NCBI RefSeq assembly: GCF_023638055.1
Contig: NZ_JAKRVY010000005.1
Location: forward strand, 1 to 64,000
Direction: 5' to 3'
DNA: 64,000 nt
DNA from: Natranaeroarchaeum aerophilus
GTDB lineage: Archaea; Halobacteriota; Halobacteria; Halobacteriales; Natronoarchaeaceae
Shown here: piece by piece, positions 1 to 64,000 of the stretch
How positions within the stretch are numbered: position 1 is the first letter of the stretch
How the letters are laid out: every line of letters begins with the position of its first letter
Notes under the pieces: generated by a model
Told to the model about the DNA's origin: nothing
Database searches by the model: none
The model's input: the letters and a program-made list of their open reading frames with translations, nothing else
Position numbers and translations under genes: made by a program

Positions 1-71
1 CAACTTCCTAGTTCTGACGGTTCGTTCCGGTGCTGTCTAGTGATTCACCAGAGCCAAATCACCCATCGTTT

Positions 72-992
72 ATGACTACTCTTAGTACAGAGGCAGAGGA
101 ACTCCACCGGAGTCTTATTCAAGACTACGTATCTTCCATCAGAGAGAATGGAATCAATGACGCGTCCAAATACCTTGAAGAATTGAATGCGTTTCAGGAA
201 GGCCGGATCACTGACAAAAAAGAGGTCAGAGAGTTCTTGCAAGATGCCGATTTTCCTTTAGAGATTTTTTATCGAGTGGCACCGACCATCGATCAGGACG
301 TGATGATTGCGACGTTGAACCCAGGGATGCAGAGTACGATTGAACTTTCTACATTCACGGATGGCGAGTACCGCCGTCAGTATGAGGCAGGAGCCGATCT
401 CTGTCATAAGGCTTCTATCGTTGCATCAAACTTGGACGGTTTCTTGACACATAATAAGAATAGTTTCGCGGAGTTAATTGAGATTCTCCGCGAGGAGCTA
501 GATTTGATGGACGGATCCGGCCAATTGGAGGACTATTTGAACTACGGTGGAGATTCCTCGCCAGACGGTTTCTTTGATGAAGTTTGCTATACTTGGATGT
601 ACAAGTTAGCGACTCAAGATATTGGTTATATCGATGATCTCGGCGGTCCTGACTACGGGTTTGCAAGGGAACGTTTCGCGGAGGAGGTTTTCGATGTCGT
701 TGATCCGAAAGTATTGGTCAGCGTCGGGAAGCATGGTTGGGTCACTGTTTGGGAGTATCTTGAACGTAATTACTCTGAACGTCCAGAGGACCTTATTGAA
801 GCTTATTCGGACGAAGTTCCGGTGACGAAGAGTTTCAACTCGACGTTCAGAGAAGGTGCCTACGCAGGCCTGTTCTACGTGGAGGTCGAAGATTTGTGGG
901 TAATTACAACATGGCACGCCAGTCACTGGATTAAGTCTGACCGGCTTCGAGAGAACGCCCGTGTGTTGAATAGCGAACTAAATCCAAGCTAA
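72..992 (+). CDS. Uncharacterised protein with weak uracil-DNA-glycosylase-like motifs
   Basis: This 306-aa protein is not recognised with certainty. After a helical N-terminal part there is a strand ending in a TLNPG motif (about residues 82-85), and near the C-terminus a strand ending in a TWHASHW motif (about residues 280-286). This arrangement recalls motif 1 (GxNPG) and motif 2 (HPS) of the uracil-DNA-glycosylase superfamily. A segment reading VLVSVGKHGW lies between them. The assignment is by motif only and may be wrong. The ATG at 72 was preferred over an upstream GTG at 30 because the first 14 residues of the longer form look non-conserved. It is the first gene of a defence-like island. 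Confidence 0.5.
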   Translation: MTTLSTEAEELHRSLIQDYVSSIRENGINDASKYLEELNAFQEGRITDKKEVREFLQDADFPLEIFYRVAPTIDQDVMIATLNPGMQSTIELSTFTDGEYRRQYEAGADLCHKASIVASNLDGFLTHNKNSFAELIEILREELDLMDGSGQLEDYLNYGGDSSPDGFFDEVCYTWMYKLATQDIGYIDDLGGPDYGFARERFAEEVFDVVDPKVLVSVGKHGWVTVWEYLERNYSERPEDLIEAYSDEVPVTKSFNSTFREGAYAGLFYVEVEDLWVITTWHASHWIKSDRLRENARVLNSELNPS

Positions 993-1274
993 TCTGTAGT
1001 CGGATACTTCATTGAATACGCAGAGCTATTAACTGGTATTCCAATGCGTTTCAGTATGAAACAGACAAATCTACCGTCCTGCAGGTGCGCTCTACATTCA
1101 GCGCAGATCTTCTATTAATTTCCAAGGTCTTCAACAGAGACAAAACATCACCTTTCTTCAATAGTGGATTACGAGACCAGTGTCATGGTAGTTGAATTAC
1201 GCTATACGAAAGTAACCATTTCCAGGAAATGCAAGGTAGCTTAATAATGCTGGCCCGAAAATCCGTCTAGAAAC

Positions 1275-2471
1275 ATGGACGATGATGCGGTGAGAGAGTA
1301 CACTCAGCAGACACAAGCCATAATTGATGATTCACCGCAAATGGGTGAGGCAACCACTAAGGCTGCTATTTTACGGAACTTCCTCGATCTTCTCGGATGG
1401 GAAATTCCAAAAAACACGCAGTTGGAGTACTCTGTCAAGGCCTTTGGAAGGACCTTCCGAGTGGACTATGCGCTAGTCTTGGATGGTATGCCAGTTGCGT
1501 TTCTCGAAGCAAAGGGGCTCGATACAGCACTCTCAGACGACAATAGAGAGCAGATCAAGGAGTACATGAAAAGCGAGGACGTGAATCTGGGCATTCTCAC
1601 GAATGGTGAGGAGTACGAGTTCTTCCGACGCGAAGTAGTGGATTCGAGAGTGAACGTAAATAGGCTCACAAAGGCCCACGTCAAGGAGCTCCCAGAGATA
1701 CTGACGATCTTGGAAGCGTTTCAGAAGGATAACATCCAGAATGAGGAGTGGGTGAATATCCTCAACAAGATACGGGAGCTGGAACGGACCCGAACAGAAC
1801 TGGAGAACCGAAAAGACGAATTTGCGACTGTTCTTGCAAAGGAGTTGGCCGAGAATGTCCCCGGCGATATTACGTCTCAGGCCACGGTGCAGGCGAAAGA
1901 GATGATCGATCGACTCATCCAGGACATCAACACGGACGAGGATGATGGTGAGCAATCTCAGTCACAGGGGCCCAATAAATCGATTCAAAAGAAACCGATT
2001 GAAAAGAGCACGATAGGCTCTACGGAAAGCGCAATAACAGGAACTCTCAGCCGGAACGAGGTTGATGGTCCGAGTGATGCAGAGGTTGTTGTATTCCCAA
2101 CGAAGCAGTCGGGCGTAGACTTCCTGAAGGAGAACAACGCATGGGGCTTCGTTCGAATTGGCCGAGAGCCTGACTTCGCCGCTATGTATGTCTCAGGGGA
2201 TGATCAAGAAGTGAAATATATTGCGAGAGTGGCGGAAGTCGTTTCAGCACAGGATGCAGACCTCGCCCGTCCACTAGAAGCGTACTCTGAATCTGGTTCC
2301 GAAGACGCCCAGGCTGGCTTCGACCCGAACAAGAAGGTTGTGGTGTTTGAAGAGAACTCGCTGTACGAAATAGAAGACCCAATTCCATTCGAAAACAAGT
2401 GGCCGCAGTCGCTTCGATATACCACGCTGGGGGACCTTCGGAACGCGAAGAACACCGACGAACTGTTGTGA
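1275..2471 (+). CDS. HsdR N-terminal-type PD-(D/E)XK nuclease-like protein
   Basis: The first 130 residues of this 398-aa protein match the type I restriction enzyme R-subunit N-terminal fold. D64 in a VDYAL strand is followed by E78-A-K80 in a VAFLEAKG strand, and then by an LGILTNGEEYEF segment typical of the family. Residues about 155-185 form a charged coiled coil. A low-complexity linker follows, then a C-terminal domain of about 130 residues that I do not recognise. There is no helicase or methyltransferase domain, so it is not a complete HsdR. It may be a nuclease or a sensor in a small defence system. It runs in the same direction as the NucS-like gene 77 nt downstream. Confidence 0.7.
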   Translation: MDDDAVREYTQQTQAIIDDSPQMGEATTKAAILRNFLDLLGWEIPKNTQLEYSVKAFGRTFRVDYALVLDGMPVAFLEAKGLDTALSDDNREQIKEYMKSEDVNLGILTNGEEYEFFRREVVDSRVNVNRLTKAHVKELPEILTILEAFQKDNIQNEEWVNILNKIRELERTRTELENRKDEFATVLAKELAENVPGDITSQATVQAKEMIDRLIQDINTDEDDGEQSQSQGPNKSIQKKPIEKSTIGSTESAITGTLSRNEVDGPSDAEVVVFPTKQSGVDFLKENNAWGFVRIGREPDFAAMYVSGDDQEVKYIARVAEVVSAQDADLARPLEAYSESGSEDAQAGFDPNKKVVVFEENSLYEIEDPIPFENKWPQSLRYTTLGDLRNAKNTDELL

Positions 2472-2548
2472 GCGTGCTCGATTGACGAAGTTTCTTATCA
2501 ACGTGCAGGAGAGCTAATAGTTGCTATGGCAATACGGGGTACATCTAT

Positions 2549-3307
2549 ATGGTCGTAGACCAGATCATAGAGCCTGATTTTGAGACTCTCAAAAGTACAC
2601 TTTCAGCGGCACAAGGACTGAATAAGGTACTCGTGATTTTTGCGAATTGCTCTGTCGAGTGGAGTGGAGATAGGAACGGTTCCATTGGTGTTGGACAACG
2701 AATTATCCTGTGTAAGCCTGATGGAGCTGTCTCAGTTCACCGTCCAAATTGGGCTCAAGCAATCGCCCGGCAGGGAGTAAATAGCACGCTTGAGCTGTAT
2801 TCCAAGGAAGATGGTTTTCTCCTCTATGGTAGCAAATCGAAGGGTAGCAACACAATACGTATTCATCTCATGGACGTCGCACTGGCGGTGGTCTACGATG
2901 CTTCAGATGACGTTGAGCCAGTGCACAGGGAAACTGAGGATGAAATGCACAAATTCATCGAATCCAACCCGGAAGTTCTAGAAGATGGGTTACGGATACT
3001 GCATCACGAATACCCCACCGACGTGGGCAGGATAGATTTCGTGGCTGCTGACAAGGAGGGGAATCAGGTCATTATTGAGATCAAAATTCGATATGCAGAG
3101 CTCTCGGATGTTGATCAGCTACAGCGATATGTGAAACATTGTAATCGTACTAGTCAAGCATCAGTGAGGGGTATTCTGGTAGCGCCTGAGTTCGGAGAGA
3201 AAACCAAACGGGAACTCCGTGAAACTGGACTTGAAAAACGTCGAATTACAGAGTTTCAACATCAAGATCTGGGCCCTGAACAATCTTCATTGGGGAATTG
3301 GGAATGA
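2549..3307 (+). CDS. nucS: NucS/EndoMS-type endonuclease
   Basis: This is a full-length (252 aa) DUF91/NucS-family protein. The N-terminal half is the beta-rich DNA-binding and dimerisation domain. The C-terminal half carries the RecB-like nuclease core: G-R-I-D163, then E177-I-K179 in a VIIEIK strand, followed by a DQLQRYV helix. Family members cut near mismatches or at single-stranded flaps and can interact with the sliding clamp. Its place among restriction-type genes and its A/T-rich sequence suggest an accessory copy rather than the housekeeping one, but the rest of the genome cannot be seen. ATG at 2549. Confidence 0.85.
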   Translation: MVVDQIIEPDFETLKSTLSAAQGLNKVLVIFANCSVEWSGDRNGSIGVGQRIILCKPDGAVSVHRPNWAQAIARQGVNSTLELYSKEDGFLLYGSKSKGSNTIRIHLMDVALAVVYDASDDVEPVHRETEDEMHKFIESNPEVLEDGLRILHHEYPTDVGRIDFVAADKEGNQVIIEIKIRYAELSDVDQLQRYVKHCNRTSQASVRGILVAPEFGEKTKRELRETGLEKRRITEFQHQDLGPEQSSLGNWE

Positions 3308-3466
3308 TGGTTCTGCAAAATAACTAATAGACAATGCTTTTTTGAGCCCTGTATTGCTCGCTGATGTTGGTTACCTCACTGTATTCCTCTTGAGAGGACT
3401 TATGTGTCTACTGTATAACTCTTTCCTATATGTCGGATGGGACCGAGTTAGGACCGAGGGCTTGAG

Positions 3467-4183
3467 TCATTCTGAAAATTCTGAGAGTATAGCCTTGTAC
3501 ACTTGATTTGGTGAGAACCTCGAAGAGAAATCAGCCTCAAGCCTATTTCGTTCTTCAACCCGCCAGGAATCACTGGTCTGAGTAGGGTGTTGTTTTGCTT
3601 TGATAGCTCGCTCGATGGTTGGTTTGAGCGAGATTCCATGAAGCGGCTCTGGATCAGAACATCCCACTGGCTTTCCAAACAAAACCCAGTAGACACCGTC
3701 GGTCAAAATACCCACGAGGTACTTTTGCTGGAGACCAGTTCTATATTTGGTTGAAAAATTTTCTTCCAGGTACCCGCGAATTTGCTCAACATCAGAGTTC
3801 TCCTCAAGAGTTGTCTCTTGTCCCAAGAGCGTGAGAGCCTTCGCTTCAACCAGGCAAATGAGGTCCTCATAGTCAGCCTCGACGGCGTAATCTGGTTCCT
3901 TTCGATTGGTGGTGGCAAGTTCACTCGGGCGTGCTCGAATGTTCTCATAACCGAGGGCCTCCAGACAAGGTTCAATGAGGAATTCTTCAGTGAATCGCTC
4001 TGGTCGCTGTCCAACAACATTCCCACCAAGACGTGCACTTGAGGTTAAAATTGTCTGCAATTCACTGAGCTCATTCCGGTCCTGAAACTCCTCGACAAAG
4101 CGTTGGATCTTCGGGAGTGTTCGCTGTGCAGCGAACTGATCTGCGTTCAGAACCGACCCATGGTGCCAGCTGTCTTCAGTCAC
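3467..4183 (-). CDS. Stand-alone PD-(D/E)XK nuclease-like protein (HsdR_N type)
   Basis: This 238-aa protein starts at a GTG. The nuclease signature is D98 in EPDYAV, then E113-A-K115 in an ICLVEAKAL strand, followed by a helix and a YLVGILTDGVYWVLF segment like that of HsdR N-terminal domains. The N-terminal 60 residues are helical and unassigned. It has no helicase or methylase partner domain. It points the same way as the type IIG gene 590 nt away but is separated from it by a long non-coding gap, and it converges on the nucS-like gene. Its role as a nuclease is inferred from motifs. Confidence 0.65.
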   Translation of the reverse strand: MTEDSWHHGSVLNADQFAAQRTLPKIQRFVEEFQDRNELSELQTILTSSARLGGNVVGQRPERFTEEFLIEPCLEALGYENIRARPSELATTNRKEPDYAVEADYEDLICLVEAKALTLLGQETTLEENSDVEQIRGYLEENFSTKYRTGLQQKYLVGILTDGVYWVLFGKPVGCSDPEPLHGISLKPTIERAIKAKQHPTQTSDSWRVEERNRLEADFSSRFSPNQVYKAILSEFSE

Positions 4184-4773
4184 TGAGTACGGCTACTCAC
4201 TAGCAACTGTTAGCTTTAGTTGTTTTACTATCCGACACATTGTAGGAGTCCTGCTGGTGGTCACATCCACGTATGGTCTAAGAGCTCTTTCGAGTTCCAT
4301 GCTACATTACGCAAAAATGATCACAGCTGTTTTGATTTAACCCGCTATTTGCCGGGGTTACGGAAGCCCGGAAATGCGAATATTACCAGTACAGCAGATT
4401 ATCATCCGACAACAACTTTATCACTCATTTTGATAGTGATGGTGTCACCTCCATTGTGACATGTTATTTCCTAATCAAATAAGGGATATGACTCAGTCCA
4501 CTTCACACAGTACAACCTGCGCGTATGGAATTCACTCAAATATCATAGCGACCCTATAGAACCAACGGTTATCAGCAATAACAATCTCTATTCGACTCCT
4601 GGCTGTACGGATTCACGAGATGTTCCACGCGGGTTGAGTTATTATCTATCACAGTGCCCTCAATACGTCGAACAACAACTGGCTATCCCTTTCGTCACAG
4701 GTCCTAAAATCAAGAGCGTAATAGTCAGAGGGTCAACTTGAACTGTTTCTCCCTTCTGGGAGCATTGTAACAC
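4184..4773. other. Long A/T-rich intergenic stretch in the island
   Basis: No convincing gene on either strand; the longest frame (79 codons) has no coding character. It contains a GC-rich interrupted inverted repeat around 4345-4375 (GCCGGGG ... GCCCGG) and the promoter region of the upstream nuclease gene. It also holds the 3' flank of the type IIG gene. Confidence 0.5.
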
Positions 4774-7700
4774 TCAGAACACTTCTAAATAGTTCTCCAC
4801 AACGTCACGTTCTTCTTCAGTCAGGCTAAAAAGATCATATACAGCCGCATCGATGTCGGCTTCCAGTTCGTCAATGTCTATCTTCTCAACTGATTGCTTG
4901 TCTGCTTCCAGAGCACCAAGCAATTGCTCAACCCCCTTTTGAGCTTCTGGAATCGAGATTGTGACATTTTCCCCTTTCTTATATCTGCGACCATTAACCG
5001 CTTCATAGACGTATTCTGCACGAAGTTTGTTTTCTTCAGTGCCCCCTGCGTCGATTACTGGGTGAGAGATCTCGTCAGTGTTGCCTGCGGTCACGACAAA
5101 TCGCCCGTCATTGGTTTCCTCGATACTTGCGTTCACCGGATACCGATTAGTCTGCCACTCGTAGTTAATGTATTCTAATTCACCGTTGTAGTCACCAAGA
5201 TACGCTTCTGGAAAGCGTCCTGTCTTATTTTCAGTATGAAGGGCCGAAAGAATGAGCTCTACGGAATCTTCCATCCGTGAGAATTCCCCGTCACCACTGA
5301 TCATACAGGGGACAGGGGTAATGTATTGATTCAGGTATTCATAGAATCCACCTGCTTTGACCGCAGAAATGTGTTTGAAGTAGAAGTCCAAAGTTTTGGA
5401 GTTCAATTGAGCGGTCATCTCCTGCGCGAGGTCTGCTTTATCTTCCTCAAGCAGGACTGAATAGGGGGTCGTGAAATACCATGTCCCCTCAGTGTCGGAC
5501 ATATACGTAGCTTCGTCCGCAATCTTCGAAAGAATCAGCTTGGGACGTTCGAACCGCTCTAGGTTTTGGGGCCTACTGTACTCATACCACTCCTTGTTAC
5601 CAAGGCTGGAACGCCCTCGAAGTTCATCTTCATGTGCTTCAAAATACTCTAAGGTGAGGGGTAGGTCAGACGATAGGGTTTCTTCATCGATCAACTCGGC
5701 ACTTCCCTGTTCATCGTCGATACCCTCCATTCTGTAGGGATGAACGATATGAAGACCGCCCCAGGTCACCTGCCAACGTTCCACTTCTCTCCCATCAATA
5801 AATGGCCGGAGAGTATCTGTCTCGATTTTGAATTGTTGATCACTTCCAGTGGGAGAAATAGTCACAGTTTCTCCAGAATCATCTGCTGTCACTATATCCG
5901 CATCAAGTACATCCACAATATACACTCCTTTCTTTCCAGTCATTATTCCCTGGAACACTGCGTCCGTAACTTCCCCGATGGTTTGGTCGGCTTCTGACTC
6001 AATCTTTTTGAACACTTCCCACTCGTGTTCCGGCATAATCGGCCACCGAGATTCTGAAAATCTTGACTGGGAGAAATCGAAGATGTCTACGTAGTCATCA
6101 CTATACCCTGGGTTCGCATATTCTTCTCTGAGTGTCTCTACTATCTCTTCATCGAGTTCTTGCTCTCGATCATCATTGATATTTGACTTTACTCGACCAC
6201 ACCGAACAACATTGTTGCTACGCTCAGTCCCGTTCTCCTCCAATTCAAGAATAGTAATAACAGGATAATTTGTGGCATCCTTAAAAACTCCAGAATCTCT
6301 GAAGTCCTGTATTTGTTCTACAACTGCACTTTCCTGAATCAGTTTACGTACTCCTTTGCCGTAGTTGGCAACCAGAAATTGATCCGGAGTAATGAACCCA
6401 AGTTTGTTCCCTTTACTCAACCAGTCCAATCCTCGTTCGAAAAATGGGCAGTATAGGTCATATTGGTCAGTAGTTGAATCTGGATACAATTCAGCTAGCA
6501 TCTCTTTTTGTTTGTTGGGAATGTTTTGACTACTAACGTACGGTGGATTTCCGACGACGTAGTCATACCCCATGTAATTCTTCACCACGAGTGCCAGCAC
6601 GGTGTCCTCAAACATCTTGAAGAGTCTCCCGTCATCGTGGTTCTCTTCCAATTGACGAGAGACCTCCAGCATGTCGTCCACGTATGGTGAGAAGAATTCC
6701 TCTACACCGTCATATTCCTGTGAGGTGTACCGTTCAATACCGGCCTCAAGTCCACCCTGATACTCCCAGTATCCTTCGCTCATATGCCACTTCACGACGT
6801 CCAGCACGCCTTGTAAGGCAGCAAAATACTCTCCGAAATTACCCACCCCGGTTTCCAACTGAATTGTGTCAAACAACGGCATCCTGATTCGCTTCACAAG
6901 GAAACCGTCATCCGTCTCTACACCCGGTGTGTCCGCGTTATCGTCAACTTCGATAGGGAGTGGTACAGGCACGCGAACGTCCTGGTTATCTTCGGTCATC
7001 GCATCCCAGGTCAACTGCCGTTCCTCTGCCTCTCCTATGTCAGCACCGGTCAGTTCACGTTCATTCCGGAGCGTGTCTGCGCGGAAAATCGGCAGTCTAC
7101 GGATGGTGAATTCATGATTTTGTTGCTTCGCCTCCCGATACTCCGGCAAGATAGCAACCATAAACCGGATCTGCGCCATCAATACCGCGAACGGGTGAAT
7201 GTCTACTCCCACAACGTGCGGGTGGGTACACAACTCAGTGAGTTCCTCTGTCCAGTCCGGGTTTTCGTCGTACCGTCGAACGTCTTGGATATACCGGTCA
7301 ATTGCTTCAACGAGGAAAGTACCAGACCCGCATGCCGGGTCAATAACTCGCTGAGAGGAGACACCAACATCATAATCAACACCGTCCATTATATAGTCCA
7401 CAACCGGCTCAGGCGTGTAGAACTCTCCGAGTGCCTTCCGAGTTTCCGGGTCAAAATATCGCTGATAGAGGTTCCCGAGGGGATCACCGGAAATCTTGGC
7501 AAAATCGAACTTCAACACCGCAAACAGTGTATGCGAAATAGCTCGACTAAACCGCTCTCTCGTTGCCTCACTCAATTCTGTGTCCGTCCCTTCTTCCGCG
7601 ACTTCTTTGAACCGAGACGCACCGCTCCCGTGACCGCTCGCTAGTGCTCCCCGATAACTCTCTTTCCACCACGTGAAGATGTCGTCCTCGAACAGACTCT

Positions 7701-8652
7701 CGACGAGCTGTTCTTGCATGTCTTCAATGAGGCTGGCAGCAGCGACGGGGTAGGACTCTAGATCAATTTCTGAAGAGAACCCAGAGAGGCCGGTAAAGTA
7801 GTCATCCATCCCCTCGTATTGGGTTTGCTTGAAGAAGTCGTAGTCCTGCGCAGCTTTCGATAGCAGCAGACGTCCAAGGAGCGCGTGCCCACTTTCCAGA
7901 CAGAACATGAAGTCCTTCAGGTCGGACTTTCGGTTGCTCGGGAGCATCGACTCCCATGAGTCCGGTGTATCTTCAGGGATGTTGGCGTAGCTGGCTTCCC
8001 AGAAGTCGTACGCCCCTTCAACGAACTTTGCTTCTTTGTCGTCGCGCAGTTCGTGCAGTAAGTCCATCATCGCAGTAACAAGATCCGCAAAAACACTCCC
8101 CTCCTCTAAACGGAATGTGTCGAAGAAGTGTTCGCGTCCAAGTTCACCATTGAGTGTAACCGGTTCAAGCCGATTCAGGTAATCGTTCACGCTCTTAGTG
8201 TCAGTAATATCCCATTCCGGTTTCTGTAGAGCTTTGAACGCGTCACGTGCCTGTTGGCCTGTTGCATCGGAGAGTACAATGGTGGAGAGATGTGATTCGT
8301 TGCGGCGGTACAGGCGAAGTTCCTCACCGTTCGTTAGCACCCCGTAGTCGGCCTTCAATTCGTTCACGTAGTGGAACAGTTGGTCGGTGTGGTTGTTGAG
8401 GTCACGACCGCTTGATTTGAATTCATAAACCGTGATGACTGATTCGTTGTCGTCGAGGGTGAGGTAGTCCGGACGCTTGTTGTCCGGAAGCGTCATCTCG
8501 CTTCGCAGGTCGTGGCCCGCGCCCTCGTAGCCCAGAAGAGTGTAGAAATTCTCGTTAAGGAAAGCGTTTTCAACATCCTTCTCGCTCATATCCTCGTTGA
8601 TGCGGCTTCCAATATTGTGGAGGGCGTTAAGGAAATCAGACTGATTTGACAT
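4774..8652 (-). CDS. Type IIG restriction-modification enzyme (Eco57I-like, single chain)
   Basis: This 1292-aa protein joins nuclease and N6-adenine methyltransferase in one chain. The N-terminal PD-(D/E)XK domain shows D62 (RPDYL), then E77-F-K79 (VYEFKSSG). The methyltransferase has motif I DPACGSGTFL at about 438-447, preceded by a GEFYTP segment, and the catalytic NPPY at about 702-705. The remaining ~550 residues resemble the C-terminal target-recognition region of TaqI/Eco57I-type enzymes. No separate S subunit is present, as expected for type IIG/IIL. The ATG at 8652 (MSNQSDF) was chosen over an upstream ATG because the first 23 residues of the longer form lack family character. No frame break is seen, so it may be active. 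Confidence 0.88.
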   Translation of the reverse strand: MSNQSDFLNALHNIGSRINEDMSEKDVENAFLNENFYTLLGYEGAGHDLRSEMTLPDNKRPDYLTLDDNESVITVYEFKSSGRDLNNHTDQLFHYVNELKADYGVLTNGEELRLYRRNESHLSTIVLSDATGQQARDAFKALQKPEWDITDTKSVNDYLNRLEPVTLNGELGREHFFDTFRLEEGSVFADLVTAMMDLLHELRDDKEAKFVEGAYDFWEASYANIPEDTPDSWESMLPSNRKSDLKDFMFCLESGHALLGRLLLSKAAQDYDFFKQTQYEGMDDYFTGLSGFSSEIDLESYPVAAASLIEDMQEQLVESLFEDDIFTWWKESYRGALASGHGSGASRFKEVAEEGTDTELSEATRERFSRAISHTLFAVLKFDFAKISGDPLGNLYQRYFDPETRKALGEFYTPEPVVDYIMDGVDYDVGVSSQRVIDPACGSGTFLVEAIDRYIQDVRRYDENPDWTEELTELCTHPHVVGVDIHPFAVLMAQIRFMVAILPEYREAKQQNHEFTIRRLPIFRADTLRNERELTGADIGEAEERQLTWDAMTEDNQDVRVPVPLPIEVDDNADTPGVETDDGFLVKRIRMPLFDTIQLETGVGNFGEYFAALQGVLDVVKWHMSEGYWEYQGGLEAGIERYTSQEYDGVEEFFSPYVDDMLEVSRQLEENHDDGRLFKMFEDTVLALVVKNYMGYDYVVGNPPYVSSQNIPNKQKEMLAELYPDSTTDQYDLYCPFFERGLDWLSKGNKLGFITPDQFLVANYGKGVRKLIQESAVVEQIQDFRDSGVFKDATNYPVITILELEENGTERSNNVVRCGRVKSNINDDREQELDEEIVETLREEYANPGYSDDYVDIFDFSQSRFSESRWPIMPEHEWEVFKKIESEADQTIGEVTDAVFQGIMTGKKGVYIVDVLDADIVTADDSGETVTISPTGSDQQFKIETDTLRPFIDGREVERWQVTWGGLHIVHPYRMEGIDDEQGSAELIDEETLSSDLPLTLEYFEAHEDELRGRSSLGNKEWYEYSRPQNLERFERPKLILSKIADEATYMSDTEGTWYFTTPYSVLLEEDKADLAQEMTAQLNSKTLDFYFKHISAVKAGGFYEYLNQYITPVPCMISGDGEFSRMEDSVELILSALHTENKTGRFPEAYLGDYNGELEYINYEWQTNRYPVNASIEETNDGRFVVTAGNTDEISHPVIDAGGTEENKLRAEYVYEAVNGRRYKKGENVTISIPEAQKGVEQLLGALEADKQSVEKIDIDELEADIDAAVYDLFSLTEEERDVVENYLEVF

Positions 8653-8924
8653 GTGAATTGATTCTTCTGCGTATACACAAAAAGCTTTCAGAGATCTTGT
8701 GGTTGAATCACATGGTTCCACATGCGTTCTGGGTCCTGAAAATAGACAAAACTCTCAGTAATGCAGTGAACGATTATGTGGCTCCGGACCGTGTTTGGCT
8801 TTAACGAATCGCATGAGGGGAGCATTGGAGTCACGATTCGTGACGAACTCTGGACGGGGTGCCAGCAGTAGATTTATATACACCATGCTGCTGGCTTGTG
8901 AATTCGGAACGTGACGAAGTGTGA

Positions 8925-8999
8925 TGGGCGCTGCAGGATTTGAACCCGCGGCATCTTGGTCCGAAGCCAAGTGCTCTGTCCAAGCTGAGCTAAGCGCCC
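8925..8999 (-). tRNA. tRNA-Arg (anticodon UCG)
   Basis: Read on the minus strand, a complete cloverleaf is visible. The acceptor stem is GGGCGCU/AGCGCCC with discriminator A at 8925. The D-arm contains the usual AGCTCAG...GGA, the anticodon stem CTTGG/CCAAG encloses the loop CTTCGGA (anticodon UCG), and the T-arm has GGTTCAAATCC. CCA is not encoded and there is no intron. The 3' end faces the A/T-rich island. Confidence 0.95.
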
Positions 9000-9023
9000 G
9001 CACGCATAGATCCGGGAAGGGTA

Positions 9024-9033
9024 AAGTTAAACC
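9024..9033 (-). promoter_or_regulatory. Box A promoter of tRNA-Arg
   Basis: On the minus strand the sequence GGTTTAACTT lies about 25-34 nt upstream of the first tRNA base, the expected place for an archaeal TATA box (box A). Confidence 0.5.
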
Positions 9034-9131
9034 CACTGATTTCACGAGCGGTGGTATCCGTGCGAACAAGACTCACTCCGGGGTATTCCGTTTCGCGTCT
9101 TTTATTTCGGGTGCCTTGGAGAGTAGTGTGT

Positions 9132-9986
9132 ATGGACGTCCAGGCGCGGGTGCGTGGCTACGTTGAGTTGACGCGACCGATGAACTCGGTCGCGGCCGGA
9201 GTGTTGACGTTCATCGGTGCGTTCGTCGCCGGGGCATCCACCGAATACGCCCCGCTGGTCGCAGCGGCGGTAGCAGCGACGTCGCTGGCGACCGGAGCTG
9301 GCAACGCGATCAACGACTATTTCGACAGAGAGATCGACCGGATCAATCAGCCGGACCGGCCGATCCCGCGTGGTGCGGTAAGCGAGCGCGGGGCGCTGTG
9401 GTTCAGCATCGTGCTGTTCGCACTCGCCACGGTGCTTGCTCTGACGCTCCCGCCGCTTGCGATCGGTATTGCGGCGTTCAACCTCATTGCACTGATCGCG
9501 TACACCGAGTTCTTCAAGGGATTGCCGGGACTTGGAAACGCGCTGGTTGCGTATCTCGGCGGCAGTACGTTCCTGTTCGGGGGGGCCGCCGTCGGTGACG
9601 TGAGGGCTGCAGGAGTCCTGTTCGTGCTGGCGGCGCTCTCGACGTTGACCAGAGAGATCATCAAGGATGTCGAGGATATCGACGGTGACCGTGAGGAAGG
9701 GCTGAACACGCTCCCGATCGCAATCGGGGAGCGCAAAGCGTTGCATGTCGGCACTGTCCTGTTGCTCGTTGCTGTTCTCGTCAGCCCGGTTCCGTATCTA
9801 CAGGGGTCGTTCGGGATCGGGTACGTCCTCGTCGTCGCTCCCGCGGTCGCAGTAATGGTATTTGCCGCGATACGAAGTTACGATCTCCCGCGAGCTGGCC
9901 AGCAGTATCTCAAATACGGCATGTTTTTGGCAGCACTCGCGTTTATTATCGGGCGGCTGGGCGTCGTCTTTCCGTGGCCAGTGTGA
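9132..9986 (+). CDS. ubiA: UbiA-family prenyltransferase, probable digeranylgeranylglyceryl phosphate synthase
   Basis: This 284-aa polytopic membrane enzyme has the UbiA Asp-rich motif NAINDYFDREID at about residues 57-68, followed by NQPDRPIPRG. A second Asp motif DVEDIDGDREEG lies near residue 180. The NRPDRPIPRG-like signature and short length match archaeal enzymes that add the second geranylgeranyl chain to geranylgeranylglyceryl phosphate in membrane lipid synthesis. About eight to nine hydrophobic segments are visible. The ATG at 9132 was chosen because an upstream in-frame ATG at 9051 adds 27 basic, unlikely residues that overlap the tRNA promoter region. Confidence 0.88.
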   Translation: MDVQARVRGYVELTRPMNSVAAGVLTFIGAFVAGASTEYAPLVAAAVAATSLATGAGNAINDYFDREIDRINQPDRPIPRGAVSERGALWFSIVLFALATVLALTLPPLAIGIAAFNLIALIAYTEFFKGLPGLGNALVAYLGGSTFLFGGAAVGDVRAAGVLFVLAALSTLTREIIKDVEDIDGDREEGLNTLPIAIGERKALHVGTVLLLVAVLVSPVPYLQGSFGIGYVLVVAPAVAVMVFAAIRSYDLPRAGQQYLKYGMFLAALAFIIGRLGVVFPWPV

Positions 9987-10118
9987 TCGGTGATGGCCGT
10001 TACCCATTCTTGTCCGATAACACTGGCGATCAAAAGTACTATATGTGGTTCTCGGTATATTTACACTACGACTCTCACCGGCAACAGCGCAAAGCTGTCC
10101 AGCATATGAGGGCATATC

Positions 10119-10739
10119 ATGTATGATCTGGCAGACGTCCTACCGGACGCCGAACTCGAGTCTGGCACGAACCTCCTGATCACGGGGCCCCCACTCTCGG
10201 GGAAACGTCGTCTGGCGCTCGATATCCTCGCCGACGGCACCCGACAGGACGAGGGGGCGATCGTAGTTACGACCAAGGACAGCGGCGACAAAATCCTCAG
10301 CGAGTACAAAAAGCGTATCGACGATATCGAAAACAGACCGCTCGGAGTTGTCGACTGTGTCACGAAACAGCGGGGGGTAGGCAATGCCGAAGACGGGCCA
10401 CAGCTAAAATACGCATCTTCCCCAGTCGATATGACCGGGATCGGTATCAAGCTTTCCGAGTTCTTGCAGGATTTCTACGAACGCAGGGGTCTCCAGCAGA
10501 ACCGTGTACTCATGCATTCGGTCTCCACGCTACTGATGTATTCCGATCTCCAGACTGTGTTCCGGTTCCTCCACGTCTTTACCGGCCGTGTTCAGAGCGC
10601 AAATGGGCTCGGGTTGTACGTGATCGACTCCACGGCCCACGATGATCAGACGATGAATACGCTCACCCAGTTGTTCGATGGTGTCGTCGAACTATCGGAA
10701 AACGACGCGGAACCGCCGCGTCTGCGAACGGCCCAGTAG
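10119..10739 (+). CDS. RecA/KaiC-like ATPase-fold protein with altered Walker A
   Basis: This 206-aa protein has the start of a RecA/Rad55/KaiC-type P-loop fold. The P-loop reads GPPLSGKR (about residues 24-31), where the usual Ser/Thr after GK is Arg. A hydrophobic strand LGLYVIDST near residue 170 stands at the Walker B position, with Asp retained. Haloarchaea have many such short RecA-superfamily proteins of unknown role, often near signalling genes. The altered P-loop suggests weak or absent ATP hydrolysis. The downstream CoA-binding gene follows after 40 nt and may be co-transcribed. Confidence 0.65.
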   Translation: MYDLADVLPDAELESGTNLLITGPPLSGKRRLALDILADGTRQDEGAIVVTTKDSGDKILSEYKKRIDDIENRPLGVVDCVTKQRGVGNAEDGPQLKYASSPVDMTGIGIKLSEFLQDFYERRGLQQNRVLMHSVSTLLMYSDLQTVFRFLHVFTGRVQSANGLGLYVIDSTAHDDQTMNTLTQLFDGVVELSENDAEPPRLRTAQ

Positions 10740-10779
10740 GGTTCGAGCGCTTTTGTACGCTCGTCGTATATACGCGGGT

Positions 10780-11181
10780 ATGGATATCGACCAGCTGATC
10801 ACTGCTGCACTGGATAGCGAGACGATCGCCGTCGTCGGCTGTTCGTCGACGCCGGGCAAAGACGCCCACGACGTGCCGAGCTACCTCGATTCGAACGGGT
10901 ACGACGTGATTCCGGTCAATCCGTACGCGGACGAGATTCTGGGGCGCAAGGCGTATGATTCGCTCACCGACGTCCCACATGAAGTCGATCTCGTCGACGT
11001 TTTCCGTCCGTCAGAGGAAGTGTCCGGCATCGTTGATAGCGTCCTCGAACGAGATGATGTAGAGTTTCTCTGGTTGCAGCTCGGCATCAGCGACGATGAC
11101 GCAGTCACCCGAGCACGTGAGGCCGGGATCGATGTCGTCCAGGATCGCTGTCTCAAAGTAGAACACGTGCGACGGCAGTGA
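10780..11181 (+). CDS. CoA-binding domain protein
   Basis: This 133-aa Rossmann-fold protein of the CoA_binding_2 type has an N-terminal IAVVGCSSTPGKDAH nucleotide-binding loop at about residues 16-30, a VIPVNPYADEILG segment, and a C-terminal QDRCLKVEH motif as in YccU-like proteins. It is the length of the stand-alone family and has no ligase domain. The function of such proteins is not settled. The ATG at 10780 follows the upstream gene by 40 nt; an in-frame ATG within the upstream gene would add 34 basic residues and was rejected. Confidence 0.85.
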   Translation: MDIDQLITAALDSETIAVVGCSSTPGKDAHDVPSYLDSNGYDVIPVNPYADEILGRKAYDSLTDVPHEVDLVDVFRPSEEVSGIVDSVLERDDVEFLWLQLGISDDDAVTRAREAGIDVVQDRCLKVEHVRRQ

Positions 11182-11198
11182 GAAGTCGAGGAACTGTG

Positions 11199-11567
11199 TC
11201 AGTTTTCGATGGTGTCTTCGACGGGGTCTTCCTCGTCGCTTTCGTTCGTCGACTCGGTCGTTTCGGCCCCTCTCTCGTCCGCTGATGGTTCGTCTTCCTC
11301 CGATACTTCGTCCTCGCCTTCTGCCTCCTCTATCGCCGCTTCTGCGAGCACCTCGTCGGCGTCGATTCCCTGCTCGCGAGCGATAGCTTTCAGCAGGACG
11401 AGCTGTTTCTCCGAGTCGTTTTCCAGTTCATTGACTCGCCCGTTGGTCTCCTCGATCCCCTCTTCGAGTTCGATGACCCGCTCGCGGACGTCTTTGAGCT
11501 GTGCGATCAGATGTTCGGCCCGGTCGGCGAGCGTCTGGATCTTCTTTGCGGTGTCTCCGAAACCCAT
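11199..11567 (-). CDS. DUF5798-like haloarchaeal coiled-coil protein
   Basis: This 122-aa protein starts MGFGDTAKKIQTLADRAE. It has an N-terminal coiled coil to about residue 70, followed by an extremely acidic tail rich in Glu, Asp, Ser and Thr. The architecture matches a small family restricted to haloarchaea (DUF5798 by resemblance). No enzymatic motif is visible. It converges on the CoA-binding gene and is divergent from the membrane protein gene that follows. Confidence 0.7.
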   Translation of the reverse strand: MGFGDTAKKIQTLADRAEHLIAQLKDVRERVIELEEGIEETNGRVNELENDSEKQLVLLKAIAREQGIDADEVLAEAAIEEAEGEDEVSEEDEPSADERGAETTESTNESDEEDPVEDTIEN

Positions 11568-11659
11568 ATCGTCCGGTTCGTGCCGGTGACTTGTGGGTTT
11601 TCCGATCCATCCCCCAGCAGAACGTCGTATTTATACTGTCGGATGTGTGAGTGACATTT

Positions 11660-12079
11660 GTGACACAGCCCCGGACTCCGCCGACGCTCGGTATCGCCGC
11701 CTGTGTGTTGATCCTTGTGCTCGTAGCGCTGCCGTACCTGTTGCTGTCGGAGGCAGGTGCCGGGGGCATCGCGGCCTACTACGATCACGGTGGTGTCGGT
11801 CTATGGGTCGTCACTATACTGACGACCGTCGCCCTCGTTGCCTTCGCTGCGGGCCGACAGGGACGTTCCGATCCAGTGATGATGGCGGGGGCAACGCTCG
11901 TTTTTGGACTCTTTATACTTGGCTCCACACTGGTCTGGGCGCTGTCCGTTCCGGCGGCGTTCGTCCAGCAACTCGGGACCGAAACGTGGCTGGGCTATCA
12001 TCGGTGGGCACTCGTTGGGCTGTCGGCGCTTGTTCCCATCGCTGGCGTCTGGTATGCAGTGACACTCGACGTCCTCTAG
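11660..12079 (+). CDS. Small membrane protein, four predicted TM segments
   Basis: This 139-aa protein has four hydrophobic stretches (about residues 10-30, 45-65, 72-95 and 110-135). There are no conserved motifs that I recognise. Starts at GTG 11651 and GTG 11660 are both possible; the second gives MTQPRTPPT and was preferred. It lies just upstream of the 7S RNA gene. Function unknown. Confidence 0.6.
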   Translation: MTQPRTPPTLGIAACVLILVLVALPYLLLSEAGAGGIAAYYDHGGVGLWVVTILTTVALVAFAAGRQGRSDPVMMAGATLVFGLFILGSTLVWALSVPAAFVQQLGTETWLGYHRWALVGLSALVPIAGVWYAVTLDVL

Positions 12080-12144
12080 ACGCGGCTATTCCGCGCGGGG
12101 GATCGCAGGAAGAGACGCCAGTTCTCTCCGAAAGTCGAAAGGCC

Positions 12145-12150
12145 CTTAAG
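12145..12150 (+). promoter_or_regulatory. Box A of the 7S RNA promoter
   Basis: The sequence CTTAAG within cgaaaggcccttaagagg is centred about 25 nt upstream of the inferred 5' end of the 7S RNA. This form and spacing suit strong haloarchaeal stable-RNA promoters. Confidence 0.5.
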
Positions 12151-12172
12151 AGGCCGAAAGGTAGTAAGAGGT

Positions 12173-12476
12173 GGACTAGGTCGGGCAGTTAGGCCCTGCT
12201 CACAACCCGCACTATGGTCTTTAGCGGGGACCGAACCCCGGATGCGTCCGGACAGACCCGTTCGGGCCCCGGAAGCCGACGTGGAAACCTCGTCCCTCGG
12301 GGGCCACGGTTCGCGGCGTCCGCCCGCAGGGGCGTCACGTCGCGATTCGCCGGCGGCAGTTCGTCAGGCGCGGAAGCGAGCAGCGAACCGCTGGACGATG
12401 GTCGCTCGAGGGGTCGCGGGGCGGAGGAGGCAACCGGGCTTCCCCGGCCGGGAACGCCGGGCAACTCCGGGCGTCC
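12173..12476 (+). ncRNA. ffs: Signal recognition particle 7S RNA
   Basis: This is archaeal SRP RNA of about 304 nt. The conserved domain IV (helix 8) loop region is seen as GTCAGGCGCGGAAGCGAGCAGC at about 12365-12385. The 5' part contains the GGTCGGGCAGTTAGGCCCTGC block found in haloarchaeal 7S RNA. The terminal helix can be drawn between GGAC (12173-12176) and GTCC (12473-12476), which sets the proposed ends; the true ends may differ by several bases. The transcript forms the scaffold for SRP19 and SRP54 in membrane protein targeting. Protein-like frames through this region are shadows. Confidence 0.9.
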
Positions 12477-12567
12477 GTTCATTCATATCGTATTCGAGTG
12501 CAAAGCGGTAGCTGTGTTCTCATCGTAGCAGTTGCGGTGGTACGGGCGCTTGTGCCGCACCAGCATT

Positions 12568-12642
12568 GCGTGAGGCCCCTGTGAGGAGACCGAACAGAGC
12601 CTCGAAAGAGGGGCAATCCGACAGTTCCAGAGCGCTGCTCTG
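12568..12642 (+). ncRNA. Candidate structured RNA (H/ACA-like hairpin) downstream of 7S RNA
   Basis: In the 318-nt gap between the 7S RNA and mscS there is a stem GCCCCT/AGGGGC (12575-12580 with 12609-12614). Above it a kink-turn-like internal loop (GT opposite GAAAG) leads to a second stem GAGG/CCTC. An ACA trinucleotide lies at 12621-12623, shortly 3' of the stem. A second perfect hairpin CAGAGC-GCT-GCTCTG follows at 12628-12642. These features resemble an archaeal H/ACA guide RNA, but I could not assign an rRNA target, so this is a proposal only. No protein gene is visible in the gap. Confidence 0.35.
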
Positions 12643-12794
12643 CCGATCTGCAACCTTGTAAATAATGTTACAATGTTACATTGTATACGTATGCGTACTT
12701 GTCGGCTGATTCGGACAGGTGAACACCACCTCTGTGACCCGCTCTATAACACGATTTCGTCGTTTCAAAAAAGACTGCTTGAACGGAGTCGCCG

Positions 12795-13667
12795 TTAGTC
12801 GTCCGCGCCGAGCGCCGCACGGTTGGTGAGCTCGAAATCGCCCTCCAGTTCGCGCTGTGGGTACGGGATATCGATCCCTGCCTCGTCGAAGCGGGCTTTG
12901 ACGTTCGTGATGAACTCGCCACGCGTCTTGACGAAGTCCGCTCGGCTCGGGTCGGCGATCCAGACACGGGACTGCAGGCCGACGTCCGAGTCGTTCAGCT
13001 CCGTCAGACGGACCGACGGCGCGGGATCGTCCATGATCCCGTCCAGTTTTTCGGCCTCCTCGACGATGATCTCGGTGGCTTTCTGGATGTCGTCGTCGTA
13101 GCCGATGCCGAAGACGAACTTCAGGCGCAGCTTCTCCTTTGCGACAGGGTTCTTGACGACGTTCGCAGTCAGATCGGAGTTGGGCACTGTCAGAATCTCG
13201 TTGTCGAACGTCCGGACGCGCGTGACACGGAGGCTGATGTCCTCGACCACACCGGAGTTGCCGTCCCACTCGATCCAGTCGCCGATGCGGAACGGCTTGT
13301 CGGCGTAGATGAACACGCCGGAGACGAAGTTACTGATGATGTTTTGCGTCGCCAGACCGATTGCCAGTGCGAGCGCAGCGGCGATCGTCGCGAGCGACGA
13401 CAGGAAGTTCCCGAAGCCGGCGAAGCCAAAGGCGACGGCGATTGCGACGAAGATGACGCCAAAGGAGACGAGTTTCACCAGCGGCTTTCGTGCGTGATCG
13501 TCCAGATCTCGCCGCTCAAGCGCTCTGTCAGTGACCGGAAGCACGGTCCGTTTCCCGATTACGTAGATGGCGATAAAGGCAATCACGAACAGTGCAACTG
13601 ACTCGATCGTCCCGGCGATTCCCACACCCAGACCCAGATCGACCAGCAGTTCCTGAATCGCACCCAT
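12795..13667 (-). CDS. mscS: Small-conductance mechanosensitive channel (MscS family)
   Basis: This 290-aa protein has three N-terminal hydrophobic segments (about 15-40, 65-85 and 90-120). The third is the Ala/Gly-rich pore helix running into NIISNFVSGVFIY. The cytoplasmic beta domain follows with PFRIGDWIEWDGNSGVVEDI and the VPNSDLTANVVKN motif. Such channels release solutes when turgor rises, which matters for halophiles on dilution. Its start overlaps the yhbY stop by one base (TGATG), so the two are translationally coupled. Confidence 0.92.
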   Translation of the reverse strand: MGAIQELLVDLGLGVGIAGTIESVALFVIAFIAIYVIGKRTVLPVTDRALERRDLDDHARKPLVKLVSFGVIFVAIAVAFGFAGFGNFLSSLATIAAALALAIGLATQNIISNFVSGVFIYADKPFRIGDWIEWDGNSGVVEDISLRVTRVRTFDNEILTVPNSDLTANVVKNPVAKEKLRLKFVFGIGYDDDIQKATEIIVEEAEKLDGIMDDPAPSVRLTELNDSDVGLQSRVWIADPSRADFVKTRGEFITNVKARFDEAGIDIPYPQRELEGDFELTNRAALGADD

Positions 13668-13912
13668 CAGTGCATCACCGCCGTGTGGCCGCGGCTCTGC
13701 ACGACGTCAGCGTTTACTTTTTCGGCCAGGTCCTCTGCCAGTTCCTCGGCAGTGGCGTGCCCCCGCGCCGCTCGAAGGAACTTTATTTTCACCAGCTTCC
13801 GGTCGTCGAGCTGATCCGCGAGCTCGTCTGTCACTGTCTCGATCCCACTTTTCCCAACCCACACTGTTACGTCCAGGTCGTGAATCTCTCGCTGTAACGC
13901 CTCTGAAGTCAT
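13667..13912 (-). CDS. yhbY: YhbY/CRS1 RNA-binding protein
   Basis: This 81-aa protein is a single CRM (CRS1-YhbY) domain. It begins with an ALQREIHDLDVTVWVGKSGI segment, with the family's VGK-G motif, followed by a KLVKIKFLRAARG strand containing basic residues on the RNA-binding face. Bacterial YhbY binds pre-50S ribosomal particles; the archaeal role is presumed to be in RNA or ribosome maturation. It lies between rnp4 and mscS in one transcription direction. Confidence 0.88.
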   Translation of the reverse strand: MTSEALQREIHDLDVTVWVGKSGIETVTDELADQLDDRKLVKIKFLRAARGHATAEELAEDLAEKVNADVVQSRGHTAVMH

Positions 13913-14012
13913 ACACCATCCCTTTTTAGCGCACGGGTTTTACTCTTTTGGGCGCTCTCCCGCCGAAAACCGGCAAAAGCGTCGCTCCAGGGTCGATAGC
14001 TCCGATCTGGAG

Positions 14013-14285
14013 TCAGTACGGATAGCGCGAGTGATGTCCACAGTCACACGTGATCACGATGTGGCCGTCCTGTGCTCGCACGCGAGCGTTATTCCCAGGC
14101 TGGAGGTACGCATCACAGTCATCACAGGTGAATCGCTTGAACGATTTCGGGAGCGATCTTCGCTTCCGCTCGGCGACACGCCGCGCCAGTCGGACGTATT
14201 CACGCGCCAGCTCCGGCTCATCGTCCTCGACAGCATCGGCAGCCAGCTCCTGTAGACGCTCGATGCGCTCGTCGGCGATAGTCAT
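14013..14285 (-). CDS. rnp4: Ribonuclease P protein component 4 (Rpp21/Rpr2)
   Basis: This 90-aa protein starts at the ATG at 14285 (MTIADERIERL). An N-terminal helical hairpin is followed by AREYVRLARRVAERKRRSLP, which contacts RNA and the Rpp29 partner, and a zinc ribbon with CDDC and CDC pairs (about residues 55-58 and 80-82). This matches archaeal Rpp21, an accessory subunit of RNase P that matures tRNA 5' ends. The longer upstream frame contains Cys-rich, non-conserved sequence and was rejected. It heads the rnp4-yhbY-mscS unit with a 100-nt gap before yhbY. Confidence 0.9.
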   Translation of the reverse strand: MTIADERIERLQELAADAVEDDEPELAREYVRLARRVAERKRRSLPKSFKRFTCDDCDAYLQPGNNARVRAQDGHIVITCDCGHHSRYPY

Positions 14286-14517
14286 TGGAAAGTGGGGGGA
14301 GTGGGGGATTCCGGGGCAGTACGGACAAGGAGAGAGGACGTCCAGTAATGCCCCAGCAATACATCTGCAAGAGAAGGACAAGTATTTTTTGTTTTCCCCT
14401 ATCGGGTATCCGAACGCTCCCCGAAACACGTGACTGCGCACGCGCTCGTACTCGTGAAGCTATTGTTCACCAAACGATGAACCACAATACGTATCACTGC
14501 GAACCTGAAATTTACGG

Positions 14518-14892
14518 ATGATGACCGAGGACAGCTCTCGTGTGGATTCCGAATCAACGGCAGACGAGTACGAGCCAGCCCTTCCCACGAGCCGGTCGTT
14601 CGAGCTGCTTTCTACCCGCCGCCGTCGGGAGGCGCTCGATCTCCTCCGCGAACATGGTCACGTCACACTCCCGGATATCGCCGAAGAGGTGACGGTCCGC
14701 CAGCACGGAACGGATATCACGGAGATCGATCCAGAGGAGGTTACGGATACGTACATGATGCTGTATCACTCGGATATCCCGAAACTCGAAGACGAGGGCG
14801 TCGTCGTCTACGACCAGGAGCAGGATCTCGTTGTGACTGGCGAGAACTTCGATGCGATAGCACAGCTCCTCGCTCGAACGACCGAAAACTGA
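14518..14892 (+). CDS. DUF7344-type winged-helix protein
   Basis: This 124-aa acidic protein has one winged helix-turn-helix domain (about residues 30-105) beginning FELLSTRRRREALDLL and ending in a wing with LEDEGVVVYDQEQDLV. This pattern is common in small haloarchaeal putative regulators (DUF7344). Two Met codons start the gene (14518 and 14521). An A/T-rich TTTACG sequence lies immediately upstream. No target can be assigned. Confidence 0.7.
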   Translation: MMTEDSSRVDSESTADEYEPALPTSRSFELLSTRRRREALDLLREHGHVTLPDIAEEVTVRQHGTDITEIDPEEVTDTYMMLYHSDIPKLEDEGVVVYDQEQDLVVTGENFDAIAQLLARTTEN

Positions 14893-14908
14893 TTGTCGCC
14901 GAGACGTC

Positions 14909-15274
14909 TTACTCGTCTTCGAGCGCGTCAGCGATCCGCTGAAGCTGCCGGGTCACGTCGCGAACCTCGTCGCGGAGCTGTCTGACTTCTCGTGTCAGTT
15001 CTTCGTTGCCTCCCTCGGATGCACCACCGGGACCGCCAGGTCCGCCGGGACCGGCGCCGCCCGGGCCGCCGCCCATCATACCGCCCATCATCTGAGCGAA
15101 CGGGTTGCCGCCACCCATGCCGCCGGGGCCGCCGCCCATCATCTCTTCCATGCCACCTTCGGGTGGTGCCTCTCGATCTTCGCCCTCCTCGGCGCGTTTC
15201 TCGCGGATCTCCTCGACGCGCTCGCGGAACGATTTCTCCTCGTCACCGTCGTCTTGCTGGTCGTCGTCTGCCAT
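14909..15274 (-). CDS. Gly/Met-rich coiled-coil protein
   Basis: This 121-aa protein has three parts. An acidic, charged N-terminus (MADDDQQDDGDEEKSFRERV) is followed by a central tract of about 45 residues made almost only of Gly, Met and Pro (GGMGGGNPFAQMMGGMMGG type). A C-terminal coiled coil with ELTREVRQLRDEVRDVTRQL ends the protein. I do not recognise a family with a known function. It is transcribed in the same direction as the DUF2797 gene upstream, with a 52-nt gap. The ATG at 15274 is the only plausible start before basic, non-haloarchaeal sequence. Confidence 0.65.
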   Translation of the reverse strand: MADDDQQDDGDEEKSFRERVEEIREKRAEEGEDREAPPEGGMEEMMGGGPGGMGGGNPFAQMMGGMMGGGPGGAGPGGPGGPGGASEGGNEELTREVRQLRDEVRDVTRQLQRIADALEDE

Positions 15275-15326
15275 GTGCGTTCGTTCAGTCGCTGTGCCGA
15301 AAAGGGTTTTCGTCGAGCGTGTCGCC

Positions 15327-16088
15327 TCACTCGAAGGCGGCGAAACTCGATTGGAGGTATCGGTCGGTTTCCGCTCTGTCGATCTCGTAGCCAACGAGAT
15401 CCCGCAGATCAACCGCGTACGGCGTGGTGCCGTTTTCGAGGACCGCGATCCGGCCTTTGACTCCGACGATGGTTCCCGATGCGATCGTCTCCCGGACCGG
15501 CTGGCACTCCACATCGAACCCGTGATCGAGATCCATCGTCGAGATCGGATCGTACTGGTCGAGCAGACGGCCCCAGGCCGCTTCGTCGACGTCCTGGTGG
15601 AGTCCATCGACCTTCGTAGGGACCCGGACCCGGTCGGTGAGTTCCTCGGCGATTTCGGCTTCGAGTTCTCGGGCGATCCGGCCGTTCGAAACTGTATGGA
15701 GATGCGCTGCCCGATCGGCTCCCTGCTCGTAGAGTCGGGTTTCGAGTCGCCACGAGCGGGTTACGCCCACTTTGAACGTCGCCGGGGCGAACCCGGCGAG
15801 GTAGACCGCATGCTCTTCGTAACAGTCCATCTCGTCTTTTAAACAGGTGCCCGTACAGCGCGCACAGATCCACGTCCGATCGTGGACGTCACAGTACGGT
15901 GCTGTCGGCGCGGTACACACTCTGTGCTCGTCGCCGTCGATCACTCCGGCACAGTGTCGGTCCCCGAGCCGAAAGTCGAGTGTCGAACCCGGGTCTAACT
16001 CCAGGCACTCGATCTCGCCGTCGGTTGCGAGGAGAAGCGCGCCGCTCGCTCCGGGTTTCGACGCCGTTTCGTAGCCGACGACCTGCAT
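15327..16088 (-). CDS. DUF2797 protein
   Basis: This 253-aa protein resembles the DUF2797 family. It has a beta-rich N-terminus, a Cys/His cluster (C47, C58, CDVHD, CARCTGTC at about 66-82) that could bind zinc, a YLAGFAPATFKVGVTRSWRLETRL segment, and a C-terminal helical part. The GIY-YIG-like KVGVT element is typical of the family, whose role is unknown. It is divergent from the acetyl-CoA synthetase gene at 16186. Confidence 0.75.
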   Translation of the reverse strand: MQVVGYETASKPGASGALLLATDGEIECLELDPGSTLDFRLGDRHCAGVIDGDEHRVCTAPTAPYCDVHDRTWICARCTGTCLKDEMDCYEEHAVYLAGFAPATFKVGVTRSWRLETRLYEQGADRAAHLHTVSNGRIARELEAEIAEELTDRVRVPTKVDGLHQDVDEAAWGRLLDQYDPISTMDLDHGFDVECQPVRETIASGTIVGVKGRIAVLENGTTPYAVDLRDLVGYEIDRAETDRYLQSSFAAFE

Positions 16089-16185
16089 CGGCTTCCGATA
16101 GGAGACCGGCGATTAAATGTACACTGCTGTCGGCCCGGCCGAACGCTTATCTCCCTCACGGGTGAAGGACTTCGCAACTAGTGGT

Positions 16186-18123
<1,938 letters not shown>

Positions 18124-18129
18124 CTTCGG

Positions 18130-18154
18130 TTTCGGTACTTTTAATTTGCCGAAA
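18130..18154. promoter_or_regulatory. Inverted repeat over a TATA-like box upstream of the Bat-type gene
   Basis: TTTCGG (18130-18135) and CCGAAA (18149-18154) form a perfect 6-bp inverted repeat with a 13-nt spacer containing CTTTTAATTT, a possible TATA box. This is a plausible operator for the regulator gene downstream; binding is not shown. Confidence 0.4.
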
Positions 18155-18250
18155 CTGTTTTGCCAAGTATCTAACTGGTAGTTCAACTATGTGTCGCATG
18201 ACGGTCTGAACGCCGAAAAACTAACTTCGATTCCTTCGTTAGAGAGAAAT

Positions 18251-20377
18251 ATGTATGCCTCAGAACGCGGCGACGCGCTGTCGAGGATCGAGTATGAACG
18301 TCTCCTCGATGCCGCGACCACGTATCGACAGGCGCTGGTCGTCCGACTCGTCGCGGAGGCCGGACTGCGGACATCCGAGATCGTTCGAATCTCTCCTGAC
18401 GCGCTCCGCTCGGTCGGTACGGGCGCGATTCTCGACGTTTCTGAGGGGGACTCGACGCGTGTGACCTATCTCAACTCGGACCTGGCGCGCGCTTTCGAGC
18501 GGTACGTCCGTAGTAACGATCTCGATCCCGAAGTGCCGATCGTCGACGTCACGCCGCGACGACTCAGTATGCTCATCGACGAGGTCACCGACGAAGCAGC
18601 CGACCAAACCGGAAACGATCGGTTTCGATCGGTCTCGACCGCGGATCTCCGGCAGTTCTTTGCCGAAACTCTGCTCGTGGAGGAGGATGTAGATCCACGT
18701 ATTGTCCGTACAGTGGGGGGCTGGCAGAGCCTCGACACGCTCGTTCAGTACCTCGATCCGATCGATGAGGACGCGATCGTCGAGGCACTCTCGTCTGCAT
18801 CCGTTCAGGCTCGGAGTGGTGAACCGTCTGGGTCGAGTGACAGCTTCGACGAACTCTCCCGCGTCCTCTGTGATGCCAGTGCCGTACGGGCGATCGTTCG
18901 CCTCGATGCCGACGGGTACGTCGAACGCTGGCACGATGCGCGTGCGGCCGACGTACGGGAACGCGGTGACCTATCGGGCCGCCATCTTTCGTCGTTCTAC
19001 GACCAGGGTACTGCCGACGACAGGGAACGGGACGTCTATCTCTCCGCGGCCCGTGAGACCGGGACACACGAGACGGATGGCTGGTGGTTCGGTGCTGATG
19101 GCGAACGGTTTCACGGTCGGACGGTCGTTTCCGCCCGACGACACGATGACGGGACGGCCGGCTTTACGATGCTGGTCTTTGACTCGCCCGGGAGCGAGCT
19201 CACGCCAGCCAGCGGCCCCTCGAAGGTGTGGATCGACGTGACTGAACGGGTCCGAACCGTCGGTGATTCCCTGTTGTCGCTTTCAGACCGAGCCGAGATC
19301 GAACACGCCGTCTGTGAGGGTCTTACAGAGGGATCAGCGTACAGCTTCGCGTGGATCGGGGCGACAGACCTGTCGGAACAACGCTTTACGCCGTCGGTCT
19401 CGGCCGAGATCGACGACGCGTCGCTCGAAGCGATGATCGATCGCATCGACGAGGCCGACTCCGAGACGCCGTGGCAGGAAGCGGTCCGAACGGAGTCAGT
19501 CTGTACCGGGTCGCGACTCGATACTGAACAGAGCGTCGAGTCGATTATCGCCGTTCCCCTGCAGCACCGACAAACGACGTACGGGGTTCTCGTTCTCGCA
19601 ACGGAGCGCCACCCTGAACGCTGGGAGCGTGACGCACTCTCGTCGTTTGGCCGACGCGTTGGACACACGATCACCGCGGCTCAGCGACGAAAACTGCTGC
19701 TGTCCGATTCGATCGTCGAACTGGAGTTCTGGTGTGCCGATGGCCGATCATTCTTCGTCACTGCTTCGGACGAACTCGACTGTCGGTTCGCCCTGGAGTC
19801 GATCGTCCCGGTCTCCGAATCCGCACTCCTCTTTTTCGTTACCCTCTCGGGTGGAGATCCTGCCCCGGTGTTCGACCGCGCGGCCGAGCATCGCGGTGTC
19901 GATGAGTTCCGGCTCGTCGAGAGTCATGAGGATGGGGCGTTACTCGAGTTCGTCGTCAGCGGCGATTCCCCGCTGTTGACGCTTACAGCGTACGGCGGGA
20001 CGATCACCGATGCGACGTTCGAATCCGGTGAGGGAACGCTACTTGCTGAAATTGCACGGGACGCCGATCCCCGAACGTTTGTCGAGGGACTCGAAACTGC
20101 GTTTCCGCGGATCGAACTCGTGGGCAAGACCGAAATCGAGCGGCCGGTCCGCACCGTTCGGGAGTTCCGGGAAGGGGTCGACGACCGACTGACGGATCGT
20201 CAGGAGTCGTGTCTGCAGGCTGCGTACTACGGCGGGTATTTCGACTGGCCACGAGGAAGCACTGCCGAGGAGGTTGCCGACTCGATGGGGGTCTCGTCGC
20301 CGACCCTGCACAACCATCTCCGGAAAGGCCAGCACGTGCTTATGCAGGCGTTCTTCGAGGGGTCTGAGCCCGAATAA
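18251..20377 (+). CDS. Bat-type transcriptional regulator with recombinase-like N-terminus
   Basis: This 708-aa multi-domain regulator begins with a tyrosine-recombinase-like fold (residues about 10-180): AGLRTSEI keeps the first catalytic Arg, TADLRQFF keeps the second Arg but lacks the His, and GGWQS and the QYLDP Tyr remain. A PAS-like segment follows (about 200-310), then a GAF-like domain (about 320-480). The C-terminal bacterio-opsin-activator region ends in an HTH_10 helix-turn-helix (STAEEVADSMGVSSPTLHNHLRK). The recombinase part is probably a DNA-binding or protein module, not an active recombinase. ATG 18251 is preferred; a GTG at 18191 is possible. It lies between two acs genes, suggesting control of acetate activation (inference). 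Confidence 0.82.
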   Translation: MYASERGDALSRIEYERLLDAATTYRQALVVRLVAEAGLRTSEIVRISPDALRSVGTGAILDVSEGDSTRVTYLNSDLARAFERYVRSNDLDPEVPIVDVTPRRLSMLIDEVTDEAADQTGNDRFRSVSTADLRQFFAETLLVEEDVDPRIVRTVGGWQSLDTLVQYLDPIDEDAIVEALSSASVQARSGEPSGSSDSFDELSRVLCDASAVRAIVRLDADGYVERWHDARAADVRERGDLSGRHLSSFYDQGTADDRERDVYLSAARETGTHETDGWWFGADGERFHGRTVVSARRHDDGTAGFTMLVFDSPGSELTPASGPSKVWIDVTERVRTVGDSLLSLSDRAEIEHAVCEGLTEGSAYSFAWIGATDLSEQRFTPSVSAEIDDASLEAMIDRIDEADSETPWQEAVRTESVCTGSRLDTEQSVESIIAVPLQHRQTTYGVLVLATERHPERWERDALSSFGRRVGHTITAAQRRKLLLSDSIVELEFWCADGRSFFVTASDELDCRFALESIVPVSESALLFFVTLSGGDPAPVFDRAAEHRGVDEFRLVESHEDGALLEFVVSGDSPLLTLTAYGGTITDATFESGEGTLLAEIARDADPRTFVEGLETAFPRIELVGKTEIERPVRTVREFREGVDDRLTDRQESCLQAAYYGGYFDWPRGSTAEEVADSMGVSSPTLHNHLRKGQHVLMQAFFEGSEPE

Positions 20378-20609
20378 GATGGTCGAACGATTAAGCATCT
20401 AGGGTGCAGTCCGCAGGCTGCTCCGGGCCCCTACATCTGCTCGGTCGCGTGGTAGTATTCAGCACGAATCCCATGATTTGAACTATATACTCCGTACCGA
20501 CCCTGGCGTTCCACGCCGAAATCTGTCGTAGTTCATGATGATTCGTTATCTATTTTGCACATCTAGAGACGGGGTTTACTACAGTCCTTGTACACTGGTG
20601 GTTCATACC

Positions 20610-22595
<1,986 letters not shown>

Positions 22596-22601
22596 GGGTC
22601 G

Positions 22602-22637
22602 AGTTCACGTCTCGTCTTTTCGAGACGAGTTTGAACT
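22602..22637 (+). terminator. Strong inverted repeat between acs and the symporter genes
   Basis: AGTTCA-CGTCTCG (22602-22614) pairs with CGAGACG (22621-22627) and, after a 4-nt bulge, TGAACT (22632-22637). The loop is TCTTTT. It begins 6 nt after the acs stop codon. It may act as a partial terminator, a processing site or a stabiliser of the acs mRNA. Confidence 0.5.
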
Positions 22638-22690
22638 GAACAGCACAGAAACGAACTGGCGATCGGCTACAGTGCAAGAAATTATCACGC

Positions 22691-23140
22691 ATGACAGAAC
22701 AACACACTGACGATACGGATACCGAGCCCCAGTCGATCGAGGCGGATGGCGGCGTAGCGACGGGGGCGGCCGAGAAGCATCGGGAAACTGAATACCTGGA
22801 GAGCGAAGTGAACCTGCTGAAGCCGAGCACGCCGTTCATGCGCGATCACCTCCGGGTGGTCTGGACCGGCTTCGTGGCGTGGTTCCTGATCGTATTTGGA
22901 CCGGTAACGCTAACGTATCTCGCGCCGGAGGCGATGACGACCGCGATGCCCGTGATCGGGTTCCCGCTCCACTACTTCCTTGTCGCTATCGGTGCACCCG
23001 GTGGCGCGGTCCTTTTGTCCGTCTGGTACGCCCGCAGACGTGACCGACTCGACGAGAAGTACGGGATCGATCACTCGGGACCGATCGACACCGACAGCGA
23101 GACGGCTACAGCAGTGGCTGATGGAGGGGACGACGAATGA
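22691..23140 (+). CDS. DUF4212 small subunit of a sodium:solute symporter
   Basis: This 149-aa protein has two hydrophobic segments (about residues 55-78 and 92-112). The DUF4212 pattern is visible: a WTGFVAWFLIVFGPVTL first helix, a PLHYFLVAIGAPG second helix and a basic ARRRDRLDEKYGI cytoplasmic end. The unusually long acidic N-terminus is haloarchaeal. Such small subunits are paired with SSS-type permeases near acetyl-CoA synthetase genes. Its stop overlaps the permease start by 4 nt (ATGA), so the two are translationally coupled. Confidence 0.88.
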   Translation: MTEQHTDDTDTEPQSIEADGGVATGAAEKHRETEYLESEVNLLKPSTPFMRDHLRVVWTGFVAWFLIVFGPVTLTYLAPEAMTTAMPVIGFPLHYFLVAIGAPGGAVLLSVWYARRRDRLDEKYGIDHSGPIDTDSETATAVADGGDDE

Positions 23141-24822
23141 CTGACCTGTCGACGACGATCATGGCGACGGGCGAACTGCTCCCGGAGGGGTTGAACGTCT
23201 CGTTCAAGACCGTCCCTTCGATCATTGTCGTCTCGATGCTACTTCTGTTCCTCGCGATCGGCTTCGTCTTCCGCGTCGCCGATACCGAGGACATGTGGGT
23301 TGCGGGCCGATCGATCGGGAACCTCGAGAACGGGATGGCGATCGGCGCGAACTGGATGTCGGCGGCCTCGTATCTCGGCATGGCAGCGCTCATCGCGCTG
23401 TCGGGCTTTTACGGCCTCGCCTTCGTCGTCGGCTGGACGACGGGCTACTTCATCCTGCTCATCTTCATGGCCTCCCAGATGCGACGATTCGGCAAGTACA
23501 CCGCACCGGACTTCGTCGGCGACCGGTTCAACTCCGACGCGGCGCGGGCGATTGCCGCCGTAACCACGTTCCTGATCGGCTTCGTGTACGCCATCGGGCA
23601 GGCCCGTGGAATGGGGCTGGTCGGCCTGTACATCTTCGGCGACCTCGGCGTTCTTGGGCTATCAGGCTATCAGGCAATGGTCGTTATCATGATGACGATC
23701 ACAGTCGGTTACCTGACGCTCTCGGGAATGTTAGGCGCGACAAAGAACATGGCCGTCCAGTACACGATTCTCATCGTCGCCTTTCTCGCCGGACTGTATG
23801 CAGTCGGGTACTCGCAGGGCTTTTCGACGATCGCACCACAGATCGAGTACGGCCTGCTCCTCGATGACCTCGCTGCGGAGTTCAGCGAGCCGTTCGTCAA
23901 CGAGAGCTACTACCTGTGGATCGCGACCGCGTTCTCGCTCATCGTCGGCACCTGCGGTCTCCCTCACGTGCTGGTGCGCTTTTACACGGTCGAAAGCGAG
24001 AAGACGGCCCGCTGGTCCTGCGTCTGGGGCCTGTTTTTCATCTGCGTGCTGTACCTGAGCGCGCCGGCCTTCGCCGCGTTCGGCACCTCGCTGTACGGGG
24101 ACAACGTCGGTGCTGTGTACGGCGACCCCGGGATGACTGAGGCGGCAGGTGACGTCATCGTCGTCCTGGCGACACAGCTCGCCGGGATGCCACAGTGGCT
24201 CGTCGGGCTCGTCGCCGCGGGCGGTATCGCCGCGGCAATTGCAACGACTGCCGGTCTGTTCATCGCCGGCTCCTCGGCGATCTCCCACGACATTTACACC
24301 AACATCATCAACCCCGAGGCGACCCAGCGCGAGCAGGTGCTCGTCGGGCGACTTTCGATCGTCCTGCTGGGCGTCCTGACGACCCTCGCTGCACTCGATC
24401 CCGCCGCACCGATCGCTGCGCTCGTCTCCTACGCCTTCGCGCTCGCCGGTGCCGTGTTGTTCCCGATGTTCTTCCTCGGACTCTGGTGGGAGAACACGAA
24501 CCGGCAGGGCGCGCTCGCCGGGATGACCACCGGACTTGTTATCTGGACGATCCCGATGATCAACGAGGTGGTCCCGGTGTACCTCGCGAGTGTCGACGGT
24601 GCGTTCTTCCCGCTGCTGCAGCAGTGGGTTCCCGCGATCGGTTCGGCGCTGATCGCGGTCCCGATCGTCTTTGCGGTCACCATCGGCGTCTCGATGGCGA
24701 CCGACGAACCGCCGATGGAGACCAAACAGGTCGTCCGGCAGTGTCACAGCCCCGAGCCGATGGGCCAACAACAGACCGCGGAGGACGTCGTCGCCACTGA
24801 CGGCGGCCACACGGAGGAATAA
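23137..24822 (+). CDS. Sodium:solute symporter, probable acetate or monocarboxylate permease
   Basis: This 561-aa protein of the SSS family has about thirteen hydrophobic segments. The early stretch reads WVAGRSIGNLENGMAIGANWMSAASYLG, the family's ligand and Na+ region, and GLPHVLVRFYTV marks the conserved loop. The partner DUF4212 gene places it in the VC_2705-like two-component subgroup. Acetate is the likely substrate because acs lies upstream, but other short carboxylates are possible. A 2-nt gap separates it from the UspA gene, so the three genes form one operon. Confidence 0.87.
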   Translation: MTDLSTTIMATGELLPEGLNVSFKTVPSIIVVSMLLLFLAIGFVFRVADTEDMWVAGRSIGNLENGMAIGANWMSAASYLGMAALIALSGFYGLAFVVGWTTGYFILLIFMASQMRRFGKYTAPDFVGDRFNSDAARAIAAVTTFLIGFVYAIGQARGMGLVGLYIFGDLGVLGLSGYQAMVVIMMTITVGYLTLSGMLGATKNMAVQYTILIVAFLAGLYAVGYSQGFSTIAPQIEYGLLLDDLAAEFSEPFVNESYYLWIATAFSLIVGTCGLPHVLVRFYTVESEKTARWSCVWGLFFICVLYLSAPAFAAFGTSLYGDNVGAVYGDPGMTEAAGDVIVVLATQLAGMPQWLVGLVAAGGIAAAIATTAGLFIAGSSAISHDIYTNIINPEATQREQVLVGRLSIVLLGVLTTLAALDPAAPIAALVSYAFALAGAVLFPMFFLGLWWENTNRQGALAGMTTGLVIWTIPMINEVVPVYLASVDGAFFPLLQQWVPAIGSALIAVPIVFAVTIGVSMATDEPPMETKQVVRQCHSPEPMGQQQTAEDVVATDGGHTEE

Positions 24823-24824
24823 CA

Positions 24825-25283
24825 ATGTACGACACCATCCTCGTTCCGACGGACGGTAGCGACACCGCAGAGATCGCAGTCGATCACGCGCTCGACCTCG
24901 CGGAGACGTACGGCGCAACGATACACGCGCTGTACGTCGTCGACGTGGGACACCTGAGTATCACGCTGGGCCCGGAGCAGGTCGACCGGATCCAGTCGGG
25001 GCAGTGGCGCGAGATGGACGAACTGCGCGAACGGGCCGAGTCAGCGATCGACGCGGTCACCGACCGCGCGGAAGCACGGGGCATCGATGCAGTCGAGCAC
25101 GTCGCCGCGGGGAAACCCCATTCGATGATCGCGAAGTACGCCACAAACAACGATATCGATCTCGTGGTGATGGGATCGCAGGGGCGCTCCGGCGTCAAAC
25201 GCGCGCTACTGGGAAGCGTCACCGAACGGACGCTCCGGGAGACCCGTATCCCCGTACTCGTCGTTGACGCGCGAGCGGAGTAG
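24825..25283 (+). CDS. Universal stress protein (UspA family)
   Basis: This 152-aa protein has the Rossmann-like Usp fold. It begins MYDTILVPTDGS and has the ATP-binding pattern VMGSQGRSGVKRALLGSVTER (G-x2-G-x9-G-S) at about residues 114-134. It is the last gene of the symporter operon, two bases after the permease stop. Usp proteins fused to or encoded with transporters often modulate their activity; this is inferred here. Confidence 0.92.
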   Translation: MYDTILVPTDGSDTAEIAVDHALDLAETYGATIHALYVVDVGHLSITLGPEQVDRIQSGQWREMDELRERAESAIDAVTDRAEARGIDAVEHVAAGKPHSMIAKYATNNDIDLVVMGSQGRSGVKRALLGSVTERTLRETRIPVLVVDARAE

Positions 25284-25317
25284 TCCCGTCGCGATTTCGC
25301 ACTCGCTCAACGATCGC

Positions 25318-25323
25318 TTTTTT
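25318..25323 (+). terminator. Oligo-T terminator after the symporter-usp operon
   Basis: A run of six T (25318-25323) lies 35 nt after the UspA stop codon in a GC-rich context, as in archaeal intrinsic terminators. Confidence 0.5.
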
Positions 25324-25349
25324 GCCGCTCGAACCTCAGCCGCGACAGG

Positions 25350-25574
25350 TCACTTTTCCTGCTGGAGCCGCTGTGCGAGTTCGAAGTTCCAGAGCAGTCC
25401 GAAATACACTGCGATCCCGGTGAGCATGAACAGGTAATACGCCCAGGTCGGGCCATCGACGAACTGAAAGAACACGTCGACTGCCGTCACCCAGAGGATC
25501 GCAAAGAGGAGGTCGACAAGAATACCCCACCGCTCGCTCCGCGCCCGTTCGATCCACTCGCGAACGCCCGTCAC
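25350..25574 (-). CDS. Small two-TM membrane protein
   Basis: This 74-aa protein starts at a GTG and has two hydrophobic segments (about residues 19-38 and 44-64) between a basic N-terminus and a LAQRLQQEK tail. Haloarchaea have many such short membrane proteins of unknown role. It converges on the UspA gene and is not obviously in an operon. Confidence 0.6.
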   Translation of the reverse strand: MTGVREWIERARSERWGILVDLLFAILWVTAVDVFFQFVDGPTWAYYLFMLTGIAVYFGLLWNFELAQRLQQEK

Positions 25575-25695
25575 AGCCGTATCCCCCAGGTTCGTCGTGG
25601 TCCGATATATCGCATGCGTTCTCGTTTGCAGGTACGACTCAAAAGTCCCGTGGCTCGATTCTTATCGACCTGCGCGTCATCGATCCGACGATCGA

Positions 25696-26475
25696 TCAGA
25701 GCAACTCGTCGACATCAGCCAGCGAGTCGAGCACGTGGTCGGGAGCGTACTCCGCGGCGTCGAGATCGCTCCGATCAGTGATCCCCGACAGGACGACGGC
25801 TGTCGTCATTCCGGCCCGGCGGCCGAGTTCGATGTCGGTGTCGAGACGGTCGCCGATCACCAGTACGTCTTCGGCGGGCACGTCAAGCCGATCCAGTGCT
25901 GCCTCCGCAGCGGTACGCGAGGGCTTGCCGAGGATCCGGTCCGGCTCCCGTCCGGTGACCCCGCCGAGTGCGTGCAGGATTGCACCCGTCCCCGGTTCGG
26001 CCCGCTCCGCAGTCGGAATCGTCATGTCGGGATCGGTCCCGAGAAAGGTCGTCCCGTCGTCGAGCGCCCACATCGCCCGAGTCATCGTCTCGTAATCGAA
26101 CGATCGGTCCATCGATCCCACGACGACGTCCGCGTCGGCCGGCGTCGCGTCGACGGTCAGTCCCCGGTCGCGTAGCCCATCCAGCAGTCCCGGCGACCCG
26201 ATCACGAACAGGTCGTCGTTGGGATGCTCGGCCGCGAGGTACTCGCCGGTCACTGAGGCTGCGGTGAGTGTCCGGTCCGGATCGACGTCAATTCCGTGTG
26301 GTGTCAGTCGTTCGACGTACTGCGCCCGGCGTCTGGTCGGGTTGTTCGAGAGAAAGAGGAGGTCGAGACCGGCATCTCGGAGCCGCTGTACCCCGTCTGG
26401 CGCACCCGGGATCGGATCGTCACCGAGGACGACTGTTCCGTCGACGTCGACGATAACCGCGCGAAAATCGCTCAT
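25696..26475 (-). CDS. HAD-IIA family phosphatase (NagD-like)
   Basis: This 259-aa HAD hydrolase has motif I DVDGTVVLG (nucleophile D10, acid D12), motif II LFLSNNPTRRR, a C2-type cap in the middle, and motif III/IV near VLVIGDRLDTDIELGRRAGM. The fold and size match NagD/pNPPase-type phosphatases acting on small phosphate esters such as nucleotides or glycerol phosphate; the substrate cannot be told. It is transcribed with the membrane protein gene that starts upstream at 27165, with a 24-nt gap. Confidence 0.88.
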   Translation of the reverse strand: MSDFRAVIVDVDGTVVLGDDPIPGAPDGVQRLRDAGLDLLFLSNNPTRRRAQYVERLTPHGIDVDPDRTLTAASVTGEYLAAEHPNDDLFVIGSPGLLDGLRDRGLTVDATPADADVVVGSMDRSFDYETMTRAMWALDDGTTFLGTDPDMTIPTAERAEPGTGAILHALGGVTGREPDRILGKPSRTAAEAALDRLDVPAEDVLVIGDRLDTDIELGRRAGMTTAVVLSGITDRSDLDAAEYAPDHVLDSLADVDELL

Positions 26476-26499
26476 AGTCGCAGTACGGGGCCACTACTG

Positions 26500-27165
26500 T
26501 TAACTCCCGCGCTCACTCGCTGCCGCCCAGCGGTACCAGTAGTAGCCGAGTGCGGCGACCGTCATCGCGAGCGCTGGCTGGACGAGTGTGATCGTCGTAA
26601 ACTCCGCCGTCGTCGTCGTGACGAACCGCCAGAGCGCGACCATGCTGATCACGGTAACGCTCGACGTGAATAACAGTCCGTCCTCGACGCCCTCGAACCG
26701 GGACGGACGGACCGTTCCGGTTGTTCGGTAGCCAGTTACGTAGAGCGCGACGGTCGCAGCGATCGCCCCACAGGAAAGCGCCAGCGTCGCGTCGACGCCG
26801 AGCGCCCAGTGGCCCCGTGTCGCAAGGCCAGCAAGAATCGGCGAGACGGCGATCGCATACGTCGTCACGACGCCGCCGTTGAACAGGGCGTAGGCAACCG
26901 CGATCGCGAACGTCGAGAGGACGGCGACGACGATAGTCAGCCAGCGAATGAACTCGACTGCTTCCGTGAGCCACCAGTACGAAATCCCACTCCCAAGCAG
27001 TCGGACGAACAGTTCACCAATAGCGACGATCGAAAGGAACGCGACGACGATCGAGAGGCCGACAAGCGTTCGGCGAACCAAGGCACCGAATACCGCGTGG
27101 TTGAGCCCTCGGTACAGTCGTCTCGGAACTCCCCGGGTGGTTCCGGATGTGCCTGTCCCCGTCAC
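26500..27165 (-). CDS. Polytopic membrane protein, six predicted TM segments
   Basis: This 221-aa hydrophobic protein has about six TM segments (near 30-52, 68-90, 94-115, 122-142, 160-178 and 188-207) and a short polar Thr/Gly-rich N-terminus. No family motif was recognised. Its start codon overlaps the stop of the upstream Tat-signal gene by 4 nt, indicating translational coupling and a shared task. Confidence 0.6.
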   Translation of the reverse strand: MTGTGTSGTTRGVPRRLYRGLNHAVFGALVRRTLVGLSIVVAFLSIVAIGELFVRLLGSGISYWWLTEAVEFIRWLTIVVAVLSTFAIAVAYALFNGGVVTTYAIAVSPILAGLATRGHWALGVDATLALSCGAIAATVALYVTGYRTTGTVRPSRFEGVEDGLLFTSSVTVISMVALWRFVTTTTAEFTTITLVQPALAMTVAALGYYWYRWAAASERGS

Positions 27166-27812
27166 GGTGAGATCACCGTCACCCGCCCGTCGTGGTCCGG
27201 ATCCTGGTCATTACCGAACTCAAGCTCTGCCGACGCGACGGACCATCCTCTGACGCCGTAGAGCTGTTCGATGAGTGTTCGAGTGCTTTCGTAGGACTCG
27301 ATTGTGTGTCTCGGGAATCCTGGAGAGTCCTCGTGGGCCTGCATCGACACGATGTTTCCGAACTGCCAGCACCGGACGTGATGTCTCCCGACGTTGCCAA
27401 ACAGGGTTTCGGCGGCGGTCGCGTGCTGAACCTCGTATCTGTCCTCGTAGTAGTTCCAGGCGTATCTGGTATACTCCTCGGGCGAGCGGTACCAGCCAAC
27501 CTCGTCGAGTACCGACATGACATCCTCTATGTCCGAATCAGTTCCATCCAGCGTAAAGACGACGTTGATCGGAGCCGTCGCCCGGAACCCCGAGCGCTCG
27601 TGTTTGTAGTGCCAGACGGCGAACGGTGTCGTTTCTTCTTCGATCGGCGTTTCTCCGTCGCTGGCGACGTCCGGGAGCGTTTCTGGGTGTGGGAAATCGT
27701 TGTCGGGCGCTTGCACACGCGGTGTTCGAGAGGGCAGTGCTGCAAGGCCGACGACGGTTCCGGTACCGTACAGACCTGCTTTTTTCAGGAGGCGGCGGCG
27801 GTTGGTGGGCAT
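27162..27812 (-). CDS. Exported protein with a Tat signal
   Basis: This 216-aa protein has a twin-arginine signal: NRRRLLKKAG followed by a hydrophobic GLYGTGTVVGLAALP stretch. The mature part is soluble, with acidic residues, many aromatic residues and an HHVRCWQFGN segment. I do not recognise a domain. It is the first gene of a unit with the membrane protein that overlaps its end, so the two may form an envelope complex. A TATA-like region lies in the 140-nt gap shared with aglB, which is divergent. Confidence 0.65.
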   Translation of the reverse strand: MPTNRRRLLKKAGLYGTGTVVGLAALPSRTPRVQAPDNDFPHPETLPDVASDGETPIEEETTPFAVWHYKHERSGFRATAPINVVFTLDGTDSDIEDVMSVLDEVGWYRSPEEYTRYAWNYYEDRYEVQHATAAETLFGNVGRHHVRCWQFGNIVSMQAHEDSPGFPRHTIESYESTRTLIEQLYGVRGWSVASAELEFGNDQDPDHDGRVTVISP

Positions 27813-27920
27813 GCTATCAGTTGACCGTTCGGTTCTTGCTAATGTTTCTAAACAAACAGTATGTAGATAAAACTAACGGTGAGGGGGTGTCGAGTTTCCA
27901 CTCGCCGGCCAGATAACAAG

Positions 27921-27930
27921 GTTTATTCTT
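27921..27930 (+). promoter_or_regulatory. TATA box of aglB
   Basis: GTTTATTCTT is centred about 28 nt upstream of the aglB ATG, the spacing of a leaderless haloarchaeal transcript. Confidence 0.5.
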
Positions 27931-27952
27931 CGGTTCGGACTGGTCGTTGACA

Positions 27953-30676
27953 ATGAGTCTCGACACCGATCGGTTCAACCTCGGCGATTCGGAGTCAGCC
28001 GAGGAGCTTCTCCAGCAGTGGTATCACGTCCCGGCGTTGGGGGTGTTGTTGCTGTTCATGTTCCTGGTCCGGATACAGCCGTACGGGAACTTCGTCCGCG
28101 ACGATCAGGTCTATTTCAGCGGTAACGACGCGTACTATCACTTCCGTGAGACGATGTACGTCGTCGAAAACTATCCGATGACGATGCCGTTTGACCCGTG
28201 GACGCGGTTCCCGTTCGGGACGAGCGCGGATCAGTTCGGGACGCTGTTTGACCAGTTGATCGCAACCGCGATCCTGATCGTCGGTCTCGGCAGTCCGACC
28301 GAGCGTCAGGCGGGCATCGTCTTCGTGCTTGCACCGGCTGTCTTCGGCGTCCTCTGTGCGCTGCCGACGTATTTCATCGCGAAGCGTCTTTCGGGACGTC
28401 TCGGCGGGGTGTTTGCCGTCCTCATTCTGGCGCTACTGCCCGGCATGTTCCTCACACGCAGCACCGTGGGCTTTACCGATCATCACGTCGCGGAAGTGCT
28501 GTTTCAGGCGACGACCATCCTCGCGATGATGATCGCGTTGACTGTCGCCGAGCGAGAGAAACCGGTCTACGAGCAGTTCCTGGATCGGGACTGGGACGGA
28601 CTCGATACCACACTCAAATGGAGCGGTCTGGCCGGGTTCTCTCTGGCGGTGTATCTCTGGACCTGGCCCCCTGCGGTTATCCTGATCGGCATCCTCGGCG
28701 CGTTTTTCGCGGTCGCCCTGTGTATCGAGTACGTGCAGGGTCGTAGCCCCGAACACATCGCTATCGTCGGCGCGGTGAGTCTCACTGTTGGGGCTGTTCT
28801 CTCCCTTCCGGCCGTCGACGAGTTCGCGATCACGAGCCCGTCGACGATGTCGTTGCTGCAGCCGGTCGTTGCGCTGTCGGTTGCCGCTGGCTGTGTCTTC
28901 ATGGCGTGGCTCGCCCGGCAGTGGGATACACGCGAGATCAATACGACAGGCTACCCCATCGCGGTGGGTGGGCTGGTCGTTCTCGCGGTCGCAGTGGTCG
29001 CCGTTGCGTTACCGAGCCTGTTCGACACCGTCTGGAGCCAGGTCCAGAGCCAGCTCCTGCTCGGGCAGTCCGATACCGCGTTGACGATCAGCGAGGCCCA
29101 GCCGACCGCGGAACAGCCTGGCGGCGCAAGCGGGTATCTGATCGACAATTACGCATTCACCTATATTTTCGCCATCATCGCGCTCGTCTGGATGGTCTGG
29201 CAACTGCTGGATGCCAGCCGGTTTCGCGCGGAGGTCCTCCTTGTCGTGGTCTGGACGATCTTCCTGACACTGATGGCGCTGACGCAGATCCGGTATCACT
29301 ACTACCTCGCCGTCGCCGTCGCCGTCCTGAACGGCTGGATTCTGGTTCAGGCGTTCACGCTCCTTGAAATTCCGTCTACTGATCAGCTCTCCGATGTCGA
29401 AACGTATCAGGTGATTGCAATCGTCACTATCGTACTCGTGATCGTCTTTCCGCTTGCCACGGGCGCACTCGGCCTCTCGGCAGTGGGGCAGGCGAATCAA
29501 CAACATCCCGGCGCGGTCGAATACTGGGACGATACGTTCGACTGGATGGAGGGCGATACGCCCGAGCCGGGGACCTTCGGTGACGCCGACGAGGAGATGG
29601 AGTACTACGGAACCTACGATCGGACCGACGACTTCGAGTATCCGGACGGTGCGTACGGCGTGATGTCGTGGTGGGACTACGGTCACTGGATCACTGTCGA
29701 GGGCGAGCGAATACCGACTGCGAACCCGTTCCAGCAGGGCACTGATACCGCCAGCGGGTTCTTCCAGGCACAGTCCGAGGAGCGCGCGGACCTGTTGGTA
29801 GAGGCGCTGCCCGCTTCCGAGCGTCACGACGGGACGATTGCCGAGATGGACGACGACGAGCTCCGCGAGATCCGGGACGACCGGACCGACCAGGAAACTG
29901 GCGAGGACGTCCGGTACGTTACGATCGACGATCAGATGGCGGGCAGCAAGTTCGGCGCGATTACGCAGTGGGCAGCAGCCCCCGACGTGGACGGCGGCAG
30001 CGTGCAGGTCGCCAGCGATGAGTACTACGACTCGATGCTCGGCTCGCTGTACTACGACGACGCTCAGGGGATGGAGGGCTACCGACTCGTCCACGAGAGC
30101 GAGTCGTTCTCGGCCGTCGGTGTGGTTCCCAGTGGTGATGACGAGGCCGTGTGGGCCGAAATTCCTGCGTGGGCACCTAGCTGGGAGCAAGTACCCCAAA
30201 TAGAACAACAGCTGGCACAGCTTGGCTACGAGGTCGGAGAGGATACTCAAATCGTCTCCTCGGTCAAAACATACGAGCGCGTCGAAGGGGCGACGATCAC
30301 TGGTGACGCGGAACCGGGTGAGACCGTTGTCGTGGCAGTACCGCTTGAGGCAAACAGCGATCGGCCGTTCACTTACACCCAGTCCGTCGAGGCTGACGAG
30401 GACGGCTCGTTCGAGGTGACGGTCCCTTACGCGACGGACAACCAGCTCGACACGGAGGATGGTTACACCGATAGCGCGGTGACGGCGACCGACGAGTACA
30501 CCGTGATTGCGGGAGAGGACGTCTCCGCCGAGGCGGTTGCCGAGGCTCCGATCGACGGCGGACAGATCGATCTGTCGGCGTTTGATGAGGACGTTCGCGT
30601 GACCGGCAGCACTGACGTGCCAGAACCCGCAATCTACGACGGCGACGAGCGCCCGGTCGAGTTCGAGCAGGGCTGA
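27953..30676 (+). CDS. aglB: Dolichyl-phosphooligosaccharide-protein glycotransferase
   Basis: This 907-aa STT3/AglB-type oligosaccharyltransferase transfers the lipid-linked glycan to Asn in NxS/T sequons outside the membrane. The N-terminal half has about twelve to thirteen TM segments. An acidic motif GNDAYYH in the first external loop (about residues 58-64) and GFTDHHVAE (about residue 178) supply metal and catalytic residues. The signature WWDYGHW is at about 573-579. The C-terminal ~330 residues are a soluble acidic domain with beta-sandwich-like repeats. The start is ATG 27953; a TTG two codons earlier is in frame. The downstream DUF368 gene begins 49 nt after the stop. Confidence 0.95.
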   Translation: MSLDTDRFNLGDSESAEELLQQWYHVPALGVLLLFMFLVRIQPYGNFVRDDQVYFSGNDAYYHFRETMYVVENYPMTMPFDPWTRFPFGTSADQFGTLFDQLIATAILIVGLGSPTERQAGIVFVLAPAVFGVLCALPTYFIAKRLSGRLGGVFAVLILALLPGMFLTRSTVGFTDHHVAEVLFQATTILAMMIALTVAEREKPVYEQFLDRDWDGLDTTLKWSGLAGFSLAVYLWTWPPAVILIGILGAFFAVALCIEYVQGRSPEHIAIVGAVSLTVGAVLSLPAVDEFAITSPSTMSLLQPVVALSVAAGCVFMAWLARQWDTREINTTGYPIAVGGLVVLAVAVVAVALPSLFDTVWSQVQSQLLLGQSDTALTISEAQPTAEQPGGASGYLIDNYAFTYIFAIIALVWMVWQLLDASRFRAEVLLVVVWTIFLTLMALTQIRYHYYLAVAVAVLNGWILVQAFTLLEIPSTDQLSDVETYQVIAIVTIVLVIVFPLATGALGLSAVGQANQQHPGAVEYWDDTFDWMEGDTPEPGTFGDADEEMEYYGTYDRTDDFEYPDGAYGVMSWWDYGHWITVEGERIPTANPFQQGTDTASGFFQAQSEERADLLVEALPASERHDGTIAEMDDDELREIRDDRTDQETGEDVRYVTIDDQMAGSKFGAITQWAAAPDVDGGSVQVASDEYYDSMLGSLYYDDAQGMEGYRLVHESESFSAVGVVPSGDDEAVWAEIPAWAPSWEQVPQIEQQLAQLGYEVGEDTQIVSSVKTYERVEGATITGDAEPGETVVVAVPLEANSDRPFTYTQSVEADEDGSFEVTVPYATDNQLDTEDGYTDSAVTATDEYTVIAGEDVSAEAVAEAPIDGGQIDLSAFDEDVRVTGSTDVPEPAIYDGDERPVEFEQG

Positions 30677-30725
30677 GCAGCCCGACGCCAACCGTTTTTA
30701 CGCCACTCCCTCTTGTTAGGAGTAG

Positions 30726-31730
30726 ATGCGCGAGTGGCTACCGATCTACTTCAAGGGGTTCGCGATGGGTGTTGCGGATATGGTCCCGGGTGTCTCGGGC
30801 GGGACAATCGCGCTAATAACCGGAATTTACGAACGGCTCGTCACCGCGATTACGACGCTCGATCCACGGCTGGTTACCTATGCGGTCCGCCCCCACGACC
30901 CCGCGGCACGCACATCGTTCGTCGATGGGGTCGACCGGGTGGATCTCGGCTTTCTGCTGGCGCTCGGGGCGGGAATCGGAACCGCCGTCCTCGCCGTCTC
31001 GCGCGTCGTGGGGACAGTCGCCGAGACGTATCCCGCGGCGACAGCCGCGTTTTTCTTCGGCCTGATCGGCGCGTCAGCGGTCGTTCTCGCCGACCAGATC
31101 CGACTCCCTCGCCGTCGATCCATCCCGATCATGACCGCAGGTGTCCTGATCGCTGGGGGCGTGACGCTCGTCACTGCAGGCTCGGTCTCTCACGCGCTTC
31201 CGGTCGTCTTCGTCGCCGGAGCCATCGCCGTCAGTGCGATGGTGTTGCCCGGCGTGTCCGGGGCCTTTTTTCTGCTCGTGCTCGGACAGTACTACTTCAT
31301 GCTCGACGCGCTCAACGGGTTCGTCGACGCGCTGGTTGGCGTGCTTTCGGGGGGCAGTATCACGGAGGTGCTCGCGACAGGGACGGTCGTCGTCACCTTC
31401 CTGACCGGCGCAGTCGTCGGACTGCTTACGGTTGCACACCTCGTCAAGCGTGCGCTCGAACGCCATCGAGCCGAAACGCTTGCCTTCCTCGTTGCGCTCA
31501 TGATCGGGGGACTGTTGCTTCCGGCCCAGCAGGTCACAGCAAACGTTTCAGTAACTGTCACGACGGAGTCAGTCACAACAAACATCGTAGAACCGCTCGT
31601 GCCGATACTTTTCGCTGTGATCCTCGGGGCGGCAGCAGTGCTCGCGCTGGATCGGTTCACTGACGACCTGGAGTACGCCGAGTCAGAGACACCTGATGGT
31701 ACCCGCGAACCGACTGCCGAAAGAGGGTAA
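30726..31730 (+). CDS. DUF368 membrane protein, candidate polyprenyl-phosphate transporter
   Basis: This 334-aa polytopic protein has about nine to ten hydrophobic segments. The DUF368 hallmark is seen at the N-terminus: YFKGFAMGVADMVPGVSGGT (about residues 8-27). A repeat of this type occurs in the middle, AMVLPGVSGAFFLLVLG (about 173-189). Bacterial DUF368 proteins have been shown to move undecaprenyl phosphate across the membrane for reuse. Directly downstream of aglB and on the same strand, this gene is a good candidate to recycle dolichyl phosphate released by AglB; that is inference. Confidence 0.88.
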   Translation: MREWLPIYFKGFAMGVADMVPGVSGGTIALITGIYERLVTAITTLDPRLVTYAVRPHDPAARTSFVDGVDRVDLGFLLALGAGIGTAVLAVSRVVGTVAETYPAATAAFFFGLIGASAVVLADQIRLPRRRSIPIMTAGVLIAGGVTLVTAGSVSHALPVVFVAGAIAVSAMVLPGVSGAFFLLVLGQYYFMLDALNGFVDALVGVLSGGSITEVLATGTVVVTFLTGAVVGLLTVAHLVKRALERHRAETLAFLVALMIGGLLLPAQQVTANVSVTVTTESVTTNIVEPLVPILFAVILGAAAVLALDRFTDDLEYAESETPDGTREPTAERG

Positions 31731-31733
31731 TCG

Positions 31734-32879
31734 CTACCGCCTGGCTTCGAGACGCTGGAACACGAGCGTCGGGAACCGTGGGACGACAGTGGTTGGACGC
31801 CGTCCGTCGGAACTGCTCCTGTTGATGACGGTCCGTTCGAGAATTCCCGTCTCCGCCAGTTCGTAGACGAACCGCTGGACGGTGTTCGGCGAGAGATCGA
31901 TCCGGCGGCCGATCTCAGCCGCGACTTCGCTGATCGTCGCCGCTTCCGGCCCGACCGAGAGCAGTTCGAGCAGTACGTTCCGACGGTTATCCGGCAGGGC
32001 GAGCACGCGTCCGATCTGGATGCAGTCCTCCGGTACCGCCTCCATACCGGCGGTGACGTCGTCGGACGTGATGTGGTCGTGTTCGCTCTCCTGAGCGTGA
32101 ATCGCAGCACCAAACAGCGCGGCGAGAGCGTCGTGTGCGTCCCCGTCCGCCCAGCTTGCAACCTCGCGGGCGACTTCGTGAGAGACGGTCCCACTCGCCA
32201 GTCCGTAGGAAGCCCGTTCGGCGAGCAGATCGACCAGCGCGTGCGTCTGGTAGCGTGGGACGTCGACGACCTCTCCTGACCAGTCGCTGATCCCATCGTT
32301 GTGGATCACAAGGAGACACACTGACGCCTCGACCGGTTCGAGAAGCTCGGTCGCTTCGTCGACCGATAGCCCTCCCTCCTCGATGTGGTCGACTGCGATG
32401 ACGACCGGCCGAGTGCCCTGTATCGTCGCTTCGAGACGCTCCGCGAGTTCGTCGGTTCCGATTCCGCGGCGGGGGACTGGTTCCGACGAAACCGTATCAA
32501 GGATCGCGTGATAGAACTGGAACGCACTGTCGATCTGTCTGGTGTTGACATACGCGAACTGCGCGGCTGGGGCAGCAGAGCCCGACCGGGTCGTCGTTCC
32601 GATCGATCCGCTCGTTTCGGTGAAGCTCTCGTTCAGATGTGAAAACAGTGAGGTGACAATTGCCGATTTACCCGCACCACCTGGACCACAGACTGCGACG
32701 TTTTCAGGGATCGACCCCTCGAAGACAGGACCGAGCGCATCGAGCAGTCGCTCCAGTATCGCCCCACGACCAATCGGCTCCGGGAGGTGTACGGCTGGAT
32801 TCAGCGCACTCTCCTGGGTGATAACCGACTGCGCCGCGGTCGTCTGCTGGCGACGGGCGATCCGTTCGCTCAGATCCAT
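31734..32879 (-). CDS. Orc1/Cdc6-like AAA+ protein
   Basis: This 381-aa protein has the architecture of archaeal Orc1/Cdc6. The AAA+ module contains Walker A GPGGAGKS (about residues 65-72) and a Walker B strand VVIAVDHIEEGG (about 160-171). The middle lid is helical and the C-terminal winged helix carries LSPNTVQRFVYELAETGILER. Walker B has His after Asp instead of the canonical Glu, so ATP hydrolysis may be impaired. No origin-like repeat cluster is visible next to it, so it may be a non-origin paralogue or regulator. It converges on DUF368 with a 3-nt gap. Confidence 0.78.
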   Translation of the reverse strand: MDLSERIARRQQTTAAQSVITQESALNPAVHLPEPIGRGAILERLLDALGPVFEGSIPENVAVCGPGGAGKSAIVTSLFSHLNESFTETSGSIGTTTRSGSAAPAAQFAYVNTRQIDSAFQFYHAILDTVSSEPVPRRGIGTDELAERLEATIQGTRPVVIAVDHIEEGGLSVDEATELLEPVEASVCLLVIHNDGISDWSGEVVDVPRYQTHALVDLLAERASYGLASGTVSHEVAREVASWADGDAHDALAALFGAAIHAQESEHDHITSDDVTAGMEAVPEDCIQIGRVLALPDNRRNVLLELLSVGPEAATISEVAAEIGRRIDLSPNTVQRFVYELAETGILERTVINRSSSDGRRPTTVVPRFPTLVFQRLEARR

Positions 32880-32907
32880 TGACTGTCACCTAACTGTGGG
32901 GTACTCA

Positions 32908-34194
32908 TTATTCTTCCGAGACCAGTGCGGCTTCGAGTACCTCCAGTGGATGTTTGATCTCGTAGCCCGTCCCGTGTTCCATCTGCATCGCGCAGGTTGG
33001 ACATTCGGTCATGCCGACGTCACCTTCGGCATGTTCCATGTGCTCGAACATCTCTTCACCGATCTCCATCGACACCTCGTAGTGTTCCGTTTTCCAGCCG
33101 TAGGTGCCGGAGATACCCGAACAGGAGTCACCAACGTCTTCGGCCATGACGCCGTCGATGTTCTCGATCAACTCGAGCGCTTGCCCGTCGAGACCCTGAT
33201 TCCGCGAGTGACACGGTGCGTGATATGCCAGATCGGGGAAGTCGACTTTCGCGCCCTCGAGTTCGGCTTCGAGATCCTCGTAGATTCGCAGGTACTCCAG
33301 CGCGTCGTAGGTGTGATTCGAGACGTCCTCGATCCCGTCGATGTCGAACAGTTCCGGGTACTCCTGGCGGAGCGCCAGCGAACAGGAGGTACAGGAGGCG
33401 ATAATGTCTGCTCCGTCCTCGATCGCTGCCGTCAGACTCTCGACGTTCGTCTCCGCGTGCCGTCGTGCGTCGCTCAACATCCCGTTAGCGAACATCGGCG
33501 TCCCCGAACACTTCTGTTCGGGAACCATGATCTCGTAGCCCAGCTCCTCGTAGACGTGTACGAGCGCTTTTGCGACTTCTGGGGTGTTGTAGTTCGAGTA
33601 ACAGCCATGGAAGTACGCGACGCGCTTGTCGGGGTTCTGGACCTGTGCACCGCCGCGTTGTTTCCACCACTGACGGAAGGTCGTCGTCGCGAATTCGGGG
33701 AAATCGCGTTCGCTCGGGATTCCAAGCCCCTTTTCCATGACCCACCGGACCGGACCGAAGTTCATCACGAAGGTCGCCGTCCGGGGGAACAGACTCGCAA
33801 GATAGGCGGAGGTCCGGTAGTTCGACAGGATACGGTTCCGGATATACTCCACCGAGAGCTTGCTCATCTGGTTGTCGACGTACTGGCTCCGTGCCGTGTT
33901 GTGCATCTGACTCAACGGGACCTCGGATGGACAGGAGGTATCACACCGGAGACAGTTCGAACAGTCCGTGATCGAGTCGTCGATATCGTAATCGTCCTTT
34001 CGTTTGAGCCGCCACTGTTCGGGACCCTGGAACTTGGGGCCGGGGAAATCGTCGTCGACTTCCGCGACCGGACAGTTCGTATCGCAGGTCGAGCACTTGT
34101 AACAGTCGTCGGAGCCGGGACGGAGATCCATCCCGTCCGTTTCCGCGAACACATCTACCGGTTCGAAATCACTGGGTTGCTGGGAATCACTCAT
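32908..34194 (-). CDS. glpC: Anaerobic glycerol-3-phosphate dehydrogenase subunit C
   Basis: This 428-aa protein has two ferredoxin-type clusters in the N-terminal part: CYKCSTCDTNCP (about 33-44) and CSNCLRCDTSCP (about 78-89). Two CCG-type cysteine domains follow (HGCYSNYN and CSGTPMFANG in one, HAPCHSRNQGL and CSGISG in the other), typical of heterodisulfide-reductase-like electron carriers. GlpC passes electrons from the GlpAB dehydrogenase to the membrane quinone pool. It is last in the glpABC unit, 36 nt after glpB. Confidence 0.93.
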   Translation of the reverse strand: MSDSQQPSDFEPVDVFAETDGMDLRPGSDDCYKCSTCDTNCPVAEVDDDFPGPKFQGPEQWRLKRKDDYDIDDSITDCSNCLRCDTSCPSEVPLSQMHNTARSQYVDNQMSKLSVEYIRNRILSNYRTSAYLASLFPRTATFVMNFGPVRWVMEKGLGIPSERDFPEFATTTFRQWWKQRGGAQVQNPDKRVAYFHGCYSNYNTPEVAKALVHVYEELGYEIMVPEQKCSGTPMFANGMLSDARRHAETNVESLTAAIEDGADIIASCTSCSLALRQEYPELFDIDGIEDVSNHTYDALEYLRIYEDLEAELEGAKVDFPDLAYHAPCHSRNQGLDGQALELIENIDGVMAEDVGDSCSGISGTYGWKTEHYEVSMEIGEEMFEHMEHAEGDVGMTECPTCAMQMEHGTGYEIKHPLEVLEAALVSEE

Positions 34195-34230
34195 TGGAAC
34201 TCACCTCGTCGTCAGGGTCGCACACGTCAT

Positions 34231-35508
34231 TCATACTCGATCACCTGCCAGTTCACCTGCCGCGTATCCTGTCGCCAGGGAGACGCCGGAGCCGGATTTC
34301 TCGCTCGGGAAGTCATAGCCCCCGAGGACACTGCCCGCTGCCCGGAGGTTCTCGTATTCGGGGGCGTCGTCTGCATCGATCGGTCGGAGTTCGGTATCGA
34401 CCGGGACGCCAAAGCGGGCGAACTCGTGATCGTCGAACGCACCGTCCTCGAACCAGTCGTATCGATCGGCTGGATGGGGGACGTGACAGTTGAAGACGGG
34501 TTCGTACACACCCTCCCGATCCGAGTCGATGCCTTTCCCGACCAGGCCACCCGTCGCGAGGATATACTGCTGGGCCTTGTACGGCACTTCCCGACCGGTA
34601 TGGTCGCCAACGACACGATCGATCTCGCCGTTGACCTGTTCGACGTCGACGATCGGGTTGCCAGTCGACACGCGAACGCCGATCTCGTGAAGGTACTCGT
34701 ACAGCCGGTCTTCGAGTCGGAGTCCGGGAAGGCTTGGTGGCCCCATCGGCACCTCGAAGACTGAGGCACCGAGTCGGTCTGCCAGTTCGGCACGAACCTC
34801 GGTCGCGTGATCGTCGCCAAGTACCGCGGGGAAGCCGATCCGCTCGTGGCCGTCGGCGTGTTCTTTCACACGCTCTGCGAGGGCGGTCCGAACTGGCATC
34901 GTCGTGCCGTCGACAGCGACCTCGTCGTCGCGATCGAGTAGATGGGCAAAGCGAGTCACCTTGGCGTCGTCACGAAGGTTGCCAGGGAACTCGATGGTGA
35001 CGCCATCGGTCTCGTACGGGACGCCCGTCGCCGCAAGATGGTCCGCGGCGACCGGGGCGTCGAACTCGATCATCGAGTCGAATCCGACAAACAGCGTATC
35101 ACCGTTCGCGCTTGCGATCCCGGGCGCTGCACTATCCGGATACCGTGCAGTCGGTTTGATCGCTCCGCCATGGGTCGGGACGAGCGCGTTCTTGTCGGTA
35201 TGACTGCCAGCGTACATCTCCCCAGTGGCGTCGTCGAACATGTCTATTCCTGCTCTGACGGCGTCGAGTCCGGCCCGTTCGTAGGGGTGCCCTTCGGGCA
35301 ACTCTGCGATCGCCTCGAACGGATCGACGACGGGTCCATCCCCATCCGGTGTGTAGCCGAGCAGGTCGATCAGTCCGCTGGCCTGTCGCATCGTGGACTG
35401 CTTGTGGGAGACGAGCCGGACCCGGGCACCCTGTTCGTGTGCACCGACCGCGGCGGCGATGCCGGCGAGGCCGCCGCCGATCACCAGCACGTCGTCTTCA
35501 ATCGCCAT
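34231..35508 (-). CDS. glpB: Anaerobic glycerol-3-phosphate dehydrogenase subunit B
   Basis: This 425-aa flavoprotein has an FAD dinucleotide-binding loop at the start, [17 protein letters not shown] (about 7-23). It contains a redox region and a C-terminal [20 protein letters not shown] motif typical of the GlpB family. The ATG at 35508 (MAIEDD) is preferred because an upstream ATG would lie inside glpA and add 31 unrelated residues. The gene overlaps the end of glpA by 11 nt. GlpB links FAD of GlpA to the Fe-S subunit. Confidence 0.92.
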
Positions 35509-37237
35509 CGTGTCCTCCGTCAGTCGCAACGGCGTCAGCTCCGGTTCCTGTACGCTCGGCGCTGGCGGACTCACCGCCATCGAACGCCGCGAAATCGACA
35601 TCCTGCCCGAGTCGCGCTGGATCGGAATCGGCGTTGAGCGTCGTCGCGTGCAGCGCGTAGTTCAGCATCGCCTGCGAGAGCTGTTCACCCCAGAGTGCGT
35701 GTCGCTCGCCTTTCCAGCGCTCCTGGAACAGTTCGTCGTATGCCTCTCTGGCGATCGCTTCCTCGTACTCGGGGTGTAACAGGTCAGCCATTGCACGGGA
35801 ACAGAAGCCGCCCTGACAGTTCCCCATCGATGCTCGTGTTCGGAGCCGAACCGCGTTGAGATCCGTGCCGGACTGATCGATCGCATCCACAAGTTCCGCA
35901 CGAGTAACTCCCTCACACTGGCAGACGACGGGGTTTGGCCCATCCACATCGAGTACCTCCTCGGTACGACTGCCAAGCCGCTGCTTGCTCCGGCGCGCGA
36001 TCGGGGACCGGAGGCCGAACTGGTCCATCGCATCGTCGAGTACCCCCGTATTCTCGCTGCCGGGCAGCGGAACCTCAGCGGTTCGGCACTCGGCATCGAT
36101 GCCGAGGCGCTCACAGACGTGGTCCGAGAGCTGCTCTGCCATCATCCGATAGGTGGTAAACTTCCCGCCAACGATCGTCGTCATTCCCGGGAGGTCGTCC
36201 CGGTCGTCGTGGTCGAGCAGGAAGAACTGTCGCGTGATATCGGTTGCGTCTTCGGTCCCCGTGTCCGGCGGCTCGTACAGCGGACGGACGCCCCAGAACG
36301 AACGGAGCGTTCGCGACTCGTCTAAAATCGGCACGAGTTCTTTGAGCTCTTCGATCATCAGGTCGACTTCCCACTGTTCTTCGGCGTAGTCCTCGGGATC
36401 CTCCACCTCTTCATCCGTCGTGCCGAGGATAGCGGCCGTCTCGTGTGGAACGATAATATCCGCGTCACCTTTCGGCTTACAGCGGTTGATGACCGTATCG
36501 ACCTGCCGTGCGTTCATCACGGTCATCACCCCCTTGGAGGGGCGGACCTCGATATCGACGCCCGCCATATCGCCGATCCGACCAGTCCACGCTCCGGCGG
36601 CGTTGACGACGTGGTCCGCGTAGATCTTCTCTGTCTGTCCTTCGTTTCCGTGCACGCGCTTGCCCGGACCACTCTCGTGAGTCACCTCGACCCCGACGAC
36701 TTCCCCATCTTCGAGGAGTACATCGGTGACCGGTGCGTGTGTCTCGATGCGTCCCCCGTGATTTTCGGTACTGACGGCGTTGGCGACACACAGGCGGAAC
36801 GGATCGATCGCCCCGTCGGGCACCTTGATTGCGCGCTCGATATCTGTGGCCAGATACGGCTCGACCTCTCTGGCCTCTTCGGGGGAAAGTACTTCTGCAG
36901 GGATATCACACTCCCGACAGCCTTCCAGCTTCTTCTGGAAATACTCGTCCGAGTCCTGTGGACGCTGGACGAATAGACCGCCCGTCATTTCGACGCAGTG
37001 GCTTGCGATATCCCGAAGGATCCTGTTCTCGATGATGCACTCCTTGGCGCTTTCCTGATCCGAGACGGCGTACCGTCCGCCGCTGTGGAGCAGGCCGTGC
37101 ATCCGGCCCGTCGTTCCGTGCGTAAGGTTCCCCTTCTCGACGAGTGTGACGTCGACACCTCGCATCGCGAGGTCGCGCGCGATGCCGGTGCCGGTCGACC
37201 CACCGCCGATGACGAGGACCCCGGTACTGGATTCCAT
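35498..37237 (-). CDS. glpA: Anaerobic glycerol-3-phosphate dehydrogenase subunit A
   Basis: This 579-aa FAD-dependent dehydrogenase oxidises glycerol-3-phosphate to dihydroxyacetone phosphate. The FAD loop [17 protein letters not shown] is at about 8-24. The DAO-type catalytic domain ends near residue 400. It is followed by a BFD-like [2Fe-2S] domain, seen as [14 protein letters not shown] and MGNCQGGFC (about 433-480). The length matches family A subunits. It is divergent from glpK with 264 nt between the two start codons. Confidence 0.95.
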
Positions 37238-37354
37238 CTGTCCTCTGAATCGTGGTACTGTTGTTACTTTACTTTACCGCTGTTTTCGAACCAACGATAA
37301 AGAACATGTGAATACCTATTTCTTCGTAGATATGACGGGTTTTATTGGCGGAAA

Positions 37355-37381
37355 CGCCCCAATTCACGGCAATTGGTGGCG
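37355..37381. promoter_or_regulatory. Inverted repeat in the glpA-glpK divergent region
   Basis: CGCC-CCAATT (37355-37364) and AATTGG-TGGCG (37371-37381) form a near-perfect palindrome with one extra base on the right arm and a 6-nt centre. It lies just upstream of the glpK TATA box and between the two divergent promoters, so it may bind a regulator controlling both. Confidence 0.45.
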
Positions 37382-37390
37382 TCGAGTGGA

Positions 37391-37407
37391 AACATTTATA
37401 ATGAATG
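37391..37407 (+). promoter_or_regulatory. Promoter of the first glpK
   Basis: AACATTTATAATGAATG contains the TATA-like TTTATA about 107 nt ahead of the glpK ATG, which predicts a leader of roughly 75-80 nt, unusual in haloarchaea. Similar elements precede the other two glpK genes. Confidence 0.5.
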
Positions 37408-37501
37408 TACTTGTTGTTTACTGATATCACGGCGCTACGAGTAAAGTGCCGTGGGAACGGACACCGCAAACAACCGAATTCGGACGAAACCAACCGAAAC
37501 C

Positions 37502-39043
37502 ATGACACAAGACACCTACGTCGGCGCAGTCGACCAGGGAACGACAGGAACGCGCTTCATGGTGTTCGACCACAGCGGGCAGGTAGTGGCGAACGCCTAC
37601 GAGAAACACGAACAGATCTACCCGGAGCCGGGCTGGGTCGAGCACGACCCCCGCGAGATCTGGGAGAACACGAAACAGGTCATTCAGGACGCACTCAACG
37701 ATGCTGGCCTGACCCCGGACCAGCTGGAAGCGATCGGCGTGACGAACCAGCGCGAGACGACGCTGCTGTGGGACGCCGATACGGGTCGGCCGCTCCACAA
37801 CGCACTGGTCTGGCAGGACCGCCGGACGACCGACCGAATCGAGACGCTGCAAGAGGAAGGTAAAGCGGACGACGTACAGGCCAAAACCGGTCTCGAACCC
37901 GATGCGTATTTCTCCGCGACGAAAGCCGAATGGTTGCTGGACAACGCTGACCCGATCAAGACCCAGCGCGCCCGCCCCGCCGACGTTCGCGAACGCGCCG
38001 CAGAGGGCGACGTGCTCTTTGGCACGATCGACACGTGGGTCATCTACAACCTGACTGGCAACCACATCACCGATGTCTCGAACGCATCGCGGACGATGCT
38101 GTTTGACATCCACGAGATGGAGTGGGACGACGAACTCTGTGAGGAGTTCCGCGTGCCCAAGGAGATGCTGCCGGAGGTCCGTCCCTCCAGCGACGAGAAG
38201 ACGTACGGCTCGACCGACTCCGATGGCTTCCTGAACGCGGAAGTCCCTGTCGCCGGTGCGCTCGGGGACCAGCAGGCGGCCCTGTTCGGCCAGACGTGTT
38301 TCGAGGCTGGCGATGCAAAGAACACCTACGGAACAGGGAGCTTCTTCCTGATGAACACGGGCAACGAGGCCGTCACCAGTGAAAACGGCCTGTTGACGAC
38401 TGTTGGCTTCCAGCGCTCGGGTGAGGAGGTCCAGTACGCGCTCGAAGGATCGATCTTCATCACCGGCGCGGCGATCGAGTGGCTCAACGATATGGATCTC
38501 ATCGAGGACGCCGCCGAGACCGAGGAGCTCGCGCGCAGCGTCGACTCGACGGACGGCGTCTACTTCGTTCCCGCGTTTACTGGACTCGGTGCGCCACACT
38601 GGGACCAGCGTGCACGCGGGACGATCGTCGGCATGACGCGTGGGACCCGACGCGAGCACATCGTGCGGGCAACCCTCGAATCCATCGCGTATCAGACCCG
38701 CGACGTCGCCGAAGCGATGGAGGCCGACAGCGGGATCGACATGCAGACGCTGCGTGTCGACGGCGGTGCAGTCAAGAACAACTACCTCTGTCAGCTCCAG
38801 TCCGACATCATCGACACGGATATCGCACGTCCGGAGGTCGACGAGACGACGGCGCTTGGCTCGGCCTACGCGGCCGGTCTCGCGGTCGGCTACTGGTCTG
38901 ACCTCGACGAACTCACCGCGAACTGGCAGATCGACCGAGAGTTCGAGCCCGAGATGTCGAACGAGGAGGCGGACAAACTGTACAGCCGCTGGTCCGACGC
39001 CATCGACCGCTCCCGTGACTGGGCCCGTGACGGTGGTGACTGA
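37502..39043 (+). CDS. glpK: Glycerol kinase, copy 1
   Basis: This 513-aa FGGY-family kinase phosphorylates glycerol to sn-glycerol-3-phosphate. The N-terminal phosphate loop DQGTTGTRFMVFD is at about 10-22. Conserved elements QRETTLLWD, the ATP-site GTGSFFLMNTG and PHWDQRARG are all present. The ATG at 37502 is chosen because upstream residues (from a GTG at 37451) look random. It is divergent from glpABC, and a membrane protein gene begins 2 nt after its stop. Two more copies lie at 41762 and 43586. Confidence 0.95.
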   Translation: MTQDTYVGAVDQGTTGTRFMVFDHSGQVVANAYEKHEQIYPEPGWVEHDPREIWENTKQVIQDALNDAGLTPDQLEAIGVTNQRETTLLWDADTGRPLHNALVWQDRRTTDRIETLQEEGKADDVQAKTGLEPDAYFSATKAEWLLDNADPIKTQRARPADVRERAAEGDVLFGTIDTWVIYNLTGNHITDVSNASRTMLFDIHEMEWDDELCEEFRVPKEMLPEVRPSSDEKTYGSTDSDGFLNAEVPVAGALGDQQAALFGQTCFEAGDAKNTYGTGSFFLMNTGNEAVTSENGLLTTVGFQRSGEEVQYALEGSIFITGAAIEWLNDMDLIEDAAETEELARSVDSTDGVYFVPAFTGLGAPHWDQRARGTIVGMTRGTRREHIVRATLESIAYQTRDVAEAMEADSGIDMQTLRVDGGAVKNNYLCQLQSDIIDTDIARPEVDETTALGSAYAAGLAVGYWSDLDELTANWQIDREFEPEMSNEEADKLYSRWSDAIDRSRDWARDGGD

Positions 39044-39045
39044 AC

Positions 39046-40032
39046 GTGGTACTCGAAGCAACGCTACTGGGGGATCCGGTCTTCTGGATGGCGGCGTTCG
39101 CAGGCGGTGCCTTCGCAGCCTCGATCGGTGCCCTTCCGGCATTCGTCTTCACCGGCTTCATGGTCATTGCCGGGGAAGCGGCCGCTGCCGCAGGTGCAGA
39201 GGGTGTAATCACCGGCTCAATCGGGTTCGGTCCAGTCTTTGGTCCGCACATCGGCTTCGCGGCCGGTGCCGCAGCAGCTGCGTACGCTGCAAAGCAAGGG
39301 TACCTTGACGATGGGAAAAACATCGTCGACGGGTTAGGAACGCACAATGTCGATGTACTCCTTGTTGGTGGTCTGTTTGGCGTAATCGGCTTTGCTGGTG
39401 AGCAGATGCTGAACTACGTCGGCTCGCCGACTGATAACATCGCCCTGATGGTGTTCCTCTCCGCGCTGATTCACCGGGTCGTCTTCGGCTACAGCATCAT
39501 CGGGGAGATCACCGGCGACGGCATCTTCGACATGAGCCCCGCCGAACGAGACGAAGAGGAAGCACCGGGACTCTGGCTACCGCACATGTACAAATGGGGC
39601 GGGGTCACGATGATCGGTCTCATCGCGGGTCTCGTCGGTGGGTTCGTTTACCTCGAAACGGGTAGCGTCGTGCTCGTCTTCGGTATCAGCGCGGCCAGTC
39701 TGGTATTCCTCAACTGTGGGGTTCCGGACTTCCCGGTTACCCACCACATGACACTTCCCGGGGCAGCCGGGGCGTTCGGTGTAGCTGCTGGTGGACTGGC
39801 CGGTCCGGAAGTCGCCATGCTCGCGGCAGCCGGACTCGGCATCTTCGGGGCGCTCTCGGGTGAGGTCTGTGCCCGTGTGTTCTACGTCCACGGTTCGACT
39901 CACGTTGACCCGCCAGCGTTCGGTATCGCTGCGTCCGGGTTCCTCCTGACGATCCTGGCGCTCATCTTTGGGGACTTCGCCGCGTTCTGGGCGTTCCCCG
40001 AGTCGATCATTGGACTGGACCTGGGAGCATAA
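39046..40032 (+). CDS. Polytopic membrane protein coupled to glpK, putative glycerol-related transporter
   Basis: This 328-aa hydrophobic protein starts at a GTG two bases after the glpK stop. About nine TM segments are visible, many rich in Gly and Ala. It has a short cytosolic loop with AERDEEEAPG and conserved-looking HH and CGVPDFPVTHHMTLPG motifs near residue 225. The NPA boxes of aquaglyceroporins are absent, so it is not a MIP channel. Homologous genes next to haloarchaeal glpK have been called putative glycerol facilitators by context only. Its tight coupling to glpK supports a role in glycerol entry or retention; not proven. Confidence 0.65.
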   Translation: MVLEATLLGDPVFWMAAFAGGAFAASIGALPAFVFTGFMVIAGEAAAAAGAEGVITGSIGFGPVFGPHIGFAAGAAAAAYAAKQGYLDDGKNIVDGLGTHNVDVLLVGGLFGVIGFAGEQMLNYVGSPTDNIALMVFLSALIHRVVFGYSIIGEITGDGIFDMSPAERDEEEAPGLWLPHMYKWGGVTMIGLIAGLVGGFVYLETGSVVLVFGISAASLVFLNCGVPDFPVTHHMTLPGAAGAFGVAAGGLAGPEVAMLAAAGLGIFGALSGEVCARVFYVHGSTHVDPPAFGIAASGFLLTILALIFGDFAAFWAFPESIIGLDLGA

Positions 40033-40035
40033 GGT

Positions 40036-40058
40036 CCACACCAGTTTTTTCAGTGTGA
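40036..40058 (+). terminator. Stem-loop with T-run after the glpK-membrane protein unit
   Basis: CACAC and GTGTG flank a loop containing six T (40045-40050), 4 to 26 nt after the stop codon. It fits an archaeal terminator. Confidence 0.5.
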
Positions 40059-40145
40059 CCGCATCGTAGCAGCTCATTCATCTCTTTTGAGTGTGGTCAC
40101 TGTCACTATGCTCTGTTCGAGTGGGGCTACCGTGCCGATGTCTTG

Positions 40146-40152
40146 AAAAAAA
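40146..40152 (-). terminator. Oligo-T terminator of the UspA gene
   Basis: Seven consecutive T on the minus strand, 5 nt after the UspA stop codon. Confidence 0.55.
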
Positions 40153-40157
40153 GGCGA

Positions 40158-40706
40158 TCAGTCGTCTTCGTCGTGGTTGCGTCGAACGGTGACGACTGGA
40201 ACATCGGACGTACGGAGCACTTTCTCGGTCACGCTACCGAGCAGATATCGGTCGATCCCCGATCGCCCGTGAGTCCCCATGACGACGAGGTCGATATCGT
40301 TGTTGTCCGCGTAGCCGACGATCACTTGGTGGGGTTTCCCAACACGAACTGCCGACTCGACTGCAAGTCCCTCAAATTGTTCGGCTGCCTCGGAAACGAC
40401 TTCCTCGCACCGCTCCCGGTGGGCATCCTGAAGCTCCGTTGGATCCCTTCCAGCCATCGCTGCCCGCCCCCGTTCGTGTCGATCCGGATCGGTCTTCTCG
40501 CCGGCCATTCCCGACGTTACGTCGGGTTCGGGGCTGCCGATCATTCCGGTCGGGCCGTTCTCGCTCTCGTAGCCGAGATACGACGAGTCGGCGACGTGCA
40601 GGACGTGCACCGTTGCATCGTACGTTTCAGCCAGATTGCGGACGTGACTGGTGGCGGCATCTGCGCCTTCACTCCCGTCAGTCGGGTACAGAATTGCGTT
40701 GTACAT
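40158..40706 (-). CDS. Universal stress protein (UspA family)
   Basis: This 182-aa Usp protein begins MYNAILYPTDGSEGADAA and has the nucleotide-binding signature VMGTHGRSGIDRYLLGSVTEK near residues 144-164. It has a longer mid-region than most (insertion of about 30 residues with GSPEPDVTSGMAGEKTDPDR), which may alter ligand binding. It sits on the opposite strand between the glpK-membrane protein unit and two small membrane protein genes. Its role in glycerol metabolism, if any, is unknown. Confidence 0.92.
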   Translation of the reverse strand: MYNAILYPTDGSEGADAATSHVRNLAETYDATVHVLHVADSSYLGYESENGPTGMIGSPEPDVTSGMAGEKTDPDRHERGRAAMAGRDPTELQDAHRERCEEVVSEAAEQFEGLAVESAVRVGKPHQVIVGYADNNDIDLVVMGTHGRSGIDRYLLGSVTEKVLRTSDVPVVTVRRNHDEDD

Positions 40707-40731
40707 AATCTCTCCCGATTAGCCACTCGGG

Positions 40732-40740
40732 CATATATAA
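40732..40740 (-). promoter_or_regulatory. TATA box of the UspA gene
   Basis: On the minus strand TTATATATG lies 26-34 nt upstream of the ATG at 40706, predicting a leaderless mRNA. Confidence 0.55.
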
Positions 40741-40863
40741 CGTTCATTCCAAACAAACATATCTTTATGGGCTCATTCAGGGTTTCGCGCAGATAGCAAA
40801 ACACGGTGAATCGGCCGTGGAGACTCAGATATAATTATATACGTTCGTGAGCAATACCAGTCC

Positions 40864-41265
40864 ATGTCGGAATACAAGTTCTCAAACCGGGTCAAAATCG
40901 CCGATAAGTGGAGCTGGGTGGTCTCGACGCTGGTTACGGTGGTGTTCTTTACGGCGAGTCTTCTGCTGACGATGCACGCGGAATTTAGTGCGATCGTCGC
41001 CGCTGGTGTCGGTATCAGTATCCAGTTTCTGCTCCCGTACTACGTCAGTATGGCCGTTCCCGCCGACGAGCGCCAATCGCTCGCCGACCACCCGACTGCG
41101 GACGACTTTCACCATGGCGCGGTTGGGGGGGCGTTGCTTCTCGGATCGCTCGGCGGGTTCGTAACGATGCTCGTTACCACCGATCTGAATATCAGCCTCC
41201 TCACTGGCTGTTTCCTTGCCGTTATCGGGTTCATGCCGCTTCGTGGAATGCTCCCTCGGCGGTGA
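40864..41265 (+). CDS. Small membrane protein, four predicted TM segments
   Basis: This 133-aa protein has hydrophobic segments at about 18-38, 42-62, 85-104 and 109-126, with an acidic loop carrying DERQSLADHPTADDFHH. No family is recognised. A TATA-like ATTATATA (about 40835-40842) lies 22-29 nt upstream of the ATG. The next membrane protein gene begins 6 nt after its stop, so the two form an operon. Confidence 0.65.
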   Translation: MSEYKFSNRVKIADKWSWVVSTLVTVVFFTASLLLTMHAEFSAIVAAGVGISIQFLLPYYVSMAVPADERQSLADHPTADDFHHGAVGGALLLGSLGGFVTMLVTTDLNISLLTGCFLAVIGFMPLRGMLPRR

Positions 41266-41271
41266 CCGTCG

Positions 41272-41496
41272 ATGACAAACCAATTGATTGACGGATCCGA
41301 CCACCTCGGACTCGAGCGACGCGACTATCGGAATCTGGCTCTCACTGTCGCAGTAATGTCGATGTTATTCTTTGCGTTCATCGATGGGTCTGTCACGACC
41401 AGACTGCTGACCGCCCTTGTCGGTGGGTTGATCGCAGGTGTCGTTTTTGTCGTCGTCACGGTCATCATCAACGCGTACAAGCCTGATCACTGGTGA
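41272..41496 (+). CDS. Small membrane protein, two predicted TM segments
   Basis: This 74-aa protein has a polar N-terminus (MTNQLIDGSDHLGLERRDYR) and two hydrophobic segments (about 21-40 and 45-66). It follows the previous gene by 6 nt and may form a two-subunit membrane complex with it. Function unknown. Confidence 0.6.
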   Translation: MTNQLIDGSDHLGLERRDYRNLALTVAVMSMLFFAFIDGSVTTRLLTALVGGLIAGVVFVVVTVIINAYKPDHW

Positions 41497-41551
41497 CTCC
41501 AGCCCGGTCGACGTGGAATACGGTGGATTCAGCACGGAACAGCGCACAAGT

Positions 41552-41570
41552 CCACGGCTTCAGTCGTTGG
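41552..41570 (+). repeat. Degenerate hairpin resembling an IS200/IS605-type end
   Basis: CCACGGC-TTCA-GTCGTTGG forms an imperfect hairpin with a TTCA loop, similar in form to the hairpins at ends of IS200/IS605-family elements. No transposase is nearby. It may be a remnant or chance. Confidence 0.2.
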
Positions 41571-41667
41571 TGGCTGATCCATACCAAACGCCAGCGCTTC
41601 AGCCCGCCGGGAAGTGCAGTGACGAGTCCTGACTGCCGTATTCTGGACGAGTCCATCTGTGTGGTAC

Positions 41668-41682
41668 GTTTATTATGAATAC
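41668..41682 (+). promoter_or_regulatory. Promoter of the second glpK
   Basis: GTTTATTATGAATAC resembles the promoter of the first glpK (TTTATAATGAATG). The TATA element lies about 93 nt before the ATG. Confidence 0.45.
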
Positions 41683-41761
41683 TGGCGTCATCTATTATTA
41701 GGACCTCGCCGGGAGTACTTACCGATGCGTGTCATACACCGGCGGGACCAGTTATTCACCT

Positions 41762-43303
41762 ATGACAGACAATACTTATGTGGGCGCTGTCGACCAGGGA
41801 ACCACAGGAACACGGTTCATCGTGTTCGACCACAGCGGACAGATCGTGGCCAACGCCTACGAGAAACACGAACAGATCTATCCGGAACCGGGCTGGGTCG
41901 AGCACGACCCCCGAGAGATCTGGGAGAACACCAGAGACGTCACCAATCAGGCGCTTTCGGATGCGGGCATCACCGCGGACCAGCTCGAAGCCATTGGCGT
42001 GACGAACCAGCGCGAGACGACGCTGCTGTGGGACGCCGATACGGGTCGACCGCTCCACAACGCACTGGTCTGGCAGGACCGCCGAACGACCGACCGCATC
42101 GAGACGCTGCAAGAAGAGGACAAGGCCGACGACGTGCAGGCCAAAACGGGACTGGAGCCGGACGCGTACTTTTCGGCGACGAAGGCCGAGTGGTTGCTGG
42201 ACAACGCCGACCCGATCAAGACCCAGCGGGCCCGCCCCGCCGATGTCCGGGAGCGCGCCGCAGAGGGCGACGTGCTTTTTGGCACGATCGACACCTGGGT
42301 CATCTACAACCTGACTGGCAACCACATCACGGACGTGACGAACGCATCGCGGACGATGCTGTTCAACATCCACGAGATGGACTGGGATGACGAACTCTGT
42401 GAGGAGTTTCGCGTCCCCAGAGAGATGCTACCGGAGGTCCGTCCCTCTAGCGACGAGGAGACCTACGGCAGTACCGACGCCGACGGGTTCCTCGGTACCG
42501 AGGTACCGGTCGCAGGTGCCCTTGGTGATCAGCAAGCGGCGCTGTTCGGGCAGACCTGCTTCGAGGCTGGCGATGCCAAAAACACCTATGGGACGGGGAG
42601 TTTCTTCCTGATGAACACGGGTGACGAGGCCGTCACGAGCGAACATGGCCTGCTGACGACGGTCGGCTTCCAGCGCTCGGGCGACCCCGTCCAGTACGCA
42701 CTGGAAGGGTCGATCTTCATCACTGGCGCGGCGATCGAGTGGCTCGAAGACATGCAGCTCATCGAGGACGCTGCTGAAACCGAAGAGCTCGCACGCAGCG
42801 TGGACTCGACGGACGGCGTCTACTTCGTTCCCGCGTTCACTGGACTCGGTGCACCCCACTGGGATCAGCGTGCACGCGGGACGATCGTCGGCATGACCCG
42901 CGGGACCCGACGCGAGCATATCGTGCGGGCGACGCTGGAATCGATCGCGTACCAGACCCGCGACGTGGCAGAGGCAATGGAGGCCGACAGCGGCATCGAC
43001 ATGCAGACACTGCGTGTCGATGGTGGTGCGGTCAAGAACAACTACCTCTGTCAGCTCCAGTCCGATATTATCGACACGGACATCGCGCGTCCGGAGGTCG
43101 ACGAGACGACCGCACTCGGTTCGGCGTACGCCGCTGGCCTCGCCGTCGGCTACTGGTCGGATCTGGACGAACTCACCGCGAACTGGCAGATCGACCGCGA
43201 GTTCGAGCCCGAAATGTCGAACGAGGAGGCGAACAAACTGTACAGTCGCTGGTCCGATGCCGTTGATCGCTCCCGTGACTGGGCCCGCGACTCTGACGAG
43301 TAA
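41762..43303 (+). CDS. glpK: Glycerol kinase, copy 2
   Basis: This 513-aa FGGY kinase has all the motifs of copy 1 (DQGTTGTRF, QRETTLLWD, GTGSFFLMNTG, PHWDQRARG). It is nearly identical to copy 1 in the C-terminal ~180 residues, from about TEELARSVDSTDG to the end, while the N-terminal part differs at scattered positions. This suggests recent duplication or gene conversion. The ATG at 41762 is preferred over an upstream GTG that would add 11 residues. No transporter gene follows, only copy 3 after a 282-nt gap. Confidence 0.95.
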   Translation: MTDNTYVGAVDQGTTGTRFIVFDHSGQIVANAYEKHEQIYPEPGWVEHDPREIWENTRDVTNQALSDAGITADQLEAIGVTNQRETTLLWDADTGRPLHNALVWQDRRTTDRIETLQEEDKADDVQAKTGLEPDAYFSATKAEWLLDNADPIKTQRARPADVRERAAEGDVLFGTIDTWVIYNLTGNHITDVTNASRTMLFNIHEMDWDDELCEEFRVPREMLPEVRPSSDEETYGSTDADGFLGTEVPVAGALGDQQAALFGQTCFEAGDAKNTYGTGSFFLMNTGDEAVTSEHGLLTTVGFQRSGDPVQYALEGSIFITGAAIEWLEDMQLIEDAAETEELARSVDSTDGVYFVPAFTGLGAPHWDQRARGTIVGMTRGTRREHIVRATLESIAYQTRDVAEAMEADSGIDMQTLRVDGGAVKNNYLCQLQSDIIDTDIARPEVDETTALGSAYAAGLAVGYWSDLDELTANWQIDREFEPEMSNEEANKLYSRWSDAVDRSRDWARDSDE

Positions 43304-43482
43304 TTCTCCGTAGCTTATTTTTGTCGCAAGTATACAGGAACGAGAGCCTCCGACAGTATGAACTTAGTGAGGGCCGATAACGTCGTTTCATCTGTCGAGA
43401 GTCTCTCTACCCTGCTCCGGTGATGCCGTCCGTTCGTAGCCTCTGGAGTCCCTTTACTGGCAACGTATCTGGGACTCGGGGG

Positions 43483-43502
43483 AACATTTATCACTGATAC
43501 TG
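43483..43502 (+). promoter_or_regulatory. Promoter of the third glpK
   Basis: AACATTTATCACTGATACTG matches the AACATTTATAATGAAT element of the first glpK and the GATACTGG/GAATACTGG end of the second. The TATA element is about 99 nt ahead of the ATG. Confidence 0.45.
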
Positions 43503-43585
43503 GAAATTTTCTAGCAAGGAATCGCTGGCGGCTGACCGTATTTGACCTCGCTATCCGAACTGGGGGGATCCCGGAACACGAAACC

Positions 43586-45118
43586 ATGACAGACAACACC
43601 TATGTTGGCGCAGTCGACCAGGGAACGACAGGAACACGCTTTATGGTGTTCGACCACAGCGGGCAGGTCGTGGCGAACGCCTACGAGAAACACGAACAGC
43701 ACTATCCGGAGCCGGGGTGGGTCGAGCACGACCCCAACGAGATCTGGGAGAACACGAAAGCGGTTACGGAACGGGCCCTTGGCGCTGCAAACCTCTCTGC
43801 GGACCAGCTCGAAGCGATCGGCGTAACCAACCAGCGCGAGACGACACTGCTGTGGGACGCCGACACCGGGCGGCCGCTGCACAACGCACTGGTCTGGCAG
43901 GACCGCCGGACGACCAGCCGGATCGAGACGCTGCAAGAGGAAGGCAAAGCCGGCGACATACTGGATAAAACCGGTCTCGAACCCGACGCATACTTTTCGG
44001 CGACGAAGGCCGAATGGCTGCTCAACAACGCCGATCCGATCAAAACCCAGCGCGCACGCCCCGCCGACGTTCGCGAGCGCGCGAGCGAGGGCGAGGTTCT
44101 GTTCGGGACGATCGATTCCTGGCTGATCTACAACCTGACGGGTAACCACATCACGGATGTGACCAACGCCTCGCGGACGATGCTGTTCAACATCCACGAG
44201 ATGGAGTGGGATGACGAACTCTGCGAGGAGTTCCGCGTTCCAGAGGAGATGCTACCGGAAGTCCGCCCGTCCAGCGACGAGAACTACTACGGCTACACCG
44301 ATCCGGACGGCTTCCTCGGCGAGGAGATTCCGGTCGCGGGCGCACTTGGCGACCAGCAGGCCGCGCTGTTCGGGCAGACCTGCTTCGATGCGGGTGATGC
44401 GAAAAACACCTACGGGACGGGTAGTTTCTTCCTGATGAACACGGGCAACGAGGCCGTCACCAGCGACAACGGTCTGCTGACGACAGTTGGCTTCCAGCGC
44501 TCGGGCGAACCCGTCCAGTACGCGCTGGAAGGGTCGATCTTCATCACCGGTGCGGCGATCGAGTGGCTCGAAGATATGACGATTATCGACGCCCCGGCCG
44601 AGACTGAAAAGCTCGCACGGAGCGTCGACTCGACGGACGGCGTCTACTTTGTTCCTGCGTTCACTGGACTCGGCGCGCCCCACTGGGACCAGCGTGCACG
44701 TGGAACCCTGGTCGGACTAACCAGGGGAACGCGACGTGAACACATTGTGCGGGCAACGCTGGAAGCCATCGCGTACCAGACACGCGACGTGGCCGAAGCC
44801 ATGGAGGCCGACAGCGGCATCGACATGGGTGCTCTCCGTGTCGACGGCGGCGCGGTGAAAAATAACTTTCTCTGTCAACTGCAGTCCGATATCATCGGCT
44901 CGGGAATCGTCCGACCACAGGTCGACGAGACGACTGCTCTGGGGTCAGCCTACGCGGCCGGTCTCGCCGTGGGCTACTGGTCGGATCTGGACGAACTCAC
45001 CACGAACTGGCAGGTGGACCGACAGTTCGAGCCCGAGATGGAAGCCGAACGTGTGGACCGCCGGTACGAGCAGTGGTCGGATGCGGTCGAGCGGTCGCTC
45101 GACTGGTCGGGAGAGTGA
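43586..45118 (+). CDS. glpK: Glycerol kinase, copy 3
   Basis: This 510-aa FGGY kinase shares all catalytic and substrate motifs with the other two copies. It is the most diverged of the three: the C-terminus ends EAERVDRRYEQWSDAVERSLDW instead of SNEEADKLYSRWSDA, and internal changes such as SSDENYYGYTDPDG occur near the regulatory region. It is intact with no frame break, so it is probably functional. Different affinity or expression from copies 1 and 2 is possible but unproven. Confidence 0.94.
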   Translation: MTDNTYVGAVDQGTTGTRFMVFDHSGQVVANAYEKHEQHYPEPGWVEHDPNEIWENTKAVTERALGAANLSADQLEAIGVTNQRETTLLWDADTGRPLHNALVWQDRRTTSRIETLQEEGKAGDILDKTGLEPDAYFSATKAEWLLNNADPIKTQRARPADVRERASEGEVLFGTIDSWLIYNLTGNHITDVTNASRTMLFNIHEMEWDDELCEEFRVPEEMLPEVRPSSDENYYGYTDPDGFLGEEIPVAGALGDQQAALFGQTCFDAGDAKNTYGTGSFFLMNTGNEAVTSDNGLLTTVGFQRSGEPVQYALEGSIFITGAAIEWLEDMTIIDAPAETEKLARSVDSTDGVYFVPAFTGLGAPHWDQRARGTLVGLTRGTRREHIVRATLEAIAYQTRDVAEAMEADSGIDMGALRVDGGAVKNNFLCQLQSDIIGSGIVRPQVDETTALGSAYAAGLAVGYWSDLDELTTNWQVDRQFEPEMEAERVDRRYEQWSDAVERSLDWSGE

Positions 45119-45277
45119 ACCGCTTCGGGGCCAACCCCCGATGTATTCTCCATCACCGCCTGATTATCGCACCGATCGCTATCGTCGGTGGCTTCGAAAT
45201 CAGCGTCTGGGTCCCGCTGTCGGTCTACCCCCCGATTCGACACCCCGTTTTTTGTCCGTCTGTCGCCACGTACGAGT

Positions 45278-46327
45278 ATGAGCGCCAACCTCCTCGTCTA
45301 CGGCTCGTACGGCTACACCGGCTCGCTGGTCGTCGACCACGCTCTCTCCAGGGGACTCGATCCGATCCTCGCCGGACGTCGGGCCGAACCGGTCGAACGA
45401 CAGGCCGACGAACTGGGCTGCAGCCATCGCGTGTTCAGCCTCGAACACCCAACCGTCATCGCCGACCAGCTGGCCGATATCGATGTCCTGTTGAACTGTG
45501 CCGGGCCGTTCTCCGCGACGGCAGATCCACTCGTCTCGGCGTGTCTCGCGACCGAAACACACTACCTCGATGTCACTGGTGAATATCGGGTCATCGAACG
45601 CATCGCCGAGCGTGACCGGGACGCCGAGCAGGCGGACATCACGCTGCTTCCGGCGGTTGGCTTCGACGTCGTTCCGACTGACTGTCTGGCCGCGACTCTG
45701 GCGTCCGACCTGCCCGACGCGACACGGCTCGAACTCGCCATCGACGGCGGGACGACCATCTCACAGGGTACTGCAAAATCGCTCGTCGAGGGACTCGGCT
45801 CGCCCGGTGCGGTCCGGCGCGATGGACGACTCGAAGACGTCCCTGCGGCGTGGAACTCCCGCGAGATCGACTTCGGTGACGGTCCCGAATCGGCGATAAC
45901 GATCCCGTGGGGCGATGTCGTCACCGCGTTCCACTCGACCGGGATCGGCGATATCGAGGTGTACACCGCGGTGCCGGAGCCAGCGATCACCGCGATGCAA
46001 CGGACGCGCCCGCTCGGTGCCCTGCTGCGGACCGAGCCGGTCCAGCGACTTCTCAAGGGGGTGGTCGAACTGGCGATCTCCGGGCCGTCCCCGCAACAGC
46101 GCGCCGAGAACGTCTGTCGTGTCTGGGGGCGAGTCACGAATGATGCGGGCGAGAGCGCTACTGGACGGCTCCGGACGCCCGATCCGTACGAGACGACGAA
46201 GCTGACGACAGTCGAGGCGGCGAGACGTCTCCTCGAAGACGACATTTCGAGCGGGTTTCAGACCCCGGCGACGGCGTTTGGAGCCGACTTTGCGACCGAG
46301 TTCGAGGGCATCGAGCGCGTGGAGTGA
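45278..46327 (+). CDS. Saccharopine dehydrogenase-like NAD(P)-binding protein
   Basis: This 349-aa protein starts with a Rossmann dinucleotide loop YGSYGYTGSLVVDHAL (about 7-22). It contains LNCAGPFSATADPLV and HYLDVTGEYRVIE, which are hallmarks of the saccharopine-dehydrogenase-like (trans-acting enoyl reductase type) family. The substrate cannot be told. The ATG at 45278 was chosen because the upstream 30 residues of the open frame are basic and Ser-rich. It converges on a UspA gene 3 nt away and is probably monocistronic. Confidence 0.85.
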   Translation: MSANLLVYGSYGYTGSLVVDHALSRGLDPILAGRRAEPVERQADELGCSHRVFSLEHPTVIADQLADIDVLLNCAGPFSATADPLVSACLATETHYLDVTGEYRVIERIAERDRDAEQADITLLPAVGFDVVPTDCLAATLASDLPDATRLELAIDGGTTISQGTAKSLVEGLGSPGAVRRDGRLEDVPAAWNSREIDFGDGPESAITIPWGDVVTAFHSTGIGDIEVYTAVPEPAITAMQRTRPLGALLRTEPVQRLLKGVVELAISGPSPQQRAENVCRVWGRVTNDAGESATGRLRTPDPYETTKLTTVEAARRLLEDDISSGFQTPATAFGADFATEFEGIERVE

Positions 46328-46330
46328 GAA

Positions 46331-46786
46331 CTACTCCGGCTCCTCCGCTGGCGTCTTGACGATCGAGACCGGTCTACTCGCCCGCCGTGCCACCCGCTCG
46401 GTGACGCTCCCGAGCAACTGTCGGTACTCGCCCGGTCGTTCTTCCGTGCCCAGGATGATCACGTCGGCGTCGACCTCGTCGCCAGCGAGGAGGATTTCGC
46501 GGTGGGGAACGCCACGTTCGAGCAGGGTCACGACCTCAACGCCCTCCTCGGCACCCAGTCGCCCCACCTCGTCGAGCACGTCGGTCCCGCGCCGTTCGAG
46601 GCCCGATTCCAGGCCCTCGCGGTCGTGGACGTACTCGTCGCCGCCGTAGGCCTGATAGACGTCCTCGTCGATCACGAACAGAGCATACAGCGTCGCGTCG
46701 TGTGCGGCCGCGAGGCCGATCGCGTGGCGGGTCGCCCGGTCCGCACCGTGGGTTCCGTCCGTCGGCAGCAGGATGTGGTCGTACAT
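46331..46786 (-). CDS. Universal stress protein (UspA family), divergent nucleotide loop
   Basis: This 151-aa Usp protein begins MYDHILLPTDGTHGADRAT. The C-terminal signature reads ILGTEERPGEYRQLLGSVTER: the usual G-x2-G-x9-G(S/T) is altered because GxxGR is GTEERPG, so ATP binding may be changed. Its promoter region is immediately next to an insertion element (46839), 52 nt from the start codon, which could affect its expression. Confidence 0.88.
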   Translation of the reverse strand: MYDHILLPTDGTHGADRATRHAIGLAAAHDATLYALFVIDEDVYQAYGGDEYVHDREGLESGLERRGTDVLDEVGRLGAEEGVEVVTLLERGVPHREILLAGDEVDADVIILGTEERPGEYRQLLGSVTERVARRASRPVSIVKTPAEEPE

Positions 46787-46830
46787 GGTCCGTTCGAAGT
46801 TGTCCGTAAGAGAACAAAATACCTGGCCCT

Positions 46831-46838
46831 GGTTTTCG
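46831..46838. repeat. Left target-site duplication of the IS element
   Basis: GGTTTTCG directly abuts the left end and is repeated exactly at 47537-47544, marking an 8-bp target duplication. Confidence 0.85.
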
Positions 46839-47536
46839 GGTCGTGTTCAGATAAGCTGATTCCATGCGAAGGCGAATGATCTGAGCCAGTCGTCGGCAGT
46901 TTCTGCTTCGGCGTGGCTAAAGCTATTACTAAACGAAGAAGTTCGACGTTTGACTTCTCGAAAGACACGTTCGACGCTATTCCGATTTCCACGTTTTTCG
47001 TATCTGAAATCGAGGCCGTGTCGTGAGCACGCCGTTTGCAGTGAGGTTGCGCCATCGACGAGAAACACTGCATCGTCAACGTCGTGTTTCTCCCGTAGCG
47101 TGGTAAGAAACGATTGGGCGAGAACAGTGGTAGTGGTGGGTTCAAGCTGTGTATGGAGTAATTCGTTCGTTTCTGGATCGACAGCAGCGTACAGCCAGTA
47201 CTGCTGTCCATTGAGTCGGATCACGGTCTCGTCAACCGCAATGTGATCCGGGCTTTGTCCATCTTCGGGCTGTAGATCAGCCTTGTGAACCCAGTTGTGA
47301 ACGGTTGATCGAGCCCGTTTGACACCGAATAATTCAAGAATAGAAACGGTATTCGAAAGTGATAGTCCAGCAAGATGGAGCTGAATACCGAGCTTCATTA
47401 GCAGCTCCGGTGTCGCCTCTCGTTCAACAAACTCTAAGTCGATCTGGTCGATACTATCGTTGAGGCGGGCGTTTTCGGGCATGAATCACTTTGAAAACGC
47501 ACCGCCTCACTTTTCAATCCTTATCTGAACACCGCC
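46839..47536 (-). mobile_element. IS6-family insertion sequence (698 bp)
   Basis: A complete short element. The left end GGTCGTGTTCAGATAAG and the right end, read inward as GGCGGTGTTCAGATAAG, are 17-bp terminal inverted repeats with two mismatches. Identical GGTTTTCG 8-mers flank it, as expected for IS6-family transposition. It carries a single transposase gene and resembles the ISH15-type group of haloarchaea. It sits in the gap between a UspA gene and a photolyase-like gene and interrupts neither. Confidence 0.9.
46847..47482 (-). CDS. IS6-family transposase
   Basis: This 211-aa DDE transposase has an N-terminal helix-turn-helix (LSLSNTVSILELFGVKRARSTVHNW). The catalytic acids are in HIAVDETVI, VFLVDGATS and RNSVERVFREVKRR. 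The length is normal for short haloarchaeal IS6 members. The stop codon lies within the left inverted repeat. No frameshift is seen, so it could be active. Confidence 0.92.
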   Translation of the reverse strand: MPENARLNDSIDQIDLEFVEREATPELLMKLGIQLHLAGLSLSNTVSILELFGVKRARSTVHNWVHKADLQPEDGQSPDHIAVDETVIRLNGQQYWLYAAVDPETNELLHTQLEPTTTTVLAQSFLTTLREKHDVDDAVFLVDGATSLQTACSRHGLDFRYEKRGNRNSVERVFREVKRRTSSFSNSFSHAEAETADDWLRSFAFAWNQLI

Positions 47537-47544
47537 GGTTTTCG
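47537..47544. repeat. Right target-site duplication of the IS element
   Basis: GGTTTTCG, identical to the left copy at 46831-46838. Confidence 0.85.
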
Positions 47545-47564
47545 CTGGATGATCCCGCGGCCAC

Positions 47565-49094
47565 TCACAGCTCTCCCGACCGCGCTAGCTCCCGTATCTC
47601 CGTCGCGCGCTCCCGTATTGCCGTCAGCTCGTCGTCGTCTTTGTTGTCCAGATGACTGTACACCAGCCCCATCCGGTGGTTGCTCCGCAAGTCGTCTTCG
47701 TTTCGATCGAGAAAGTCCCAGTACAGCGCGTTGAACGGGCAGGCCCCCTCGCCGGTCGTTTTGGTGTGGTAGTACGGACAGTTCCCGCAGTAGTCGCTCA
47801 TCTTGTTGATGTAGTTCGCCGAGGATGCGTACGGCTTCGTGGCGAAGACGCCGCTCCCGAACAGCCCCATCTCGACGACGTTCGGGGTCGTTACCCAGTG
47901 AAAAGCGTCGACGAAGCCCGCGTGGAACCAGCGGTTCAGCTGAGCGGGCTCGACGCCGTAGAGCAGGCCGAAGTTCGAGAGGACCATCAGTCGCTGGATG
48001 TGATGGGCGTAGCCCCGCTCCCGGACGCTGCCGACGCTCTCGTCGAGACAGTGCATGTCAGTCTCGCCGGTCCAGTACGCGGGCGGCAGGTCCTCGTCGG
48101 CATCCAGCTGGTTTGCCCCTGCGAGTTCGGGCATCTCGCGTCGGTAGACGTGACGGACGAACTCGCGCCAGCCGATCACCTGCCGAACAAAGCCCTCGAC
48201 GCTGTTCAGCGGCACGTCCTCACGCTCGCCTGCCTCGATGACACGCTCGACGACCTCCGCAGGATGGAGCAAGCCGACGTTGATCGCGGGCGAGAGCAGG
48301 GCGTGATACATTCCCCACTCGTCGTCGACCATCGCGTCCTGATAGGGGCCGAAGGCTGGAAGTCGATTCTCGCAGAAGGACTCCAGCGCGTCACGGGCGT
48401 CCTCGCGGGTCACGGGCCAGCGGAAGGGTTCGGGATTGGCCCAGTCGCCGCCGTAGGGTGGCTGGTCGTAGCTCCCCTCGAACGTCTCGGTGACCCATTC
48501 GATGACGCGGGCGGTCGTCTCGTCGGGCTGGTAGCCCGGGGGCTCCGGCGGATCGACGTCCTCCCCCGGGCTCTCGCGGTTCTGGTCGTCGTAGTTCCAC
48601 TCGCCGCCAACCGGCTCGTCGCCGTCCATCAGGTAGCCCGTCTTCCGGCGCATGAACCGGTAAAAATCCTCGTGGCGGTAGCCCGCGCGGTCGCCAGCCC
48701 ACTCGTCGAACTCGTCGGGCGAGCAAAGAAACGTCTCGTTTTCGACGAACTCGATCGATCCGCCGTGTGTAGTGACGATGTCATCGAGGCGCTGGGCCCC
48801 GTTCGCGCTCGCCGGACGCATCGCCACCAGTTCGTCATCGGGATGCTCCGCAAAGTGACGTGCCAGCCCCTCGTCGAAGCTCTCGGCCTGCTGGTAGTGT
48901 ACCGTACGGCCCTGCGCTCGCAGGTCGTCGCGGAAGTGCCGCATCGCACTGAACACGAGTACGAGCTTGTGTGGGTGATAGGGGAGTTTGCGGGCGAACG
49001 ATTCCGCTTCGATGAGCAGGACTGACTCGTCAGGTCGCCGGGCCTCCGGTCCCCGGTCACGGAGTAGCCCATCGCCGAGTACGAGTACGGTCAT
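47565..49094 (-). CDS. Fe-S cryptochrome/(6-4) photolyase-like protein (PhrB/CryPro type)
   Basis: This 509-aa protein matches the deoxyribodipyrimidine photolyase-related (FeS-BCP) family. The N-terminal Rossmann-like antenna domain begins MTVLVLGDGLLRDRGPEA. The C-terminal FAD domain contains CGNCPYYHTKTTGEGACPFN (residues near 437-456), supplying three of the four Cys expected for a [4Fe-4S] cluster. An FSAMRHFRDDL segment is also typical. Family members repair (6-4) photoproducts with light or act as photoreceptors. It is useful in a sun-exposed halophile. A 98-nt gap separates it from the upstream aldo/keto reductase gene. Confidence 0.88.
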   Translation of the reverse strand: MTVLVLGDGLLRDRGPEARRPDESVLLIEAESFARKLPYHPHKLVLVFSAMRHFRDDLRAQGRTVHYQQAESFDEGLARHFAEHPDDELVAMRPASANGAQRLDDIVTTHGGSIEFVENETFLCSPDEFDEWAGDRAGYRHEDFYRFMRRKTGYLMDGDEPVGGEWNYDDQNRESPGEDVDPPEPPGYQPDETTARVIEWVTETFEGSYDQPPYGGDWANPEPFRWPVTREDARDALESFCENRLPAFGPYQDAMVDDEWGMYHALLSPAINVGLLHPAEVVERVIEAGEREDVPLNSVEGFVRQVIGWREFVRHVYRREMPELAGANQLDADEDLPPAYWTGETDMHCLDESVGSVRERGYAHHIQRLMVLSNFGLLYGVEPAQLNRWFHAGFVDAFHWVTTPNVVEMGLFGSGVFATKPYASSANYINKMSDYCGNCPYYHTKTTGEGACPFNALYWDFLDRNEDDLRSNHRMGLVYSHLDNKDDDELTAIRERATEIRELARSGEL

Positions 49095-49192
49095 CGTCGG
49101 TTCGCCGTTCCGCTGCCGTCTGTCGTGATCATTCGATTCTGGTTACGGCGGTATCGACAAAACCCTTCGGCCTACGGCGGAGCGCCAGGTCC

Positions 49193-49993
49193 CTACCACG
49201 GGGTCCAGTCACCGTCGACCACCCGATGCTCGCGGTCGATCTCGTCGATCGTGCGGATGTCCTCGGCATCGAGCGAGATGTCGAGTGCGCCGTAGTTCTC
49301 GCGGATGTGTGCGGGCGTCGCCGACTTCGGGATCGCGGCAACGGTCTCTTTTTCCAGCAGCCACGCGAGGCTGACCTGTGCCGGAGTCGCGTCGTGTTTT
49401 TCGGCGATCTCGACGATCTCGGGCACGTCGAACACCTCTCCGCGGGCGATCGGCGAGTACGCGACCAGCCAGTGGTCGTCCTTGCGGGCGTACGAGCGCA
49501 GTTCCTCCTGTGGGAGCAGCGCGTGACACTCGACCTGGTGGGCGAACAGATCGACCCCCCGGTCGTCCAGTCCCTCGATGGCCTCCTCAAGCAGTTCCGG
49601 CGTGAAGTTCGAGAGTCCGACGTGTTCGACGAGTCCCTCCTCGACGATGGCGGCGAGCCCGTCCAGCGTTGCTTCCGAATCGTAGGTATCGAGCGGCCAG
49701 TGGACGTACTGCAGATCGATCGTATCGACGCCGAGACGCTCCGCGCTCTCGCGGGTCGTCTCGACCACGTCGTCGTACGCGAGGTTGCCGGGATCGAGTT
49801 TCGTCGCGACGAAGACGTCCTCGCGGTCGACGTCCGAGTCGGCCAGCGCCTCGCCGACGTACGCCTCGTTGTCGTAGCCCTGTGCGGTGTCGAGGTGACG
49901 GTAGCCGGTGTCGAGGGCGGTCGTCACGGCGTCGATACACTCCGATCGATCGGTCATCTGGTAGGTTCCAAAGCCGAGTCGGTGGAAGCTCAT
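49193..49993 (-). CDS. Aldo/keto reductase
   Basis: This 266-aa protein is a TIM-barrel NAD(P)H-dependent reductase. The catalytic tetrad is visible: D and Y in HLDTAQGYDNEAYVG (about 33-47), K in VFVATKL and H in DLQYVHWPLD. The AKR consensus GLSNFTPELLEEA and a C-terminal IPKSATPAHIRENY motif for cofactor phosphate binding are present. The natural substrate is unknown. It is transcribed with the photolyase-like gene after 98 nt. Confidence 0.92.
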   Translation of the reverse strand: MSFHRLGFGTYQMTDRSECIDAVTTALDTGYRHLDTAQGYDNEAYVGEALADSDVDREDVFVATKLDPGNLAYDDVVETTRESAERLGVDTIDLQYVHWPLDTYDSEATLDGLAAIVEEGLVEHVGLSNFTPELLEEAIEGLDDRGVDLFAHQVECHALLPQEELRSYARKDDHWLVAYSPIARGEVFDVPEIVEIAEKHDATPAQVSLAWLLEKETVAAIPKSATPAHIRENYGALDISLDAEDIRTIDEIDREHRVVDGDWTPW

Positions 49994-50123
49994 GTATCAA
50001 CATTTTATGCCTGACCGTTTAATATTCTGGAAAACGGCAGCGTGCGATCTCTTTCACCTCGACCCGTGATCCATCGAAGGGACGACCACGAACTTATTAT
50101 TGCGAGAACCCTAACCATTATCT

Positions 50124-50303
50124 GTGAATATCCATCGGCTGAAATGCAGGCTCGGGTTACACGACTGGGAGTACTCCCGTCGCCGGTTCGACGACGTCGT
50201 TCTCGTCGAAAAGCAATGTCTGTGGTGTTCGGCGGAAACGGCTGCTGCGAGCTATCCGGCGGAGGACCGTGGTCAGACGGAGAGCTCCGTGCGGGTCCAC
50301 TGA
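50124..50303 (+). CDS. Small zinc-site protein (59 aa), not in standard length cut-off
   Basis: A 59-codon frame starts at GTG 50124 with a TATA-like CTTATTAT at 50093-50100, 24-31 nt upstream, giving a leaderless arrangement. The product begins MNIHRLKCRLGLHDWEYSRR and has C8, H13, C32 and C35 in a C-x4-H ... C-x2-C arrangement that could bind one zinc, then an acidic tail (AEDRGQTESSVRVH). Small haloarchaeal proteins with a CxLGxHDW element and a later CxxC are known to me as a recurrent type, but I cannot give a function. Codon use is G/C-rich at third positions, supporting that it is real. Confidence 0.6.
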   Translation: MNIHRLKCRLGLHDWEYSRRRFDDVVLVEKQCLWCSAETAAASYPAEDRGQTESSVRVH

Positions 50304-50313
50304 CCCTCTTTCA

Positions 50314-50763
50314 CTACTCTCCGTCTGCCCGTGCCGAGAGGACGGCCGCAAGCAACTCCTCTTCGTGATTTGTCGCAACGCGAACGACCGCGTCGTAGAA
50401 CTCGCTTCCAGTCAGGTTGCGGACGTCGTGGTCGGTTCGCAGCCGGGCGTCCACGAGGGCTTCGAGGTCTTCTAGCTCGCGCAGGCTAGACGGCCGGACG
50501 TAGATCGTTTGCTGGGCCGTCTCCTCGAACTCGAACGCAGGGGTGTCGATGTTCTCTCCCGTTCTATCCCCTATATCGTCGATCACGTCTTCTACGGTCT
50601 CCGCAATGGTAGAGACTGACGCCTCGACGGCCTCCGGGTCGACCGCCTCTCTGGCCTCCGTGACGACCTCCTCGAACGATTCGCTGCTGATCATCTCGTT
50701 CTCGGACTCATCGGCTGCCCGCTCTCCGGAATTTCCGGGAGCATCAGGGGTCCGGTCGGTCAT
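50314..50763 (-). CDS. Uncharacterised acidic haloarchaeal protein
   Basis: This 149-aa protein has an acidic N-terminal half (repeated E, D and S; EVVTEAREAVDPEAVEASV). The C-terminal half contains QTIYVRPSSLRELEDLEALV and a helical AVVRVATNHEEELLAAVL. No catalytic motif or membrane segment is seen. The start is uncertain: ATG 50763 is used; a GTG at 50772 is equally possible and the open frame extends further with acidic sequence. It converges on the small zinc-site gene with 10 nt between. Confidence 0.55.
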   Translation of the reverse strand: MTDRTPDAPGNSGERAADESENEMISSESFEEVVTEAREAVDPEAVEASVSTIAETVEDVIDDIGDRTGENIDTPAFEFEETAQQTIYVRPSSLRELEDLEALVDARLRTDHDVRNLTGSEFYDAVVRVATNHEEELLAAVLSARADGE

Positions 50764-51287
50764 CCGCTCCACCCCGCGTTCGATTGCGCCCTGTTGGTCC
50801 GCCCGATACTCCGCTTCTTCGGTATGCCAGCGGTTGCGTCCGTTCCCTTCATAATCACAATGTGTGGACCTTGTTATCCGTTTTTGGGTCCTTGTTACGT
50901 TCTTCTGCACCGTGTGGCATCATATATGTTACGCCTAACTGTCTCCCAGTCATCCTATCTGTGGCGTTTTCGTTGACGGCAAGGAGTTGTCGACCGGCAC
51001 AAATTCTACAATGTTTAGAATGTTTGAGCCATAATAACTCGATAACTCGAAGCACGTGGGATGGCGCGTGGGCGTCACCTGCGCCCGACGCCTGTACGCC
51101 CGGTGTACTACCCTGTACTCGGTCGTTAGGTCGGCGTGTGAGGCCGTAAGGCCCCGGATGTTCTCCACTAGACACTCTATAACTAAGCCCGAAACACTCC
51201 GTTTTCGAGACGAACGACAGTGACGATTAAATACCAGCGGTTGGCGGCATCCAACATAAACCTAGCCGTCGGCAGTCCACCAGAACC
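50764..51287. other. Intergenic region upstream of tfb with several hairpins
   Basis: No protein gene is supported. Between about 51060 and 51150 there are three GC-rich self-complementary stretches: GGCGTC...GACGCC, GGCCGTAAGGCC, and imperfect arms around GGTGTACTACCCTGTACTC. The tfb promoter is presumably in the A/T-rich part near 51220. Confidence 0.45.
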
Positions 51288-52262
51288 ATGTCCAACATGA
51301 ACACATACAGCAGTACACGACACCGGAGCGAAGAGACGGAAGAAGATTCCAGAGAGGGCTCCACCTGTGGGGAGTGCGAGAGCGGGACGCTCGTGCACAA
51401 CTCGGATCGCCACGAACTCGTCTGTAACGAGTGTGGACTCGTCGTCGAGGAAGAGTCGATCGACTACGGCCCCGAGTGGCGCGCATTCAACCACTCCGAA
51501 CGGCAGGAGCGCTCGCGCGTGGGTGCACCCACGACGGAGCTAATGCACGATCGGGGGCTCACCACGAAGATCGACTGGCGGGACAAAGACGCAAATGGAC
51601 GGACGATCCAGCCCGAGCAGCGAAGCCGGATGCAACGGCTCCGCAAGTGGCAACAGCGAATCCGAACGGGTGATGCCGGTGAGCGAAACCTCAAGCAGGC
51701 GCTCTCGGAGATCTCGCGGATGTCCAGCGCGCTCGGCGTTCCCCATTCGGTTCGAGAAGTGGCGAGCGTGATCTACCAGAAAGCGCTCGATGCGGACCTG
51801 ATCCGCGGGCGATCCATCGAGGGCGTCGCGACGGCGTCGCTGTACGCTGCCTGCCGCCAGGAGAACATCCCGCGAAGTCTCGACGAACTGGCCGAGGTCT
51901 CTCGGGTCGACCGCAAAGAAATCGGGCGGACCTATCGGCATATTTCCCAGGAGCTCGATCTGGTGATGAAGCCGGTCGACCCGACACAGTATCTCCCACG
52001 CTTCTGTTCCCAGCTCGACGTCGATGGCGAGATCAGACAGCTGGCGAAGGAGATCCTCGAGACGACCGTCGCGAGCGGCGTCCACTCGGGGAAATCCCCG
52101 ACCGGGTGTGCGGCGGCCGCCATCTATCTCGCCGCACAGCGCTGTAACAGGGAGATTACACAACGAGATGTCGCAGATGTCGCACAGGTCACTGTCGTCA
52201 CGATCAGAAACCGGTACCAGGAGCAGGTCGAAGTCGTCGACGAGGATCTTCAGTCTGCGTGA
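51288..52262 (+). CDS. tfb: Transcription initiation factor TFB
   Basis: This 324-aa TFIIB homologue recruits RNA polymerase to TBP-bound promoters. The N-terminal zinc ribbon has CGEC (about 27-30) and CNEC (about 46-49). The B-finger/linker region includes DYGPEWRAFNHSERQERSR. Two cyclin folds follow (about 120-215 and 220-310), the second ending with an HTH, ITQRDVADVAQVTVVTIRNRYQE. Haloarchaea usually carry several TFBs; this is one of them. ATG 51288 or 51297 could start it. The 3' end overlaps the convergent HalOD1 gene by 13 bp. Confidence 0.94.
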   Translation: MSNMNTYSSTRHRSEETEEDSREGSTCGECESGTLVHNSDRHELVCNECGLVVEEESIDYGPEWRAFNHSERQERSRVGAPTTELMHDRGLTTKIDWRDKDANGRTIQPEQRSRMQRLRKWQQRIRTGDAGERNLKQALSEISRMSSALGVPHSVREVASVIYQKALDADLIRGRSIEGVATASLYAACRQENIPRSLDELAEVSRVDRKEIGRTYRHISQELDLVMKPVDPTQYLPRFCSQLDVDGEIRQLAKEILETTVASGVHSGKSPTGCAAAAIYLAAQRCNREITQRDVADVAQVTVVTIRNRYQEQVEVVDEDLQSA

Positions 52263-52537
52263 ACGAGAATGATGCCGTCGCTCCGGACGACGACGTAGTG
52301 ATCTCCGAAGAGGAACGAGACGGTGGCATCCAGTTTCCCCTGAGAGCCAGTGGATAGCGCATCGAGCGCGTCGGGGTTTACGTACGTTCCGAGCGGCTCC
52401 AGATCGAGCGGATCACAGCCGGCGGTCTCGGCGACGGCTTCGATCACCGCGGTGCTTGTTTCCGTGTCGGCGTCCAGTTCGTACCGAACTGCTGACTCGT
52501 GGTCGAACTCGTTTTGTGGGGAGTGTGTGTCTGTCAT
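52250..52537 (-). CDS. HalOD1 output-domain protein
   Basis: This 95-aa protein is a stand-alone HalOD1 domain, a module seen only in haloarchaeal signalling proteins. Typical features are ETSTAVIEAVAETAGCDPLDLEPL and the strand-rich end DATVSFLFGDHYVVVRSDGIILV. It probably acts as a signalling output or ligand module; no mechanism is known. Its 3' end overlaps tfb on the other strand. Confidence 0.82.
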   Translation of the reverse strand: MTDTHSPQNEFDHESAVRYELDADTETSTAVIEAVAETAGCDPLDLEPLGTYVNPDALDALSTGSQGKLDATVSFLFGDHYVVVRSDGIILVHAD

Positions 52538-53048
52538 CGTTGCGGGGGTCTATCATCGAATTCGTGGGGCGGTCGCCAGGTTTTGCTAGCAAGGGCCAGT
52601 TACTATACTACAGTTGGTCCCTTGAGGATATAAATATTTTCCCGAGATATGAATGTGCATTGATTGGAAGTGGTGTATCGCTACTGCGATCCGCCTTCAG
52701 GCGCGGCGAGTAACTGGCCGGGGACTCATTCAGATGGCGTATAAAAACATAATACGCAGCTATCCCTGAGTCGAGCCGATCCGCGACTGCGCGATACCGA
52801 TAATATCCAACTTACCGATTGGCGTGCCCGCACAACCGATTTATATTCACAGTAAGCTGTGCCAAGCAATCACGAAGGAAAAGCATCATTTTTGTTTGAT
52901 TAACTTTACAATGCAAGCCGTTGACTACTCAGATAGACAGAACAAAAGTCGGTGCGCCAGAGGCTGTACTGCAACAACGAATGAATGGGGGAGATTATGC
53001 ACGAACGATACACCTGGACGAACGACGGACAACGGATTGGGGGAAAGT
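52538..53048. other. Intergenic region with TATA-like elements
   Basis: No gene supported. It contains GATATAAATATTTT (about 52628-52641), a hairpin CCGCCTTCAGGCGCGG near 52692, GTATAAAAACAT near 52740 and TTTATATTCA near 52840. One or more may be promoters of the gene at 53049; the nearest is about 200 nt ahead. Confidence 0.4.
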
Positions 53049-53654
53049 ATGACAAGCAGTAATATGAGTGCGACGGCAACGGAGGAACCGAATCTGTCAT
53101 CGGAACCACCGGCCGAGGGGGAGACAGAACCCGGGGACGGGGAGGTAGAAGACGAACCATCCCAGCTACCACTCGATATCGTTTTCGAGATACTGAAAAA
53201 CAGACGGCGGCGACGTGTTTTGCACCACCTCAAAGAACAGGAGGACAACTCGATCGATCTCGGCAGCCTCGCCGAGCACGTCGCGGCACTGGAAAACGAC
53301 AAATCCGTTGCGGCACTGACATCGGGGGAACGAAAACGCGTCTACGTCGGTCTGTATCAGTGTCATCTCCCGAAGATGAACGACGCTGATGTTGTCGATT
53401 TCGACCGCAATCGCGGGACGATCGAACTCGGCGAGACCGCCGATCAGCTAGACGAGTATCTCGGGGTCGATACCGAAGCGGAGCGGCCGTGGCCACAGTA
53501 CTATCTCGGGATTACACTGGTCGGTGCTGGACTGTTCCTGATCGGCCAGGCAGGGTTTTATCCGGCCGACTGGCTCAGCTCCGCTGTCGTCCTCGTGATG
53601 GTCGCCGCGCTCGCGGGGTGTGCGGTGGCTCACGCCAGGACACAGCGGGACTGA
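53049..53654 (+). CDS. DUF7344-type winged-helix protein with two C-terminal TM segments
   Basis: This 201-aa protein has an acidic, low-complexity N-terminus, a winged-helix domain (about 40-125: FEILKNRRRRRVLHHLKEQE ... VVDFDRNRGTIEL) like that of the gene at 14518, and two hydrophobic segments (about 150-168 and 173-191) that anchor it in the membrane. It may be a membrane-bound regulator. The ATG at 53049 was chosen; the frame extends upstream with Cys-rich non-haloarchaeal residues. Confidence 0.72.
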   Translation: MTSSNMSATATEEPNLSSEPPAEGETEPGDGEVEDEPSQLPLDIVFEILKNRRRRRVLHHLKEQEDNSIDLGSLAEHVAALENDKSVAALTSGERKRVYVGLYQCHLPKMNDADVVDFDRNRGTIELGETADQLDEYLGVDTEAERPWPQYYLGITLVGAGLFLIGQAGFYPADWLSSAVVLVMVAALAGCAVAHARTQRD

Positions 53655-53918
53655 GCGCTCCGTTCGCCGGTTCGAGAGCCATCGTATACGCTTCTTATCC
53701 GTACTAAGCAGTGGCTGCCGAGAGAGCACCTGATCTATAACAAAGGTGGGTGATGCGGTCGGTGGCTGTATCCGCTTCCCGGCGTTGCCGGAGGGATCTA
53801 CAATGATCGTACAGCACACGTCCACAGCCCTGTCGAATCGTTCCGATGACCACCCGTACGGTACTGCCGTCGCCGGATTATGGCTCGAACGGCTATCGCT
53901 TTCGCGGAGGGGTCGATA

Positions 53919-55754
53919 ATGTGTGGCATCACCGCGCGCGTCGGCCGCGGGGACGCGCTCGAGGAACTCCTGACCGGCCTCACGAACCTCGAATACCGCG
54001 GCTACGACTCGGCCGGGATCGCCCTCAAGAACGGTAGCGGTCTCGACGTTCACAAGCACGAGGGGAAGATCGCCCGGCTCGAATCACAGGTTCGAGAGGT
54101 TCGTCCCGCTGGCGAGATCGGGATCGGCCACACTCGCTGGAGCACCCACGGGCCGCCGACCGACGCGAACGCACACCCCCATACCGACTGCACCGACTCC
54201 ATCGCGGTCGTCCACAACGGCATCATCGAGAACTACGACGAGCTCAAAGCCGATCTGATCGACCGCGGCCACGAGTTCGAAAGCGAGACGGATACCGAGG
54301 TGATCCCGCATTTGCTCGAAGAGGAGATTGCGGCAGGCCACTCGATGCAGGACGCCTTCCGGCGTGTCACGGCCCAGCTCGACGGTAGCTACGCGATCGC
54401 GGCCGTCTCGGCGGAAACGGATGTCGTCTACGCGACCCGGCGCGGCTCGCCGCTGATCCTCGGCCTCGGCGAGACGACGCAGTACCTCGCGAGTGACGTC
54501 CCGGCGTTCCTGGAGTTCACGGATCAGGTTATCTACCTCGAAGACGGGGACGTCGTTACCCTTACTCGGGACGGCTACGAGATCACCGACACCGACGGCT
54601 ATCCGGTCTCCAGAGAGGTCCGAACCATCGACTGGGTGCCCGAAGACGCCGAGAAGGGTCGCTATGATCACTTCATGCGCAAGGAGATCAGCGAACAGCC
54701 CACCTCGCTGGGCCAGACACTCGAAGGGCGCATCGTCGAGGATCCGGACGGGGACGGCTCGACCCGACGCGTCAATCTGGAGGAGTTTCCGCCCGGGGCG
54801 TTCGCGGACGTTTCCGGGATTCAGTTCGTCGCCTGTGGAACGAGCTACCACGCCGCGCTGTACGGGCAGGCGATGCTCGCGCGGCGTGGTATCCGCTCGC
54901 AGACGTTCCGCGCGGGCGAGTACGCGATGCTCCCTGCTCCGGTCGATGAGGACACCCTCGTGATCGGCGTCACGCAGAGTGGGGAGACGGCAGACACGCT
55001 GGAATCGCTCCGCCGTGCATCCGAGGGCGGTGCCCGCACGCTTGCGCTGACGAACGTTGTCGGGTCGACGGCTGCCCGCGAGTGTGACGATGCGATGTTT
55101 ATCCGGGCTGGCCCCGAGATCGGTGTCGCCGCGACCAAGACGTTCTCCTCGCAGGTCGCGTCGCTGGCGCTGCTGGCCGAGCGCCTCTGTGAGGACCGAA
55201 CCGGACAGCCCTCGGCGTACGCCGACGAACTCCTGGACGGTCTCTCCGCGTTGCCCGGACTGGTCGAGCGCGTCCTCGACGACACGCGGGCGAAAGACGT
55301 GACCGACCGGTACCGTGGGATGGACTCGTACTTTTTCATCGGCCGGGGGATCGCTCACCCGGTGGCGATGGAGGGGGCGCTCAAGTTCAAGGAGATCACC
55401 TACGAGCACGCCGAAGGGTTCGCGGCCGGGGAGCTCAAACACGGCCCGCTCGCGCTCGTCACGCCGCGGACGCCTGTCTTTGCCGTCTTCACCGGGCGAT
55501 ACACCGACAAGATGCTCAGCAACGTCGAAGAAGTGCAGGCCCGCGGCGCGCCGGTGATCGGCATCGTGAGCGAGGAGAACAGCCGGGTGATCGAGACGGT
55601 CGATGATGCCATCACGATCCCGAAGTGTCACCCCGACATAGCGGGACTGCTGGCGAACGTCCAGCTCCAGCTGGTGGCGTATCACGTTGCCGACTATCTG
55701 GGTCGCCCGATCGACAAACCGCGCAACCTCGCCAAGAGCGTCACGGTGGAGTAG
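53919..55754 (+). CDS. glmS: Glutamine-fructose-6-phosphate aminotransferase (isomerising)
   Basis: This 611-aa enzyme makes glucosamine-6-phosphate, the entry to UDP-GlcNAc. The start MCGI places the catalytic N-terminal Cys directly after Met, which fixes the start at 53919. The glutaminase domain continues with YRGYDSAGIAL and GHTRWSTHG. Two SIS sugar-isomerase domains follow, with ACGTSYHAALYG and GVTQSGETADTLESL in the first and FIGRGIAHPVAMEGALKFKE in the second. The C-terminal KPRNLAKSVTVE is complete. A small gene starts 2 nt later. It probably feeds glycan synthesis in this locus. Confidence 0.95.
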   Translation: MCGITARVGRGDALEELLTGLTNLEYRGYDSAGIALKNGSGLDVHKHEGKIARLESQVREVRPAGEIGIGHTRWSTHGPPTDANAHPHTDCTDSIAVVHNGIIENYDELKADLIDRGHEFESETDTEVIPHLLEEEIAAGHSMQDAFRRVTAQLDGSYAIAAVSAETDVVYATRRGSPLILGLGETTQYLASDVPAFLEFTDQVIYLEDGDVVTLTRDGYEITDTDGYPVSREVRTIDWVPEDAEKGRYDHFMRKEISEQPTSLGQTLEGRIVEDPDGDGSTRRVNLEEFPPGAFADVSGIQFVACGTSYHAALYGQAMLARRGIRSQTFRAGEYAMLPAPVDEDTLVIGVTQSGETADTLESLRRASEGGARTLALTNVVGSTAARECDDAMFIRAGPEIGVAATKTFSSQVASLALLAERLCEDRTGQPSAYADELLDGLSALPGLVERVLDDTRAKDVTDRYRGMDSYFFIGRGIAHPVAMEGALKFKEITYEHAEGFAAGELKHGPLALVTPRTPVFAVFTGRYTDKMLSNVEEVQARGAPVIGIVSEENSRVIETVDDAITIPKCHPDIAGLLANVQLQLVAYHVADYLGRPIDKPRNLAKSVTVE

Positions 55755-55756
55755 CC

Positions 55757-55999
55757 ATGTCACGGATCGATCCCGATACCGTCCACGTCGACTGGTACCG
55801 GAACGGCGAGGACGAGCAGGTGCTGATCGGGCTCGACGGCAGCGACGTCAAGGTCGCGGTCGCGTTCCCACCTGACACCTCGAAACGCGAGCTTCGGGAG
55901 GTCTTTGCCGCCCGTGACAGGGAGTTGAGCCATTACTTCGAGTCACTGGCGCGATGCCGGTCATCGGGTGGCCCACAGCGACAACGATCCCGAGAGTAG
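55757..55999 (+). CDS. Small protein coupled to glmS
   Basis: This 80-aa protein starts 2 nt after the glmS stop, so it is very likely co-transcribed. The first 65 residues are acidic with alternating strands (DTVHVDWYRNGEDEQVLIGL and VKVAVAFPPDTSKREL). The last 15 are basic and low-complexity (SSGGPQRQRSRE), which suggests that the end has been altered. No family recognised. Confidence 0.55.
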   Translation: MSRIDPDTVHVDWYRNGEDEQVLIGLDGSDVKVAVAFPPDTSKRELREVFAARDRELSHYFESLARCRSSGGPQRQRSRE

Positions 56000-56096
56000 T
56001 ACGGCCAGTTCTGGGGATAACAGTCGCTTACCCCACCGTTTTGCCCGATAGGCGTCTGGTTACTTTACCCGGATAGGTCGACCGTTCAGATACGAT

Positions 56097-56327
56097 ATGC
56101 CCAGCGACTTCACCTTCGAGATCTACGCCGACCTCCTCGATGCGGGTCTGGAGGCTGGATACGAGTTCATCACAATCAGGGAGTATCTATCGAGCGATCC
56201 GCTCCCCGAACAGTTCCTGATCCTCCGTCCCGACGTCGAGTGCGAGTTCGACGAGGCCCCGGACCCTGTTCGAGCAAACGACCACGCGACTACCGCTACC
56301 GCACGAGGGCGCATTGCGGTCACGTAA
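56097..56327 (+). pseudogene. Truncated polysaccharide deacetylase-like remnant
   Basis: The 76-aa frame begins MPSDFTFEIYADLLDAGLEA and continues FITIREYLSSDPLPEQFLILRPDVE. This is the N-terminal beginning of haloarchaeal NodB-type polysaccharide deacetylases, where the LRHDVDR motif binds the metal. Here that motif reads LRPDVEC (His lost) and the frame then drifts (FDEAPDPVRANDHATTATARG) and stops 2 nt before the DUF354 gene. The catalytic barrel of about 200 residues is missing. A non-functional remnant is the simplest reading. Confidence 0.6.
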
Positions 56328-56329
56328 CG

Positions 56330-57487
56330 ATGTCGGGATCAAAAATCGATGGCCCGCTGGCGCAGCTACCGCCGATGAACAGCGACGCCCTTGCCCCGGA
56401 GTCGGATGGCGGCCCCCTCGATGTCGTGATCACGATCCAGCATCCGGCCCACGTCCACTTCTTCCGGAACGCCATCGATATTCTCGAAGACCGGGGCCAC
56501 GATATCCATGTCTTCGCCCGGGAGAAGGACATCGCTCTGGACCTGCTCGATATCTACGGGATCGAACACGAGGTGCTCGCCGGTGCGGCGAGTCATCTGC
56601 TGGGGAAAGCGACAGTCCAGTTGGCCTACGAGTGGCGGCTGTTCCGTCGGGCTCGCACTATCGACCCGGACGTCATGGTGGCGATCGGTGAGCCGGGTGT
56701 CGTCCACGTCGCGGCGCTACTGGGGTGTCGGAGCGTCGTCTTCACCGACACCGAACACGTCACCTACCTGAAACGGTTCGTCTATCCGATGGCCGATCAG
56801 GTCTGTAGCCCGGAATGCTACCGTGATCACATCGGGGACAATCACATCAAATACCCCGGCTACCACGAACTCGCCTACCTCCATCCGGATCGGTTCACGC
56901 CCGATCCCGAACCGGTACGGGAAATGGGGATCGATCCCGGGGACAGGCTGGTCGTTCTCCGGCTCGTTTCGTGGGAAGCCACGCACGATATCGGCGACTC
57001 GGGGATCGACGACGTCACTGACGTGGTCGACCGCCTCGAGGCCGCCGGCGCTACAGTTGTGATCACCGCCGAAGGAGAGCTCCCTGCCGAACTCGCACCG
57101 TACGAGATCACGGCCCCGCCCGAGCGGATCCACGACCTGTTGTACTACGCCGATCTCTTCGTCGGCGAAAGCGCGACGATGGCGACCGAAAGCGCCGTCC
57201 TCGGCACGCCTGCGGTTCTCGTCACGACGATCCAGGGGATGGGGAACGTACGGGAACTTCGCGAGGAGTACGAACTCGTTTACAGCTACGCCGATGGGAG
57301 CCGACACGCCGACGCGGTCGAGTGCGCTGTCGAGATCCTGGAGTCGGAGTCCGACGGACGCTGGGAGGAACGGCGTCAGCGATTGCTCTCGGAGAAGATC
57401 GATACGACGACGTTTCTCACAACGCTCATCGAGGACGGGCAGGTCGGCGCAGCGGTCTTCGAGAATCCACCGCCAATGGATCTCTGA
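56330..57487 (+). CDS. DUF354 protein, glycosyltransferase-like GT-B fold
   Basis: This 385-aa protein has the DUF354 layout. The N-terminal Rossmann part starts VVITIQHPAHVHFFRNAIDILEDRG, with a family GEPGVVH and an FTDTEHVT motif. The C-terminal half contains SWEATHDIG and ADLFVGESATMATESAVLGTPAV, corresponding to the nucleotide-sugar region of GT-B and epimerase-like proteins. It may act in glycan assembly. The ATG at 56330 was chosen because the upstream 30 residues of the open frame overlap the deacetylase remnant. Confidence 0.85.
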   Translation: MSGSKIDGPLAQLPPMNSDALAPESDGGPLDVVITIQHPAHVHFFRNAIDILEDRGHDIHVFAREKDIALDLLDIYGIEHEVLAGAASHLLGKATVQLAYEWRLFRRARTIDPDVMVAIGEPGVVHVAALLGCRSVVFTDTEHVTYLKRFVYPMADQVCSPECYRDHIGDNHIKYPGYHELAYLHPDRFTPDPEPVREMGIDPGDRLVVLRLVSWEATHDIGDSGIDDVTDVVDRLEAAGATVVITAEGELPAELAPYEITAPPERIHDLLYYADLFVGESATMATESAVLGTPAVLVTTIQGMGNVRELREEYELVYSYADGSRHADAVECAVEILESESDGRWEERRQRLLSEKIDTTTFLTTLIEDGQVGAAVFENPPPMDL

Positions 57488-57535
57488 CCCCGAAGAACTT
57501 TCCAGCGTCGCTCACGACGGTGCGATTCCTCCGAC

Positions 57536-59101
57536 TCACTCGATGTAGCCGAGGCCACGGAGCCTGTCCTCGACGTCCTGGAAATCGTCATCAGTCTCCG
57601 AACTCGGTCGCTCAGTGGACGGTTCGAGAACCTGCCGCTCCGGGGGCGAGTCGATCGTCAGTATCTCTTCGAGCACCCTGCCGTCGATCTGCTCGGGGAT
57701 CGGTTCTCCGATACTGTGCAGGAGCGTGGGTGCCACGTCGTAGACGGTCGCGTCGTCGACTCGGGTGTTCGCCGCGATCGACGGCCCCCCCGCGAAGAAG
57801 ATCCCCTCGTAATCGTGTGTCGCTTCCATCGCTCCGGTCTCGGTGACGAGCCTGTCGCTCAGTGCGGACTGGATGAGATAGCCCTCGCGACCCTTCACGA
57901 TAAAATCCGGCGAACGGTCGTCCCGTGGGAACAGATCTTCGCCGTCGACCAGATCGAACAGCCGATCACCCGTCTCCGGATCCACAGCTGATTCGAACGT
58001 CTCCCGTAACTGGCGTTTGACCGTCTCGACGTCGTTCGGGTGAACTGTTCCGCGCTCGAACCGATCCGCCCTGTTCACGTACAGGTGACTGGTGCCGTGG
58101 AAGAAGGCGGTCGTGGCGTCGAAATCGACGTCGTACAGTGGGTGATCGCCCGGGACCTGTCTGGCGACGGCGTCGGTGAACTCATCGGGTAGCACCTCGA
58201 CGAGTTTGGTCTGGTTGATACCGACCCCGTCGAGAACGCGCTCGACTGATGCCTTCGTAACCCCGAGTCGCTCCAGCACTCCCCGCCCGCTGTCGTCGCT
58301 CGCCCGGGCGAGGTATCCCTCGCGTTCTAGCAGTCTGTTCGGGTACGCGACCCGCGAGATCGGTCCGAAGCCGTGATCGGAGACGACAAAGAGGTTCGCG
58401 TTCTGGCGCTCGGTGTAGGCGATTACCTCGCCCAGGATGTCGTCGAGATATCGGTAGTGTTCGAGGATGACGTCCTCGTCCCAGTTGAGGTGCTGGAGCC
58501 GATCCGGCGCGGTGTACACAAAAAAGAACAGCCGCCAGTCGTCGGTGTTCATCAGCATTCGCATGAGTTCGCGGCGGTTCTCGACGTTCGCCTGCAGGTC
58601 CTCGACGAGTGCTGCCGGTTCGTCCGCGTACTCGGTCCACTTGAGGCCGATCTCGTACTCCGGAATCGAGCGCCGGATCTCGTCCCGTAACTCCGGTGGA
58701 TGTGTGAACCCGTCGTTTTGCTCCGGCGTCATCATCCCGGTTACCATCTTGCCGTCGAACTCGCTGGCGGGATACGTCATCGGGACGTTCCCCACCATCG
58801 CTGGCGAGAGGTACTCCCAGAGTGCTGTCCCGCCCCGGTCGGCACTCGTCGCCATCCGATGTGTGTAGTTGTCCTGCAGTGTCTGAAAGTCGTATATCCC
58901 GTGTGTGTCCGCCCGAACGCCGGTTGCAATCGACGGCCAGGCCAGCGCAGTCTGCGGCGGGGTTGTACTCTCCAGCGGCCCCGATGCGCCCTCTTCGAAC
59001 AGCGTTGCGAAGTGTTCGAGCTCTCCATCCTCCGCCCATCGTTCGACGAGGTTCCACGGAACACCGTCGAGTCCCAGCACAAACGCTTTGGTAGGCTGCA
59101 T
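57536..59101 (-). CDS. Alkaline phosphatase superfamily enzyme (type I phosphodiesterase-like), copy A
   Basis: This 521-aa enzyme has the superfamily metal and nucleophile positions: AFVLGLDGVPWNLV (metal Asp), a TTPPQTALAWPSIATG loop with the nucleophilic Thr, and FVVSDHGFGP (DH metal pair). It has no clear signal peptide. These enzymes hydrolyse or transfer phosphate, phosphodiester or sulfate groups. Related enzymes modify glycans or lipids. It is the last gene of a minus-strand unit with a FemAB-like gene and a second AlkP gene, with an 88-nt gap to the former. Confidence 0.85.
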   Translation of the reverse strand: MQPTKAFVLGLDGVPWNLVERWAEDGELEHFATLFEEGASGPLESTTPPQTALAWPSIATGVRADTHGIYDFQTLQDNYTHRMATSADRGGTALWEYLSPAMVGNVPMTYPASEFDGKMVTGMMTPEQNDGFTHPPELRDEIRRSIPEYEIGLKWTEYADEPAALVEDLQANVENRRELMRMLMNTDDWRLFFFVYTAPDRLQHLNWDEDVILEHYRYLDDILGEVIAYTERQNANLFVVSDHGFGPISRVAYPNRLLEREGYLARASDDSGRGVLERLGVTKASVERVLDGVGINQTKLVEVLPDEFTDAVARQVPGDHPLYDVDFDATTAFFHGTSHLYVNRADRFERGTVHPNDVETVKRQLRETFESAVDPETGDRLFDLVDGEDLFPRDDRSPDFIVKGREGYLIQSALSDRLVTETGAMEATHDYEGIFFAGGPSIAANTRVDDATVYDVAPTLLHSIGEPIPEQIDGRVLEEILTIDSPPERQVLEPSTERPSSETDDDFQDVEDRLRGLGYIE

Positions 59102-59189
59102 CTTTCACCTACGAGTCACTGTCCCGTTTCCCGGGTTTTGTAATGCCCGTCTTAGTCCCGTCAGGGATCGGGTATCTCCGCGCTACGGT

Positions 59190-60194
59190 TCACCGGAGCT
59201 GCTTGTATAGCCGCGAAACCAGCCCCATGCCTGGCGTATTGTGATGGATGCTGTAGTAGGTATAGAGGTCGGGTGCGAACTTCGCCTTGTAGCCACAGAG
59301 GCGCTGGTTGTTCGCGCCCACGAGGTCGTACCGATCCACCCCACGGTCCATCGCATCGGTCATGATATGCCAGTCCAGCCGATCGTTGATCGGGACGTCA
59401 GTTTCCGGTTTCGCGCCACCCTGCCACCGGTAGATCGTCCTGTCGTCTTCGATAGTCACGACGCCGCCGACGAACGCACCGTCGACCGTGCAGACGTATG
59501 GCCGCACCCGTTCTGCGCCGAGCCGTTCGTACAGCTTGGCAACGGTTTCTGGCGCCAGCTTGTAACTCTCACCCTGACGGGCGTGACGCTCGGTCACCTG
59601 TGTGATGATTCGCGTGAGAGCTCGCCGACTACCGATCGTTATCTCCACGTCGGCGTCGACCTCGTTGGTCGCGTTTCTCCGGGCATCGCTGCTGAACGAT
59701 TTCAACAGCGTCTCCGGGTCTGGAGTGAGATCGACCACGTAGGTGTAGGCGATATCGACGTCGAACTCGTTCCAGCCGAACGGCCGCGGATCCTCGTACC
59801 ATGGCCCGGTTCGTAGCTGTGTGAAGTTCGGATTCCACTCCGCGTCGAGGTACTCCACGCAGGCCGCGATGAACCCTTCGTGCCGTTGCTCCCCCTTGCG
59901 CCGCTTGAGCTTCTCGAAGTTGAGCAAGGCCGGGCCGAGGTAGCTAACTTTCAGATCGGGCGGCGGCGAGAACGCCGTGCTGATCGGCCCCCGTGAAAGC
60001 CCGAACACCGGAAGTATGCCGACCGGCTCCTGACCCTTGAACCCGACCAGCGGGTGTAGCTCGGTGCTGGAGTCCTCGGCGAGCACCTCCAGGGCCTCGT
60101 ACCGGTGGAACGGAGTGCTGTGTGGCGAGCGCTCGACCAGCCCGTTCCATCGCCCACGACTATCGCTATCGAAGCGCTCGATCTCGATACTCAT
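59190..60194 (-). CDS. FemAB/GNAT-like acyltransferase
   Basis: This 334-aa protein resembles FemAB/FemX-type proteins with two GNAT folds. The N-terminal half has RWNGLVERSPHSTPFHRYEA and an FGLSRGPISTAF strand; the C-terminal half has FVGGVVTIEDDRTIYRWQGGA and DRYDLVGANNQRLCGYKAKFA, the typical end. In bacteria this family attaches amino acids to peptidoglycan. Haloarchaea lack peptidoglycan, so the target must be another polymer, probably a surface glycan. Its start overlaps the stop of the upstream AlkP gene by 4 nt. Confidence 0.82.
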   Translation of the reverse strand: MSIEIERFDSDSRGRWNGLVERSPHSTPFHRYEALEVLAEDSSTELHPLVGFKGQEPVGILPVFGLSRGPISTAFSPPPDLKVSYLGPALLNFEKLKRRKGEQRHEGFIAACVEYLDAEWNPNFTQLRTGPWYEDPRPFGWNEFDVDIAYTYVVDLTPDPETLLKSFSSDARRNATNEVDADVEITIGSRRALTRIITQVTERHARQGESYKLAPETVAKLYERLGAERVRPYVCTVDGAFVGGVVTIEDDRTIYRWQGGAKPETDVPINDRLDWHIMTDAMDRGVDRYDLVGANNQRLCGYKAKFAPDLYTYYSIHHNTPGMGLVSRLYKQLR

Positions 60195-61798
60195 TCGATA
60201 TACCCCAGATCGGCGAGTTGCTGTTCGACCTTGGCGTCATCCGTTCGAGTCTTCCCGTCTCGATGGTACTCTGGATACGCCTTCCGACCGGCCGGTTCGA
60301 CACAGGGCATTGCGGAGCCGTCCATCCGGTCGCTGGCCGGGACATCCAGCGTTGCAAGGACCGTCGGTGCAATGTCGAACAGGTGGGCAGTCGCGGTTCC
60401 GGGCGCTTCTATCGCCGTGCCGGATACCGCGAAGCTCCCATCTATCTTGTGATTCCATGGCTCCTGTGGAGGGCCAAACTGGTCGCCGCGAAGGGACGCG
60501 GTCAGGAAGTGATCGAACTCCGCTGGAATCGTCACGATGTCCGGCGCGTTCTCAACGTGCTTGCCATGATAGAGCGACTCGCGGCGGACGACCGACTCGA
60601 ACACCGGATCCCCGTTGGGTGTTTTGGCGCCTTCCAGCGCGTCGATGAGTCTCGTCCGGACGGTCTCGTACTCGCCGGGTTCGACGATCCCAGATGGTTC
60701 CCGTCCGACGAGGTTGATCCGGACGCCGAGCTCGATCCGGGATCGCATATACGCCGTTGACGACTCGAAATCGACCTGTTCGGCCGCTGCACGCGCGATG
60801 TCGCCGGGGACGCGTTTTGCGACGGTCTCTTTTAGTCCGACACGGTCGAGCGCCGCCGCGATCCGCTGGCTCGTCAGTCCGACGCTCGCGGCTGCTGACA
60901 GCGACCGCTCGAGGATCGATCGTTCGTCACTTTTCCCCGATTTTCCCTCCAGAAGCTCCGACTCCGCGATCGAGGACCACGAGGGCATTCCGCTTTCCCC
61001 GGCCGTGCGTTCGACGAACCCCTCGTCGGCGAGAAACTCGTTGACCCGGAACTCGTAGCCCTCGTACTCGCCGATCCCGTGGTCGCTGACGACGATTACG
61101 GTGTCGGGGTCGTGCTCGTCGATCGTCGCTCGCACCTGCTCGTCGACGGTTTCATAGATCCGCTCGACGACGTTCCAGTGGTCGGGGTACTCGTGAAATA
61201 CGGTATCGGTCTGCTGGAATTGCAGGAAGCCAAAGTCGGGGTCGAACCGGTCGGCGAGGTAGCGAAATGCCTCACCGCGGCTTCGAGTCAACGAACAGTA
61301 CTCCTCGATCTTTGCCTCTGATGGGGTCTTTCTGGCCGGGATCTCCCCGTAGATCCTGTACTCGCCGATCTCCTCACGGATGTCGTCTAGCAGGCCCTGG
61401 GGGTGACAGCGTGGATCTTCGGGAGCGGTGTAGCCGGGGACGATTGCACCGTCGATCTCGTCCGCCGGACCGGTAACCGGAACGTTGACCACAACGCTTG
61501 AGAACCCCTGCCGATCCAGCAACTCCCAGATGGCTAGCTCGTCCACGTCGGTCCGGTTGATAACGTCCCAGTCGTAGCCCTCGAACGTGAGAAAGCTAAA
61601 AGCCCCGTGTTGACCCGGGTTGACGCCGGTGTAGACGCCGGGCCAGGCACTCGGTGTCCACGGCGGGATCTGTGATTCGAGGGTACCGGAGACGCCCGAC
61701 TCGAATAGCGATTCGAGCGTCGGTGTCGCCCCAGCCTCGAACAGCGGGTCCAGTACCCGCTTGCAGGCTGCGTCGATACCGACAAGCAGTGTTTGCAT
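60191..61798 (-). CDS. Alkaline phosphatase superfamily enzyme (type I phosphodiesterase-like), copy B
   Basis: This 535-aa enzyme has metal and nucleophile sites like copy A: LLVGIDAACKRVLD, QIPPWTPSAWPGVYTG with the Thr nucleophile, and VIVVSDHGIGE. Both copies end in LADLGYIE or LRGLGYIE, a shared tail that suggests a common origin. It is the first gene of the minus-strand unit and overlaps the FemAB-like start by 4 nt, so the enzymes probably act together on one substrate. Confidence 0.85.
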   Translation of the reverse strand: MQTLLVGIDAACKRVLDPLFEAGATPTLESLFESGVSGTLESQIPPWTPSAWPGVYTGVNPGQHGAFSFLTFEGYDWDVINRTDVDELAIWELLDRQGFSSVVVNVPVTGPADEIDGAIVPGYTAPEDPRCHPQGLLDDIREEIGEYRIYGEIPARKTPSEAKIEEYCSLTRSRGEAFRYLADRFDPDFGFLQFQQTDTVFHEYPDHWNVVERIYETVDEQVRATIDEHDPDTVIVVSDHGIGEYEGYEFRVNEFLADEGFVERTAGESGMPSWSSIAESELLEGKSGKSDERSILERSLSAAASVGLTSQRIAAALDRVGLKETVAKRVPGDIARAAAEQVDFESSTAYMRSRIELGVRINLVGREPSGIVEPGEYETVRTRLIDALEGAKTPNGDPVFESVVRRESLYHGKHVENAPDIVTIPAEFDHFLTASLRGDQFGPPQEPWNHKIDGSFAVSGTAIEAPGTATAHLFDIAPTVLATLDVPASDRMDGSAMPCVEPAGRKAYPEYHRDGKTRTDDAKVEQQLADLGYIE

Positions 61799-62124
61799 GT
61801 GCGATATCCTGGCGGGTGTAACTCTTTGTTATGGATCTCTTTCGGCATGTAGTATACCTCAACTAGTATCAGCTCGGCGTCGGTCCGGGGCCGCTCTGAC
61901 GGTGGTCAGATTCGGCGCCGCGCCAGTACGTCCCGTAGCCGGTCTGTCCCACTCGTGTCGATCGATTTCTGGCAGTGGTTCGTTCGAGGTATCAGCGGTC
62001 GAGCAGTCGGCCCCTGGTTCTGTTGCTGGTAACAACGCTATAACAAAGCCCGTGAACGGCCCCGCTATCATAGAGCCGATCGGACGATCTCCAGCCGGCA
62101 GTCGCCGAACAGAACGACAGCTCA
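61799..62124. other. Divergent promoter region between AlkP copy B and the flippase gene
   Basis: No gene supported. A/T-rich stretches AGTATACCTC near 61853 and CGCTATAACAAAG near 62036 could hold the divergent promoters; the second is too far (about 85 nt) for a leaderless start of the flippase. Confidence 0.4.
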
Positions 62125-63603
62125 ATGTCCCTTTCACAACGCATCTCCCGTGGTCTGAAAGCCACGCTGCTCTCACGAATCGTTCGGTCAGTCGCCAACG
62201 CCGCGATGATTATCGTCCTCGCGCGCTACTTGCTCGGCCCTGATGGGTACGGGCTGTTGTACTTCGCGCTATCTGTCATCGGCGTCATCGCGATCTTCGC
62301 CTCGGCCGGACTCCCGAAGTCGACGGCGCGCTACGTCAACACGTATCTCGAAGACGATCCCTCGCAGATCCCGCTGATACTCCGACAGTCGGCGACGTAT
62401 ATTCTCGTGCTCTCCGGAATAGTCGGGGTAGGCCTGTTCATCGGGAACGACTGGCTTGCGACGATCCTCAACGAACCTGCGCTGGCTCCGTTCCTGCTCG
62501 TCGGGATCGCCTACGTACTCTTTCGGGCATTCAACCAGTACTGTATACTCGCGTTTCAGGGATTCAACCGCGTCGACTGGAGCGCAGTGATGGGAATCAT
62601 CGAGAGCGTCGCCCGGCTGGTGTGTGTCATTACGCTGGTCGTCCTCGGGTACGGCGTGATCGGTGCGTTTACGGGATATATACTCGGCTACGTTGCGTCC
62701 GTGGCGTTCGGAGTCGTCGGACTGTACGTCTTCTTTTACAGCCAGTTCGACGGGGCACCACAGCTCGAGCCTGGGCTTTCACGCCGGATACTGGAATACA
62801 GCATTCCGTTGACCGCCACCCGCGGTGCGAACGTCCTCGACAAGCGTGTCGATACTGTACTCGTCGGCGTACTCCTGAGCGCGACCGCGGTGAGCTTCTA
62901 CACGATCGCGAGGCAGGTCGCCGAGTTCGCGGCGATTCCGGTCCGATCGCTCGGCTTTACCATCTCGCCGGCGCTTGGCGAACAGAAGTTCGCCGACGAG
63001 CCGGACGTCGCGGCCCGGATCTACGAGGAGTCCTTTCGGCACGTCTCCATGCTGTACATCCCCGGTGTGGTCGGGCTGGTACTGGTTGCGGACCCGCTGA
63101 TCCGGTACGTCGTTGGTGCGGAGTATCTCGGGGCAGTTCCAGTCCTGCAGGTCCTCAGCCTCTTCGTCCTCGTGAACGCGATCAACCTCATCACGACGGA
63201 CAGCCTCGACTATCTGGGGCGGGCGCGGATCCGTGCCATCGCGAAAGGCGTTACCGCCATTGCGAACTTCTTTTTGAACCTGCTGTTGCTCCCCCTGATC
63301 GGCGTTGTCGGGGCGGCGCTCGCGACGGTGATCACCTTCACGATGTACACGGCGATCAACGTGTACGTAATCCATCGTGAACTGGGCCTCGATTTCGTCT
63401 CGCTCGGCAGGAGCGCCGTCGTCGTAACCGGCATCTCACTGGTCATGGGAACGGTCGTCTTGCTTTCGCTCCCGTACGTTTCGGGATTGCTCACTCTCGC
63501 CGTCACGATCGCAGCTGGCGTGGCTATCTGGGCGATTCTCTCCGTTGCTGTCGGCCTGATCGATCCCGACGAGGCCGTCGCGTTTCTGGCAGAACGGAAC
63601 TGA
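62125..63603 (+). CDS. Flippase for lipid-linked oligosaccharide (Wzx-like, MOP superfamily)
   Basis: This 492-aa membrane protein has about twelve to fourteen TM segments. The N-terminal RGLKATLLSRIVRSVANAAM start and AGLPKSTARYVNTY loop are typical of polysaccharide-biosynthesis-type MOP exporters. The middle loops have ILEYSIPLTATRGANVLDKRVD, characteristic of Wzx-like proteins, including archaeal AglR-type. It probably flips a lipid-linked glycan to the outer face for AglB or another ligase. The ATG at 62125 fits. It is divergent from AlkP copy B. Confidence 0.9.
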   Translation: MSLSQRISRGLKATLLSRIVRSVANAAMIIVLARYLLGPDGYGLLYFALSVIGVIAIFASAGLPKSTARYVNTYLEDDPSQIPLILRQSATYILVLSGIVGVGLFIGNDWLATILNEPALAPFLLVGIAYVLFRAFNQYCILAFQGFNRVDWSAVMGIIESVARLVCVITLVVLGYGVIGAFTGYILGYVASVAFGVVGLYVFFYSQFDGAPQLEPGLSRRILEYSIPLTATRGANVLDKRVDTVLVGVLLSATAVSFYTIARQVAEFAAIPVRSLGFTISPALGEQKFADEPDVAARIYEESFRHVSMLYIPGVVGLVLVADPLIRYVVGAEYLGAVPVLQVLSLFVLVNAINLITTDSLDYLGRARIRAIAKGVTAIANFFLNLLLLPLIGVVGAALATVITFTMYTAINVYVIHRELGLDFVSLGRSAVVVTGISLVMGTVVLLSLPYVSGLLTLAVTIAAGVAIWAILSVAVGLIDPDEAVAFLAERN

Positions 63604-64000
63604 ACGGCGACTGTGCCGATCCGGAGGAGGACACGAACTGTATCGATCTCGTGCGCCCCTCCGAAGCGCTCTCTGTCCGACGCGATCAGCCGATACTGGC
63701 GGCACCTGAGTCGGATGCTCACGCACCTACTGTAGTAGCATCTAACTGATAATCCGGTCCACTTTGTGTTCGTGTGCCGCCGGTAAGCACATCCTTACGG
63801 GCTATTTACGGCATCTGAACGCAGATTCAGGCGAATCCGTATTCTCCCCGCTGTTCGGACTGTAGGGTCAGGAAATATCCTCTTTCCACCTGCTTCCCGT
63901 GGTAAATACTGGCATATTTTCGGCAGCGCGGTACTGGTTGCGGCTCAGGTATCTCCCCTGCGAAGTGAGCGTATCTCACCTACTTGCATATGTAACTGGT
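63604..64000. other. Intergenic end of window
   Basis: No gene with a start codon is supported. From 63600 to 63749 a frame overlapping the flippase stop stays open for 49 codons with an acidic, haloarchaeal-like composition (GDCADPEEDTNCIDLVRPSE) but has no start codon, so it may be chance or a frameshifted remnant. The remainder contains nothing recognised. Confidence 0.4.

What the first reader, a model, noticed from the sequence alone, without database searches (positions are those of the whole stretch)
72..8652. Nuclease-rich accessory island: four PD-(D/E)XK proteins and a glycosylase-like protein in 8.6 kb
Seen directly: three HsdR-N-type nuclease signatures (D64/E78/K80; D98/E113/K115; D62/E77/K79), a NucS-type signature (D163/E177/K179) and a TLNPG/TWHASH protein, all in sequence visibly more A/T-rich than the rest. 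Established: HsdR-N and type IIG are restriction components, and NucS acts on mismatched or branched DNA. Inference: the non-R-M genes may form an undescribed defence unit, with the glycosylase-like protein marking or sensing modified bases and the nucleases cutting.
Basis: partly seen in the sequence, partly recalled or inferred. Interest (0 to 1): 0.72.

Follow-up and report, generated by a model that had tools for sequence, protein, structure and literature searches.

The report
Haloarchaeal defence island with altered NucS
A foreign DNA island beside a tRNA gene in a salt-loving archaeon carries five unrelated DNA-attacking genes that do not form one machine, but one of them is a repair nuclease (NucS) whose mismatch-reading pocket has been replaced in a whole family found in defence islands, so it probably senses something other than mismatches.

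Summary
Four PD-(D/E)XK proteins with the stated catalytic residues and one uracil-glycosylase-like protein lie in 8.9 kb of A/T-rich DNA. This is an insertion: a same-genus genome resumes collinearity exactly at the 3' end of tRNA-Arg (window 8924), and the left core flank is on another contig (C10). The island's left part is not fully assembled.

The 'undescribed unit' reading is not supported. Homologues of the first four genes were read in about 10 kb of context at 44 loci elsewhere, and no two ever occur together.

Individually they look like defence genes: a type IIG restriction-modification enzyme; a PD-(D/E)XK nuclease fused to an ASCH (PUA-like) domain, the architecture of modification-dependent restriction enzymes; a rare UDG-superfamily protein (Brig-like by analogy); an orphan PD-(D/E)XK nuclease; and a second NucS.

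That NucS is the real find. It belongs to a clade (8 members, 100/100 support) that keeps the catalytic D/E/K but has replaced the EndoMS mismatch pocket (R44, R72, N76, W77, R98) with a conserved ARA[IV]ARQG motif. Its relatives lie in defence islands; in 2-3 of 7 loci they lie beside 7-deazaguanine (Dpd/BRIGADE-like) or Nmad3 genes. The housekeeping NucS is intact elsewhere. Function is inferred, not shown.

The parts
1..8924 (.). Right part of an A/T-rich genomic island inserted next to tRNA-Arg(TCG); its left end lies on another contig (C10:1-1101, VapBC-like pair), with an unassembled gap between
   Evidence: Same-genus genome G033 aligns (92%) only from window 8924 on; the G033 sequence left of the tRNA is at G000 C10:1102-3521(-); GC drop
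72..992 (+). UDG-superfamily-like protein (306 aa), rare: 6 of 391 genomes of the class
   Evidence: TLNPG/TWHASH; AF2 model of low confidence but its 22 best PDB matches are all UDG superfamily; homologues hit Pfam UDG at 3e-4 to 0.02; survey
1275..2471 (+). PD-(D/E)XK (HSDR_N) nuclease with C-terminal ASCH/PUA-like domain, candidate modification-dependent (type IV-like) endonuclease
   Evidence: Pfam HSDR_N; AF2 mean pLDDT 78.8; Foldseek hits DrdV/HsdR and ZmASCH
2549..3307 (+). Accessory NucS/EndoMS paralogue with catalytic triad kept and mismatch pocket replaced (ARA[IV]ARQG in the clade; AQAIARQG here); PIP-like C-terminal QSSLGNW
   Evidence: Pfam NucS_N+NucS_C; 5gke/2vld matches; residue table; tree; clade alignment
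3467..4183 (-). Orphan PD-(D/E)XK nuclease-like protein (238 aa); matches in 88 of 391 genomes, full-length ones (E<1e-15) in about 25
   Evidence: Invariant P97 D98 E113 A114 K115 in 10 homologues; survey; two homologues hit HSDR_N weakly
4774..8652 (-). Type IIG restriction-modification enzyme: PD-(D/E)XK N-terminus, N6-adenine methyltransferase (DPACGSG, NPPY), TaqI-type specificity domain
   Evidence: Pfam Eco57I, N6_Mtase, TaqI_C; PADLOC REase_MTase_IIG; structure relatives; motifs
8925..8999 (-). tRNA-Arg(TCG), 3' end facing the island: insertion site
   Evidence: ARAGORN, Rfam tRNA, alignment break at 8924

Best explanation
The region is the right end of a genomic island inserted at the 3' side of tRNA-Arg in a haloarchaeon. 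It holds independently acquired anti-virus / anti-foreign-DNA genes, not one operonic system. The type IIG enzyme methylates the host and cuts unmethylated DNA. The HSDR_N-ASCH protein most likely reads a modified base with its PUA-like domain and cuts. The UDG-like protein most likely flips and excises a non-standard base, as Brig glycosylases do. The accessory NucS most likely docks on the PCNA clamp through its C-terminal QxSfxxW, flips bases into a rebuilt N-domain pocket and cuts both strands, so that it acts on a base other than a mismatch, possibly a 7-deazaguanine-type modification. Shown: gene content, insertion, lack of linkage, the intact housekeeping NucS, and the clade-wide pocket swap with catalytic residues kept. 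Inferred: every substrate, PCNA binding, and defence activity.
For: Insertion. No linkage among the four genes. NucS catalytic residues kept, pocket residues replaced (EndoMS Y41/R44/N76/W77 roles from PMC6829318). Within the clade (mean 53% identity) 6 of 8 pocket-loop columns are invariant against 28% overall, so the pocket is rebuilt rather than decaying. Single clade, 100/100, stem 1.29. Every other haloarchaeal NucS compared keeps the Trp, and all but two keep Asn-Trp; a haloviral copy keeps Tyr/Arg/Asn-Trp. Neighbours of clade members: Nmad3 gene overlapping NucS plus DpdH/J/K-like and two TGT genes (G107), DpdA/DpdC-like/TGT/EVE (G386), the same BrxD-like pair and a TGT end (G365), Eco57I-type RM (G437), Mrr and TmtA-like (G053). 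ASCH fold. UDG fold. Precedents: EVE/ASCH readers (PMC7641849), Brig glycosylases (PMC13160076).
Against: No experiment. The window genome has no extra TGT or Dpd gene, so the 7-deazaguanine link comes from relatives only; TGT near 3/7 clade loci against 1/36 other loci (Fisher p 0.01) was chosen after looking, and two clade loci (G201, G368) show no such genes. The UDG model has mean pLDDT 52 and no Foldseek match below E 0.001. Foldseek gave no residue ranges, and no Pfam ASCH/PUA model hit the gene at 1275. The PIP-like tail is a short motif. The island's left part is not assembled, and no integrase or second att copy was seen.
Confidence: 0.55

Rival explanations
1. The genes from 72 to 3307 (or to 4183) form one new defence system in which the glycosylase marks bases and the nucleases cut.
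For: Three consecutive + strand genes, with 77 bp between the second and third; all act on DNA.
Against: No two of the genes co-occur in 44 homologue neighbourhoods; gene 72 and the island-clade NucS are in different genomes; 283 bp separate genes 72 and 1275.
Confidence: 0.05
2. The accessory NucS is simply a redundant or decaying copy of the mismatch-repair NucS, carried along on a mobile element.
For: Full NucS_N + NucS_C architecture; accessory NucS copies also occur on plasmids and in a halovirus.
Against: Catalytic triad kept in all 8 members at 42-88% identity; the pocket loop is replaced by an equally conserved motif; the halovirus copy keeps the mismatch pocket.
Confidence: 0.25
3. 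The accessory NucS clade belongs to Dpd/BRIGADE-type 7-deazaguanine restriction-modification systems as their cutting or sensing nuclease, and the copy in this window is an orphan of such a system.
For: Dpd-like genes next to it in G107 and G386, probably G365; BRIGADE systems are exclusive to halophilic archaea and have a PLD or PD-(D/E)XK nuclease in the neighbourhood (PMC12458937).
Against: Absent from the other four loci and from the window genome outside the assembly gap; G107 also has a DpdK-like PLD protein, so NucS need not be the cutter.
Confidence: 0.25
4. The UDG-like protein is an ordinary uracil or thymine repair glycosylase.
For: Best structure matches are MUG and TDG.
Against: Rare (6/391 genomes), patchy, divergent, no Pfam hit of its own, tyrosine recombinase-like neighbours in one locus.
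Confidence: 0.25

Closest known systems
EndoMS/NucS (Thermococcus kodakarensis 5gke, Pyrococcus abyssi 2vld)
   Same: Same two domains over the full length, catalytic E179/K181 and Asp equivalents kept
   Different: R44, R72, N76, W77 and R98 of the mismatch pocket replaced by D/N/G/A, A, A, R, K; a PIP-like tail of another sequence
Dpd and BRIGADE 7-deazaguanine systems
   Same: Relatives of the gene at 2549 lie beside DpdA/C/H/J/K-like and TGT genes in G386 and G107
   Different: None of these genes is present around the window copy; NucS is not named in the texts read (PMC6884629, PMC12458937)
Modification-dependent (type IV) endonucleases with PUA-superfamily readers (EVE-HNH, SRA fusions)
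   Same: Nuclease fused to a PUA-like domain (gene at 1275)
   Different: HSDR_N-type nuclease with ASCH-like domain; specificity unknown
Brig1/2/3 anti-phage DNA glycosylases
   Same: UDG superfamily protein in an accessory island
   Different: Only superfamily-level resemblance; no sequence test of membership was made
Type IIG restriction-modification enzymes (Eco57I/DrdV type)
   Same: All domains and motifs present
   Different: Nothing notable

Membership tests
NucS/EndoMS mismatch endonuclease | NucS_N and NucS_C domains over full length | tested here: met
   Pfam 2e-12 and 6e-25; PDB 5gke 3.8e-32
NucS/EndoMS mismatch endonuclease | Catalytic D165/E179/K181 equivalents | tested here: met
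   D163, E177, K179
NucS/EndoMS mismatch endonuclease | Mismatch-base pocket Y41, R44, N76, W77 | tested here: not met
   W, D, A, R in the window protein; same kind of loss in all 8 clade members
NucS/EndoMS mismatch endonuclease | Above NCBIfam endonuclease NucS equivalog cut-off | tested here: not met
   189.5 bits against cut-off 216
NucS/EndoMS mismatch endonuclease | Binds PCNA and cleaves mismatched dsDNA | not testable with these tools
   PIP-like QxSfxxW tail seen only as sequence
UDG superfamily | UDG fold | tested here: inconclusive
   22 best PDB matches all UDG superfamily but E >= 0.025 on a pLDDT 52 model; Pfam UDG below cut-off in homologues
UDG superfamily | NPG motif A and C-terminal H.S motif | tested here: met
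   NPG invariant in 6 proteins; the H/S motif varies (WHASH, KHGSY, YQESR, RHPAV)
Brig-type anti-phage glycosylase | Excises modified phage bases and protects | not testable with these tools
   Analogy only (PMC13160076)
Type IV (modification-dependent) endonuclease | Nuclease domain plus PUA-superfamily reader | tested here: met
   HSDR_N by Pfam; ASCH by fold only
Type IV (modification-dependent) endonuclease | Cuts only modified DNA | not testable with these tools
   No activity data
Type IIG restriction-modification | PD-(D/E)XK, N6-MTase motifs I and IV, specificity domain in one chain | tested here: met
Dpd/BRIGADE system | DpdA/TGT and 7-deazaguanine genes with the locus | tested here: not met
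   Not in the window; the genome has only two TGT hits, at C5:193881 and C5:195884, taken as the housekeeping TgtA/ArcS pair; the gap at the left of the contig is not covered

The most novel reading that the evidence does not exclude
A clade of NucS has been recruited from mismatch repair into antiviral defence in haloarchaea: its base-flipping pocket was rebuilt to read a modified base (for instance a 7-deazaguanine) or its absence, making NucS a clamp-guided, modification-sensing restriction nuclease.
Probability: 0.3. Interest if true: 0.75.

Novelty: new variant of a known kind. Interest (0 to 1): 0.5.

Why it matters
NucS is known as the mismatch-repair nuclease of archaea and actinobacteria. 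A clade that keeps the scissors but swaps the base-reading pocket, and sits among DNA-modification and restriction genes, would show how a repair enzyme becomes an immune one, much as Brig glycosylases did from UDGs. It gives a direct experiment: one protein family, a defined eight-residue loop, and haloviruses known to carry 7-deazaguanines (HVTV-1, PMC6884629).

Tried and rejected
A conserved operon of the first three or four genes: rejected. The gene at 2549 as the housekeeping NucS: rejected, an intact canonical copy is on C12 (the TAG listed by the search is that gene's own stop). tRNA attachment repeat: only one copy of the tRNA 3' end in the genome, and no direct repeats of 16 or more in 1-9200. 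Genome-contig scans by peptide pattern with genes 72 and 3467 found no relatives; viral contigs gave none for the NucS, and the gene-72 alignment was too diverse to scan with. No plasmid relatives of gene 72; no phage relatives of one homologue. PADLOC and NCBIfam gave nothing for genes 72 and 3467, nor PHROGs. No Rfam family besides the tRNA. Literature: no paper holds both DpdA and NucS; the NucS review read does not mention paralogues.

Full report
OBSERVATION. The window is the first 64 kb of contig C5 of a draft haloarchaeal genome (3.29 Mb, 32 contigs). GC is 0.45-0.53 for the first 9 kb and mostly 0.55-0.66 after. The only tRNA in the window, tRNA-Arg(TCG) at 8925-8999 on the minus strand, ends the A/T-rich stretch, its 3' end facing it.

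INSERTION. In a same-genus genome (G033, one contig) the sequence matches the window at 92% from 8924 rightwards and not at all to the left. The G033 sequence that lies left of the tRNA is found in our genome at C10:1102-3521, minus strand, 89%. C10:1-1101, GC 0.50, carries a PIN-domain protein and a small partner, a VapBC-like pair. So the island runs from C10:1101 through an unassembled gap of unknown size into window 1-8924. No integrase and no second copy of the tRNA 3' end were found.

NOT A UNIT. I surveyed 391 genomes of the class for each of the first four genes. Gene 72 is in 6 genomes, gene 3467 has matches in 88, gene 1275 in 180; NucS matches are in 363, nearly all of them housekeeping or other copies. 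I read about 10 kb on each side of 43 homologues: no two of the four genes meet in any of them, nor in a 44th. Genomes with gene 72 and genomes with close relatives of the NucS at 2549 do not overlap.

GENE 72. No family library hits the protein itself above noise. Six homologues align over NPG and share a (V/L)(D/E/N)P.(V/L) stretch followed by an invariant Trp. The AlphaFold model is poor (mean pLDDT 52, pTM 0.58), yet its 22 best PDB matches are all UDG-superfamily enzymes: MUG, TDG, family 4 and UdgX, with SMUG1 further down (E 0.025 and up). Three homologues hit Pfam UDG at 3e-4, 0.013 and 0.02, below the cut-off. I take it as a divergent UDG-superfamily protein. Brig1 and Brig3 are UDG-superfamily anti-phage enzymes (PMC13160076), which makes base excision from viral DNA the natural guess; membership in that group was not tested.

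GENE 1275. It has an HSDR_N nuclease domain, found in all 20 full-length homologues. A 20-sequence model (mean pLDDT 78.8) matches the nuclease end of DrdV and HsdR, and also several chains of the Zymomonas mobilis ASCH domain and human TRIP4 ASCH. ASCH is a PUA-like fold; some ASCH domains are predicted to bind modified bases (PMC7641849). I infer that the C-terminal half (about 255-398), whose strands fit a PUA-like barrel, is that domain; the tool gave no residue ranges and no Pfam ASCH model hits it. A nuclease plus PUA-like reader is the design of modification-dependent endonucleases.

GENE 3467 AND THE TYPE IIG GENE. Gene 3467 is a stand-alone PD-(D/E)XK protein with invariant PD and EAK in ten homologues; some homologues lie near methyltransferase genes. 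The gene at 4774-8652 is an ordinary type IIG enzyme.

THE NucS. The gene at 2549 is a full-length NucS, while the housekeeping copy is intact on C12. A table of 53 NucS sequences shows three haloarchaeal groups: canonical (Asn-Trp-Gln-Pro-Pro, no long tail); a second group with Asn-Trp, mostly Asn-Trp-Met-Pro and a C-terminal (T/K)L(T/S)DF tail; and the island group. In the island group the residues that in T. kodakarensis EndoMS hold the flipped base and backbone (Y41, R44, R72, N76, W77, R98; PMC6829318) read W/F/Y, D/N/G/A, A, A, R, K, while D165/E179/K181 are kept. The replaced loop, ARA[IV]ARQG (AQAIARQG in the window protein), is invariant at 6 of 8 columns although 28% of gap-free columns overall are invariant at mean identity 53%. 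The group is one clade with 100/100 support and a long stem (1.29 changes per site). A NucS from halovirus HGTV-1 keeps Tyr, Arg and Asn-Trp, so mobility alone does not explain the change. Seven of the eight members end in Q-x-S/T-f-x-x-W or a close variant, resembling a PCNA-interacting peptide (the G201 copy appears frameshifted at the end). That is a motif, not a test.

NEIGHBOURHOODS OF THE CLADE. G107 (L100): the NucS gene overlaps an Nmad3 gene (4.9e-37), near DpdH-, DpdJ- and DpdK-like proteins and two TGT-like proteins. G386 (L101): DpdA (7.9e-74), DpdC-like, a second TGT, a BrxD-like ATPase and a weak EVE hit. G365 (L096): the same BrxD-like pair, with the tail of the second TGT at the contig edge (77% identical). 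G437 (L189): an Eco57I-type enzyme. G053 (L099): an Mrr protein related to the EVE protein, and a TmtA-like protein. G201 and G368: nothing clear. TGT genes lie near 3 of 7 clade loci and 1 of 36 other loci (p 0.01), a comparison made after seeing the pattern. BRIGADE systems, Dpd-like and exclusive to halophilic archaea, are reported to have PLD or PD-(D/E)XK nucleases nearby (PMC12458937); that text does not name NucS, but part of this link may already lie in its supplement.

CONCLUSION. The region is a defence-type genomic island with unlinked genes. The whole is ordinary. The NucS clade with a rebuilt base pocket is, as far as I could find, undescribed, and gives a sharp test of whether a mismatch-repair nuclease became a modification-sensing one.

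Noticed in passing
L043-L065 (e.g. L055, L062, L064): A second haloarchaeal NucS group keeps the mismatch pocket (mostly NWMPGG) but has a C-terminal (T/K)L(T/S)DF tail that canonical haloarchaeal NucS lacks; many sampled genomes of family f2 have it beside a canonical copy.
   Followed up: partly
L191 247-915 (halovirus HGTV-1 gene 43): The halovirus protein annotated 'RecB-like nuclease' is a NucS with intact mismatch pocket, next to a Holliday junction resolvase gene.
   Followed up: partly
L140 1-1101 (G000 C10): Left end of the same island carries a VapBC-like pair (PIN_2 9e-34); the contig then breaks.
   Followed up: partly
L141 (G000 C21, 7885 bp, GC 0.47): Small A/T-rich contig with a 1049-aa Mrr-type restriction protein; could be part of this or another island.
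   Followed up: no
L190 9489-9629 (G315): Remnant of an island-clade NucS (first 47 residues, 72% identical) near core genes that look like leuS and the large subunit of DNA polymerase D.
   Followed up: no
L100 (G107) and L101 (G386): Dpd/BRIGADE-like 7-deazaguanine gene clusters in haloarchaea, one with an Nmad3 gene overlapping the NucS gene.
   Followed up: partly
L013 3780-11027 (G254): Gene-72 homologue flanked by two tyrosine-recombinase-like genes and two copies of an endonuclease III/MutY-like gene.
   Followed up: no
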